40,775 bases of DNA from Puniceicoccales bacterium Verruco_02. GTDB lineage: Bacteria; Verrucomicrobiota; Verrucomicrobiia; Opitutales; Oceanipulchritudinaceae. How positions within the stretch are numbered: the first letter of the stretch is position 1; each line of letters starts with the position of its first letter. The stretch lies in NCBI GenBank assembly GCA_001604585.1, contig LVBW01000016.1, positions 1 through 40,775 on the forward strand. Reading direction: 5' to 3'. The notes below the pieces were generated by a model. It made no database searches, was not told the origin of the DNA, and worked only from the letters and a program-made list of their open reading frames with translations. Shown here in pieces: positions 1-40,775 of the stretch. The translations under genes were made by a program, and so were the position numbers.

Positions 1-333
1 TTCGTAAACCAGTGCAGCTTGCTCAGGGCTTAGGTAGTCCTGATGCGCGGGGTTGGTCGAATCTATCGTTAGCCAGATTACGCCCTTTGCCGCCGCATCG
101 GCCTGCCACTGTTGCATCTTGCCTACCTTGTAGAACTTGTGGACAAAGGGGCAGTTGTGGTTGAACCACTCAAGGACCACGATTTGCCCTTGCAGGGAGG
201 ACAGCGAAATGTTCTCTCCGGAGAAACTTTTCAGGCTGAAGTCAGGGGCCTTTTCTCCGACTGTCAGGACGGCGGATGCCGTACTGGTCAGAATGGCAGT
301 GAAGAGTGCTGCAAGAGATAGGATCTTGTTCAT
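1..333 (-). CDS. Exported redoxin / peroxiredoxin-like protein, 3' end outside window
   Basis: Reading the minus strand from the ATG at 333 gives 111 open codons that run off the left edge, so only the N-terminal part is here. Residues 1-21 look like a Sec signal peptide (MNKILSLAALF core, cleavage after ASA). The mature part begins with the redoxin-type stretch VGEKAPDFSLKSFSG, then WFNHNCPFVHKFY around residues 56-68, with Cys61 as the only cysteine seen. This N-C-P-F pattern belongs to the AhpC/TSA-redoxin thioredoxin-fold family of secreted thiol proteins. A peroxidase or thiol-redox role in the envelope is inferred from family only. It is divergent from cysE. The missing C-terminus means a second domain cannot be excluded. 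Confidence 0.8.
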   Translation of the reverse strand, partial: MNKILSLAALFTAILTSTASAVLTVGEKAPDFSLKSFSGENISLSSLQGQIVVLEWFNHNCPFVHKFYKVGKMQQWQADAAAKGVIWLTIDSTNPAHQDYLSPEQAALVYE

Positions 334-459
334 ATGGCGATCTTGGTCAGGGTTACCGGCTTCATTAGCTAAAGAGTTCAACGGCTCTGGCAATATTCCG
401 TATCTTGAGGGCCGATGGGGCAGGAATATGTCATCTTGCCGGGCCTGAGACGGATTCTC

Positions 460-531
460 ATGTTGAAAAGTTCTCCTCGATGGGGTTTTGTAGCATTTGC
501 ATCGTTGGTGCTTAGTGCCGCGTGCCACTGA
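460..531 (+). CDS. Possible 23-codon leader or tiny lipoprotein-like peptide upstream of cysE
   Basis: An ATG at 460 opens a 23-codon frame that ends at the TGA at 529-531, 14 nt before the likely cysE start. The peptide has a short basic N-terminus, a hydrophobic stretch GFVAFASLVLSAA, and then Cys-His-stop. LSAAC is compatible with a lipobox. It could be an entericidin-sized lipoprotein, a leader peptide with a Cys codon just before its stop in front of a cysteine-biosynthesis gene, or chance. A GGA about 7 nt upstream is a weak ribosome site. It is too short for coding statistics. Confidence 0.25.
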   Translation: MLKSSPRWGFVAFASLVLSAACH

Positions 532-545
532 ATATACAGCTACAT

Positions 546-1358
546 ATGGACAAGCCAAAAGACATGGTGTGGGAGGCCATCAGGGCACAGGCCGAGGTGA
601 CTGCGCAGCGCGAGCCGGTCTTGGCCGAGTTGCTGCGCCAGAGCGTGTTGGACAATCGCACACTCGAAGAGGCTCTCAGCCACCGCATTTCGCGCAAGCT
701 GGGCCATCATGCCCTGTCCGAGCCGTATCTGCACGACCTGTTCGTGGAGACCTTTGCCCGCGATTCGCGCATAGGGCTGGACGTGCGCCGCGACATTGTG
801 GCGATTAACGAGCGCGACGCTGCCTGCCCGAACGAGCTTGCGCCATTTCTTTATTTCAAGGGCTTTCAGGCCATAACCGCCTACCGCATTGCGCACAGGC
901 TCTGGGTGGAGGGGCGAGAGGAAATCGCTCTCTACCTTCAGAGCATCGTGTCGCAGGTCTTTGGGGTGGATATACATCCTGCGGCCAGAATCGGGGCCGG
1001 TATCATGCTAGACCATGCAACCAGTATCGTCATTGGCGAGACGGCTGTCGTGGAGGACGATGTGTCGATGTTGCACGAGGTGACTTTGGGCGGCACGGGC
1101 AAGCAGCGCGGAGACAGGCATCCGAAGGTGCGGCGCAACGTGCTTATCGGTGCTGGAACGAAGATTCTGGGCAACATTGAGATTGGCCAAGGTGCTAGAA
1201 TTGGTGCCGGAAGCGTGGTTCTGGACGATGTGCCCCCGCACACGACCGCCGTGGGCGTGCCAGCAAGAGTCATAGGGCGGGAGCGCAACGAGGTGCCATC
1301 TGCAACGATGGATCACTACATCAACGTGAAAGACATCGTTCTGGATTACGTGATATAG
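546..1358 (+). CDS. cysE: Serine O-acetyltransferase
   Basis: It acetylates L-serine with acetyl-CoA to O-acetylserine, the first committed step of cysteine synthesis. The 270-residue product has the helical SAT N-terminal domain (about 1-135) followed by a left-handed beta-helix of hexapeptide repeats. The active-site segments LDHATSIVIGETAVV (Asp156-His157) and LGGTGKQRGDRHPKVR (His192) match the enzyme family closely, as does the PHTTAVGVPARVIG end of the helix. The chain ends in Ile, the residue that CysE C-termini insert into the CysK active site, so complex formation is plausible. A GTG at 522 would add eight residues but overlaps the short upstream frame; the ATG at 546 is preferred. 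No clear Shine-Dalgarno site is seen at either. Confidence 0.95.
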   Translation: MDKPKDMVWEAIRAQAEVTAQREPVLAELLRQSVLDNRTLEEALSHRISRKLGHHALSEPYLHDLFVETFARDSRIGLDVRRDIVAINERDAACPNELAPFLYFKGFQAITAYRIAHRLWVEGREEIALYLQSIVSQVFGVDIHPAARIGAGIMLDHATSIVIGETAVVEDDVSMLHEVTLGGTGKQRGDRHPKVRRNVLIGAGTKILGNIEIGQGARIGAGSVVLDDVPPHTTAVGVPARVIGRERNEVPSATMDHYINVKDIVLDYVI

Positions 1359-1470
1359 CCTGTCACGTAGAGTGGTTCTCAATATAATAACCGAGCGTAA
1401 CTCGCGCTCTTGACCAAATACCGCGGCTTCACTCTTGGCCAAGCGCCGCCTGCCTATCGCTGCACAATGG

Positions 1471-1508
1471 AAAAGCCGGTCCCCCCGTGAAGGGGATACC
1501 GGCTTTTG
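1471..1508. terminator. Bidirectional terminator between cysE and the symporter gene
   Basis: The arms AAAAGCCGGT and ACCGGCTTTT enclose a CCCC...GGGG inner stem, giving an A-tract and a T-tract on opposite sides. It lies between two convergent genes (cysE + and the symporter gene -), so it can serve both. Confidence 0.8.
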
Positions 1509-1542
1509 GCAGGAGGGGTCCCTGACGTTGTTTGAAAAAGGT

Positions 1543-3051
1543 CTATACCTTGCCGCGCATCGCTTCGAGGTTGTCGCGCAGCTCGTGCATCTTTTGCTTG
1601 CTGAGCGGGAATTTGACGATGGCCACGACGGCCACTGCGATGAACACCACGGGAACGGACGAGAGCATGATTCGAATCCAAAGTATGGTCTCCGGGGCCT
1701 GTGCGCCCTTCAGTTCGGCGCTAAAGCCGGTAGCCTGAAGTATCCAGCCGGATGCACCCGCGCCCACAGCCATGCCGACCTTGGATATCCAGCTCTGGCA
1801 GGCGGAGAAGGAACCTTCGCGGCGCTTGCCCGTCCCCAGTTCGTCGTAGTCGATTACGTCCGTAAGCAGCGAATTGTAAATGGTCCAGAACCCGGCACCC
1901 GTGAAGGCCACGCAGCCGCAGGCCAGCAGCTGCATCCAAGGATGATTCGGATTATAGAACCACCAGTCGCCGATGAAGGCGAGCTGTGCCATTACAAGGA
2001 CAAGAATCATGGCATGGCGCTTACCCCATGTTTTCGACACCCAAGTGTAGAAAGGAATGCCGCAAAAGCCGAAGATCATGCCCGCTATGCCCATCTTGAA
2101 ATTCCACATCGCGCCGAGGGCCACGTCGCCCTTGCAGACGTAGTAGAGAGTGTTGTAGTAGCCAAGGATGCCCACCATGCTGGTGCCTAGACCGTATGCG
2201 AGCACCATGACGAGAAGGAAGCGGAAAGGCTTGCAGGCAATGGCCTTGTAGATTGTGTCCACTATGGGCAGCTTCTCCTGCTTGCGGGCAACAATGTTCT
2301 TGTAGTAACGCTCCCTAAGAAGGAAGAACATCGCTATGGCGGAAACGGCGATAATCAAGCCCAGGATGACGCTGTAAACCTGTGCGCCCAGAAGGATGTT
2401 CGGTGCCTCGCCCTTGCCCCAGGCATCCGTGGTTGTAAAGAGTAGCTTCACGCGCTCTACTACATTGCCGAGGTTGGCCCCGTCCCAGACTGCCAGGGTG
2501 GTGAACTGGGCTGCGAAGAACATCGCCAGCTCGGGCATCTTCTGGATGGCGTTGCGCACTGCCATGACCTTCGTTCGCTCGTTGTAGTCGGGCGTCATCT
2601 CCATGCCAATGCCCGTCCATGCCATGATGAAGGAGCTGGTGAAGGTGATGTATATGGCCGAACTGATGGCCATGTACGTTATGTACTGCACGTTAGTCCA
2701 GCCCTGTTCCACGGCGTAGAGGAAGGGCATCGAAAGGCCCGTCAGGAGGCCGCCGATAAGTATGAAGGGCCTGCGACGGCCCCACTTGCTGCGCGTATTG
2801 TCCGAGATCCAGCCGAAGAACGGGTCTGTTATCGCGTCCCAGATGCGGTTGAACATCAGCAGGGTGCTGATCCAGTGCGCGGGAACGAATAGAAAGACGT
2901 TGAATACCTGAAAGGCGAAGGTGTTGTAGAGCCACTGGCCCCACATGTCCATGAAGGAGCCAAGGCCGTAGCCTATCTTTTGCGGGACTGGTACGCGGTC
3001 ACTTGGTGCAGCCTGCGTAGTTGCAGGGTTTGGGGCGGGTGAAGAAGCCAT
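1543..3051 (-). CDS. GPH-family sugar:cation symporter (MelB-like MFS)
   Basis: A 502-residue polytopic membrane protein. After a short Pro/Ala-rich N-terminus, the first segment (KIGYGLGSF...) and the signature DPFFGWISDNTRSKWGRRRP at the end of helix 2 place it in the glycoside-pentoside-hexuronide:cation symporter family (MFS_2). Members couple uptake of sugars or glycosides to Na+ or H+; the substrate here cannot be read from sequence. About twelve hydrophobic segments are visible, with a basic cytoplasmic loop near residues 245-275 (LRERYYKNIVARKQEK) as usual for the family. It is a single-gene unit with a terminator downstream and a 12-bp palindrome upstream that could be an operator. 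No glycosidase or sugar-kinase gene lies next to it. Confidence 0.88.
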   Translation of the reverse strand: MASSPAPNPATTQAAPSDRVPVPQKIGYGLGSFMDMWGQWLYNTFAFQVFNVFLFVPAHWISTLLMFNRIWDAITDPFFGWISDNTRSKWGRRRPFILIGGLLTGLSMPFLYAVEQGWTNVQYITYMAISSAIYITFTSSFIMAWTGIGMEMTPDYNERTKVMAVRNAIQKMPELAMFFAAQFTTLAVWDGANLGNVVERVKLLFTTTDAWGKGEAPNILLGAQVYSVILGLIIAVSAIAMFFLLRERYYKNIVARKQEKLPIVDTIYKAIACKPFRFLLVMVLAYGLGTSMVGILGYYNTLYYVCKGDVALGAMWNFKMGIAGMIFGFCGIPFYTWVSKTWGKRHAMILVLVMAQLAFIGDWWFYNPNHPWMQLLACGCVAFTGAGFWTIYNSLLTDVIDYDELGTGKRREGSFSACQSWISKVGMAVGAGASGWILQATGFSAELKGAQAPETILWIRIMLSSVPVVFIAVAVVAIVKFPLSKQKMHELRDNLEAMRGKV

Positions 3052-3144
3052 CAGACAGTGTGTGTGAAGTGGGGTTCAATGTGGGGGTGTGAACAGGGCC
3101 GGAGTATGAAGTTCCAAAGTTTTCGCGCAAGGCAAAAGGCCCAG

Positions 3145-3156
3145 TTTAACGTTAAA
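3145..3156. promoter_or_regulatory. 12-bp palindrome TTTAACGTTAAA, candidate operator
   Basis: A perfect palindrome centred on AACGTT lies about 94 bp upstream of the symporter start, within the gap between the symporter and the next minus-strand gene. A CG-centred AACGTT core is typical of LacI/GalR-family operators. No regulator gene is adjacent, so the assignment is inferred. Confidence 0.35.
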
Positions 3157-3268
3157 TCTGCCGCATCGCAGACATGGCATGCCAACGCATATGCCCCATC
3201 TAGGTCAGTTGGTACACAAGAGTGTGCGCCCTTGTAACCTTCGGTAAGTAGCTCTCGGACGCGGCTTT

Positions 3269-4099
3269 CTACTTTGTTGTCTTTTTCGGTGCCTCGGCCT
3301 TGTTGTCCGGCTCCACGCGAACTACGAAGCACTCCTTGAGCAGCTTGTATTCGGAAAGAAAGTCCCGCAGCGAAGCGTAGGTCGCTGTCTGGTATTTGCC
3401 ATCCTCGACATCTTTGTTGCTCACGCCGCTCATGAAGTTCACCCCGATGCGCTCGACCATGCTCAGCTTGATTATGCTGGGCTTGAAGTATTGGCGAATG
3501 TTGGAGAAGACCCTCTCCGGGTCATCGCTCTTGTAAATGGAGGCCACGAGCACCTTGAGCGTATGTGTGACGCAGTTGTCGTACTGATCGTTGAAAGGGT
3601 TGGCCAAGAGGTTGTATTTCGGGTTGTGGAACTTCACGTATGCGGGAGAGCGAAGCACCTCCAGTATGCGTAGCTGGAGCTCGTCGCTGGGCACAATGAT
3701 GCCGATTTCCGGCTCCACTGCCCCGGAGCACATGTCGAATGTGAAGTCCTGCACCAGTTGGCTGCGGTCTTTGTCGCCGTCCACCCCCTGGTAGAGGTTG
3801 TAAACGCAGTAGGTGTAGCCGAGCTGCCCGTCGTCGCGAAGCACTGGCTCGAACACCGCGATGCCAACATGGGTGAAGTCAATGCCCTCGGGCATCTCGG
3901 CGCGTGGGCGCCCGCAACGGGCTATGAAGGCCACGTTAACCTTGCGCTCGTCCATCTGGCGGTTCACCTCGGCGGAGAGTTTCTCCACGTATTCTGCGCC
4001 GTAGCGGTCTATTGCCTGATAGCTCTGTTGGGCGCTGCCTGCGTCCAGCCTGCCAAACATCATGACAAGGCAAAGTAACAAGGGGGCTATTCTATTCAT
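3269..4099 (-). CDS. Exported DUF2145-like protein, possible papain/NlpC-like fold
   Basis: A 276-residue protein with a signal peptide (residues 1-23, cleavage after GSA). The mature part contains NVAFIARCGRPRAEMPEGID followed by FTHVGIAVFEP (His77), and later NPFNDQYDNCVTHTLKVL (Cys176). The order of a His in a THVG motif and a later Asn-Cys in an N-P-F...NC block resembles DUF2145 and permuted NlpC/P60-like proteins. Catalysis is not demonstrated, and the resemblance is from memory of the motif. The C-terminus is Lys-rich (KAEAPKKTTK). The gene lies 50 nt downstream of another exported minus-strand gene and may be co-transcribed with it. Cellular role unknown; the periplasm is the likely location. 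Confidence 0.7.
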   Translation of the reverse strand: MNRIAPLLLCLVMMFGRLDAGSAQQSYQAIDRYGAEYVEKLSAEVNRQMDERKVNVAFIARCGRPRAEMPEGIDFTHVGIAVFEPVLRDDGQLGYTYCVYNLYQGVDGDKDRSQLVQDFTFDMCSGAVEPEIGIIVPSDELQLRILEVLRSPAYVKFHNPKYNLLANPFNDQYDNCVTHTLKVLVASIYKSDDPERVFSNIRQYFKPSIIKLSMVERIGVNFMSGVSNKDVEDGKYQTATYASLRDFLSEYKLLKECFVVRVEPDNKAEAPKKTTK

Positions 4100-4149
4100 G
4101 GGGGATTATTGGAATTGCTGGAGTTGATTGGTCCTTCGTCATGCGCTGG

Positions 4150-4548
4150 CTATTGAGCCATCATGCGGTCCGGAGAGGGGTCGGACACTCCGCCGCTCTG
4201 CTCTTTGTCGGGCTTGACAAAGCTGCCGTCCAGCGATGGGCGCTCTCCCGGCTTGCCGCTCAGGGCATCCCACATGGTGTCCGCCCCGGCGGGCAGTTCC
4301 TCCCCTCCCTGGCGCAGAACCCACAGTGGGAGGGCTGGTCTTTGCGTTCCCGAGGCCACTTTTATACCCACGCTCTCTCCCATGTTCTGCATCGCCAGCC
4401 TTCCCTTCGTCATGGCCGATCCAGCGGCAGCCCGTGACGCAGCAAAGAGGGAATCACCATGCAAAGCGGAGCCAGCGGGCAGGACGGCGATAATAACCAG
4501 AGCGAAAGGCAGCACACGCCGCCTGACCGATGCGTATGTTTGAGGCAT
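4150..4548 (-). CDS. Small exported protein of unknown function
   Basis: A 132-residue product that I do not recognise. The ATG at 4548 gives a convincing signal peptide (basic ASVRRR, then VLPFALVIIAVLPAGSA). A TTG at 4584 would add 12 residues in front and is less likely. The mature chain is Ala/Gly/Ser/Pro-rich and low in order-promoting residues, with a GGEELPAG segment and a disordered, charged C-terminus ending SDPSPDRMMAQ. There are no cysteines in the mature part and no known domain. It is followed at 50 nt by the DUF2145-like gene on the same strand, suggesting a two-gene exported unit. Length and strand context support a real gene; coding bias is not strong. Confidence 0.5.
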   Translation of the reverse strand: MPQTYASVRRRVLPFALVIIAVLPAGSALHGDSLFAASRAAAGSAMTKGRLAMQNMGESVGIKVASGTQRPALPLWVLRQGGEELPAGADTMWDALSGKPGERPSLDGSFVKPDKEQSGGVSDPSPDRMMAQ

Positions 4549-4735
4549 AACGCATTTGATGATACTATCCCAGAAGTTGTTCAAGCATATTCCGATTCCT
4601 GCCTTGTGTGGGTATTCCCAAGACGCATTAAAAAAGGAAGAAACAAAGCCCTCGTCGCGGCTGTCCCATGAGCCGCCTCAGATTGCATAGCTGCGCTCTT
4701 GCTCCCGTGCTCACAAACATATTTACATCTACCTC

Positions 4736-5161
4736 ATGTCACGTTTTCGCCCCATTGCCCTGTTTCTTGCCCTGTCGCTGTTTGCGTTCGTTCTAGGCGC
4801 CTGCAAATCCCACAAAATCCTTCCAGAACTGCACACTGCCTTGGTTGGTACTTGGAAAGGCGAGCAGAGCGGCGCGTATCTTACTATTTACAGTGACGGG
4901 CGCTTTGTCTTGGAGCGTGCATTGGGCGTTCAAGAGGGAACAAGGATTCTTGGCAAGGTCCAGCGCGGGCGCGACATGCTGAAATTCTTCAACTACAGCC
5001 CATCGGCAAGCTGCCCCGGCCAAGACGGCACGTACCGCTTTGTGCGCGTCGATGATACGCTGGCTTTGGAGGTCGTCGAGGAGGAATGTCCGGAGCGTCT
5101 TGCCCAGCTTGACAAGAGCTGGACCCTGTACCGCCGCACTCCCCAGCCCATCGGCAACTAG
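4736..5161 (+). CDS. Small lipoprotein, lipocalin-like pattern
   Basis: A 141-residue protein with a type II signal peptide: RFRP, a hydrophobic core, and the lipobox LGAC with Cys23 as the lipidation site. After it come ALVGTWKGEQSGAYLTIYSD and ERALGVQEGTRILGKVQRGR, where a G-T-W near the start and alternating beta-strands resemble small lipocalin-like or META-like lipoproteins. Two further cysteines (in SASCPG and EEECPE) may form a disulfide. It is exported to the envelope by inference. It lies 155 nt upstream of hisC and is divergent from the exported pair to its left. Specific function unknown. Confidence 0.75.
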   Translation: MSRFRPIALFLALSLFAFVLGACKSHKILPELHTALVGTWKGEQSGAYLTIYSDGRFVLERALGVQEGTRILGKVQRGRDMLKFFNYSPSASCPGQDGTYRFVRVDDTLALEVVEEECPERLAQLDKSWTLYRRTPQPIGN

Positions 5162-5316
5162 AACGCCATTGCGCGTGCTATTCCGGCCGGGCGGCAAGTC
5201 CATTTACTGGATGGTTTGGACCTGTTGGAGCGGGTTTCGGCCGTCATGCTTGCGGTGAGGGTTCGCCAATGGCTGGACATTATGCCCTTTCCCCGGTTTA
5301 TTGAGGCCATCTTTCC

Positions 5317-6426
5317 ATGAACTACGCACAGATGCTCCGGCCCGCCATTGCCACGGTGCCCGTTTACGAACCCGGCAAACCAATCGAAGTTGTGGCACGC
5401 GAACTTGGCCTTTGCCCTGATGGAATAGCCAAGATGGCCTCCAACGAGAACCCTCTTGGCAGCTCTCCCAAGGCTCTTGCGGCTGCAAAAGAGGCCCTGT
5501 CCGGCGCATGGATGTACCCGGAGAACAGCGGCTATTTCCTGCGCAACAGGCTGGCCCAGAAGCTAGGCGTAGAGGTGTCGATGCTGACAATCAGCGCTGG
5601 TTCGAACGATTACCTGTACATGCTTGGGGATCTTTTCATGGCCCCCGGCGTGGAAGTAGTGATGAGCAAGCCCGCCTTCATTACGGGAAAAATCGCGGCC
5701 CTTCTCTGCGGCGCCAGCCCGGTGGAAGTGCCGCTCAAGGCGGACCTTTCGCAGGATCTTGACGGCCTTCTTGCCGCCATTACGGAGAAAACACGCATCG
5801 TTTACCTGCCCGACCCGAACAACCCGACGGGCACGGTCTGTACTCAGGCCGAGCTTGACCGCTTCGTGGCGGCTCTGCCCGACCACGTGCTCCTTGCCTA
5901 TGACGAGGCTTATCGCGAATACCGTGCCGAGGCCCCGGATCTAATTCCCCATATCCGCGCTGGCAAAAAGATAATCTGTACGCGCACCTTCTCCAAAATC
6001 TACGGTCTTGCGGGTCTTCGCGTGGGTTACGCGATAAGTTCGCCGGAGCTGGCGGGTTTTATCAATCGGGTTCGTCCGCCCTTCAACGTGTCCGTCCCCG
6101 CTCTGGCCGCTGCGTTGGCCGCCGTGGATGACGACGAGTGGGTGGAGAAATGTCGCTGTGCAAATGCGGCGGGCCTTGTCGAACTGCGCGAAGGGCTGGA
6201 GGCTCTGGGCCTTGCCTGCGTGAAGGGGGAGGCCAACTTCATACTCTGCCGCTTCGGGGCGGACGCCATGAGCATATACGACAAATTGCAGGCAAGAGGC
6301 TGGATAGTCCGTCCTGTGAAGAACTACGGCCTGCCCGAGTACCTGCGCATCAGTGTGGGTACTGAGGCTCAGAACGCGGGCCTAGTTGCCGCAGTCCGCG
6401 CCCTTCTGGCCGAACGCGCCTTATAA
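5317..6426 (+). CDS. hisC: Histidinol-phosphate aminotransferase
   Basis: A PLP-dependent fold-type I aminotransferase that interconverts imidazole-acetol phosphate plus glutamate and histidinol phosphate plus 2-oxoglutarate in histidine synthesis. The 369-residue chain shows the N-terminal SNENPLGSSP motif (residues 42-51), PDPNNPTGT (166-173), AYDEAY (194-199) and the PLP lysine Lys227 in TFSKIYGLAGLRVGY. These are the HisC set; a related aromatic or alpha-amino-acid aminotransferase specificity cannot be excluded. The stop codon overlaps the start of the next gene by one base (TAATG), which suggests translational coupling. hisD lies 34 kb away at the other end of the window, so his genes are scattered here. 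Confidence 0.92.
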   Translation: MNYAQMLRPAIATVPVYEPGKPIEVVARELGLCPDGIAKMASNENPLGSSPKALAAAKEALSGAWMYPENSGYFLRNRLAQKLGVEVSMLTISAGSNDYLYMLGDLFMAPGVEVVMSKPAFITGKIAALLCGASPVEVPLKADLSQDLDGLLAAITEKTRIVYLPDPNNPTGTVCTQAELDRFVAALPDHVLLAYDEAYREYRAEAPDLIPHIRAGKKIICTRTFSKIYGLAGLRVGYAISSPELAGFINRVRPPFNVSVPALAAALAAVDDDEWVEKCRCANAAGLVELREGLEALGLACVKGEANFILCRFGADAMSIYDKLQARGWIVRPVKNYGLPEYLRISVGTEAQNAGLVAAVRALLAERAL

Positions 6427-7733
6427 TGAACGCCACCGACGCATCTTTGCTCCCGAGTCTGGCGGCGGGCCTTCTGCCCATGCTGTTCAACGGCGTGCTC
6501 GTGGCGGCGGAGCTGGCTCTTCTAAGGGTATGTTTTAGCCACTTCGAGCCAGAGCTGGCCGACAAGTTGCGCGCACGTGCGGCGCTGCGCCCAATGATGG
6601 AGCATGCCGAGCGCACGGTGCGTCTAGCCCGCAGCGGCAGCCTTCTCTGCGTCATACTCTATGCACTGGCCCTTCTGAGGGCGGCTGACATTCTCTTCGA
6701 CAGTATAGAGCCAAGGTTGGGCGACTACTGGGCGGGGGCGGCCGCGGTAACTTTCTTCATTGTAGGCTATGCGCTTTACGCACTATTCGGTGTACTGCTC
6801 CCCCGCGCCATCGGCCTTCGTCACCCGGAGGGCGCATTGAGGGTCGGACGCCTCGCCTTGGGCCTCTTCGCGCCCCTGGACTGGCTGGTCTTGGGGCCTG
6901 TGCACGCCATTATACGTCGTCTATTGAAGGCGGTTGGTGTCGAAGAGGTGCCGGGGCTGGACTCGCTGGGCCTCGATGCAAAGCCAGCCGATGGCGGGCA
7001 GGACACAAACCAGCCCGCGCCCATTGCCCAGCGCATACTTAGCAACGCGCTTGAGATGCGCAGCCTTGTCGTAAGCGATGTACTGCTGCCCCGGCATCAG
7101 GTGCAGTGGATGGACCTGAACGACAGCCCGGAGGCCAACCTGAAACTGGCACGAGACACTGGGCACACCCGCTTCCCTCTTTGTGAGGGGGATTTGGACC
7201 GCTGCCTCGGCCTTGTCCACATCAAGGACATATTCCGCAAGGTGCGTAATCCGCGCCGCTTGGATCTACGCCGCATAAAGCGCGACATTCTTCGCATTTC
7301 CCCCGATATGAAGGTGGAGGAAGCCCTGCAACTGCTCCTTGGCAAGCGCCAGCACATGGCGCTCGTCGTGGACGAGTTTCGCGGGGCGGAGGGTATCCTG
7401 ACTCTGGAGCGCCTGCTGGAGTTGCTCGTTGGCGATATTCGAGACGAGTTCGACGTGGAGGAGGACAATATTCGCCTCATGCCCAACGGGGAATACAGCG
7501 TTAGCGGCCTGACCCCGGTTTACGAACTGGAGCGCAAGCTGGACGTGGAGTTCAGCAATCAGGCCCTGTCCAGCTTCGGCGGTCTTATCACGGCCGAGCT
7601 TGGCCGCATACCTGCCAGCGGAGAGTTGCTCTCTCTGGACGGCCTGGAAATCGTCGTCACCGAAGTGGACGAGCGTCGGGTCATTAGCGCAAGGGTCCGC
7701 AAGACAGAGCCTCACGACGAGGATGAGGAATAG
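6426..7733 (+). CDS. CorC/HlyC-type CBS-domain membrane protein (CNNM/DUF21)
   Basis: A 435-residue membrane protein. Residues 1-190 carry about four hydrophobic segments of a CNNM/DUF21 transmembrane domain. Residues about 200-330 hold two CBS motifs, including CLGLVHIKDIF and MALVVDEFRGAEGILTLERL. The C-terminal 90 residues are a CorC_HlyC domain (YSVSGLTPVYELERKLDV, TAELGRIPASGE). Proteins of this architecture are linked to Mg2+/Co2+ homeostasis or efflux, although several have only this general annotation. The end is acidic (PHDEDEE). The start overlaps the hisC stop by one base, so the two are translated from the same message despite unrelated roles. Confidence 0.88.
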   Translation: MNATDASLLPSLAAGLLPMLFNGVLVAAELALLRVCFSHFEPELADKLRARAALRPMMEHAERTVRLARSGSLLCVILYALALLRAADILFDSIEPRLGDYWAGAAAVTFFIVGYALYALFGVLLPRAIGLRHPEGALRVGRLALGLFAPLDWLVLGPVHAIIRRLLKAVGVEEVPGLDSLGLDAKPADGGQDTNQPAPIAQRILSNALEMRSLVVSDVLLPRHQVQWMDLNDSPEANLKLARDTGHTRFPLCEGDLDRCLGLVHIKDIFRKVRNPRRLDLRRIKRDILRISPDMKVEEALQLLLGKRQHMALVVDEFRGAEGILTLERLLELLVGDIRDEFDVEEDNIRLMPNGEYSVSGLTPVYELERKLDVEFSNQALSSFGGLITAELGRIPASGELLSLDGLEIVVTEVDERRVISARVRKTEPHDEDEE

Positions 7734-7756
7734 ACCGGGCTAGCCAGAGGGCGTGT

Positions 7757-7862
7757 TTCAAAGTGCGGGGCGGAAGTGAAATTCCTAAGCCCTGAGAGGG
7801 CGTTTGGAAAGGCGAAGCAGGGCAGAACCACCATCGCACTTCATGCCCGCCCGCACTTTGAA
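7757..7862. repeat. 106-nt inverted-repeat element upstream of thrC
   Basis: The arms TTCAAAGTGCGGG (7757-7769) and CCCGCACTTTGAA (7850-7862) pair perfectly over 13 bp. They are followed inward by AAGTG (7774-7778) and CACTT (7837-7841) across an internal bulge. Inside sits a second small hairpin GCCCT-gag-AGGGC (7789-7801). It occupies most of the 249-nt gap between the CorC-type gene and thrC, and no second copy was noticed in the window. It could be a leader structure, a terminator of the upstream unit, or a small palindromic mobile or REP-like element. Confidence 0.6.
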
Positions 7863-7982
7863 TCTGACCCTATTAAGAGTGGCATTGTTGACTCTGTTGT
7901 GGGTTGCACCAAAGACCCCTGTGGACAGCATTCTAAACCCTTGCCCTGTGGAAGGATTGCCCGTTTAATCGACGCTCAGAAC

Positions 7983-9344
7983 ATGAATTTCATAAGCACA
8001 AGGGGAGGTTCGGAGCCGGTTGCGTTTTCTGAGGCTGTTGCGCGGGGTTTGGCCCCGGACGGCGGCCTGTACCTGCCGGAGAGCTTGCCGGACATTTCCG
8101 CGCAACTTTCCCGCTGGGAATGGCTTGGCTACGCCGACCTGTGCGAGGAGTTCTTTGCCCTTTTCAGCGACTTGCCCCGCGAAAGATTGCACAGTGTGGT
8201 GCAGAGCGCCTACTCGCGCTTCGATACTCCGCAGGTGGCCCCGATGATCAAGCTGGACGAGCGCACCTACGTGCAGGAGCTTTTCCACGGCCCTACGCTC
8301 GCCTTCAAGGACTTTGCCCTTCAGGTGTTGGGCGGCCTCTACGAGGAGCAGATAGCGCGCACTGGCAGGCCCATCACCGTGCTGGGCGCCACGAGCGGCG
8401 ACACCGGCGCGGCGGCCATTCACGGTCTTCTCGGTCGCCAGGGGGTGAACATCTTCATCCTTTACCCGGACGGGCGCGTTTCTCCCCTTCAAGAGCGGCA
8501 GATGACCTGCACGGGCGCGCCGAACGTGTTCCCTCTGGCAATAGAGGGCACTTTTGACGACGCGCAGGCTGCGCTCAAGGACGTGTTTAATGACGCGGCC
8601 TTCAAGGATCGTGTGGGCCTGTCGGCGGTCAACTCTATTAACATTGCCCGCATCCTGGCCCAGTGCGTGTACTACATCCACGCCTTCCTACAGCTTCCCA
8701 AGGAGCGGCGCTCCAATGTGGAGTTTGTCGTCCCCACGGGCAACTTCGGCAATGTGCTGGCGGGCTGGATGGCACAGCGCATGGGCCTGCCAGCCAAGAG
8801 CTTCCGCGTGGCGACAAACCAGAACGACATCCTGTACCGCTTTTTCCGCACGGGCCGTTACGAGCTGGGCGAAGTGCGCCCAAGTCATGCCCCCTCGATG
8901 GACATTCAGGTGGCGTCGAATTTCGAGCGCTTCATATACTTCGCCCTCGGAGAGGACGCCGCCGCGACGCGCTCAGCGATGGAGCAGTTCAAGAAAACGG
9001 GCAGCTTTTTCCTTGAGAACTTCGACGCTGGCAGCTTCCGCACCTCCCGTGCCGACGATGCGGACATACTACGCATCATACGCCGGGTGAAGGAGGATTA
9101 CAACTACGTAGCCGACCCGCACACCGCCTGCGGCTTTGCCGAACTGGACCCGGAGGCTACGAGCGTAATTCTCTCCACAGCGCACCCGGCCAAGTTCCCC
9201 GCCGTGATAGCAGAGGCTACGGGCGTGGAGGTGACGAGCGTCTCGCTAGATGCCCTGAAGGCATTGCCGATAGTCAAACACCGGGTGGCGGCAGAGAAAA
9301 GCGCCATAGAGGGTTTCATACTTACGGCACTTGGCAAGGCCTAG
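7983..9344 (+). CDS. thrC: Threonine synthase
   Basis: It converts O-phospho-L-homoserine to L-threonine in the last step of threonine synthesis, using PLP. The 453-residue product starts with the Thr_synth_N pattern MNFISTRGGSEPVAFSEAV and GLAPDGGLYLPE. The PLP lysine is Lys109 in FHGPTLAFKDFALQ. ATSGDTGAAAIHGLLGR and VPTGNFGNVLAGW follow as the cofactor-phosphate and substrate regions. An in-frame ATG at 7776 would add 69 residues that do not resemble the family and would run through the inverted repeat, so 7983 is chosen. No other thr genes are adjacent. Confidence 0.95.
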   Translation: MNFISTRGGSEPVAFSEAVARGLAPDGGLYLPESLPDISAQLSRWEWLGYADLCEEFFALFSDLPRERLHSVVQSAYSRFDTPQVAPMIKLDERTYVQELFHGPTLAFKDFALQVLGGLYEEQIARTGRPITVLGATSGDTGAAAIHGLLGRQGVNIFILYPDGRVSPLQERQMTCTGAPNVFPLAIEGTFDDAQAALKDVFNDAAFKDRVGLSAVNSINIARILAQCVYYIHAFLQLPKERRSNVEFVVPTGNFGNVLAGWMAQRMGLPAKSFRVATNQNDILYRFFRTGRYELGEVRPSHAPSMDIQVASNFERFIYFALGEDAAATRSAMEQFKKTGSFFLENFDAGSFRTSRADDADILRIIRRVKEDYNYVADPHTACGFAELDPEATSVILSTAHPAKFPAVIAEATGVEVTSVSLDALKALPIVKHRVAAEKSAIEGFILTALGKA

Positions 9345-9437
9345 ATGGTTAAGCCGGGGCCTCTGTTTTCGTGACAGGGCACAAGATTTTGCACATTCGG
9401 TTTTACCCCTGCCCTCCGAGGCCGTATCTTTGTATTG

Positions 9438-10583
9438 ATGAAGCGCAAGGGTCTCTTTGAACACGCTGCCGAAGCCGAGCATCTGGTTGATTCGATGTCC
9501 GGCTCCCTGCCTGTCTTGTTCATGATACTGGACGAGGACAGACGCATTCGTTTTGCAAACGATTTGACACTGAAGACCATTGGCGTTACCAGCCGCGAAG
9601 CGGCCTACGGCAAGCGCCCCGGAGAGGCCCTTGGCTGCGAAATGGCCTGTGTTAGTCCAGAGGGCTGTGGCCATTCTCCGCGCTGTCCGCGCTGTGGTGC
9701 CTTTCAGGCTATAATGGATGCGCTTAGCGGACTTACCTCTGTTCATGAATGCCTGTTCAGGAGCAGCGATGGCAATTGCGCGAACTTCCGCGTCTGGACG
9801 CGGCCCTTCAGCCACGGCGGGCGAAGTTATGTCACCTTTAGTATGTTGGACATAGCCGCCGAAAAGCGCCGTGAAGCCCTTGAGCGTACCTTCTTCCACG
9901 ATCTTATGAATTCAGCCTCCGGCATCTCCGGTCTTGTGGACGTTATGAGTATGCACCCGGAGAACGCATTGCAGGTATCCCGCCTCATGAAGCTGACCCG
10001 CGAGGGAGTAGGCCAGATGGTGGAGGAGATACGTTCGGCAAAGGCCCTGTTCATGGCCGAGTCCGATTCGCTGGCCATCAACCCCAAGCTGTTCCGCGCC
10101 TCGGAATTGCTTTGGCGCCTAGGCTCGCGTAATTTCTGTGGGGCGACAAGGGAAAGTTTCCACTACATCGGGTTGGAGCCGGGGGCCCAGGATTTCGACC
10201 TTGTCAGCGACGAGACCTTGATACTGCGCATATTGTCCAACCTTGTGAAGAACGCCGTCGAGGCCGACGGCAGTGCAGCTTGGGTCAGAGTCACTGCCAG
10301 CGACAGTAGCGAAGGGGGCATTTTCCATATCCACAACGAAACGGTCATCCCTGCGGAGCTTCAAGGAGACTTGTTCAAGCGTTCGTTCAGCACCAAGGGA
10401 CCGGGCAGGGGCCTTGGCACTTATGGAGCCAGACTCTTTGCGGAACGCTTCCTTGGCGGGCGCATATGGTTTACTAGCGAAGTGGGGCAGGGGACCACAT
10501 TTCATGTCAAAGTGCCCAATCTGGCCTCTCGCGTGGAGGATTCTCTTTCAGGCAGTATTCGCGAGGCTCTGCACGAGGACTGA
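9438..10583 (+). CDS. Orphan PAS-domain sensor histidine kinase with cysteine cluster
   Basis: A 381-residue cytoplasmic-looking kinase with no transmembrane segment. Residues about 15-140 form a PAS-like sensor. It contains C67-x3-C71-x5-C77-x5-C83-x2-C86 (C77 to C86 is CGHSPRCPRC), a pattern that suits metal, iron-sulfur or redox sensing. The H-box is TFFHDLMNSASG with His154. The HATPase domain shows the N box NLVKNAVEA (268-276), a degenerate G1 (HNETVIP), SFSTKGPGRGLGTYG (G2) and EVGQGTTFHVKVP. No response regulator is next to it, so its partner is elsewhere. A TTG three bases before the ATG is also possible as start. The signal is unknown. Confidence 0.87.
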   Translation: MKRKGLFEHAAEAEHLVDSMSGSLPVLFMILDEDRRIRFANDLTLKTIGVTSREAAYGKRPGEALGCEMACVSPEGCGHSPRCPRCGAFQAIMDALSGLTSVHECLFRSSDGNCANFRVWTRPFSHGGRSYVTFSMLDIAAEKRREALERTFFHDLMNSASGISGLVDVMSMHPENALQVSRLMKLTREGVGQMVEEIRSAKALFMAESDSLAINPKLFRASELLWRLGSRNFCGATRESFHYIGLEPGAQDFDLVSDETLILRILSNLVKNAVEADGSAAWVRVTASDSSEGGIFHIHNETVIPAELQGDLFKRSFSTKGPGRGLGTYGARLFAERFLGGRIWFTSEVGQGTTFHVKVPNLASRVEDSLSGSIREALHED

Positions 10584-10603
10584 CATTTTGCCGTAAGCCA
10601 GCT

Positions 10604-10632
10604 TGACTTGAAGGTTAATTAACTGGTAACTG
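10604..10632 (+). promoter_or_regulatory. Candidate promoter with palindromic spacer upstream of cimA
   Basis: TTGACT (10604-10609) and TAACTG (10627-10632) are separated by 17 bp, and the spacer contains the 10-bp palindrome GTTAATTAAC (10614-10623). The -10 match is poor. If real, it gives a roughly 240-nt leader that includes the hairpin at 10679-10726. Confidence 0.25.
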
Positions 10633-10678
10633 CTTCATCACGCGATGAAAGAACGCCACCACGGTATTCTCATTACTG

Positions 10679-10730
10679 GCGCGGCCCGGCGAATTAGCTA
10701 AGGGGCCGGGCTTCGCGTTGCCGCGCTTTT
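10679..10730 (+). terminator. Nested GC-rich hairpin followed by TTTT between kinase gene and cimA
   Basis: An outer stem GCGCG (10679-10683) / CGCGC (10722-10726) encloses an inner stem GCCCGGC (10684-10690) / GCCGGGC (10705-10711). TTTT follows at 10727. It lies 95 nt after the kinase stop and 148 nt before cimA. It may be the kinase terminator or an attenuator in the cimA leader; the sequence alone does not decide. Confidence 0.5.
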
Positions 10731-10878
10731 ACTGACAGCGCCCGGTTCCTGTGACCACTTGATGTTAGCCAACCCGCGCTAGGGAACATGCTCCCATGCG
10801 CGTACGCCGTTCCATTCCGCGTCAACGGTTGCAAACAGAGGCGCGAGACGAATTAATTGTCCATCAAGATTTTACGTA

Positions 10879-12468
10879 ATGAATACCGCAAAGACTTCCG
10901 TTCTTGTCTATGATACCACCCTTCGCGACGGCACCCAGGGCGAGGGCGTTTCCTTTTCAGTAAGTGCAAAGCTGGAGCTGGCCAAGAGGCTGGATTCCTT
11001 CGGCATCGACTACATCGAGGGCGGCTGGCCCGGCTCCAACCCGCGCGACATGGCCTTCTTCGAGCAGGTGCGCGATTACAAGTTCCGCCACGCCAAGGTG
11101 GCCGCATTCGGGTCCACCCGCCGTGCCAACACGCCCGTCGATCAGGATTCGCAGGTGCGGATGCTGCTCGACGCACAGACGCCCGTTGTCACGATCTTTG
11201 GCAAGACCTGGCTGTTGCACGTTACAGAGGTGCTGCACACCACGCCCGAGGAAAACCTCGCCATGATCGAGGACACCGTGCGCTATCTCTGCGAGAACGG
11301 GCGCGAGGTCGTTTACGATGCCGAGCATTTCTTTGACGGCTATGCCGACAACCCTGCCTATGCGCTGGATACCCTTGCCGCCGCAGCCCGCGGAGGCGCG
11401 GGCTGCCTCACGCTCTGCGACACCAACGGGGGCACCATGCCAGAGAGGCTCGTGCAGACGGTGCGCAGCGTGGTTGGGCGCTTCCCGGGCCTGCCCGTCG
11501 GGATGCACTGCCACAACGACTGCGGCATGGGCGTGGCGCTAAGCTTGTTGGGTGTGGAGGCCGGGGCAAGGATGGTGCAGGGCACGATGAACGGCTACGG
11601 CGAGCGCACGGGCAATGCCAACCTTGTGACTGTGATGGGCAATCTGGCCCTGAAAATGGGCTTCGACATGAACTGCGCAGCCAACATCAAGGGCCTGCGC
11701 AAGCTTTCGCTCTTTGTCGATGACCTTGCCAACATCAACCCCGACAGTAAGCAGCCCTTCGTCGGGGCGAGCGCCTTTGCCCACAAGGGTGGCGTCCACG
11801 CCAACGCGGCCAAGAAGCTGGCCCGCAGCTACGAGCATATCGAGCCGGAGACTGTGGGCAACCGCCAGCGCGTGCTACTTTCGGACATGTCGGGCGGCAG
11901 CAGCGTCGTCATGAAGGCGAAGGAGCTGGGCATAGAGCTGGAGGAAAAGAGCCAGCAGATGCGCGACTTTCTATCCATGCTTAAGGAGCTGGAGTTCAAG
12001 GGCTACGAGTACGAGAACGCCGATGCCTCGATGGAAGTGCTTCTTCGCAGACACTTCCACGACATGGGCGACTTGTTCAAGCTAGTGAGCTATCGCGTAA
12101 TAACCGAGGTGGACCGCAAGACCGACGAGATCGTTTCCGAGGCCACGGTGAAGCTGATGGTCAATGGCGAGGTTCACCACACGGTGGCCGAGTCCAACGG
12201 CCCGGTGGGCGCTCTTGACCATGCCTTGCGCAAGGCCCTGACAGCGGCATACCCATTCCTTGAGAAGGTGAAGCTGCTCGATTACAAGGTGCGCATCCTG
12301 GACAAGGGCATGGGTACGGACTCCACCGTGCGCGTCCTCATTCTCTCCAGCGACGGCACGCGCACATGGTGGACCACGGGCGCGGGGACTAACATCATAC
12401 AGTCCAGCTACGAGGCTGTGCGCGATTCGCTGCTATACGCGATAATGAACCAGAACGCTCAGGCCTAG
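10879..12468 (+). CDS. cimA: (R)-citramalate synthase
   Basis: It condenses acetyl-CoA with pyruvate to (R)-citramalate, a threonine-independent entry to isoleucine synthesis. The 529-residue protein has a catalytic TIM barrel with YDTTLRDGTQGEGVSFS (residues 11-27), LCDTNGG, and the metal-binding GMHCHNDCGMGVA (His210, His212). FAHKGGVHANA marks the linker. The last 130 residues form the LeuA-type allosteric and dimerisation domain (VMVNGE-like KLMVNGEVHHTVAESNGPVG). The GEGVSFS stretch and a length near 530 favour CimA over 2-isopropylmalate synthase or homocitrate synthase. A structured 295-nt gap precedes it and a strong terminator follows it. No Shine-Dalgarno site is evident. Confidence 0.88.
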   Translation: MNTAKTSVLVYDTTLRDGTQGEGVSFSVSAKLELAKRLDSFGIDYIEGGWPGSNPRDMAFFEQVRDYKFRHAKVAAFGSTRRANTPVDQDSQVRMLLDAQTPVVTIFGKTWLLHVTEVLHTTPEENLAMIEDTVRYLCENGREVVYDAEHFFDGYADNPAYALDTLAAAARGGAGCLTLCDTNGGTMPERLVQTVRSVVGRFPGLPVGMHCHNDCGMGVALSLLGVEAGARMVQGTMNGYGERTGNANLVTVMGNLALKMGFDMNCAANIKGLRKLSLFVDDLANINPDSKQPFVGASAFAHKGGVHANAAKKLARSYEHIEPETVGNRQRVLLSDMSGGSSVVMKAKELGIELEEKSQQMRDFLSMLKELEFKGYEYENADASMEVLLRRHFHDMGDLFKLVSYRVITEVDRKTDEIVSEATVKLMVNGEVHHTVAESNGPVGALDHALRKALTAAYPFLEKVKLLDYKVRILDKGMGTDSTVRVLILSSDGTRTWWTTGAGTNIIQSSYEAVRDSLLYAIMNQNAQA

Positions 12469-12501
12469 TCGAAGGGGGCAAAGACGCCTCGCCATTATAT
12501 G

Positions 12502-12547
12502 CGAAAGCCCCCGCCAAGGACGCACAGGGTCCGGGCGGGGGCTTTCG
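12502..12547. terminator. Strong bidirectional terminator between cimA and the FKBP gene
   Basis: CGAAAGCCCCCGCC (12502-12515) pairs perfectly with GGCGGGGGCTTTCG (12534-12547), leaving an 18-nt loop. It lies between convergent genes, 33 nt after cimA and 16 nt after the end of the minus-strand isomerase gene. Confidence 0.85.
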
Positions 12548-12563
12548 TATGTATCGCTGGCGG

Positions 12564-12989
12564 CTAGTAGCCCTTGCGAACGCCCACCACTTCCACGTCG
12601 AACACGAGCATCGAGCCAGGCTGAATGCCGCATCCGGGAGGCGGATTTTCGCCGTAGCCGAGCTTGCCGGGTATGTAGAGGCGGACCTTGCCCCCGACAC
12701 CCACAAGCTGCACGCCTTCGCTGAAACCGGGCACTACGGCCGCGACGGGGAATTCAACCGGACGGCGGCTTTGGTCGAACACCTGCCCGCTTATGAGGCT
12801 GCCCTTGTAGTTGACGCTCACAAGGTCCATCCTCGTGGCCTTCTTCGATGCGTCGCCCTCGGCGATGATCGTGTAAAACAGGCCGCTCTTTGAGAGAGTG
12901 GGCTGTTCGGGCAGGGCTTCGATGAAGGCCTTGCCGAGGCGTTCGTTTTCCTCGACTTTTTTCATGAGGGCGGTGAATCGCGGATCCAT
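12564..12989 (-). CDS. FKBP-type peptidyl-prolyl cis-trans isomerase
   Basis: A 141-residue single-domain isomerase that catalyses prolyl cis-trans interconversion during folding. A 45-residue helical N-terminal lead (MKKVEENERLGKAF) precedes the FKBP domain, seen in TIIAEGDASKKATRMDLVSV, NYKGSLISGQVFDQS, FPVAAVVPGFSEGVQLVGVG, RLYIPGKLGYGENPPPGCGI and MLVFDVEVVGV. No signal peptide or lipobox is present, so a cytoplasmic location is likely, unlike FkpA-type periplasmic members, although the helical lead resembles theirs. It shares a terminator with cimA and is divergent from a small unknown gene on +. Confidence 0.92.
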   Translation of the reverse strand: MDPRFTALMKKVEENERLGKAFIEALPEQPTLSKSGLFYTIIAEGDASKKATRMDLVSVNYKGSLISGQVFDQSRRPVEFPVAAVVPGFSEGVQLVGVGGKVRLYIPGKLGYGENPPPGCGIQPGSMLVFDVEVVGVRKGY

Positions 12990-13334
12990 TTGTTTAGGGA
13001 TGGCTATTGGGGGTTATGTACCGCCTGCACCGTTTGTCCGGCCTATCAGGCGAAGAGGCAGAAGCCTGCCTCTTGGGCGTGGCCGCGTCAAGCTGCTGAT
13101 AGGTTGCCAACAGTTCGGAACTATGCCCTGTGCTTGTTCCATGCTTACAGTGGACACTTTGTGTAAAAGAGTTATGAAGAGCCTTGCCGAGTATATGCAC
13201 CAGATGCATATGGGACGATAAACCATGCCGGGGGATAGGCAGGAGTCGATGAGGCGCTGGGTGACTTGGGTGCGCAATGGAGCCAAATATCGCGCCTTGG
13301 GTTAAATCCATTGCTTCGTTACTCTGCTGACTGT
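12990..13334. other. 345-nt divergent intergenic region with an inverted repeat
   Basis: No credible gene is seen. It separates the minus-strand FKBP gene from the plus-strand small gene, so it should hold both promoters, but no convincing -35/-10 pair stands out. The clearest element is ATATGCA-ccaga-TGCATAT at 13193-13211, a 7-bp inverted repeat of operator size. Confidence 0.5.
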
Positions 13335-13652
13335 ATGAATGAATACGTGGGCAGAATAAACAACACGGATGCACTCGAAGCCTTCGCTCTTGATGCGGAG
13401 GCGCAGCCGCTGCCTAGCCCTGAACAGTCCTCGCCCGCTATTGTAGAGCTGAACGCTTCCGACGCTGGGAATCTGTCCTTCATCGTGTCGCACCGCATTG
13501 CCCGCAATCAGGCTTGGCGCCTGATGCTGGATCGCGAGGAGAACGAGGCTGCGATGGCAGAACTTGCAGAGAAGGTGGCGCGGCGTCTCGAAGAGCTGTC
13601 CCTGCGTCTTGCCGATGACAGGGCTAGGGCTGAACTTGGCGGCGAACGCTAA
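13335..13652 (+). CDS. Small protein of unknown function with helical C-terminus
   Basis: A 105-residue product that I do not recognise. The start at the ATG of MNEYVGRINN is preferred over a longer in-frame start at 13266, because the upstream residues look non-coding. The N-terminal half is acidic and Pro-containing (DAEAQPLPSPEQSSP). Residues from about 55 onward are strongly helical and charged, with heptad-like spacing (MLDREENEAAMAELAEKVAR, RLEELSLRLADDRARAEL), suggesting a short coiled coil. It has no signal peptide or membrane segment. A weak hairpin with a T-tract follows at 13680-13697. Existence is supported by length and composition only. Confidence 0.5.
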   Translation: MNEYVGRINNTDALEAFALDAEAQPLPSPEQSSPAIVELNASDAGNLSFIVSHRIARNQAWRLMLDREENEAAMAELAEKVARRLEELSLRLADDRARAELGGER

Positions 13653-14127
13653 CGGAACGGCCAAAAGGGCCTGTGTTTTCGTGCATGGGCACGTTTTGCG
13701 GTACACTGTCAACTTACGTTGTCACATAGTTTGAACGCCTGAATGGCTGTACCGGATGGTTTTACGGAAATATGGGCTGGCAATTCCCATGTGCCGCGTG
13801 CGATTATATATTGCAGCAAGGGAGGTACGCCCCGCTTCGCCCTCGACGCAAGCCATCGCGGTGTGTCGTGCGCGCCCCCCGGCCAGCCGCATGCAGGACG
13901 GCAAGGGCCGTGATGGGTCCGGTTTTACCCCGGGCTTATGGCCTTTCGCGTCGTTTGTCGCCCAGTGTACCGTGCTGTGATGTACTGTTTTTTGTCATTA
14001 TTGGCTGCCAGCGCGAATTTGCACGCTTTATGCCTGCCCGGAAGGAATCGGCGTGGCGCCATAGCTTTCATTACTAACAAGTAATAGTTTATACACACTG
14101 GACCGCCTTTGGACGGCCCCCAATGCA
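13653..14127. other. 475-nt region upstream of sucC without a convincing gene
   Basis: Short open frames exist (for example 13772-14077) but have Arg/Pro/Cys-rich translations without recognisable folds, and I do not accept them. Besides the weak terminator it contains ATTACT-aaca-AGTAAT near 14070-14085, about 45 nt before sucC. An AT-rich stretch around 14081-14095 could hold a -10 element. It is long for a simple promoter region and may include an untranslated leader or a small RNA. Confidence 0.45.
13680..13697 (+). terminator. Weak terminator after the small helical gene
   Basis: CGTGC-atgg-GCACG followed directly by TTTT, 28 nt after the stop codon. The stem is only 5 bp, so its efficiency is doubtful. 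Confidence 0.4.
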
Positions 14128-15321
14128 ATGAATATTCACGAATACCAGGCAAAAGAACTATTCGCACAATACGGGATCCCCGTGCCCAAGGGCGTGGCCG
14201 TGCAAAGTGCGGACAAATTGGAAGAGGCCCTTGCCTCCATGCCCCAAGGGGTGGTGGTGGTAAAGGCCCAGATACATGCGGGTGGCCGCGGCAAAGGAAC
14301 ATTCACAGATGGCTTTCAAGGCGGTGTGAAGGTGTGTCCCGGCCATGCGCAAGCCCTTGAAGTGGCCGCGAAGATGCTAGGCAATACCCTTGTTACCAAG
14401 CAGACCGGTCCCGTCGGAAAGCGTGTGGGGACGGTGTACTTCAACGAACCGGTCAAGATCGCCAAGGAGTATTACCTTGCCGTGACTTTGGACCGTGCTA
14501 GGGGCAGGCCCGTCGTCATCGCCTCGACAGAGGGCGGCATGGATATTGAAAAGGTGGCCGCCGAAAGCCCGGAGAAGATCGTCCGCATCAATGTGGACCC
14601 GGACGGCGGAGTGCAGGCCTACGAAAAGCGCGTGTTGGCATATGCGCTCGGCTTCGACGGCAAGGAGCTGTTCAAGCAGTTCAGTCCCTTTATCGACGCG
14701 CTGGTCAAGCTCTACTGGGAAAAGGACTGTTCGCTCGTGGAGGTGAACCCTCTCATTGTATCTGCCGATGGCAGGCTTATCGCACTCGACGCCAAGATTG
14801 GCTTCGACGACAACGCCATCTACCGCCACCCGGAAATCGAGGCCCTGCGAGACCTTTCCGAAGAGGATCCCAAGGAGATAGAAGCGGGCAAGAGCGGCCT
14901 GTCCTACATAGCCCTCGATGGCAACATCGCCTGCCTTGTGAACGGGGCGGGCCTTGCGATGGCCACGATGGACATCATCAAGCACTACGGCGGCAGGCCG
15001 GCCAACTTCCTCGACGTGGGCGGCGGCGCCAGCGTGGAGGCTGTCACGAACGCCTTTCGCATCATCCTTTCGGACCCGAACGTTAAGGGCATACTGGTCA
15101 ACATCTTCGGTGGCATAATGAGCTGCAAGACCATCGCCGACGGCATCATTGGTGCCGCGCACAATGTGCATATCACAATTCCGCTTGTCGTGCGCCTGGA
15201 GGGCAACTCCGTCAAGGAGGGCAAGCAGGCGCTGGCCGATACAGACATTACAATCATATCCGCCGACGGCATGGCCGATGCGGCAGAGAAGATTGTGGCC
15301 GCAGTGGCCAAGGCCGGATAA
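14128..15321 (+). CDS. sucC: Succinate-CoA ligase (ADP/GDP-forming), beta subunit
   Basis: With SucD it interconverts succinyl-CoA and succinate with substrate-level phosphorylation in the TCA cycle. The 397-residue product opens with the ATP-grasp start [20 protein letters not shown]. It shows [14 protein letters not shown] (nucleotide-binding loop), [20 protein letters not shown] with the metal ligands, and the carboxy-terminal ligase domain with [18 protein letters not shown] and [14 protein letters not shown]. Length and order are typical. sucD follows after 37 nt, so the two form an operon. The 475-nt upstream gap should hold the promoter. Confidence 0.97.
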
Positions 15322-15358
15322 ATCCCCCATCACCAAGCTATTCAAGGAACAAGTTCCA

Positions 15359-16243
15359 ATGAGCATTCTAGTCAACAAGGACACCCGTGTGGTGGGGCAG
15401 GGCATCACCGGCAAGGCCGGCTCCAAGCACGCCCTCAACAACATTGCCTACGGCACCAACTACGTAGCCGCGGTAACACCCGGCAAGGGCGGCACAGATT
15501 TTGACGGCGTGAGCAAGAAGCTGCCCGTTTTCAACACCGTGCGCGATGCCGTCGTTAACGAAGGCGCCAACACTTCGGTTATATTCGTGCCTCCTCCCTT
15601 CGCAGCGGACGGCATACTTGAGGCCATCGAGGCAGGCATCCGCCTCATTATCTGCATAACCGAGGGCATCCCCGTGCGCGACATGATCCGCGTAAAGGCC
15701 GCCCTGCGCGACAATCCGCAGGCGCGCCTGGTCGGACCGAACTGCCCAGGCGTTATGACGCCCGGCCAGTGCAACGTGGGCATCATGCCCGGCTACATCG
15801 CCCGTCCCGGCAAGGTGGGCGTAGTATCCCGCTCGGGCACGCTTACTTACGAGGCCGTCTATCAGCTCACCCAGCGCGGCTACGGCCAGAGTACCTGCAT
15901 TGGCATCGGCGGCGACCCGGTCAACGGCACGAGCCACTTGGACGTTATCCGAATGTTCAACGAGGATCCGGAGACCGAGGCCATGATCATGATCGGCGAA
16001 ATCGGCGGCAACGCCGAGGAGCTGGCCGCAGCATATATAAAGGAGCATGTGAAGAAGCCCGTCGCGGCCTTCATTGCGGGCGTCACCGCGCCTCCCGGCC
16101 GCCGCATGGGCCACGCGGGCGCGATAGTTTCCGGCGGCTCCGGCACGGCTTCGGCCAAGATCGCGGCGCTCAAGGACGCGGGCATCTCCGTGGCCGACAC
16201 CCCGGCCCAGATGGCAGAGGCTTTGCTAAAGATATACAGCTAG
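15359..16243 (+). CDS. sucD: Succinate-CoA ligase, alpha subunit
   Basis: The alpha subunit binds CoA and carries the phosphohistidine intermediate. The 294-residue product has the Rossmann-type CoA-binding N-terminus ([16 protein letters not shown]), [20 protein letters not shown] and the active-site His252 in [17 protein letters not shown]. The start is the ATG at 15359, with AAGGA about 14 nt upstream; an open frame extending back into sucC is a frame shadow. It is followed at 37 nt by a perfect 14-bp terminator, so sucC-sucD ends here. Confidence 0.97.
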
Positions 16244-16280
16244 CCGCCATTCATGGGCTATCTTCTTGCATGAGGATACA

Positions 16281-16314
16281 CAAAAGGCGCACCCGCGATT
16301 GGGTGCGCCTTTTG
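16281..16314 (+). terminator. Rho-independent terminator after sucD
   Basis: CAAAAGGCGCACCC (16281-16294) pairs perfectly with GGGTGCGCCTTTTG (16301-16314) around a 6-nt loop, and the right arm itself carries the T-tract. It would also work on the minus strand. Confidence 0.9.
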
Positions 16315-16672
16315 CATGTAGGGAATACCATGATGCTTGGCTCGGATGCAGGTACTCGCAGGTGAAAAGTGTGTGCGCCACGCCTGCAAGTAGCAAGGAA
16401 TGCATGAACAGTGGCAGCGTTAAAAGGTTGACGCATAGAGTGTTGGATGCGCATATGGCGGCGCTTGACGAAAGCGAATACATATCTTGCCAAGGCGGGG
16501 GCGAACGTGTAGTTTGTTCCGCTTTCCGTCACTGTATTCCGCAGTAATCCAGCGGGTCGGCAGCGTTGCGGCAATCAAACCTGCAAGAAAGTCAGGATGA
16601 TTGTGCTTGCAGTCGGCCCTCAGGAATCTATTTTCCACGTTTTTATCGCTTTTCAGTCAGCTTCAGCAAAAC
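16315..16672. other. 358-nt leader/promoter region before rpsL
   Basis: No gene is supported. It separates the sucCD terminator from the str operon and must hold the promoter for rpsL. TTGACG at 16428-16433 with GCATAT at 16451-16456 (17-bp spacer) is one weak candidate. No recognised ribosomal-protein leader fold was seen. Confidence 0.4.
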
Positions 16673-17056
<384 letters not shown>

Positions 17057-17092
17057 TACTGACAGCTAACACTTTTTAAGAAAGACCATTTC

Positions 17093-17563
17093 ATGAGCCG
17101 CCGTCGCAGAGCAGAAAAGCGCGAACACACGCCAGATCCCCGCCACAACAGCGCACTGGTAACACAGCTGGTCAGCATCGTCATGCTGGCAGGCAAGAAG
17201 TCCATCGCCCAGGGCATCGTTTACGGTGCCTTCGAGCGCGCCAGCGAAAAGCTCGGCAAGGGAGACCCGGTGGACATCCTCCTCGGCGCCCTCGAAAACA
17301 CTCGCCCGAAGCTCGAAGTGAAGAGCCGTCGCGTGGGTGGCACAACCTACCAGGTACCGCTCGAAATTCCCTTTGAGCGCCAGCAGGGCCTCGCCCTTCG
17401 CTGGATGGTGCAGGCTGCGCGCTCGCGCCGCGGCACGATGAGCGACAAGCTCGCCTCGGAAATTGTCGATGCCTTCAACAACACCGGCAACGTGGTTAAG
17501 AAGAAGGAAGACATGCACAAGATGGCGCAGAGCAATCGTGCCTTCGCACACCTTCGCTGGTAA
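17093..17563 (+). CDS. rpsG: 30S ribosomal protein S7
   Basis: A primary 16S rRNA-binding protein that organises the 30S head. The 156-residue product has the usual MSRRRRAEKR start, MLAGKKSIAQGIVYGAFE, VKSRRVGGTTYQVPLEI and the C-terminal MHKMAQSNRAFAHLRW. The length equals the common bacterial short form. It sits 36 nt after rpsL and 51 nt before fusA. In other bacteria S7 is the autogenous regulator of this operon; no matching leader was identified here. Confidence 0.98.
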   Translation: MSRRRRAEKREHTPDPRHNSALVTQLVSIVMLAGKKSIAQGIVYGAFERASEKLGKGDPVDILLGALENTRPKLEVKSRRVGGTTYQVPLEIPFERQQGLALRWMVQAARSRRGTMSDKLASEIVDAFNNTGNVVKKKEDMHKMAQSNRAFAHLRW

Positions 17564-17614
17564 GGGTCTTTTTCAGGGGTAACATTTTCAAACGCAGCTA
17601 GGAGTTATATTCTG

Positions 17615-19780
<2,166 letters not shown>

Positions 19781-19787
19781 GTATTTC

Positions 19788-19838
19788 CGTCCGGGCTCCC
19801 GGAGGGCCTGCCAAGACCCCAAAGGAGCCCGGACGTTT
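19788..19838 (+). terminator. Strong terminator separating fusA from rpsJ
   Basis: CGTCCGGGCTCC (19788-19799) pairs perfectly over 12 bp with GGAGCCCGGACG (19824-19835), then TTTC. It lies 7 nt after the fusA stop and 164 nt before rpsJ, so the str and S10 units appear to be separately transcribed. Confidence 0.85.
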
Positions 19839-20002
19839 CATTCTTACAACAAATCAAGTCCGTTATTTGACAGAGATATAGCCCCGAGGGGCAGGGTGGG
19901 GCAGCCGCCAACAAAGGCTGACACACTCGTGCCCTCCGCACAAGATGGCGGACAATCCACACTTTCGTTAACGATATAACTTCCCAAACACAGCCTAGAC
20001 CA

Positions 20003-20311
20003 ATGAACGGCCAGAGAATACGCATCAAGCTCAAGGGTTACGACTATCGCGTAATAGACCAGAGCGCCCTCGAAATCGTGGACACCGCCAAGCGCTCCGG
20101 CGCCCGTGTGGCGGGTCCTGTGCCGCTACCCACACGCATCGAGAAGTTCACCGTCAATCGCTCCCCCCACGTGGACAAGAAGAGCATGGACGCCTTCGAA
20201 ATGCGCACCCACAAGCGCCTCATCGACATCTGCGAACCCACCGCCCAGACAGTTGACGAGCTTAAGAAGCTCAACCTGCCCGCAGGCGTGGACATCCAGA
20301 TTAGTGTCTAA
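20003..20311 (+). CDS. rpsJ: 30S ribosomal protein S10
   Basis: S10 is part of the 30S head and, as NusE, also a transcription antitermination factor. The 102-residue product shows [38 protein letters not shown] and [10 protein letters not shown], with a normal length. It is flanked by unusually large gaps: 222 nt from fusA (containing a terminator) and 388 nt to rplC. It may therefore be a near-independent unit rather than the tight head of an S10 operon. Confidence 0.98.
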
Positions 20312-20699
20312 TCGTCAGGCAACCGTCCGCCCATAGCCGTTCGCAATTGGCCGATAGAGCCGAAGCCTGAAGGCACGGCCCGAGAGCACATTGCGGACAG
20401 CAGCAAATTTTTTGAACACTCTGTTGACAAGCTCGGCCTCATGCCGTTGACTGTCCAACTTTCCCGGATGACATTCCAGTGGTCGCCATTGGATAGTCTC
20501 TCCAGGCCGCATCGAAAGCCGCTCCACAAGACGGAACTCGAAGCAAGGCCGGAGAAAAGCCCCCGGCATAATTCAACAAGATTCATTGTACCTATTTAGT
20601 TTCCCTTTCACACCAACCCACTAATGCAGGTCTATTTCAAACGGTGCCGCTGTGCCATACACTGACACACTTTGCGAAAGCCACCTGCCTCTTGGAAAC
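20312..20699. other. 388-nt gap between rpsJ and rplC
   Basis: No gene is accepted; a 92-codon minus-strand frame at 20308-20586 has no recognisable product. rpsJ and rplC are normally close, so this gap is notable. It contains GGACAG...CTGTCC arms (20393/20453 area), a GCCGG...CCGGC hairpin near 20551-20570, and TTGACA / TTGACT boxes near 20421-20450 without good -10 partners. A promoter or an S10-operon leader is the likeliest content. Confidence 0.45.
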
Positions 20700-21335
20700 A
20701 TGCTATACACACTCATAGGCAAAAAAATCGGCATGACACAGGTATATGACGAGAACCGCGTTCTCGTTCCTGTGACTGTCATCGAGGCTGGTCCCTGCCC
20801 GGTAGTGCAGGTCAAGACCGCCGACAAAGACGGCTATCAAGCCATCCAGATTTCCTTCGGCAAGGCCAAGGACAAGAACATGACCAAGGCCGTCAAGGGC
20901 CATTTGGCCAAGGCCGGTGTCGAAAGCGCCCACACAATGGGCGAAGTTCGCGGCGAAGGCAGCTTCAAGGTGGGCGATACGCTTACTGTCAGTGGCTTTG
21001 AAGGCGTCAAGATGGTTGACGTAATCGCCGTCACCAAGGGCCGCGGCTTCCAGGGCAACATGAAGCGTTGGAATCAGGCTGGTCAGCCCGCCACGCACGG
21101 TCACATGATGCACCGCCGCCCCGGATCCATAGGCATGCGCCAGACCCCTGGCCACGTTTTCAAGGGCAAGAACATGCCCGGCCACATGGGCAACGTAAGC
21201 CGCACCTGCCAGAACCTCGACGTAGTCAAGATTCTTGCCGACAAGAACATACTGCTCGTCAAGGGCAGCGTGCCCGGACCCAACGGCGGCGAAGTTCTGG
21301 TGCGTAGCGCCAAGAAAACCCGCAAGAGCGCCTAG
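20700..21335 (+). CDS. rplC: 50S ribosomal protein L3
   Basis: An early-assembly 23S rRNA-binding protein reaching the peptidyl-transferase centre. The 211-residue chain has LIGKKIGMTQVYDE at the start and GRGFQGNMKRWNQAGQPATH, HRRPGSIGMRQTPGHVFKGK and MPGHMGNVSRTCQNL. The ATG at 20700 is chosen because the family begins at this point; the 16 extra codons of the longer frame from 20652 lack similarity. GGA lies 6 nt upstream. It heads a tight block with rplD, rplW and rplB. Confidence 0.98.
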   Translation: MLYTLIGKKIGMTQVYDENRVLVPVTVIEAGPCPVVQVKTADKDGYQAIQISFGKAKDKNMTKAVKGHLAKAGVESAHTMGEVRGEGSFKVGDTLTVSGFEGVKMVDVIAVTKGRGFQGNMKRWNQAGQPATHGHMMHRRPGSIGMRQTPGHVFKGKNMPGHMGNVSRTCQNLDVVKILADKNILLVKGSVPGPNGGEVLVRSAKKTRKSA

Positions 21336-21358
21336 TAGAAACAGAGGAACACAAAGTC

Positions 21359-22000
21359 ATGAAACTACGCGTTTTCACACCGGACGGCACGAGCAGCGTC
21401 GAGAAGGATTTCCCCATCGCCGAATTTGAGGGCGACAAGGGCGCCGCAGCGCTCAAGCAGGTGCTCATCGCCTATATGGCGAACAAGCGCCAGGGCACCG
21501 TCAACACACTTACAAACGACACAGTGCATGGCACGGGCAAGAAGCCCTTCCGCCAGAAGGGCAGCGGCACGGCCCGTCAGGGTGCGCGCAACCGCTCCCA
21601 GCACTACCACGGCGCAAAGTCCCACGGCCCGCACCCGCGCGACTACACACAGAAACTGCCCAAGAAGGTCAAGCGACTCGCTCTTGAAAGGGCACTCTTT
21701 GAGCGTGCCCGCGATGGCGAAATCGACGTCATCGAGCGTTTCGAAGTGGCAGAGCCGAAGACCCGCATCATGAATGCGGTGCTCGCCGGTATCGACGCCA
21801 AGGCAAAGAAGATTCTCGTTGTGGACAGCTTCTGGACCGACGAAGTCATTCTCTCCACCCGCAATCTGGCTCGTGTCTTCATGGCCGAGGCCTCCGACAT
21901 CAACGCACTGGACCTTTCCCGCTACGACCGCGTTGTGGTCAGCGAAAAGGGAATCGAAACCATTCTTGCCCGTCTCAACGGTGCCGCAGCCAATGATTAA
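21359..22000 (+). CDS. rplD: 50S ribosomal protein L4
   Basis: L4 lines the nascent-chain exit tunnel with L22 and, in enterobacteria, regulates the S10 operon. The 213-residue product shows the tunnel-loop region GTGKKPFRQKGSGTARQGAR and RDYTQKLPKKVKRLALERAL. The end (ARLNGAAAND) overlaps the start of rplW by 8 nt, implying coupled translation. Gap to rplC is 23 nt. Confidence 0.97.
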   Translation: MKLRVFTPDGTSSVEKDFPIAEFEGDKGAAALKQVLIAYMANKRQGTVNTLTNDTVHGTGKKPFRQKGSGTARQGARNRSQHYHGAKSHGPHPRDYTQKLPKKVKRLALERALFERARDGEIDVIERFEVAEPKTRIMNAVLAGIDAKAKKILVVDSFWTDEVILSTRNLARVFMAEASDINALDLSRYDRVVVSEKGIETILARLNGAAAND

Positions 22001-22286
22001 CGCCGAGCAAATCATCATCGAGCCAGTCGTGACCGAAAAGGCCACGATGGCCACCTCCACGGCCAACTGTTACACATTCAAGGTAAGCGACAAAGCCAAC
22101 AAGGTCTCCGTCGCCATAGCTATCAAGAAGGTGTATCCCAAGGTTGACGTAGCGAGCGTGCGCATCCTCAACGTTCACGCCAAGGCCAAGCGCAGCCGCG
22201 TTCGCCGCGGAGAGTTCACGACAAAGGGCGGCTACAAGAAAGCCCTCGTGACACTCAAGGCAGGCCAGACCATAGATCAGGCCTAA
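21993..22286 (+). CDS. rplW: 50S ribosomal protein L23
   Basis: L23 sits at the tunnel exit and forms the docking site for trigger factor and SRP. The 97-residue product begins MINAEQIIIEPVVTEKAT and has NCYTFKVSDKANKVSVAIAI, KKVYPKVDVASVRILNV and FTTKGGYKKALVTLKAG. The start at 21993 lies inside the last codons of rplD (8-nt overlap). Length is near the family norm. Confidence 0.97.
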   Translation: MINAEQIIIEPVVTEKATMATSTANCYTFKVSDKANKVSVAIAIKKVYPKVDVASVRILNVHAKAKRSRVRRGEFTTKGGYKKALVTLKAGQTIDQA

Positions 22287-22330
22287 TAACCCATAGCGCC
22301 ACCCAAGCCCTAGGAAAGAGAGCGTCCACA

Positions 22331-23173
22331 ATGCCTTTACACCAGAAGCGTCCCCTTACGCCCGGCCAGCGTTTCTACGTTGCCAACCGCGCAGAACTTA
22401 GCGACAAGCGCCCTGAAAAGAGCCTCGTCGAGAGCAAGAACAAGAGCGGCGGTCGCAATGTTTATGGCCGTCTTACCAGCCGCCGCCGCGGTGGTGGTCA
22501 CAAGCAGCTTTACCGCATTATCGACTTCAAGCGCATCCGCTTTGACTCACCCGCCACGGTGATCGCGCTCGAATACGATCCCAACCGTTCGGCCAACATC
22601 GCCCTTATCCAGTATCAGGACGGCGAGAAGAGCTACGTGCTCGCCCCCAACGGCCTCAAAGTTGGCGACTCCATCGTGTCCAGCAAGGGCAAGATCGAGT
22701 ACAACGTCGGCAACAACATGCCCCTCAAGCACATGCCTCCGGCAGTGAAGGTGCACGCCATCGAACTGGTGCCCAACACAAAGGCCCAGCTCGCCCGCAG
22801 CGCCGGCACATTCGCCCAGCTTGTCGGCATCGAAGGCGACAAGGCCATGCTTCGTATGCCCTCGGGCGAAGTGCGCATGGTTCTTGCAGAGTGCCGCGCA
22901 ACGATTGGTGAAGTCGGCAACGGGCAGCACCAGAACGTGTCTCTTGGCAAGGCCGGCCGCAATCGCTGGCTTGGCAAGCGCCCGCGCGTTCGCGGTGTGG
23001 CGATGAACCCGGTTGACCACCCGATGGGTGGCGGTCAGGGCAAGACGGCCGGTGGCGGACACCCAGTGTCTCCGTGGGGTCAGCTCTCCAAGGGCAAGCC
23101 CACACGCCGCAAGAGCAAGACCACCAACAGCATGATCATAACGCGTCGCAACGGGCGCAAGGTCAGGAAGTAA
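22331..23173 (+). CDS. rplB: 50S ribosomal protein L2
   Basis: L2 is required for subunit joining and peptidyl transfer. The 280-residue chain contains GGRNVYGRLTSRRRGGGHKQ, RIIDFKR, SAGTFAQLVGIEGDKAMLRM, and the C-terminal RGVAMNPVDHPMGGGQGKTA with the conserved His of NPVDHP. Length is slightly above the usual 273-277. AGGAAAGAG lies about 12-18 nt upstream. rpsS follows after 39 nt. Confidence 0.98.
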   Translation: MPLHQKRPLTPGQRFYVANRAELSDKRPEKSLVESKNKSGGRNVYGRLTSRRRGGGHKQLYRIIDFKRIRFDSPATVIALEYDPNRSANIALIQYQDGEKSYVLAPNGLKVGDSIVSSKGKIEYNVGNNMPLKHMPPAVKVHAIELVPNTKAQLARSAGTFAQLVGIEGDKAMLRMPSGEVRMVLAECRATIGEVGNGQHQNVSLGKAGRNRWLGKRPRVRGVAMNPVDHPMGGGQGKTAGGGHPVSPWGQLSKGKPTRRKSKTTNSMIITRRNGRKVRK

Positions 23174-23212
23174 TGAATTTGCCCTCGGGCCAGCAGAATC
23201 AAGGATAAGCAC

Positions 23213-23485
23213 ATGTCACGTTCGCTCAAGAAAGGCTTTTTTGTAGATCCGGGTCTGTGGAAGCAGGTCATGCAGGCGGTGCAAACCGAATCCCGCAAGC
23301 CGATCCGCACCTGGTCGCGCCGCAGCACCATCACCCCGGAGTTCATCGGGTTGAATGTCGAAATCCACAACGGCAAGAGTTTTCTGCCCCTGCACGTGTC
23401 CGAAAACATGGTCGGTCACAAGTTGGGCGAGTTTGCCGCAACGCGCTCCTTCCGCGGTCACAACCCGCACACGCAGAAGAAGTAA
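23213..23485 (+). CDS. rpsS: 30S ribosomal protein S19
   Basis: S19 forms the 30S head with S13 and contacts the A-site tRNA region. The 90-residue product has [60 protein letters not shown] and [18 protein letters not shown] lies 8 nt before the ATG. The spacing to rplV is 60 nt. Confidence 0.98.
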
Positions 23486-23545
23486 CGCGTAATTCGCACT
23501 AACCCTCGTTCCAGCAACAATCTTTATCAGGCAAAGGAACTCCAG

Positions 23546-23893
23546 ATGGAAGTTCAGGCAACTAGCAAATTCGTCCGCATGTCCCCCCTCAAGATCAGGG
23601 ACGTGGCAAGGGTCATCCGCGGCAAGAGCGCAGAAGAGGCAATGAACCTCCTGCGTTTCATCCCCCGCAAGAGCGCCCGCCTTCTGGCCAAGACGCTCAA
23701 GAGCGCGATGGCAAATGCGGAAAACAACAACAACCTTTCCGCAGACTCGCTATTTATCAGCAGGATACTCGTGGACGAAGGCCCGGCTATCAAGCGTTTC
23801 AAGCCAGCGGCGCGCGGCTCTGCGCACCCCTTCAAGAAGCGTACAACCCACATCAACATAGTCCTGAGCGACCTGGCCTCTGACGAGGAATAG
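23546..23893 (+). CDS. rplV: 50S ribosomal protein L22
   Basis: L22 lines the exit tunnel opposite L4. The 115-residue product shows KFVRMSPLKIRDVARVIRGK, ARLLAKTLKSAMANAENNNN and the loop region KRFKPAARGSAHPFKKRTTH, with a standard length. AAGGA lies 12 nt upstream. Located between rpsS and rpsC as usual. Confidence 0.97.
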   Translation: MEVQATSKFVRMSPLKIRDVARVIRGKSAEEAMNLLRFIPRKSARLLAKTLKSAMANAENNNNLSADSLFISRILVDEGPAIKRFKPAARGSAHPFKKRTTHINIVLSDLASDEE

Positions 23894-23936
23894 GCAAACG
23901 CCCCACAGAGCTACACAACCAAGCGCATAATACGTC

Positions 23937-24578
23937 ATGGGTCAGAAAGTAAATCCAATCGGTTTCCGCCTCGCAGTCCGTCGCAACTGGGAGTCCCGCT
24001 GGTACGCCAAGAAGGCAGACTTCAGCCGCTTCCTTGCCGAGGACTATCGCATCCGCGAGATGCTCAACGAGAAGCTTCGCATGGCATCTGTGCCGCGCAT
24101 CTTCATCGAGAGGGCCGGCAGCCGTGTGCGTATCAAGGTTTTCACAGCCCGTCCCGGCATCGTTATCGGTCGCAAGGGGCAGGAGCTGGAAAAGCTCAAG
24201 GAAGACCTTGGCAAGCTTATCAAGCGTGATGTGCTTCTTGACATTCAGGAGATCAAGAAGCCTGAGCTAGTGGCCGCACTTGTAGCCGAGAGCGTAGCGC
24301 TTCAGCTTGAGCGCCGCATATCTTTCCGCCGCGCCATGAAAAAGGCCATGCAAGCCTCCATTGGCATGGGCGCGCTCGGCGTTCGCCTCCAGGTGGCAGG
24401 CCGCCTTGGCGGTGCCGACATCGCCCGCACCGAGAGCGTACGCACCGGCTCTGTGCCGCTGCACACACTGCGTGCAAATGTGGACTACGGCACAGCCGAA
24501 GCGCGCACCGTATATGGTGTAATCGGCATCAAGTGCTGGCTCTGCCTGCCGCAGGACGAAAAAGTGATCGCCTACTAA
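23937..24578 (+). CDS. rpsC: 30S ribosomal protein S3
   Basis: S3 is at the mRNA entry channel and has helicase-like activity with S4 and S5. The 213-residue product begins MGQKVNPIGFRLAVRRNWES and has the KH-domain GxxG in RPGIVIGRKGQEL. It continues with SFRRAMKKAMQASIGMGALG and GRLGGADIARTESVRTGSVP. No long C-terminal tail is present, so this is a compact form. The 43-nt gap to rplV lacks a clear Shine-Dalgarno site. Confidence 0.98.
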   Translation: MGQKVNPIGFRLAVRRNWESRWYAKKADFSRFLAEDYRIREMLNEKLRMASVPRIFIERAGSRVRIKVFTARPGIVIGRKGQELEKLKEDLGKLIKRDVLLDIQEIKKPELVAALVAESVALQLERRISFRRAMKKAMQASIGMGALGVRLQVAGRLGGADIARTESVRTGSVPLHTLRANVDYGTAEARTVYGVIGIKCWLCLPQDEKVIAY

Positions 24579-24625
24579 ACTACTTACAACCCAGCGCGAC
24601 ACACCGCAGCTAAGGAATACGCAAA

Positions 24626-25045
24626 ATGGCACTCAATCCCTTCCGCACCAAGTACCGCAAGCAGATGCGCGGCCGCATCCGCGGCAATGCCACAGCAGGC
24701 GACACGCTAGCATTCGGCGATTTCGGCATCCAGACCATGGAGCGCGCCGCTATCACCGGACAGCAGATCGAGGCTGCCCGTGTGGCCATCAATCGCTACC
24801 TAAATCGCCGTGGCAAGGTTTGGATCCGCATCTTCCCCCAGAAGCCGATTACAAAGAAGCCCGCCGAAACCCGTCAGGGTAAGGGTAAGGGCAGTGTCGA
24901 AGGCTGGGTGGCGATTGTTAAGCCTGGCACCGTGCTCTTCGAAGTATCGGGCGTTTCGGCAACACTGGCCCGCGAGGCTATGCGCCTTGCAGACACGAAG
25001 CTGCCCATCCAGTGCCGCTTCATCAGCCGCGAGGAAATAGTCTAA
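24626..25045 (+). CDS. rplP: 50S ribosomal protein L16
   Basis: L16 binds near the A-site tRNA elbow. The 139-residue product contains [40 protein letters not shown] and [20 protein letters not shown]. The conserved Met-Gly-x-Gly stretch reads [14 protein letters not shown] here, so the usual RMGKGKG has Gln in place of Met. AAGGA is 13 nt upstream. Standard neighbour of rpsC and rpmC. Confidence 0.97.
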
Positions 25046-25101
25046 CTTAAGACGCCCTCGCCATCCTAACGAACAGAGCCACACACATAGAGGCCCACGC
25101 G

Positions 25102-25323
25102 ATGAAGACCGATACCAAGACCAAGACAGTCAACAAGAAGGCCGTAGCACTTCGTTCCCAGACCCCTGCGGAGCTGGAGCTGGCACTGCGCAAGCACACC
25201 GCAACCCTGCTCGAAATGAGCCTTGCCCGCAAGGGCGGCAGCGTCGAAAAGACGCACCTTTTCCGCAGCCTGCGTCGCGAGATTGCCCGCATCAACACCA
25301 TCCTAGCACAGAAGAACGCCTAG
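25102..25323 (+). CDS. rpmC: 50S ribosomal protein L29
   Basis: A small two-helix protein near the tunnel exit. The 73-residue product has a Lys/Thr-rich lead (MKTDTKTKTVNKKAVALRSQ) of about 17 residues before the family core TPAELELALRKHTATLLEMS and RREIARINTILAQK. It is longer than many L29 proteins. rpsQ, normally adjacent, is 157 nt away. Confidence 0.93.
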   Translation: MKTDTKTKTVNKKAVALRSQTPAELELALRKHTATLLEMSLARKGGSVEKTHLFRSLRREIARINTILAQKNA

Positions 25324-25480
25324 TCCACGGGGATACACACCACTTACAGAGCAACACAAACCGCCGCGAGCCAGCGATTGAACATCGGCCAGCCTGTCAA
25401 TAGAGGCAGACACATAGGCAGATACCAGCGCAAATTAGAGCCAAACCGGCAAACTGACACATAATAAGGAACTTTTCAAA

Positions 25481-25759
25481 ATGGTCGAAAGCCAAGCACG
25501 CAACAACCGCAAGACGATCACCGGCATCGTCGCCTCCCGCTCCGGCGACAAGACCGTGAAAGTCGAGTACGCCTACAAGAAGCCGCACCCCGTCTATGTC
25601 AAGGAGATCAACCGCAAGACGGTCGTAGTGGCACATGACGAGAACAACGAGTGCGCCGTTGGCGACAAGGTTGTCATCATGGAAACCCGTCCTATTTCCA
25701 AGCTCAAGCGCTGGCGCATCGTCGAGGTGCTCGCCAAGGCCCCCATCGTGGGTGCGTAG
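25481..25759 (+). CDS. rpsQ: 30S ribosomal protein S17
   Basis: An OB-fold protein that binds 16S rRNA early in assembly. The 92-residue product has RKTITGIVASRSGDKTVKVE, KKPHPVYVKEINRKTVVVAH, CAVGDKVVIMETRPISKLKR and WRIVEVL. AAGGA lies 12 nt upstream of the ATG. It follows an unusually long 157-nt, T-poor spacer after rpmC. Confidence 0.97.
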   Translation: MVESQARNNRKTITGIVASRSGDKTVKVEYAYKKPHPVYVKEINRKTVVVAHDENNECAVGDKVVIMETRPISKLKRWRIVEVLAKAPIVGA

Positions 25760-25829
25760 GCCATAGGCATCACGCCGCCCCCCAAACAACACCAAGTAGA
25801 GCACTTACCAGCACAAGGGAGACACCGCC

Positions 25830-26195
25830 ATGCTTCAGATGAGCACAGCTTTGGACATCGCCGACAACACCGGCGCAAAGTCCGCCAAGATGATCCGCCG
25901 CTACGGCCAGATTTCTCGTTTCGCCCACGTTGGCGATGAGATCATGGTTCACATCCGCGATTCCTCACCGGATGCCACCGTCAAGAAGGGCACCGTGGCC
26001 CGCGCCGTTGTCGTGCGCACCCGCGCCCCCATCCGCCGCAGCGACGGCAGCTACCTGCGCTTTGACAACAACGCCGTTGTCATCATCAATGCGGATGGCA
26101 CGCCCAAGGGCACGCGCATTTACGGCCCCGTGGCCCGCGAGCTGCGCCAGAAAAAGTACATGAAGATCATCAGCCTCGCCCCGGAGGTTCTCTAA
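25830..26195 (+). CDS. rplN: 50S ribosomal protein L14
   Basis: L14 contributes to intersubunit bridges and is the binding site of the silencing factor RsfS. The 121-residue product begins [20 protein letters not shown] and has [35 protein letters not shown] and [19 protein letters not shown] is present 10-15 nt upstream. First gene of the classical spc block. Confidence 0.98.
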
Positions 26196-26273
26196 CCTTA
26201 CAACAAGCACCTTTAACGATTCCTGCCACTGGGCGCCGTAAGGCACGTTTGGAGCAAGGGATCAACTCAAGAG

Positions 26274-26528
26274 ATGAAGAAGAAGATCAAAACCGGAGAC
26301 GAAGTTGTCGTCATTGCAGGTAACAGCCGTGGCGCTCGCGCCAAGGTGCTAAGTGTTATCACCGCCAAGGAGCGAGTCCTTGTCGAAGGCGTCAACAAGC
26401 GCAAGCACTTCGAACCCAAGAGCGAGAAGAACCCCGAGGGTGCAATCGTAGAGCGCGAATCCTCGATACATATTTCCAACGTCATGCTCGCATCCAAGTA
26501 TGACGAGCGCAAGGGCGCTGCCAAGTAG
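26274..26528 (+). CDS. rplX: 50S ribosomal protein L24
   Basis: An assembly-initiator protein of the large subunit with a KOW motif. The 84-residue product shows KKKIKTGDEVVVIAGNSRGA, KVLSVITAKERVLVEGVNKR, NPEGAIVERESSIHISNVM. It is shorter than the 100-105 residues common elsewhere, because the usual C-terminal region after the KOW and SNV segments is reduced to LASKYDERKGAAK. Between rplN and rplE as expected. Confidence 0.95.
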   Translation: MKKKIKTGDEVVVIAGNSRGARAKVLSVITAKERVLVEGVNKRKHFEPKSEKNPEGAIVERESSIHISNVMLASKYDERKGAAK

Positions 26529-26585
26529 CACCTGAAGGCACTTAACAAGCCCACCTTTTAATTTCCGGAGCCTAGAGACAAGCCA

Positions 26586-27140
26586 ATGAAGCCCTTTCTG
26601 AAGGAACATTACGAACAGAACGTCGTGCCTGAACTGAAGAAGAAGTTCGGATACACGAACGTGCACCAGGTCCCCCGCATCGAAAAGATTGTCATCAATC
26701 ACGGCTTCGATACCCAGGTTGACAAGAACCAGATCGAGGAAGCGGTAAAGGAGATCAGCAACATTGCCTGCCAAAAGGCAGTGGTCACCAAAGCTCGCGT
26801 GAGCATCTCCAACTTCAAGTTGCGCGAGGGAGAGCCGATCGGCGTGAAGGTTACCCTTCGCGGCGCTTCGATGTATGAATTCCTCCTGCGCGCAATCGCG
26901 ATTGCCCTGCCAGGAATCCGTGACTTTCGCGGTATCAACAACAAGCTCGACGGCAACGGCAATTACACGCTCGGCATCAACGACCACACTATTTTTGCCG
27001 AAAGCCACGGCGACCACACGCGCCGCACAATCGGCATGGACATCACAATCGTAACCAGCGCAAAGAGCGACGACGAGGGCAGGGAACTGCTCAGCCTCAT
27101 CGGGTTGCCCTTCCGCAAGCGCACCGGCAACGCAGCCTAG
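26586..27140 (+). CDS. rplE: 50S ribosomal protein L5
   Basis: L5 binds 5S rRNA and forms the central protuberance. The 184-residue product has VPRIEKIVINHGFDTQVDKN (family NVPRLEKVVVNxG pattern), QKAVVTKARVSISNFKLREG, PIGVKVTLRGASMYEFL, GIRDFRGI and GMDITIVTSAKSDDEGRELL. Length is normal. Confidence 0.97.
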   Translation: MKPFLKEHYEQNVVPELKKKFGYTNVHQVPRIEKIVINHGFDTQVDKNQIEEAVKEISNIACQKAVVTKARVSISNFKLREGEPIGVKVTLRGASMYEFLLRAIAIALPGIRDFRGINNKLDGNGNYTLGINDHTIFAESHGDHTRRTIGMDITIVTSAKSDDEGRELLSLIGLPFRKRTGNAA

Positions 27141-27214
27141 AGGCCGCTCGAAAAGTAAATAACCAACATAAGAACGCCTCTTTCAAGGCTTAACCAAAGT
27201 TACCTCCTCGCGTC

Positions 27215-27520
27215 ATGGCCAAGAAGTCGATGATAGAACGCAACAAGAAGCGTGAATTACTGGTGCAGAAGTTCGCCGCCAAGCGTGCTGAACTCAAGGG
27301 CATCATGTCCGACCCGAACACCGGGGACGACGAATTTTACGCAGCCCAGCGCAAGCTCACAAAGCTGCCGCGCAATTCCTCGCGCATCCGTCTGCGCAAC
27401 CGCTGCAACATATCCGGTCGCCCGCGTGCATTCATCCGCAAGTTCGGGCTTTCCCGCCTTACCTTCCGCGAACTGGCCTTGCAGGGCAAGATCCCCGGAG
27501 TCACCAAGAGCTCCTGGTAA
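27215..27520 (+). CDS. rpsN: 30S ribosomal protein S14, zinc-independent form
   Basis: S14 completes the 30S head near S3 and S10. The 101-residue product begins [20 protein letters not shown] and ends with [20 protein letters not shown] and [11 protein letters not shown]. It is the long form lacking the CxxC...CxxC zinc ribbon of the 61-residue version; only one cysteine is seen. Correct position between rplE and rpsH. Confidence 0.97.
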
Positions 27521-27575
27521 CCATTAATTAGCTACTGGCGCAAGTACTCGACAATAGAGACGCCCACAAACAGCC

Positions 27576-27968
27576 ATGTCAGACACAATCAGCGACTTTC
27601 TCACCATCATCCGCAACGCTTATCGCGCACGCAAGGAGCAGTGCCTGGCGCCCTATTCGCGCATGCACTGGTCCATCGCCCAGATCCTTCGTCAGGAAGG
27701 CTTCATCGGCGAGGTTCGCGAAGGCAAGGATGCCAACGGCCACAAGGCCATAGAAATTTCCCTCAAGTACGTGGACGAGGTGCCCGCCCTTACCGGCATA
27801 CAGCGCCAGTCCACCCCCGGACGCCGCCTCTACTACAGCTACAACGAGATACCGCGCGTTCTGGGCGGTCTTGGCGTTGGCATACTGACCACGAGCAAGG
27901 GCGTAATGAACGATCGCAACGCGCGTCGCCAGAAAGTTGGCGGCGAGATGCTTTGCTCGGTCTGGTAA
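27576..27968 (+). CDS. rpsH: 30S ribosomal protein S8
   Basis: S8 is a primary 16S rRNA-binding protein and, in enterobacteria, the spc-operon repressor. The 130-residue product has ISDFLTIIRNAYRARKEQCL, SIAQILRQEGFIGEVRE, RQSTPGRRLYYSYNEIPRVL and GVGILTTSKGVMNDRNARRQ, ending in KVGGEMLCSVW. The 21-nt gap to rplF suggests coupling. Confidence 0.98.
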   Translation: MSDTISDFLTIIRNAYRARKEQCLAPYSRMHWSIAQILRQEGFIGEVREGKDANGHKAIEISLKYVDEVPALTGIQRQSTPGRRLYYSYNEIPRVLGGLGVGILTTSKGVMNDRNARRQKVGGEMLCSVW

Positions 27969-27989
27969 ATAATAGAGGAGACTCTCAAA

Positions 27990-28529
27990 ATGAGCCGAAT
28001 TGGAAAACTACCCGTAGTCATCCCCGCCAAGGTCAAGGCGACCGTGGTCAACAACACCGTGGTCATCGAAGGGCCCAAGGGCAGGCTTGAGCAGAGCTTC
28101 AACCCCGCGCATGTCAAGATCCGTGCCGAGGCTAACACCGTCAAGGTGGAGCCCGCAGGCAACAGCCGCATTTGTGGCGCCATGCACGGCACAGCCCGCT
28201 CCATCATCGCGGGCATGGTCCTCGGTGTTGAAAAGGGATACGAGAAGAAGCTCGAGATCAACGGCGTCGGCTTCAAGGCCGCCGTCAACGGCAAGGTGCT
28301 CAACCTTGCCCTCGGCTACTCGCACGACATCAACATGCCCATCCCCGAGGGCATCAACGTGAAGGTTGACAACAACACCTTTGTAACGATCAGCGGCTTT
28401 GACAAGCACATGGTCGGACAGGTGGCAGCCACAATTTATCAGTATTACCCGGTCGAGCCGTACAAGGGCAAGGGTGTCCGTATCGCAGGCCAGCACGTCC
28501 GCCGCAAGGAAGGCAAGAAGGCAGGCTAG
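27990..28529 (+). CDS. rplF: 50S ribosomal protein L6
   Basis: L6 lies near the factor-binding site of the large subunit. The 179-residue product has two related domains: MSRIGKLPVVIPAKVKATVV and IEGPKGRLEQSF, then KKLEINGVGFKAAVNGKVLN and EPYKGKGVRIAGQHVRRKEG with a KKAG end. GAGGAGA lies 12-18 nt upstream. Confidence 0.98.
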   Translation: MSRIGKLPVVIPAKVKATVVNNTVVIEGPKGRLEQSFNPAHVKIRAEANTVKVEPAGNSRICGAMHGTARSIIAGMVLGVEKGYEKKLEINGVGFKAAVNGKVLNLALGYSHDINMPIPEGINVKVDNNTFVTISGFDKHMVGQVAATIYQYYPVEPYKGKGVRIAGQHVRRKEGKKAG

Positions 28530-28565
28530 GCAAAATCCTAGTAGCCACATCAGGAGACTTCTATA

Positions 28566-28928
28566 ATGCAACTCAAGAAGAAACAGGAACTTCGCCAGAA
28601 GCGCGTATGGCGCGTGCGCCGCAAGATTGTTGGCACGGCAGCTCGTCCGCGTCTTTGCGTAAGCTTCACCAACAAGCACCTTTACGCGCAGGCTATCGAC
28701 GATGCCAACGGCCGCACAATAGTTTACCTCAGCAGCCTTGCAAAGGACCTGCGCGAGGAGAAACTGTCCGGCAACGTCGCCAGCGCCACGCGCATCGGCA
28801 CCATATTTGCCGAGCGCGCCAAGGCAGTCGGTATTGTCAAGGTGGTGTTCGACCGTCACGGCCGTCGCTATCACGGCACGGTCAAAGCTTTTGCGGACGC
28901 AGCCCGCGCCGCCGGTCTGGAATTCTAA
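28566..28928 (+). CDS. rplR: 50S ribosomal protein L18
   Basis: L18 binds 5S rRNA together with L5. The 120-residue product has RRKIVGTAARPRLCVSFTNK, LYAQAIDDANGRTIVYLSSL, and VVFDRHGRRYHGTVKAFADA with the ending AARAAGLEF. AGGAG lies 11 nt upstream. rpsE follows after 23 nt. Confidence 0.98.
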   Translation: MQLKKKQELRQKRVWRVRRKIVGTAARPRLCVSFTNKHLYAQAIDDANGRTIVYLSSLAKDLREEKLSGNVASATRIGTIFAERAKAVGIVKVVFDRHGRRYHGTVKAFADAARAAGLEF

Positions 28929-28951
28929 TTTCTGCCAATAGGTAACAGCGA

Positions 28952-29680
28952 ATGAGCGACAAATCCATTTCCTCGGAAGCGAGCGGCGACATCATCCGTG
29001 AGGCTCCCGTAAAGCAGAACATTCCTTCGGCGGTCGTCGAGATGCCCGCCAGCGGCGCTCCCTCCCGCGGTGCACCGTCCTCGTTTGGCGGTCGTGGTCA
29101 GGATCGTGGCTCTCGCGGACGCGGCCCCGGTGGCCCTGGTCGCAGTGGTCCCGGCGGTCCCGGTCGCGGTGGTCCAGGTCGTGGTCGCGGTCGCGGCCCG
29201 GCTCCTGCCGAAGAACAGGTCGAGAGCAACTTCATTGAGAAAGTTGTCCATATCAACCGTTGCGCAAAGGTCGTCAAGGGCGGCCGCCGCTTCAGCTTTG
29301 CAGCCCTCGTGGTTGTTGGCGATGGCGCTGGCAACGTGGGTGTGGGCTACGGCAAGGCCAAGGAAGTGCCCGACTGCATCCGCAAGGGCACAGAGCAGGC
29401 CAAGCGCAACATGCAGCCCATCCAGCTTCGCGGCGAAACCATCCCGCATCCTGTCACGGGCGACCATGACGGTGGCCGTGTGATGCTTCGCCCCGCCTCT
29501 GAAGGTACCGGCGTTATCGCTGGCGGTGGCGTGCGTGCTGTCCTCGAAGCCTGCGGCGTAAAGAACGTCCTTTCCAAGAGCCTCAAGAGCAACAATCCCT
29601 CTGCGGTGGTGTTTGCAACTCTTGACGCGCTCAAGCAGCTACGCAGCGCTGAGACAATCCGCAAGATCCGCTCCGCCTAA
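28952..29680 (+). CDS. rpsE: 30S ribosomal protein S5 with long Gly/Arg-rich N-terminal extension
   Basis: S5 contributes to decoding accuracy and to mRNA entry. The core starts near residue 90 and has [60 protein letters not shown] and [20 protein letters not shown]. The product is 242 residues, against about 165-170 for typical S5. The extra roughly 85 residues comprise a mixed polar lead and a Gly/Arg/Pro stretch (residues about 45-83, bases 29084-29200) of repeating GPGR, GRG and RGG units, predicted to be disordered and basic. The frame is continuous with the core, so the extension is real unless translation starts inside it, and no internal Met is available between residue 31 and the core. 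Confidence 0.97.
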
Positions 29681-29717
29681 TACGGCAGGACGGCCTCTGC
29701 GTTACATGATTTTGCTT

Positions 29718-29741
29718 GCAAAGGCCCTCCGGGGCCTTTGC
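29718..29741 (+). terminator. Hairpin between rpsE and rplO at the usual rpmD position
   Basis: GCAAAGGCCC-tccg-GGGCCTTTGC is a perfect 10-bp stem with a 4-nt loop, 37 nt after rpsE. No T-tract follows directly, but TTTTTT occurs about 18 nt further on. It could be a partial terminator, an RNA-processing or stability element. The gene for L30 (rpmD), expected here in many bacteria, is absent. Confidence 0.5.
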
Positions 29742-29772
29742 GGCAGTAATAGAAACAGCTTTTTTTACTACA

Positions 29773-30255
29773 ATGCGTCTACACAACCTAGTTAAAAGCG
29801 AGGGCGAAAACAGCCCGAAAAAGCGTCTCGGTCGCGGTCGCAGCAGCGGTCACGGCAAGACAAGCGGACGCGGCGGCAAGGGTCAGACAGCTCGTTCCGG
29901 TTCGCACCAGCGCCCCGGCTTCGAGTCCGGTCACGTCCCCTTCTACCGCAAAATTCCAAAGCGCGGTTTCAATCAGGCACGCTTCCAGATTAGCTGGAGC
30001 ATTGCCAATGTCGGATCGCTGGAGGCAGTCCCTGCCGAAGTCGTTGACATCACTCCCCAGGTTCTGGCCGACAGCGGCGTCATTCGCGCCGATGGCAGCC
30101 TGCTAAAGATCCTCGGAGACGGCGAAATAAGCCGCGCTGTGACGGTGTTTGCGCACAAGTTTTCCGCATCGGCCAAAGAAAAGATCGAAAAGGCCGGTGG
30201 AAAGGTTGTAGTGCTTTCTGATGCCGCCGCCCAGAGCGAAGAAGCTCAGGGCTAA
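29773..30255 (+). CDS. rplO: 50S ribosomal protein L15
   Basis: A late-assembly large-subunit protein. The 160-residue product begins MRLHNLVKSEGENSPKKRLG and has GRGRSSGHGKTSGRGGKGQT, RSGSHQRPGFESGHVPFYRK and KIPKRGFNQARFQ. The longer frame from 29716 is rejected because MRLHNL is the family start. A short acidic/Ala/Gln tail (DAAAQSEEAQG) follows the conserved end. It is separated from rpsE by the hairpin and from secY by 60 nt. Confidence 0.97.
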   Translation: MRLHNLVKSEGENSPKKRLGRGRSSGHGKTSGRGGKGQTARSGSHQRPGFESGHVPFYRKIPKRGFNQARFQISWSIANVGSLEAVPAEVVDITPQVLADSGVIRADGSLLKILGDGEISRAVTVFAHKFSASAKEKIEKAGGKVVVLSDAAAQSEEAQG

Positions 30256-30315
30256 CAGGGCGCTCCCGCTAACTTATACGGGAGCTTCCTAACCAACCCG
30301 TTCCCGCTACTTCAG

Positions 30316-31815
30316 ATGCTTTCCGCCTTCGTAAACTGTTTCAAGATCGCCGAGTTGCGCGATCGTATCCTGCTCACGCTCGGTCTGCTTGTCGCGGCCC
30401 GCGTGGGTTCGAACATCCCGCTCCCGGGTATTGACCCGCGCCCCCTTCAGGACTTCTTTGCAAGTCAGGCAGGCAGCGCAAGTGGCAATCTGGTCGGTCT
30501 CTACAACATGTTTACCGGCGGTGCGATGGCCAAGGGCGCTATATTCGCCCTCGGCATCATGCCCTACATCAGCGCACAGATCATTTTCCAGATGATCGGC
30601 TCTGCGGTCCCAAGCCTCGCCCGCCTCCAGCAGGAGGGCGAGGTGGGCCGCCAGAAGCTCACCCAGTACACGCGCTACGCCACCGTGATAATCTGCCTTG
30701 TGCAGTCGGCCCTGCTTGTTCTCACGCTTGAAAACCCTGAGCGCCTTTTCAGTGGCTTCACGGGCACAATCGTAATCGTGGATCATCTCTGGTTCATGAT
30801 TACTAGCGTGATATTCCTTACCGCGGGCACGGTGATGCTTATGTGGATAGGCGAGCAGATTACCCAGCGCGGCATCGGCAACGGTATATCAATTCTTATT
30901 ACAGTCGGTATTCTGGCAGACATCCCCGGTGCGGCCCAGGTAGCCTACCGCATGTTCTCCACCCCCATCGGCACCGAAGGGGCGCACTCTCTGGGCATTC
31001 CAGAAGGCGTGTTGATGATTCTGCTCTTTGTGGCGGTCACAGCTGGCCTAGTCATGATCACTCAGGCTCTGCGCAAGATTCCCGTGCAGTATGCCAAGCG
31101 CGTCGTGGGCCGCAAGGTATATGGCGGGCAGAGTTCCTTCATGCCTCTGCGCGTGAACTACTCCGGCGTCATGCCCATCATCTTCGCCAGCGCTATCATC
31201 ATGTTCTTCCAGACGATGCTCTCTTGGGCGGGGGCGGGTCTTAAGTTGAACTTCCTCGTGGATGCCGGTTCGATTTTCAATCAGAACAGCGCTTGGTACT
31301 ATATCATATTCTCGCTGCTCATTCTGATATTCAGCTACGTGTGGGTGTCCATCACCTTCAAGCCCGTGCAGGTGGCCGATGACCTTAAGAAGTACGGAGG
31401 TTACATTCCTGCGATTCGCCCCGGAGAACCCACCGCACGCTACCTCGACTTTGTGATGACGCGTCTGACTGCCTTTGGCACGCTTTCGCTCATCGTCATT
31501 GCGCTTTTCCCCAGTCTGCTCTCCATGCAGCAGAACATTCCATATCAGCTCTCGCAGTTCTTCGGCGGCACGGGTATGCTCATAACTGTGGGCGTTCTTT
31601 TGGACTTGCTGCGGCAGATAGAGACCTTCCTTCTCCAGCGCCACTACGACGGCTTCCTCAAGAAGGGCCGCATCAAGGGCAACAGCGTTGGCCGCACTCG
31701 CCAGTTCATTGACAAAAACGACCTGCGCAACGCCAACACGGCCCTCTTCCTTACTCTTTTCCTTTTCGTGACGGGACTCGTCGCATACCTAGTAAACATC
31801 TACGTGCTCAAGTAG
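30316..31815 (+). CDS. secY: Protein translocase subunit SecY
   Basis: The channel-forming subunit of SecYEG in the inner membrane. The 499-residue protein shows about ten transmembrane helices. MLSAFVNCFKIAELRDRILL starts it, and MFTGGAMAKGAIFALGIMPY and ISAQIIFQMIGS mark TM1-TM2 with the plug region. RGIGNGISILITVGILADIP and SSFMPLRVNYSGVMPIIFAS are the highly conserved loops. It is some 55 residues longer than the enterobacterial protein, mostly in loops between helices 7 and 9 and a longer C-terminus. Normal place after rplO. Confidence 0.97.
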   Translation: MLSAFVNCFKIAELRDRILLTLGLLVAARVGSNIPLPGIDPRPLQDFFASQAGSASGNLVGLYNMFTGGAMAKGAIFALGIMPYISAQIIFQMIGSAVPSLARLQQEGEVGRQKLTQYTRYATVIICLVQSALLVLTLENPERLFSGFTGTIVIVDHLWFMITSVIFLTAGTVMLMWIGEQITQRGIGNGISILITVGILADIPGAAQVAYRMFSTPIGTEGAHSLGIPEGVLMILLFVAVTAGLVMITQALRKIPVQYAKRVVGRKVYGGQSSFMPLRVNYSGVMPIIFASAIIMFFQTMLSWAGAGLKLNFLVDAGSIFNQNSAWYYIIFSLLILIFSYVWVSITFKPVQVADDLKKYGGYIPAIRPGEPTARYLDFVMTRLTAFGTLSLIVIALFPSLLSMQQNIPYQLSQFFGGTGMLITVGVLLDLLRQIETFLLQRHYDGFLKKGRIKGNSVGRTRQFIDKNDLRNANTALFLTLFLFVTGLVAYLVNIYVLK

Positions 31816-31894
31816 AACTCATCACTTTTTCCTCTGAGTCCTTAAGGACAAGAAGGGGAGCGGCACCGGGCGCACAAGGCGGATTTATTCGAGA

Positions 31895-32677
31895 ATGATC
31901 CAGATCAAAAACAGTGTACAGATCGAAAGCATGAGGCGCGCCTGCCGCGTGGCCGCCGACGTGCTCGATCGCCTCTGCGCCATGGTGGCACCGGGGATGA
32001 GCACTCTGGACCTAGACATGGAGGCCAAGGCCCTTATCGAGCAATACGGGGCAACGAGCGCCAGCTACAACTACAAGGTTGGAAGACTGCGCTACCCCTC
32101 TTACATCTGCATTTCCGTCAACGAAGAGATAGTCCACGGCATTGCGCGCGCCGACAAGATACTGCGCATGGGCGACATCGTATCGCTCGATGTCTGCGTG
32201 TATGTGGACGGCTGGGTGGGCGACAACGCCCGCACCGTCAGCGTAGGCCCGGTAAGTCAGGAGGTGGAACGCCTCCTGCGCGTCACCAGGGAGGCGCTCG
32301 ACATTGGCATAGACCTTGCGCGAGCTGGCAACAAGGTCGGCGATATTTCGCACGGCATCCAGACCCACGTTGAGGCGAGCCGCTTCGGCATCGTGCGCGA
32401 ATTCGTAGGGCACGGCGTTGGCCGGGGCCTGCACGAAGAGCCACAGGTGCCCAACTATGGGCAAAAGGGCAGGGGGCCGCGCCTTGTCCCTGGCATGACC
32501 ATCTGCATCGAGCCAATGGTGACGATGGGTTCGCACCGCCTTCGCATTGGCCAAGACGGATGGGTGGCTATTGCCAGCGACGGCAAGCCATCGGCACATT
32601 TTGAACACACTGTACTAATCACAGAAACAGAAGCGGAGGTCCTGACGCTGCCCTCATCGGGCGGACTTTCCAAATGA
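31895..32677 (+). CDS. map: Methionine aminopeptidase, type I
   Basis: It removes the initiator methionine from new proteins with a dinuclear metal centre. The 260-residue product carries the ligand set: Asp in LDVCVYVDGWVGD, Asp in GDNARTVSVG, His in EFVGHGVGRGLHEEPQVPNY, Glu in TICIEPMVTMG and Glu in SAHFEHTVLIT. The length and absence of a zinc-finger N-terminus fit the bacterial type Ia form. It directly follows secY (79-nt gap); adk, often between them, is missing. Confidence 0.97.
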   Translation: MIQIKNSVQIESMRRACRVAADVLDRLCAMVAPGMSTLDLDMEAKALIEQYGATSASYNYKVGRLRYPSYICISVNEEIVHGIARADKILRMGDIVSLDVCVYVDGWVGDNARTVSVGPVSQEVERLLRVTREALDIGIDLARAGNKVGDISHGIQTHVEASRFGIVREFVGHGVGRGLHEEPQVPNYGQKGRGPRLVPGMTICIEPMVTMGSHRLRIGQDGWVAIASDGKPSAHFEHTVLITETEAEVLTLPSSGGLSK

Positions 32678-32690
32678 TTGAAAGTCCTGC

Positions 32691-32719
32691 TTGACACGAT
32701 GAGCATTTTCCAGTTCAAG
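32691..32719 (+). promoter_or_regulatory. Candidate promoter for the rpsM-rplQ (alpha) unit
   Basis: A perfect TTGACA (32691-32696) is followed 17 bp later by TTCAAG, a weak -10, in the 135-nt gap between map and rpsM. A real alpha-operon promoter here would fit gene organisation, but the -10 match is only three of six. Confidence 0.3.
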
Positions 32720-32812
32720 GAACTCTTTTTCCCTCGCGCATTCTGCCCTTCCTTTGTGGAGAGCGCCAGCGCGCAAGAATACCAACCACTTTCCAAACAC
32801 AAGACACCAAGT

Positions 32813-33187
32813 ATGCCCCGCATCCTAGCCGTCGAAATTCCTGGGGACAAGAAGCTGCCCTATTCGCTCCGCTACATTTACGGCATTGGCCTGACACTGG
32901 CCAAAGAAGTCGTCGAAGCTACCGGCATCGACCCTGAGCGCCGTGCAAAGACCCTCTCCGAGGAAGAGATCAACAAGCTCTCGGAAGTGATCATCGCAAG
33001 GGGCATCCGCGTGGAAGGCGACCTGCGCCGCGAAGTAACGCAGAACATCAAGCGCCTCAGCTCGATCAACTGCTACCGTGGCAGCCGTCACCGCAAGAGC
33101 CTGCCCGTCCGCGGCCAGCGCACCAAGACAAACTCGCGCACCCGCAAGGGCAAGCGCCGCACCGTGGGCGTCCAGAAGAAGGCCTAG
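32813..33187 (+). CDS. rpsM: 30S ribosomal protein S13
   Basis: S13 is part of the 30S head and makes bridges to L5. The 124-residue product begins MPRILAVEIPGDKKLPYSLR and has YIYGIGLTLAKEVVEATGI, EGDLRREVTQNIKRLSSINC and the basic tail RGQRTKTNSRTRKGKRRTVG. The longer frame from 32678 is rejected because MPRI is the family start. infA and rpmJ, usual upstream neighbours, are not present in the map-rpsM gap. Confidence 0.98.
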   Translation: MPRILAVEIPGDKKLPYSLRYIYGIGLTLAKEVVEATGIDPERRAKTLSEEEINKLSEVIIARGIRVEGDLRREVTQNIKRLSSINCYRGSRHRKSLPVRGQRTKTNSRTRKGKRRTVGVQKKA

Positions 33188-33249
33188 CACTGGCTTAACA
33201 GGCCGCAGGCAAATAATACACTTTCAGCCTTTTACACACCTTTAGAGAG

Positions 33250-33768
33250 ATGAGCGAAGAGAAAATCAAAAATGCCTCCACAGAGGCCCAGAGCGTGCCC
33301 GCAGCCGGTGCCGAAGGCGCCGAGGCAGCAGCCCCTGCACGCCCCTCCCAGCCCACGGCGGCGGACCTGCTCAAGGCAGACCTCGGCGAGGTGACAATCC
33401 GCCGCGCCAAGGGTAGCAAGAACATCAGCTCCGGCGTGGTGCACATTCTTGCCACCTTCAACAACACCAAGGTCGCCTTTACCGACCGCCAGGGCAACGT
33501 CATCTCCTGGTCCAGCTCCGGCAAGATGCACTTCCGCGGTTCGCGTAAGAGCACTGCCTACGCTGCACAGGTTGTAACTCAGGATGCAGGCCGCGTCGCG
33601 ATGAGCCACGGCCTCAAGGAAGTGGAAGTCCACGTCAAAGGCCCCGGCATGGGCCGCGACAGCGCCATTCGCGCCCTTCAGGGCCTTGGCCTCACAGTCC
33701 TCAACATCATCGACGTCACCCCCGTGCCTCACAACGGCTGCCGTCCGCCCAAGCGCCGTCGCGTCTAA
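33250..33768 (+). CDS. rpsK: 30S ribosomal protein S11 with Ala-rich N-terminal extension
   Basis: S11 lines the platform near the mRNA exit channel. The 172-residue product carries about 43 extra N-terminal residues, acidic and Ala/Pro-rich ([20 protein letters not shown], then [17 protein letters not shown]). The core shows [40 protein letters not shown] and [17 protein letters not shown]. Typical S11 proteins are about 129 residues. The frame is continuous. A start at Met within the core is unlikely, because the first internal Met is deep in the fold. Confidence 0.97.
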
Positions 33769-33811
33769 GGTATAACAAGCACCAACCACTTTTACTCGAA
33801 AGAATCACGCG

Positions 33812-34420
33812 ATGTCCCGCTACACCGGACCCACGACCAGAATGAACCGCCGCTTTGGCATGGCCATCTTCCCGGCCACCAAGGCATTCGAGAACAAGCC
33901 GCACCTGCCCGGCCAGCACGGCCCCCGCCTGCGTCGCAAACTTTCCGAATACGCAGTCGGCCTGAACGAGAAGCAGAAGCTGCGTTACCTCTTCGGCCTC
34001 TCCGAGAAGCAGTTCCGCAACACCTTTGAAAAGGCAAAGACAAAGCGCGGCGTCACCGGCGAGATCTTCCTCCAGATGCTCGAAACACGCCTCGACAGCG
34101 TCATTTACAGCATCGGCTTTGCCAAGACCCGCCGTCAGGCCCGCCAGCTCGTCTGCCACGGCCACATCCGCGTAAATGGCCACAAGGTGGACATCCCTAG
34201 CTACACTGTAAGCCCCGGCGACGAAATAGCCGTGCGTGAATCGACCAGCAGCCGCCAGATGACCACCCGCGCCCTCGAAGACAGCCGCGCCCGCACTATC
34301 CCCAACTGGGTAAGCCGCGTGGACGACGCACTAACCGCCAAGGTGAACCGCGTGCCTTCCATCGACGAGATGGAACACGGCATCAACGTCCAGCTCATCG
34401 TCGAGTTCTACAGCCGATAG
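33812..34420 (+). CDS. rpsD: 30S ribosomal protein S4, zinc-free form
   Basis: A primary 16S rRNA-binding protein and, in other bacteria, translational repressor of the alpha operon. The 202-residue product shows MSRYTGPTTRMNRRFGMAIF, LPGQHGPRLRRKLSEYAVGL, YLFGLSEKQFRNTFEKA and the S4 RNA-binding domain LETRLDSVIYSIGFAKTRRQ. The N-terminus lacks the four-Cys zinc site of S4 proteins with zinc. Confidence 0.98.
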   Translation: MSRYTGPTTRMNRRFGMAIFPATKAFENKPHLPGQHGPRLRRKLSEYAVGLNEKQKLRYLFGLSEKQFRNTFEKAKTKRGVTGEIFLQMLETRLDSVIYSIGFAKTRRQARQLVCHGHIRVNGHKVDIPSYTVSPGDEIAVRESTSSRQMTTRALEDSRARTIPNWVSRVDDALTAKVNRVPSIDEMEHGINVQLIVEFYSR

Positions 34421-34520
34421 ACGAACTGGGCCGAGGCGCAGGACGCCCGGCTCCCCCCCACATCACTTCCAACAAGCCCATCCTCAGAGCTTATCATTAA
34501 CCCATTCCAGCGGTAGAGAC

Positions 34521-35522
34521 ATGGCGATCCGACTAGGCAAGTTTCAGTTACCCAACCGTCTCATCAAGGACGAGCAGTCCGCTACGGCAACCTATGCCAA
34601 GTACACTGCCGAACCCTTTGAGACAGGCTACGGACACACGATCGGCAACAGCCTCCGTCGCGTCCTGCTCAGCTCGATTGACGGCTCCGCGCTATCCTCG
34701 ATTCGCATCGAGGGCGTGCAGCACGAGTTCCAGAGCATCGACGGCGTGGTGGAAGATGTGACCGACGTAGTCCTGAACCTGAAGAAGGTTCTGGTGCGTT
34801 CCCACAAGCGCGATGCTGTGAAGCTCCTGCTCGACGTGACCAAGGAAGGCCCCGTCACAGCTGGTGACATCCGTCCGGATTCCAACGTCGAAGTGCTTAA
34901 CCCTGAACTGGTTATCTGCACAATCGACAAGGAGCGCCGCTTCCAGGCCGAGATCGAGGTTCGCACGGGCCGCGGCTACGTCCCCGGCGACGAGAACAAG
35001 ACCCCGGATCAGCCTATCGGTGTAATCGCCATCGACAGCCTTTTCAGCCCAGTCAGCCTCGTCAAGTACAGCGTGGAGAACACCCGCGTTGGCCACATGA
35101 CCGACTATGACAAGCTGGTTCTGGAAATCTGGACCGACGGACGCATAACCCCAGACGACGCCCTCAAGCAGGCGGCTAGCATCCTCAAGCATCACCTCGA
35201 CGTGTTCGACAATGTGTCGGCCGAGAGTGTGGAGTTCGACTCCGAGCAGACGGAAGTCTCCGAAGAGCAGAACAAGCTCCGCAAGCTGCTCAACATGAGC
35301 GTCAACGAAATCGAGCTTTCCGTCCGCGCGGCCAACTGCCTGAACAACGCCAACATCACAACCGTTGGCGAACTGGCAATGAAGTCCGAGCAGGAAATGC
35401 TCAAATACCGCAACTTCGGCAAGAAGTCCCTCAACGAGATCAAGAGCAAGCTCGAACAGCTTGGACTGTCCCTTGGCATGAAACTCGACGATCGTCTGCT
35501 CGACGTTCACAACGACATCTAA
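34521..35522 (+). CDS. rpoA: DNA-directed RNA polymerase alpha subunit
   Basis: The subunit dimerises to nucleate polymerase assembly, and its C-terminal domain contacts UP elements and activators. The 333-residue product has GYGHTIGNSLRRVLLSSIDG and SIRIEGVQHEFQSIDGVVED in the N-terminal domain. The C-terminal domain holds ELSVRAANCLNNANITTVGE and LKYRNFGKKSLNEIKSKLEQ. ISDL-equivalent dimer residues and the flexible linker (SEEQNKLRKLLNM) are present. The 100-nt gap to rpsD is C-rich. Normal partner of rplQ. Confidence 0.98.
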   Translation: MAIRLGKFQLPNRLIKDEQSATATYAKYTAEPFETGYGHTIGNSLRRVLLSSIDGSALSSIRIEGVQHEFQSIDGVVEDVTDVVLNLKKVLVRSHKRDAVKLLLDVTKEGPVTAGDIRPDSNVEVLNPELVICTIDKERRFQAEIEVRTGRGYVPGDENKTPDQPIGVIAIDSLFSPVSLVKYSVENTRVGHMTDYDKLVLEIWTDGRITPDDALKQAASILKHHLDVFDNVSAESVEFDSEQTEVSEEQNKLRKLLNMSVNEIELSVRAANCLNNANITTVGELAMKSEQEMLKYRNFGKKSLNEIKSKLEQLGLSLGMKLDDRLLDVHNDI

Positions 35523-35625
35523 ATGACGGGCAAGGCGCTTCGACCATAAGCAAGGATCCGCCAACCCCAAAGATACCGCAACAGTTGCGAGGGCCAAACC
35601 TTCGCAAGGCACATAGAATTTACCA

Positions 35626-36111
35626 ATGAGGCATTTAAAGCACAGATCCCAACTTGGCCGCACCAAGGAGCACCGCGCAGCTCTCATGGCCAACCTGTCC
35701 GCAGCCCTGCTCACGCACGGCCGCATCCGCACCACTCTGCCCAAGGCCAAGGCTCTGCGTCCCTTCGTGGAGCAGATAATCACTCTGGCCGTGCGCGCCA
35801 GCAAGGCCGAGGCCGCCGACGCCCTGCACCTACGCCGTCAGGCCATTGCCAAGGTTCGCGACAAGGACGCCGTGGCAATTCTCTTCAAGGAGCGCGTGTC
35901 GGAGTTCACCAGCCGTCCCGGTGGCTACACCCGCATCTACAAGATCGGCCCCCGCATCGGCGACGCCGCTGAAATGGCCCTCATCGAGCTTATCCCCGCT
36001 GCCGACACTGGCTACGCCAAGTCGCGCAAGGGCAAGACGAGCGCAGCCGAAGCCCCGGTGTCCGAAGCCGCCGAACAGGCCCAGAGCGCCGAGGGCGAGA
36101 GCAAGGAGTAG
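35626..36111 (+). CDS. rplQ: 50S ribosomal protein L17 with acidic C-terminal tail
   Basis: A large-subunit protein near the tunnel exit. The 161-residue product begins MRHLKHRSQLGRTKEHRAAL and has LTHGRIRTTLPKAKALRPFV and RPGGYTRIYKIGPRIGDAAE. About 35 residues beyond the core (KSRKGKTSAAEAPVSEAAEQ, then AQSAEGESKE) form an Ala/Glu/Ser/Gln-rich tail, similar in composition to the S11 extension. Last gene of the ribosomal cluster. Confidence 0.96.
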   Translation: MRHLKHRSQLGRTKEHRAALMANLSAALLTHGRIRTTLPKAKALRPFVEQIITLAVRASKAEAADALHLRRQAIAKVRDKDAVAILFKERVSEFTSRPGGYTRIYKIGPRIGDAAEMALIELIPAADTGYAKSRKGKTSAAEAPVSEAAEQAQSAEGESKE

Positions 36112-36221
36112 CATCCTTCATCAAACAGCCCTTTCACCAGCAAGGGGAAATGTTATTTTCAAGGCGGCGCGTCGGGATTCAAACCGGCGCGTTCGCGTTT
36201 TCTGAACATCGCATCCACTCC

Positions 36222-36455
36222 ATGCATGTAATCAGCGTCAGTTTTCTGTTCATGGTTTACATCCTTGGCGGGATGACAGCCATACTGGGACTGTGGCTGT
36301 ATTACGACAGGAGGGACCGCATACTCTGCGACCGACAGCGTTTCAGGCATGTCTATCGCTGCATCAAATGCGGCAGACTGTATGAGCGCCGTGGACAGCG
36401 AGAGGTAGCACCTTGCCCTGACTGCGATTACGCCAACGACAGGCTCCGCTTCTGA
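36222..36455 (+). CDS. Small membrane protein with C-terminal zinc ribbon
   Basis: A 77-residue product that I do not recognise by name. Residues about 4-26 form one transmembrane helix (VSFLFMVYILGGMTAILGLW). A basic linker (YYDRRDRILCDRQRFRHVYR) follows, and then CIKCGRLYERRG...CPDC at about residues 47-68, a two-knuckle CxxC zinc ribbon of the type seen in rubredoxin-like or RNA-associated small proteins. The longer frame from 36150 is less likely since the extension is unstructured. It stands alone between rplQ and guaA, 110 nt after the L17 stop. The positive-inside arrangement puts the zinc ribbon in the cytoplasm. Confidence 0.65.
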   Translation: MHVISVSFLFMVYILGGMTAILGLWLYYDRRDRILCDRQRFRHVYRCIKCGRLYERRGQREVAPCPDCDYANDRLRF

Positions 36456-36528
36456 CACTCATGAAGCGGCTTTCCTTGGCCAGAAACATAGTTCCATTAC
36501 ACCTACACCTTAGCCGTATATTACCATC

Positions 36529-38085
36529 ATGCCGCAGATAATAGCCGTTCTGGACTTTGGTTCCCAGTACACGCAGGTAATCGCCCGTCGTGTGCGCGAG
36601 TGCAACGTGTACTCCAGAATCTACCATTACGCCACTCCGGCCAGCGAACTGGAAAAGGACGGCGTCTGCGGCGTCATCCTATCCGGCGGCCCCAGCAGTG
36701 TGTATTCGCCCAAGGCACCGCTGCCGGACAAGGCAGTGTTCGACCTCGGAGTGCCCGTCCTTGGCATCTGCTTTGGCATCCAGCTCATGGGACACCTCTT
36801 GGGTGGCAAAGTGGCGCCGGGGCAGCAGCGCGAGTACGGCCTTGGTACAATCAGTCAGGACGGCATCTGCCCCCTGTTCAAGGCCCTTCCTGAATCCTTC
36901 AAGGTATGGAACTCGCACGGGGACAAACTAATCAGCCTACCCGAGGGCTTTGAGGCGCGTGCCCGCACGGAAAACTCCGAATTCGCAGCCATCGAGAACG
37001 CCTCCCGCCGCTTCTACGGCATTCAGTTCCACCCCGAAGTATTCCACACTGAGCACGGCGTGGACATCATCCGCAACTTCCTCATGGGCATCTGCGGCTG
37101 TGTGGGCGACTGGTCGATGGCCAATTACATAGAGGCGTCCGTGGCCGCTATCCGCCAGCAGGTGGGCGACAAGCACGTCATTCTCGGCCTGTCGGGCGGT
37201 GTGGACAGTTCCGTGGCAGCCGCGCTCATACACAAGGCCATTGGCAGGCAGCTAACCTGCGTATTTGTGGACAACGGCCTCTGCCGCAAGAACGAGACCG
37301 CAGCCGTGGAGAAGCTCTTCAAGGATAACTTCAACATGGACCTGCGCGTGGCCAAGGCCGAGGACACCTTCCTTAGCGCGCTGGCCGGAGTCACAGACCC
37401 GGAAAAGAAGCGCAAAATAATAGGCAAGGTCTTCATCGACGTGTTCGACGATGAGGTGAAGAAGATTGGCGACGTGGACTTCCTCGCACAGGGCACCCTG
37501 TACCCGGACGTCATCGAGTCTGTGCCCATCGAGAACAACCCCGCCTCGCTCATCAAGAGCCACCACAACGTGGGCGGTCTGCCCGAGAAGATGAAGCTGA
37601 AGCTCCTTGAGCCTCTGCGAGAACTGTTCAAGGACGAGGTCCGCCGCCTAGGCAAGGAACTTGGCCTGCCCGACAACGTAATCTGGCGTCAGCCCTTCCC
37701 CGGCCCCGGTCTGGCAGTGCGCTGCCTTGGCGAGATTCGCAAAGACTACCTCGACATTCTACGCGAGGCCGACGCAATCTTGCTGGAGGTAATGAAGGCT
37801 GCCACCGACAAGGACGGCAAGAGCTGGTATTCCAAGGTCTGGCAGAGCTTTGCAGTGTTCCTGCCCGTCAAGACGGTGGGCGTGATGGGCGACGAGCGCA
37901 CCTACGACTACGTAATAGCTCTGCGCATAGTGGAGAGCGTGGACGCAATGACGGCCGACTGGGCACGCGTGCCCTACGACATCCTCGCAAAGGCGTCCAG
38001 CCGCATAATAAACGAGGTAAAGGGCGTGAACCGTGTGGTGTTCGACATTTCCTCCAAGCCCCCGGCGACCATAGAGTGGGAGTAG
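36529..38085 (+). CDS. guaA: GMP synthase (glutamine-hydrolysing)
   Basis: It converts XMP to GMP with ATP and glutamine. The 518-residue protein has the class I amidotransferase domain first: [20 protein letters not shown] with Cys81, and [12 protein letters not shown] with the His-x-Glu. The PP-loop ATP pyrophosphatase domain follows with [20 protein letters not shown], and the dimerisation domain ends in PPATIEWE. Length matches the two-domain bacterial enzyme. A palindrome follows at 38128-38170 and could terminate transcription. Confidence 0.98.
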
Positions 38086-38127
38086 GGCGGGGGTTTGAAC
38101 GCCGCAAGTGGTAGTTATATAAAAACG

Positions 38128-38170
38128 CAAACTCGCGCAAAATTTAGGCTTGCCTAAATTTTGCAGTTTG
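38128..38170. repeat. Large AT-rich palindrome after guaA
   Basis: GCAAAATTTAGGC-tt-GCCTAAATTTTGC (38137-38164) is a perfect 13-bp stem. It is extended by CAAACT (38128-38133) and AGTTTG (38165-38170) outside a 3-nt bulge on the left arm. It lies 43 nt after the guaA stop and marks the change to AT-rich sequence. It may terminate guaA, although no T-tract follows, or be the border of an acquired segment. Confidence 0.65.
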
Positions 38171-38184
38171 GCAAATGATTCCGC

Positions 38185-38658
38185 ATGCAAACAAGCGTCG
38201 CGATTTGTCTGTGTTTGACATATGCGTGCCTTCCCCACGAGGGATCTTGTTCTTTCGTCGATGTTACGGAGTACACTGGTGTTTCACTGTGGAATACAAA
38301 TTTTGGATGCGGAGAAACGCTCGTATTTGATGTTACTGCATATGTAAAAGGAGTCATGCCTTCGGAATATATCGCAAACGGAAGTTCGTTTATGTATTTG
38401 AAGGCTAAGCTGTGGGATGTTAATCGACTACGTTATGTTGATACAGAAGGCGATATGCCTTTGCATATGTATAGCTTTGATATAAAGGACTTCAAATCTG
38501 AGTGGTGGGGATGCACACAATTTATTACGGATGTCTATTATCCTTCCCCCTGTGTGCAATATGTCATAATTGAGGCATCCAAAGTGGATGCGATGTTCGA
38601 GTATCCCGTGACTCATTCCAGTGCGTCGCCAGCTCTTAGGAGTATAAACATATATTGA
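38185..38658 (+). CDS. Cysteine-containing exported protein, unknown, AT-rich gene
   Basis: A 157-residue product with no recognised domain. A short hydrophobic N-terminus (VAICLCLTYACL) may be a signal sequence. The rest is rich in aromatics and beta-branched residues, with cysteines in SCSF, FGCG, WGCTQF and PSPCVQY that could form disulfides. Base composition is clearly lower in GC than the neighbours: two 60-base lines I counted (38341 and 38461) have 22 and 23 G+C. The next gene starts within or just after its stop codon, so the three genes here are likely co-transcribed. No close relative is suggested by sequence alone. Confidence 0.55.
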   Translation: MQTSVAICLCLTYACLPHEGSCSFVDVTEYTGVSLWNTNFGCGETLVFDVTAYVKGVMPSEYIANGSSFMYLKAKLWDVNRLRYVDTEGDMPLHMYSFDIKDFKSEWWGCTQFITDVYYPSPCVQYVIIEASKVDAMFEYPVTHSSASPALRSINIY

Positions 38659-38666
38659 GATACTGT

Positions 38667-39257
38667 ATGTGGCGAAATCTTTCGTCTGTTGCGCTGTTGG
38701 TTCTGATATGCTCATTCATATGGTTGTATCTTGCCAAGCGATCAGTGGTAGAGTTACATTTCTCAGATGAGCATGTAGGGCATACGATCTCGAAGATTGT
38801 TACAAACGGGTCTAAGCCGAACATAGATTTAACAGTTGCCAGGCAGTTGGCCTCTGCGAATTTGGCTGAACCTTCACACTGTGCTCCATCCGTCCTCTCT
38901 GCCGACGCTGTGACGGCTGAAATCCAGACCGTACGTGCGAAGCACGAAGCCTCGATGCAAGAAGGCAAGGAACTGCTCCGCCGCCGCGCGGGCATTCAGG
39001 AATGGAAGGAGTTCTGCTCAAGGAACGGACTGCATCTAATTAGAGCAAAGGTGGATGATTCAAGTGGCACTTATTACGTAGATATATCTTCGAAGGATCG
39101 GCTCCCCGACTTTGTCAATGGTCTCTTGTGCTTTGGTTTTTCACCGTATTCAGATCCTGAAGCCTACATTAGCTTTTACTTCGCCGATGACTTGATGCGT
39201 TTCGACTACAAGCCGTACATGTCTCCCAAAACGCTTGTCGGAGATATTGTAAGGTGA
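38667..39257 (+). CDS. Membrane-anchored protein of unknown function
   Basis: A 196-residue product with one N-terminal transmembrane helix (SSVALLVLICSFIWLYLAKR, residues about 5-24) and an extracytoplasmic remainder. The ATG at 38667 is preferred; a TTG at 38655 would overlap the previous stop. A helical, charged stretch (TVRAKHEASMQEGKELLRRR) sits in the middle, and the C-terminus is rich in Tyr/Phe/Asp (FGFSPYSDPEAYISFYFADD). No known domain is recognised. The first half is AT-rich and composition returns toward the chromosomal average in the second half. It is 2 nt from the next start, so strongly coupled. Confidence 0.6.
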   Translation: MWRNLSSVALLVLICSFIWLYLAKRSVVELHFSDEHVGHTISKIVTNGSKPNIDLTVARQLASANLAEPSHCAPSVLSADAVTAEIQTVRAKHEASMQEGKELLRRRAGIQEWKEFCSRNGLHLIRAKVDDSSGTYYVDISSKDRLPDFVNGLLCFGFSPYSDPEAYISFYFADDLMRFDYKPYMSPKTLVGDIVR

Positions 39258-39259
39258 AA

Positions 39260-40039
39260 ATGAAACACACAATTATACCAATACTATCCTTCTTTGCGGG
39301 CGCCTATATATCCCTACTTGTGCGCCCACTTGTCGTTGATGAGGAGCACTCCGCGCCCACTCGGGAAGCTTCGAAGGCCAGTGGCGCGATCATCGCGGAT
39401 GCACCGGCTCGAATACGCGACCTTGAGCAGCAGATCGAAGACATGCGCGAGGTGGTGCATCAGGCTAACCTCCAGTTATACTTCGACAGGGAAAAGGAAC
39501 GTTCGCGCCTCGAAGCCGAGAGCAGACGGAGGGAAAGAGAGGCAAAGGGGCAGCGTGAGTGGATAAGCAGGGACCAGTGGGCAATATTCGCCCACAACGT
39601 CGGGGTGGGCGAAGAGAACGCTGATGCGGTTCGCGCGGTCTTGGAAGGCCACTTCCGCAAAGAAAGAGAAAGGATGGTTGCCAAAGTTCGAGGAGAGAAC
39701 GACCCGTACCCAAACACTCCGCCAATAGAAGATGCGCTGGCCGAGGTGCTCACACCCGAACAGGTGGACCACTTCAGCACCTACATGAATGACCTGCGTC
39801 AGATCGAAGTGGACAAGACCGTAATCAACGGCATAGCCGCCACTCTGACCATCATTCCGCTGGACGACGATCTGCGGGTGAAAATCGAGGCCGTTTACCG
39901 CGAAGATGCAGAGGCCAGCGTGTATCAGGATGGGCTGACATTTCGCTCACCTTGGGGAATGCGCAAGCGCGTGGAAGCCCAGATGCGCCAGATACTCAGC
40001 CCCGAAGATTACAAGTTGTGGGAAAACGCCATGTTCTGA
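39260..40039 (+). CDS. Membrane-anchored coiled-coil protein of unknown function
   Basis: A 259-residue product. Residues about 3-22 form a membrane anchor (TIIPILSFFAGAYISLLVRP). Residues about 48-95 are a strongly charged coiled coil (RIRDLEQQIEDMREVVHQAN, then KERSRLEAESRRREREAKGQ). Two motifs, LTPEQVDHFSTYMNDLRQ and ILSPEDYKLWENAMF, recall the LTPEQ-type repeats of Spy/CpxP-like periplasmic proteins, a resemblance in pattern only. AAGGTG precedes the ATG at good spacing and overlaps the previous stop codon; a GTG at 39254 is a weaker start. Composition is near the chromosomal average here. Confidence 0.6.
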   Translation: MKHTIIPILSFFAGAYISLLVRPLVVDEEHSAPTREASKASGAIIADAPARIRDLEQQIEDMREVVHQANLQLYFDREKERSRLEAESRRREREAKGQREWISRDQWAIFAHNVGVGEENADAVRAVLEGHFRKERERMVAKVRGENDPYPNTPPIEDALAEVLTPEQVDHFSTYMNDLRQIEVDKTVINGIAATLTIIPLDDDLRVKIEAVYREDAEASVYQDGLTFRSPWGMRKRVEAQMRQILSPEDYKLWENAMF

Positions 40040-40177
40040 AACCGTTTGCCACGCCAAGCCGCTGACAAAGGCGCTTGCGCGCATATGCTGTTGTCATCGG
40101 GCGGATTGCTGCTCATTCTTCCCATCAGCTTTGCTCCAGTGTTCCTGCCGGGCGGGCGTCCCTCTTAACAGACAGAT

Positions 40178-40775
40178 ATGCAGCGCATCAGTTACAGCCA
40201 GCCCGATCTCCGACGCATACTTCGCGAGTTCATCAGCTCGGACGAGTCCTCGGCCAGCGTGGTCGATGGCGTCCGCTACATATTGAACGACATACGCCTG
40301 CGCGGGGACGCTGCCGTGAGCGACCACCTTGCCCGCATCGACAAGGTGCAGATAGCGCCAGCAAAGTTCCGCGTGCCGGGGCAGGTGTTGCAAGCCGCAG
40401 CCGAGGCCCTGAGCGAGGAGACAACCGCCGCCATAATAGCAGCCAAGGCCAACATCCGCGCTTTTCACGAAAAGGGCCTGCCCAAGAGCTGGAGCGGAAC
40501 GAACATGCACGGCGCAGGCGTTGGGGAACGTTTCTACCCGCTCGACCGCGTGGGCCTGTACATCCCCGGAGGCAATGCTCCGCTCGTATCGACCATACTC
40601 ATGACAGCCATTCCGGCAAAGATCGCCGGGGTGCCCTCCATCGCCGCCTTTACGCCCCCCGGCAGGGACGGCCGCGTTAATCCCGGCCTACTGGCCGCCT
40701 GCCACTTCTGTGGACTGGACGAAGTGTACTGCGTTGGCGGACCGATGGCCATTGCCGCCATGGCCTACGGCACTG
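40178..40775 (+). CDS. hisD: Histidinol dehydrogenase, 3' end outside window
   Basis: It oxidises L-histidinol to L-histidine in two NAD-dependent steps. The visible 199 codons begin MQRISYSQPDLRRILREFIS and include DIRLRGDAAVSDHLARID. They also include the family signature region RVGLYIPGGNAPLVSTILMT, then AIPAKIAGVPSIAAFTPP and LDEVYCVGGPMAIAAMAYGT before the window ends. The zinc- and substrate-binding C-terminal part is not present. The ATG at 40178 fits the family start; no strong Shine-Dalgarno site is visible. hisC is 34 kb away, so a compact his operon is not present here. Confidence 0.95.
   Translation, partial: MQRISYSQPDLRRILREFISSDESSASVVDGVRYILNDIRLRGDAAVSDHLARIDKVQIAPAKFRVPGQVLQAAAEALSEETTAAIIAAKANIRAFHEKGLPKSWSGTNMHGAGVGERFYPLDRVGLYIPGGNAPLVSTILMTAIPAKIAGVPSIAAFTPPGRDGRVNPGLLAACHFCGLDEVYCVGGPMAIAAMAYGT

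Follow-up and report, generated by a model that had tools for sequence, protein, structure and literature searches.

A lineage-specific three-gene locus between guaA and hisD encodes a predicted anchored tandem-LTxxQ protein and is preceded by a putative DtxR/IdeR-type operator

Spy, a single soluble module of ~16 kDa with four helices, forms a cradle-shaped dimer in which unfolded client proteins are held (PMC8144458). Together with CpxP it represents the LTXXQ family (PF07813) of periplasmic stress chaperones and modulators. The metal sensors CnrX and NccX are anchored, CpxP-like proteins that combine an N-terminal anchor with an LTxxQ-type module. On the regulatory side, a 14-bp consensus, TTAGGNNNNCCTAA, has been proposed for IdeR/DtxR (PMC8464063). 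Here we describe a locus in which features of these systems appear side by side. It lies in a contig of 40,775 nucleotides from Puniceicoccales bacterium Verruco_02 (LVBW01000016.1), the whole of which was analysed and is referred to below as the window.

The locus consists of three forward-strand open reading frames: g1 (38185–38658; 157 aa, with 7 Cys and 12 Tyr), g2 (38655–39257; 200 aa from a TTG) and g3 (39254–40039; 261 aa from a GTG). Read from these starts, consecutive frames share four-base start/stop overlaps (TTGA at 38655 for g1/g2 and GTGA at 39254 for g2/g3). Alternative ATG starts lie at 38667 for g2, 8 nt past the g1 stop, and at 39260 for g3, 2 nt past the g2 stop; for g3, the family alignment described below favours the ATG over the GTG. 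Upstream lies guaA (36529–38085, forward strand), a conserved neighbour of hisD, and downstream lies hisD itself (from 40178, forward strand), which is truncated by the contig end at 40775. The preliminary description of this DNA, as three co-directional genes that overlap or nearly abut between guaA and hisD, was thus confirmed, with spacings of 2–8 nt where the frames do not overlap. An Rfam search of 35500–40775 found no RNA. Further upstream, between rplQ and guaA, positions 36222–36455 encode a small protein that has one helix and a CxxC...CxxC ribbon, and a similar ORF adjoins guaA in another genome (G016).

The g3 product has a single clear N-terminal hydrophobic helix with basic residues nearby, which we take as a membrane anchor, followed by a coiled coil and two tandem LTxxQ modules. 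LTPEQ (residues 166–170) and LSPED are both present, in agreement with its earlier description as an anchored coiled-coil protein with LTPEQ-like motifs. A single-sequence scan of genome contigs with g3 returned no relative; phmmer retrieved weakly similar proteins from the same family, and a profile search matched 21 of the 273 genomes of the order, nearly always in single copy, with no match in the two same-genus genomes. The relatives share the layout of N-terminal hydrophobic anchor, coiled coil and two LTPEQ-closed modules, and in the alignment of 17 sequences (g3 and 16 relatives) the Q and L columns are invariant or nearly so. Against the PDB, a profile of these 17 sequences matched E. 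coli Spy (3oeo, E 1.8e-6; 3o39, E 2e-5; also 5wnw) and NccX (4clv, E 1.1e-4); the likeness to Spy rests on this search and not on a side comparison with a Spy sequence. The two modules of g3 also match each other (hhalign probability 97%). The profile matches to Spy and NccX and the mutually matching modules place g3 in the Spy/CpxP/CnrX (LTxxQ) superfamily, as a member with an anchor and a doubled module, so the earlier statement that no domain could be recognised does not hold for this protein. The Pfam LTXXQ model (PF07813) matched 6 of the 17 family members, below cut-off in those shown, and gave no match to g3 alone. These searches define a family of anchored tandem-LTxxQ proteins that is scattered through the order and is missed by Pfam models at their cut-offs.

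The comparison with the described systems reveals both shared and distinct features. Helical LTxxQ modules are common to Spy, CpxP and the g3 family, whereas g3 is anchored, carries a coiled coil and has two modules in tandem where Spy has one, and its gene sits beside two orphans, not within a known Cpx/Bae stress regulon. The combination of N-terminal anchor and LTxxQ-type module is likewise shared with CnrX and NccX, but g3 contains no Cys and the family alignment shows no conserved Cys or His that could serve as metal ligands. In addition, we found no anti-sigma or ECF sigma partner in the operon: the neighbours are g1, g2, guaA and hisD, and neither g1 nor g2 matches such a family.

Resemblance to the IdeR/DtxR regulons appears in the stretch between guaA and g1. 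This contains a putative promoter, TTGAAC-N17-TATAAA (38095–38123, forward strand), which agrees with the consensus at 9 of 12 positions and was missed by a standard promoter scan that demands T at position 6 of the -10 element. It is followed, 14 nt on, by a 28-bp palindrome (38137–38164) formed by a perfect 13-nt inverted repeat, GCAAAATTTAGGC-TT-GCCTAAATTTTGC, which ends 20 nt before g1. The core of the palindrome, TTAGGCTTGCCTAA (38144–38157), is an exact match to the 14-bp IdeR/DtxR consensus. The locus therefore shares with IdeR/DtxR regulons both this core and a repressor-like place past a promoter-like pair, whereas of the 19-bp IdeR/DtxR double site it has the inner half only. The palindrome is probably a DtxR/IdeR-type operator, a conclusion that we hold with some reserve. 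This predicted iron/manganese switch before g1 is new here, having been overlooked in the preliminary description.

A second similarity to IdeR/DtxR regulons is that the same genome encodes a three-domain DtxR-type repressor and that sites resembling the box occur at its TonB/Exb and Feo loci. The repressor gene (L261:17724–18377, forward strand) matches PF01325 (2.1e-9), PF02742 (1.2e-30) and FeoA (2.8e-11), and Pfam also confirmed ExbB, ExbD, TonB, FeoA and FeoB; the plug domain of the TonB receptor scored just under the cut-off. The exact box occurs three times in the whole genome, once before g1 and twice in a minus-strand cluster of exbB, exbD, tonB and a TonB-dependent receptor gene (L191:1552–7255, boxes at 4173 and 6153). 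One of these two boxes lies ~95 nt upstream of the receptor gene, counted from its favoured start; this gene follows tonB. The other precedes exbB by ~120 nt and falls within an overlapping reading frame (a signal-peptide coding stretch). The cluster diverges from an exported ORF that contains Cys and from a gene for a PepSY_TM protein. Two further intergenic sites with one mismatch were found in the 985 kb sampled, one of them between feoA and feoB (L270:295–308), where it lies within a longer imperfect palindrome. A box match between arsC-like and SBF-transporter genes was discarded as background. The three exact boxes and the feoA–feoB site ranked well above all others in the 985 kb, a ranking that is circular because the weight matrix was built from the same sites. 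The number of exact boxes was not above chance (three, against three for the control), so only their location argues for function. Of the 19 intergenic sites found with six control palindromes, none lay beside a recognisable iron gene, as against two of the three box sites (all classed by eye; Fisher P-value 0.013).

The main rivals to regulation by a DtxR-type repressor with a joint function for the three genes are a guaA terminator and unrelated acquired cargo. According to the first, the palindrome is only the transcription terminator of guaA, the three genes form an operon that is unregulated or regulated in another way, and the likeness to the IdeR/DtxR box is fortuitous. The palindrome does lie 51 nt past the guaA stop, and it can form a stable hairpin (z of -2.3 for the region); furthermore, the chance-level box count fits this explanation, as does the lack of such sites in relatives, where the longer motif with up to one mismatch had no match in five genomes (including both same-genus genomes) and no box was found near the g3 relatives. 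Against this, the stem is not followed by a U-tract and a terminator scan did not call it, the symmetric palindrome matches the published box exactly, and both remaining exact boxes of the genome belong to a TonB/Exb iron locus. We consider a terminator unlikely, if still the strongest of the competing explanations.

The second rival concerns the origin of the genes. In seven genomes (G001, G002, G008, G009, G010, G015 and G016), among them both same-genus genomes and several members of the family, guaA and hisD are adjacent without g1–g3. In both same-genus genomes hisD directly follows guaA, the gaps being 303 and 377 bases long; gaps below 100 bases were seen in G008, G009, G010, G015 and G016. 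In G003, G004 and G007 the gap (on L059, L053 and L050) holds a single gene for an exported protein of ~245 aa, with 31–47% mutual identity and unrelated to g1–g3; the idea that g1 and g2 are remnants of this gene was ruled out, as no similarity was found. The gap of G002 (L047 from 3058) contains a long inverted repeat, GGGAGTGTTTGCAAATAG ... CTATTTGCAAACACTCCC, which may be a small repeat element. With gaps that are empty or occupied by an unrelated gene, the guaA–hisD interval tolerates insertions, and the direct adjacency of the two genes in the same-genus genomes shows that, within the sampled genomes, the trio is an insertion specific to its own lineage. The preliminary description had allowed for lineage specificity, which these comparisons support, and had regarded absence of the gene order from every relative, with intact single genes elsewhere, as speaking against its reading. 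The g1–g2–g3 order is present in no relative, and relatives of g3 from the same family and order stand alone in different surroundings, with neighbours that vary by genome except among close relatives (ten relatives examined at length). This speaks in part against that reading, but g1 and g2 are not found as single genes elsewhere either.

The base composition of the locus bears on whether g1 and g2 arrived separately. As first described, g1 and the first portion of g2 are AT-rich: GC and GC3 are 0.425 and 0.41 for g1, the lowest GC of the three, 0.485 and 0.53 for g2, and 0.56 and 0.66 for g3, and most neighbouring genes have a GC3 of 0.69–0.82. Ranked by GC3 against a 600-kb sample of the same genome, g1 is among the ~3% of genes with the lowest values. 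A strong composition step thus separates g1 and g2 from g3, and it is consistent with g1 and g2 being recent cargo of the phage, integrative-element or polymorphic-toxin immunity type that landed before an existing g3 and has no joint function with it. The same explanation could account for the lack of g1 and g2 relatives in the order or phylum, where searches of relatives, 372 genomes of the order and 387 of the phylum gave nothing beyond matches of E 0.003 or weaker, and the genome bears other low-GC, RHS-associated small membrane proteins. However, the overlapping starts and stops across g1–g3 hint that their translation is coupled, the three genes have no integrase, att repeat or RHS gene beside them, no flanking repeats of a mobile-element layout were found around them, and no relative turned up in viral contigs (g1 and g2) or in phage and plasmid records (g1). 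We regard unrelated cargo as unlikely too. That the genes were acquired, as also proposed earlier, is plausible for g1 and g2 by composition only, and no donor was found. Elsewhere in the genome, L208:2–6625 holds a large, GC-poor ORF of RHS/SpvB-like type with a small membrane-anchored ORF behind it, and L227 and L230 carry RHS C-terminal pieces; by eye, these are candidate polymorphic-toxin loci.

A third explanation, that g1 and perhaps g2 are degraded or non-coding stretches that have stayed open by chance, is suggested by their weak codon-position signal (P-values 0.02 for g1 and 0.005 for g2, against 1e-11 for g3), by the lack of homologues and by a g1 fold prediction without a confident fold (pLDDT 33). 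Given this weak signal, the reality of g1 and g2 as genes rests on length and layout. The stop-free runs of all three frames exceed those of every simulated sequence of the same dinucleotide make-up (0 of 2000), the frames are consecutive with overlapping starts and stops, and the g2 product shows a clear membrane helix together with a C-terminal domain predicted with low to moderate confidence, all of which makes a non-coding origin improbable.

Searches of g1 and g2 against Pfam, NCBIfam and PHROGs, and with phmmer against PDB sequences, gave nothing usable. A match of g1 to the herpesvirus Gene66/IR5 family (PF02053; E 1.2e-4, 22.2 bits against a cut-off of 20.1) covered only profile positions 126–193 of 209 and is treated as chance, being local, taxonomically odd and otherwise unsupported; seven shuffled versions and one reversed version of g1 gave no Pfam match up to E 0.1 and did not reproduce it. 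Of the earlier description of g1 as an exported protein with several Cys, the 7 Cys stand, while export is unproven: the N-terminal hydrophobic stretch is weak (best 19-residue hydropathy 1.18), with no basic n-region and no good signal peptide. The g2 product, in contrast, has the single clear N-terminal hydrophobic helix expected of a one-helix anchored protein. Its single-sequence model (mean pLDDT 53) comprises this membrane helix, a long helix or coiled region and a C-terminal domain tentatively assigned the order alpha-beta-beta-alpha-beta-beta. Foldseek found nothing at E 0.001 with this model. It is most improbable that g2 represents a PilO/GspM/GspL-like inner-membrane component and that the operon adds to a type II secretion or type IV pilus machine: the order of elements and the PulL/PulM, EpsL, XcpY and PilO rows of the VIA-align comparison (Z 3.9–5.5) point that way, but Z values below 8 are common for unrelated folds, designed proteins rank equally high, the model is of limited confidence and no secretion gene lies nearby.

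An envelope system, as first proposed, is plausible since g2 and g3 are anchored, each by an N-terminal hydrophobic helix. Taken together, these results make us evenly balanced on the reading that g1–g3 form a lineage-specific, iron/manganese-responsive envelope operon, as predicted from sequence. In such an operon, the metal-loaded DtxR-type repressor would sit just downstream of the -10 element and block transcription, and when iron (or manganese) falls, the three genes would be transcribed together with those for iron uptake. The g3 protein, held at the inner membrane and extending into the periplasm, may serve as a Spy-like chaperone or scaffold on a tether, with which the anchored g2 and the probably periplasmic or surface-located g1 would act. 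In the simplest case, the trio might assist the folding or protection of envelope proteins that the cell makes when iron is limiting. That the two orphan families and the tethered, duplicated Spy-like chaperone amount to an iron-starvation-induced, DtxR-controlled module for envelope quality control or metal handling is a much more speculative reading; no DtxR-controlled module of this make-up is described in the literature searched.

The locus itself is real and mostly explained, comprising a newly arranged member of a known superfamily, two orphans and what is plausibly an iron/manganese switch. If the predicted regulation is right, it would connect metal homeostasis, through DtxR/IdeR, with a Spy/CpxP-family chaperone in anchored and duplicated form, and the two orphan proteins would gain a testable condition of expression.
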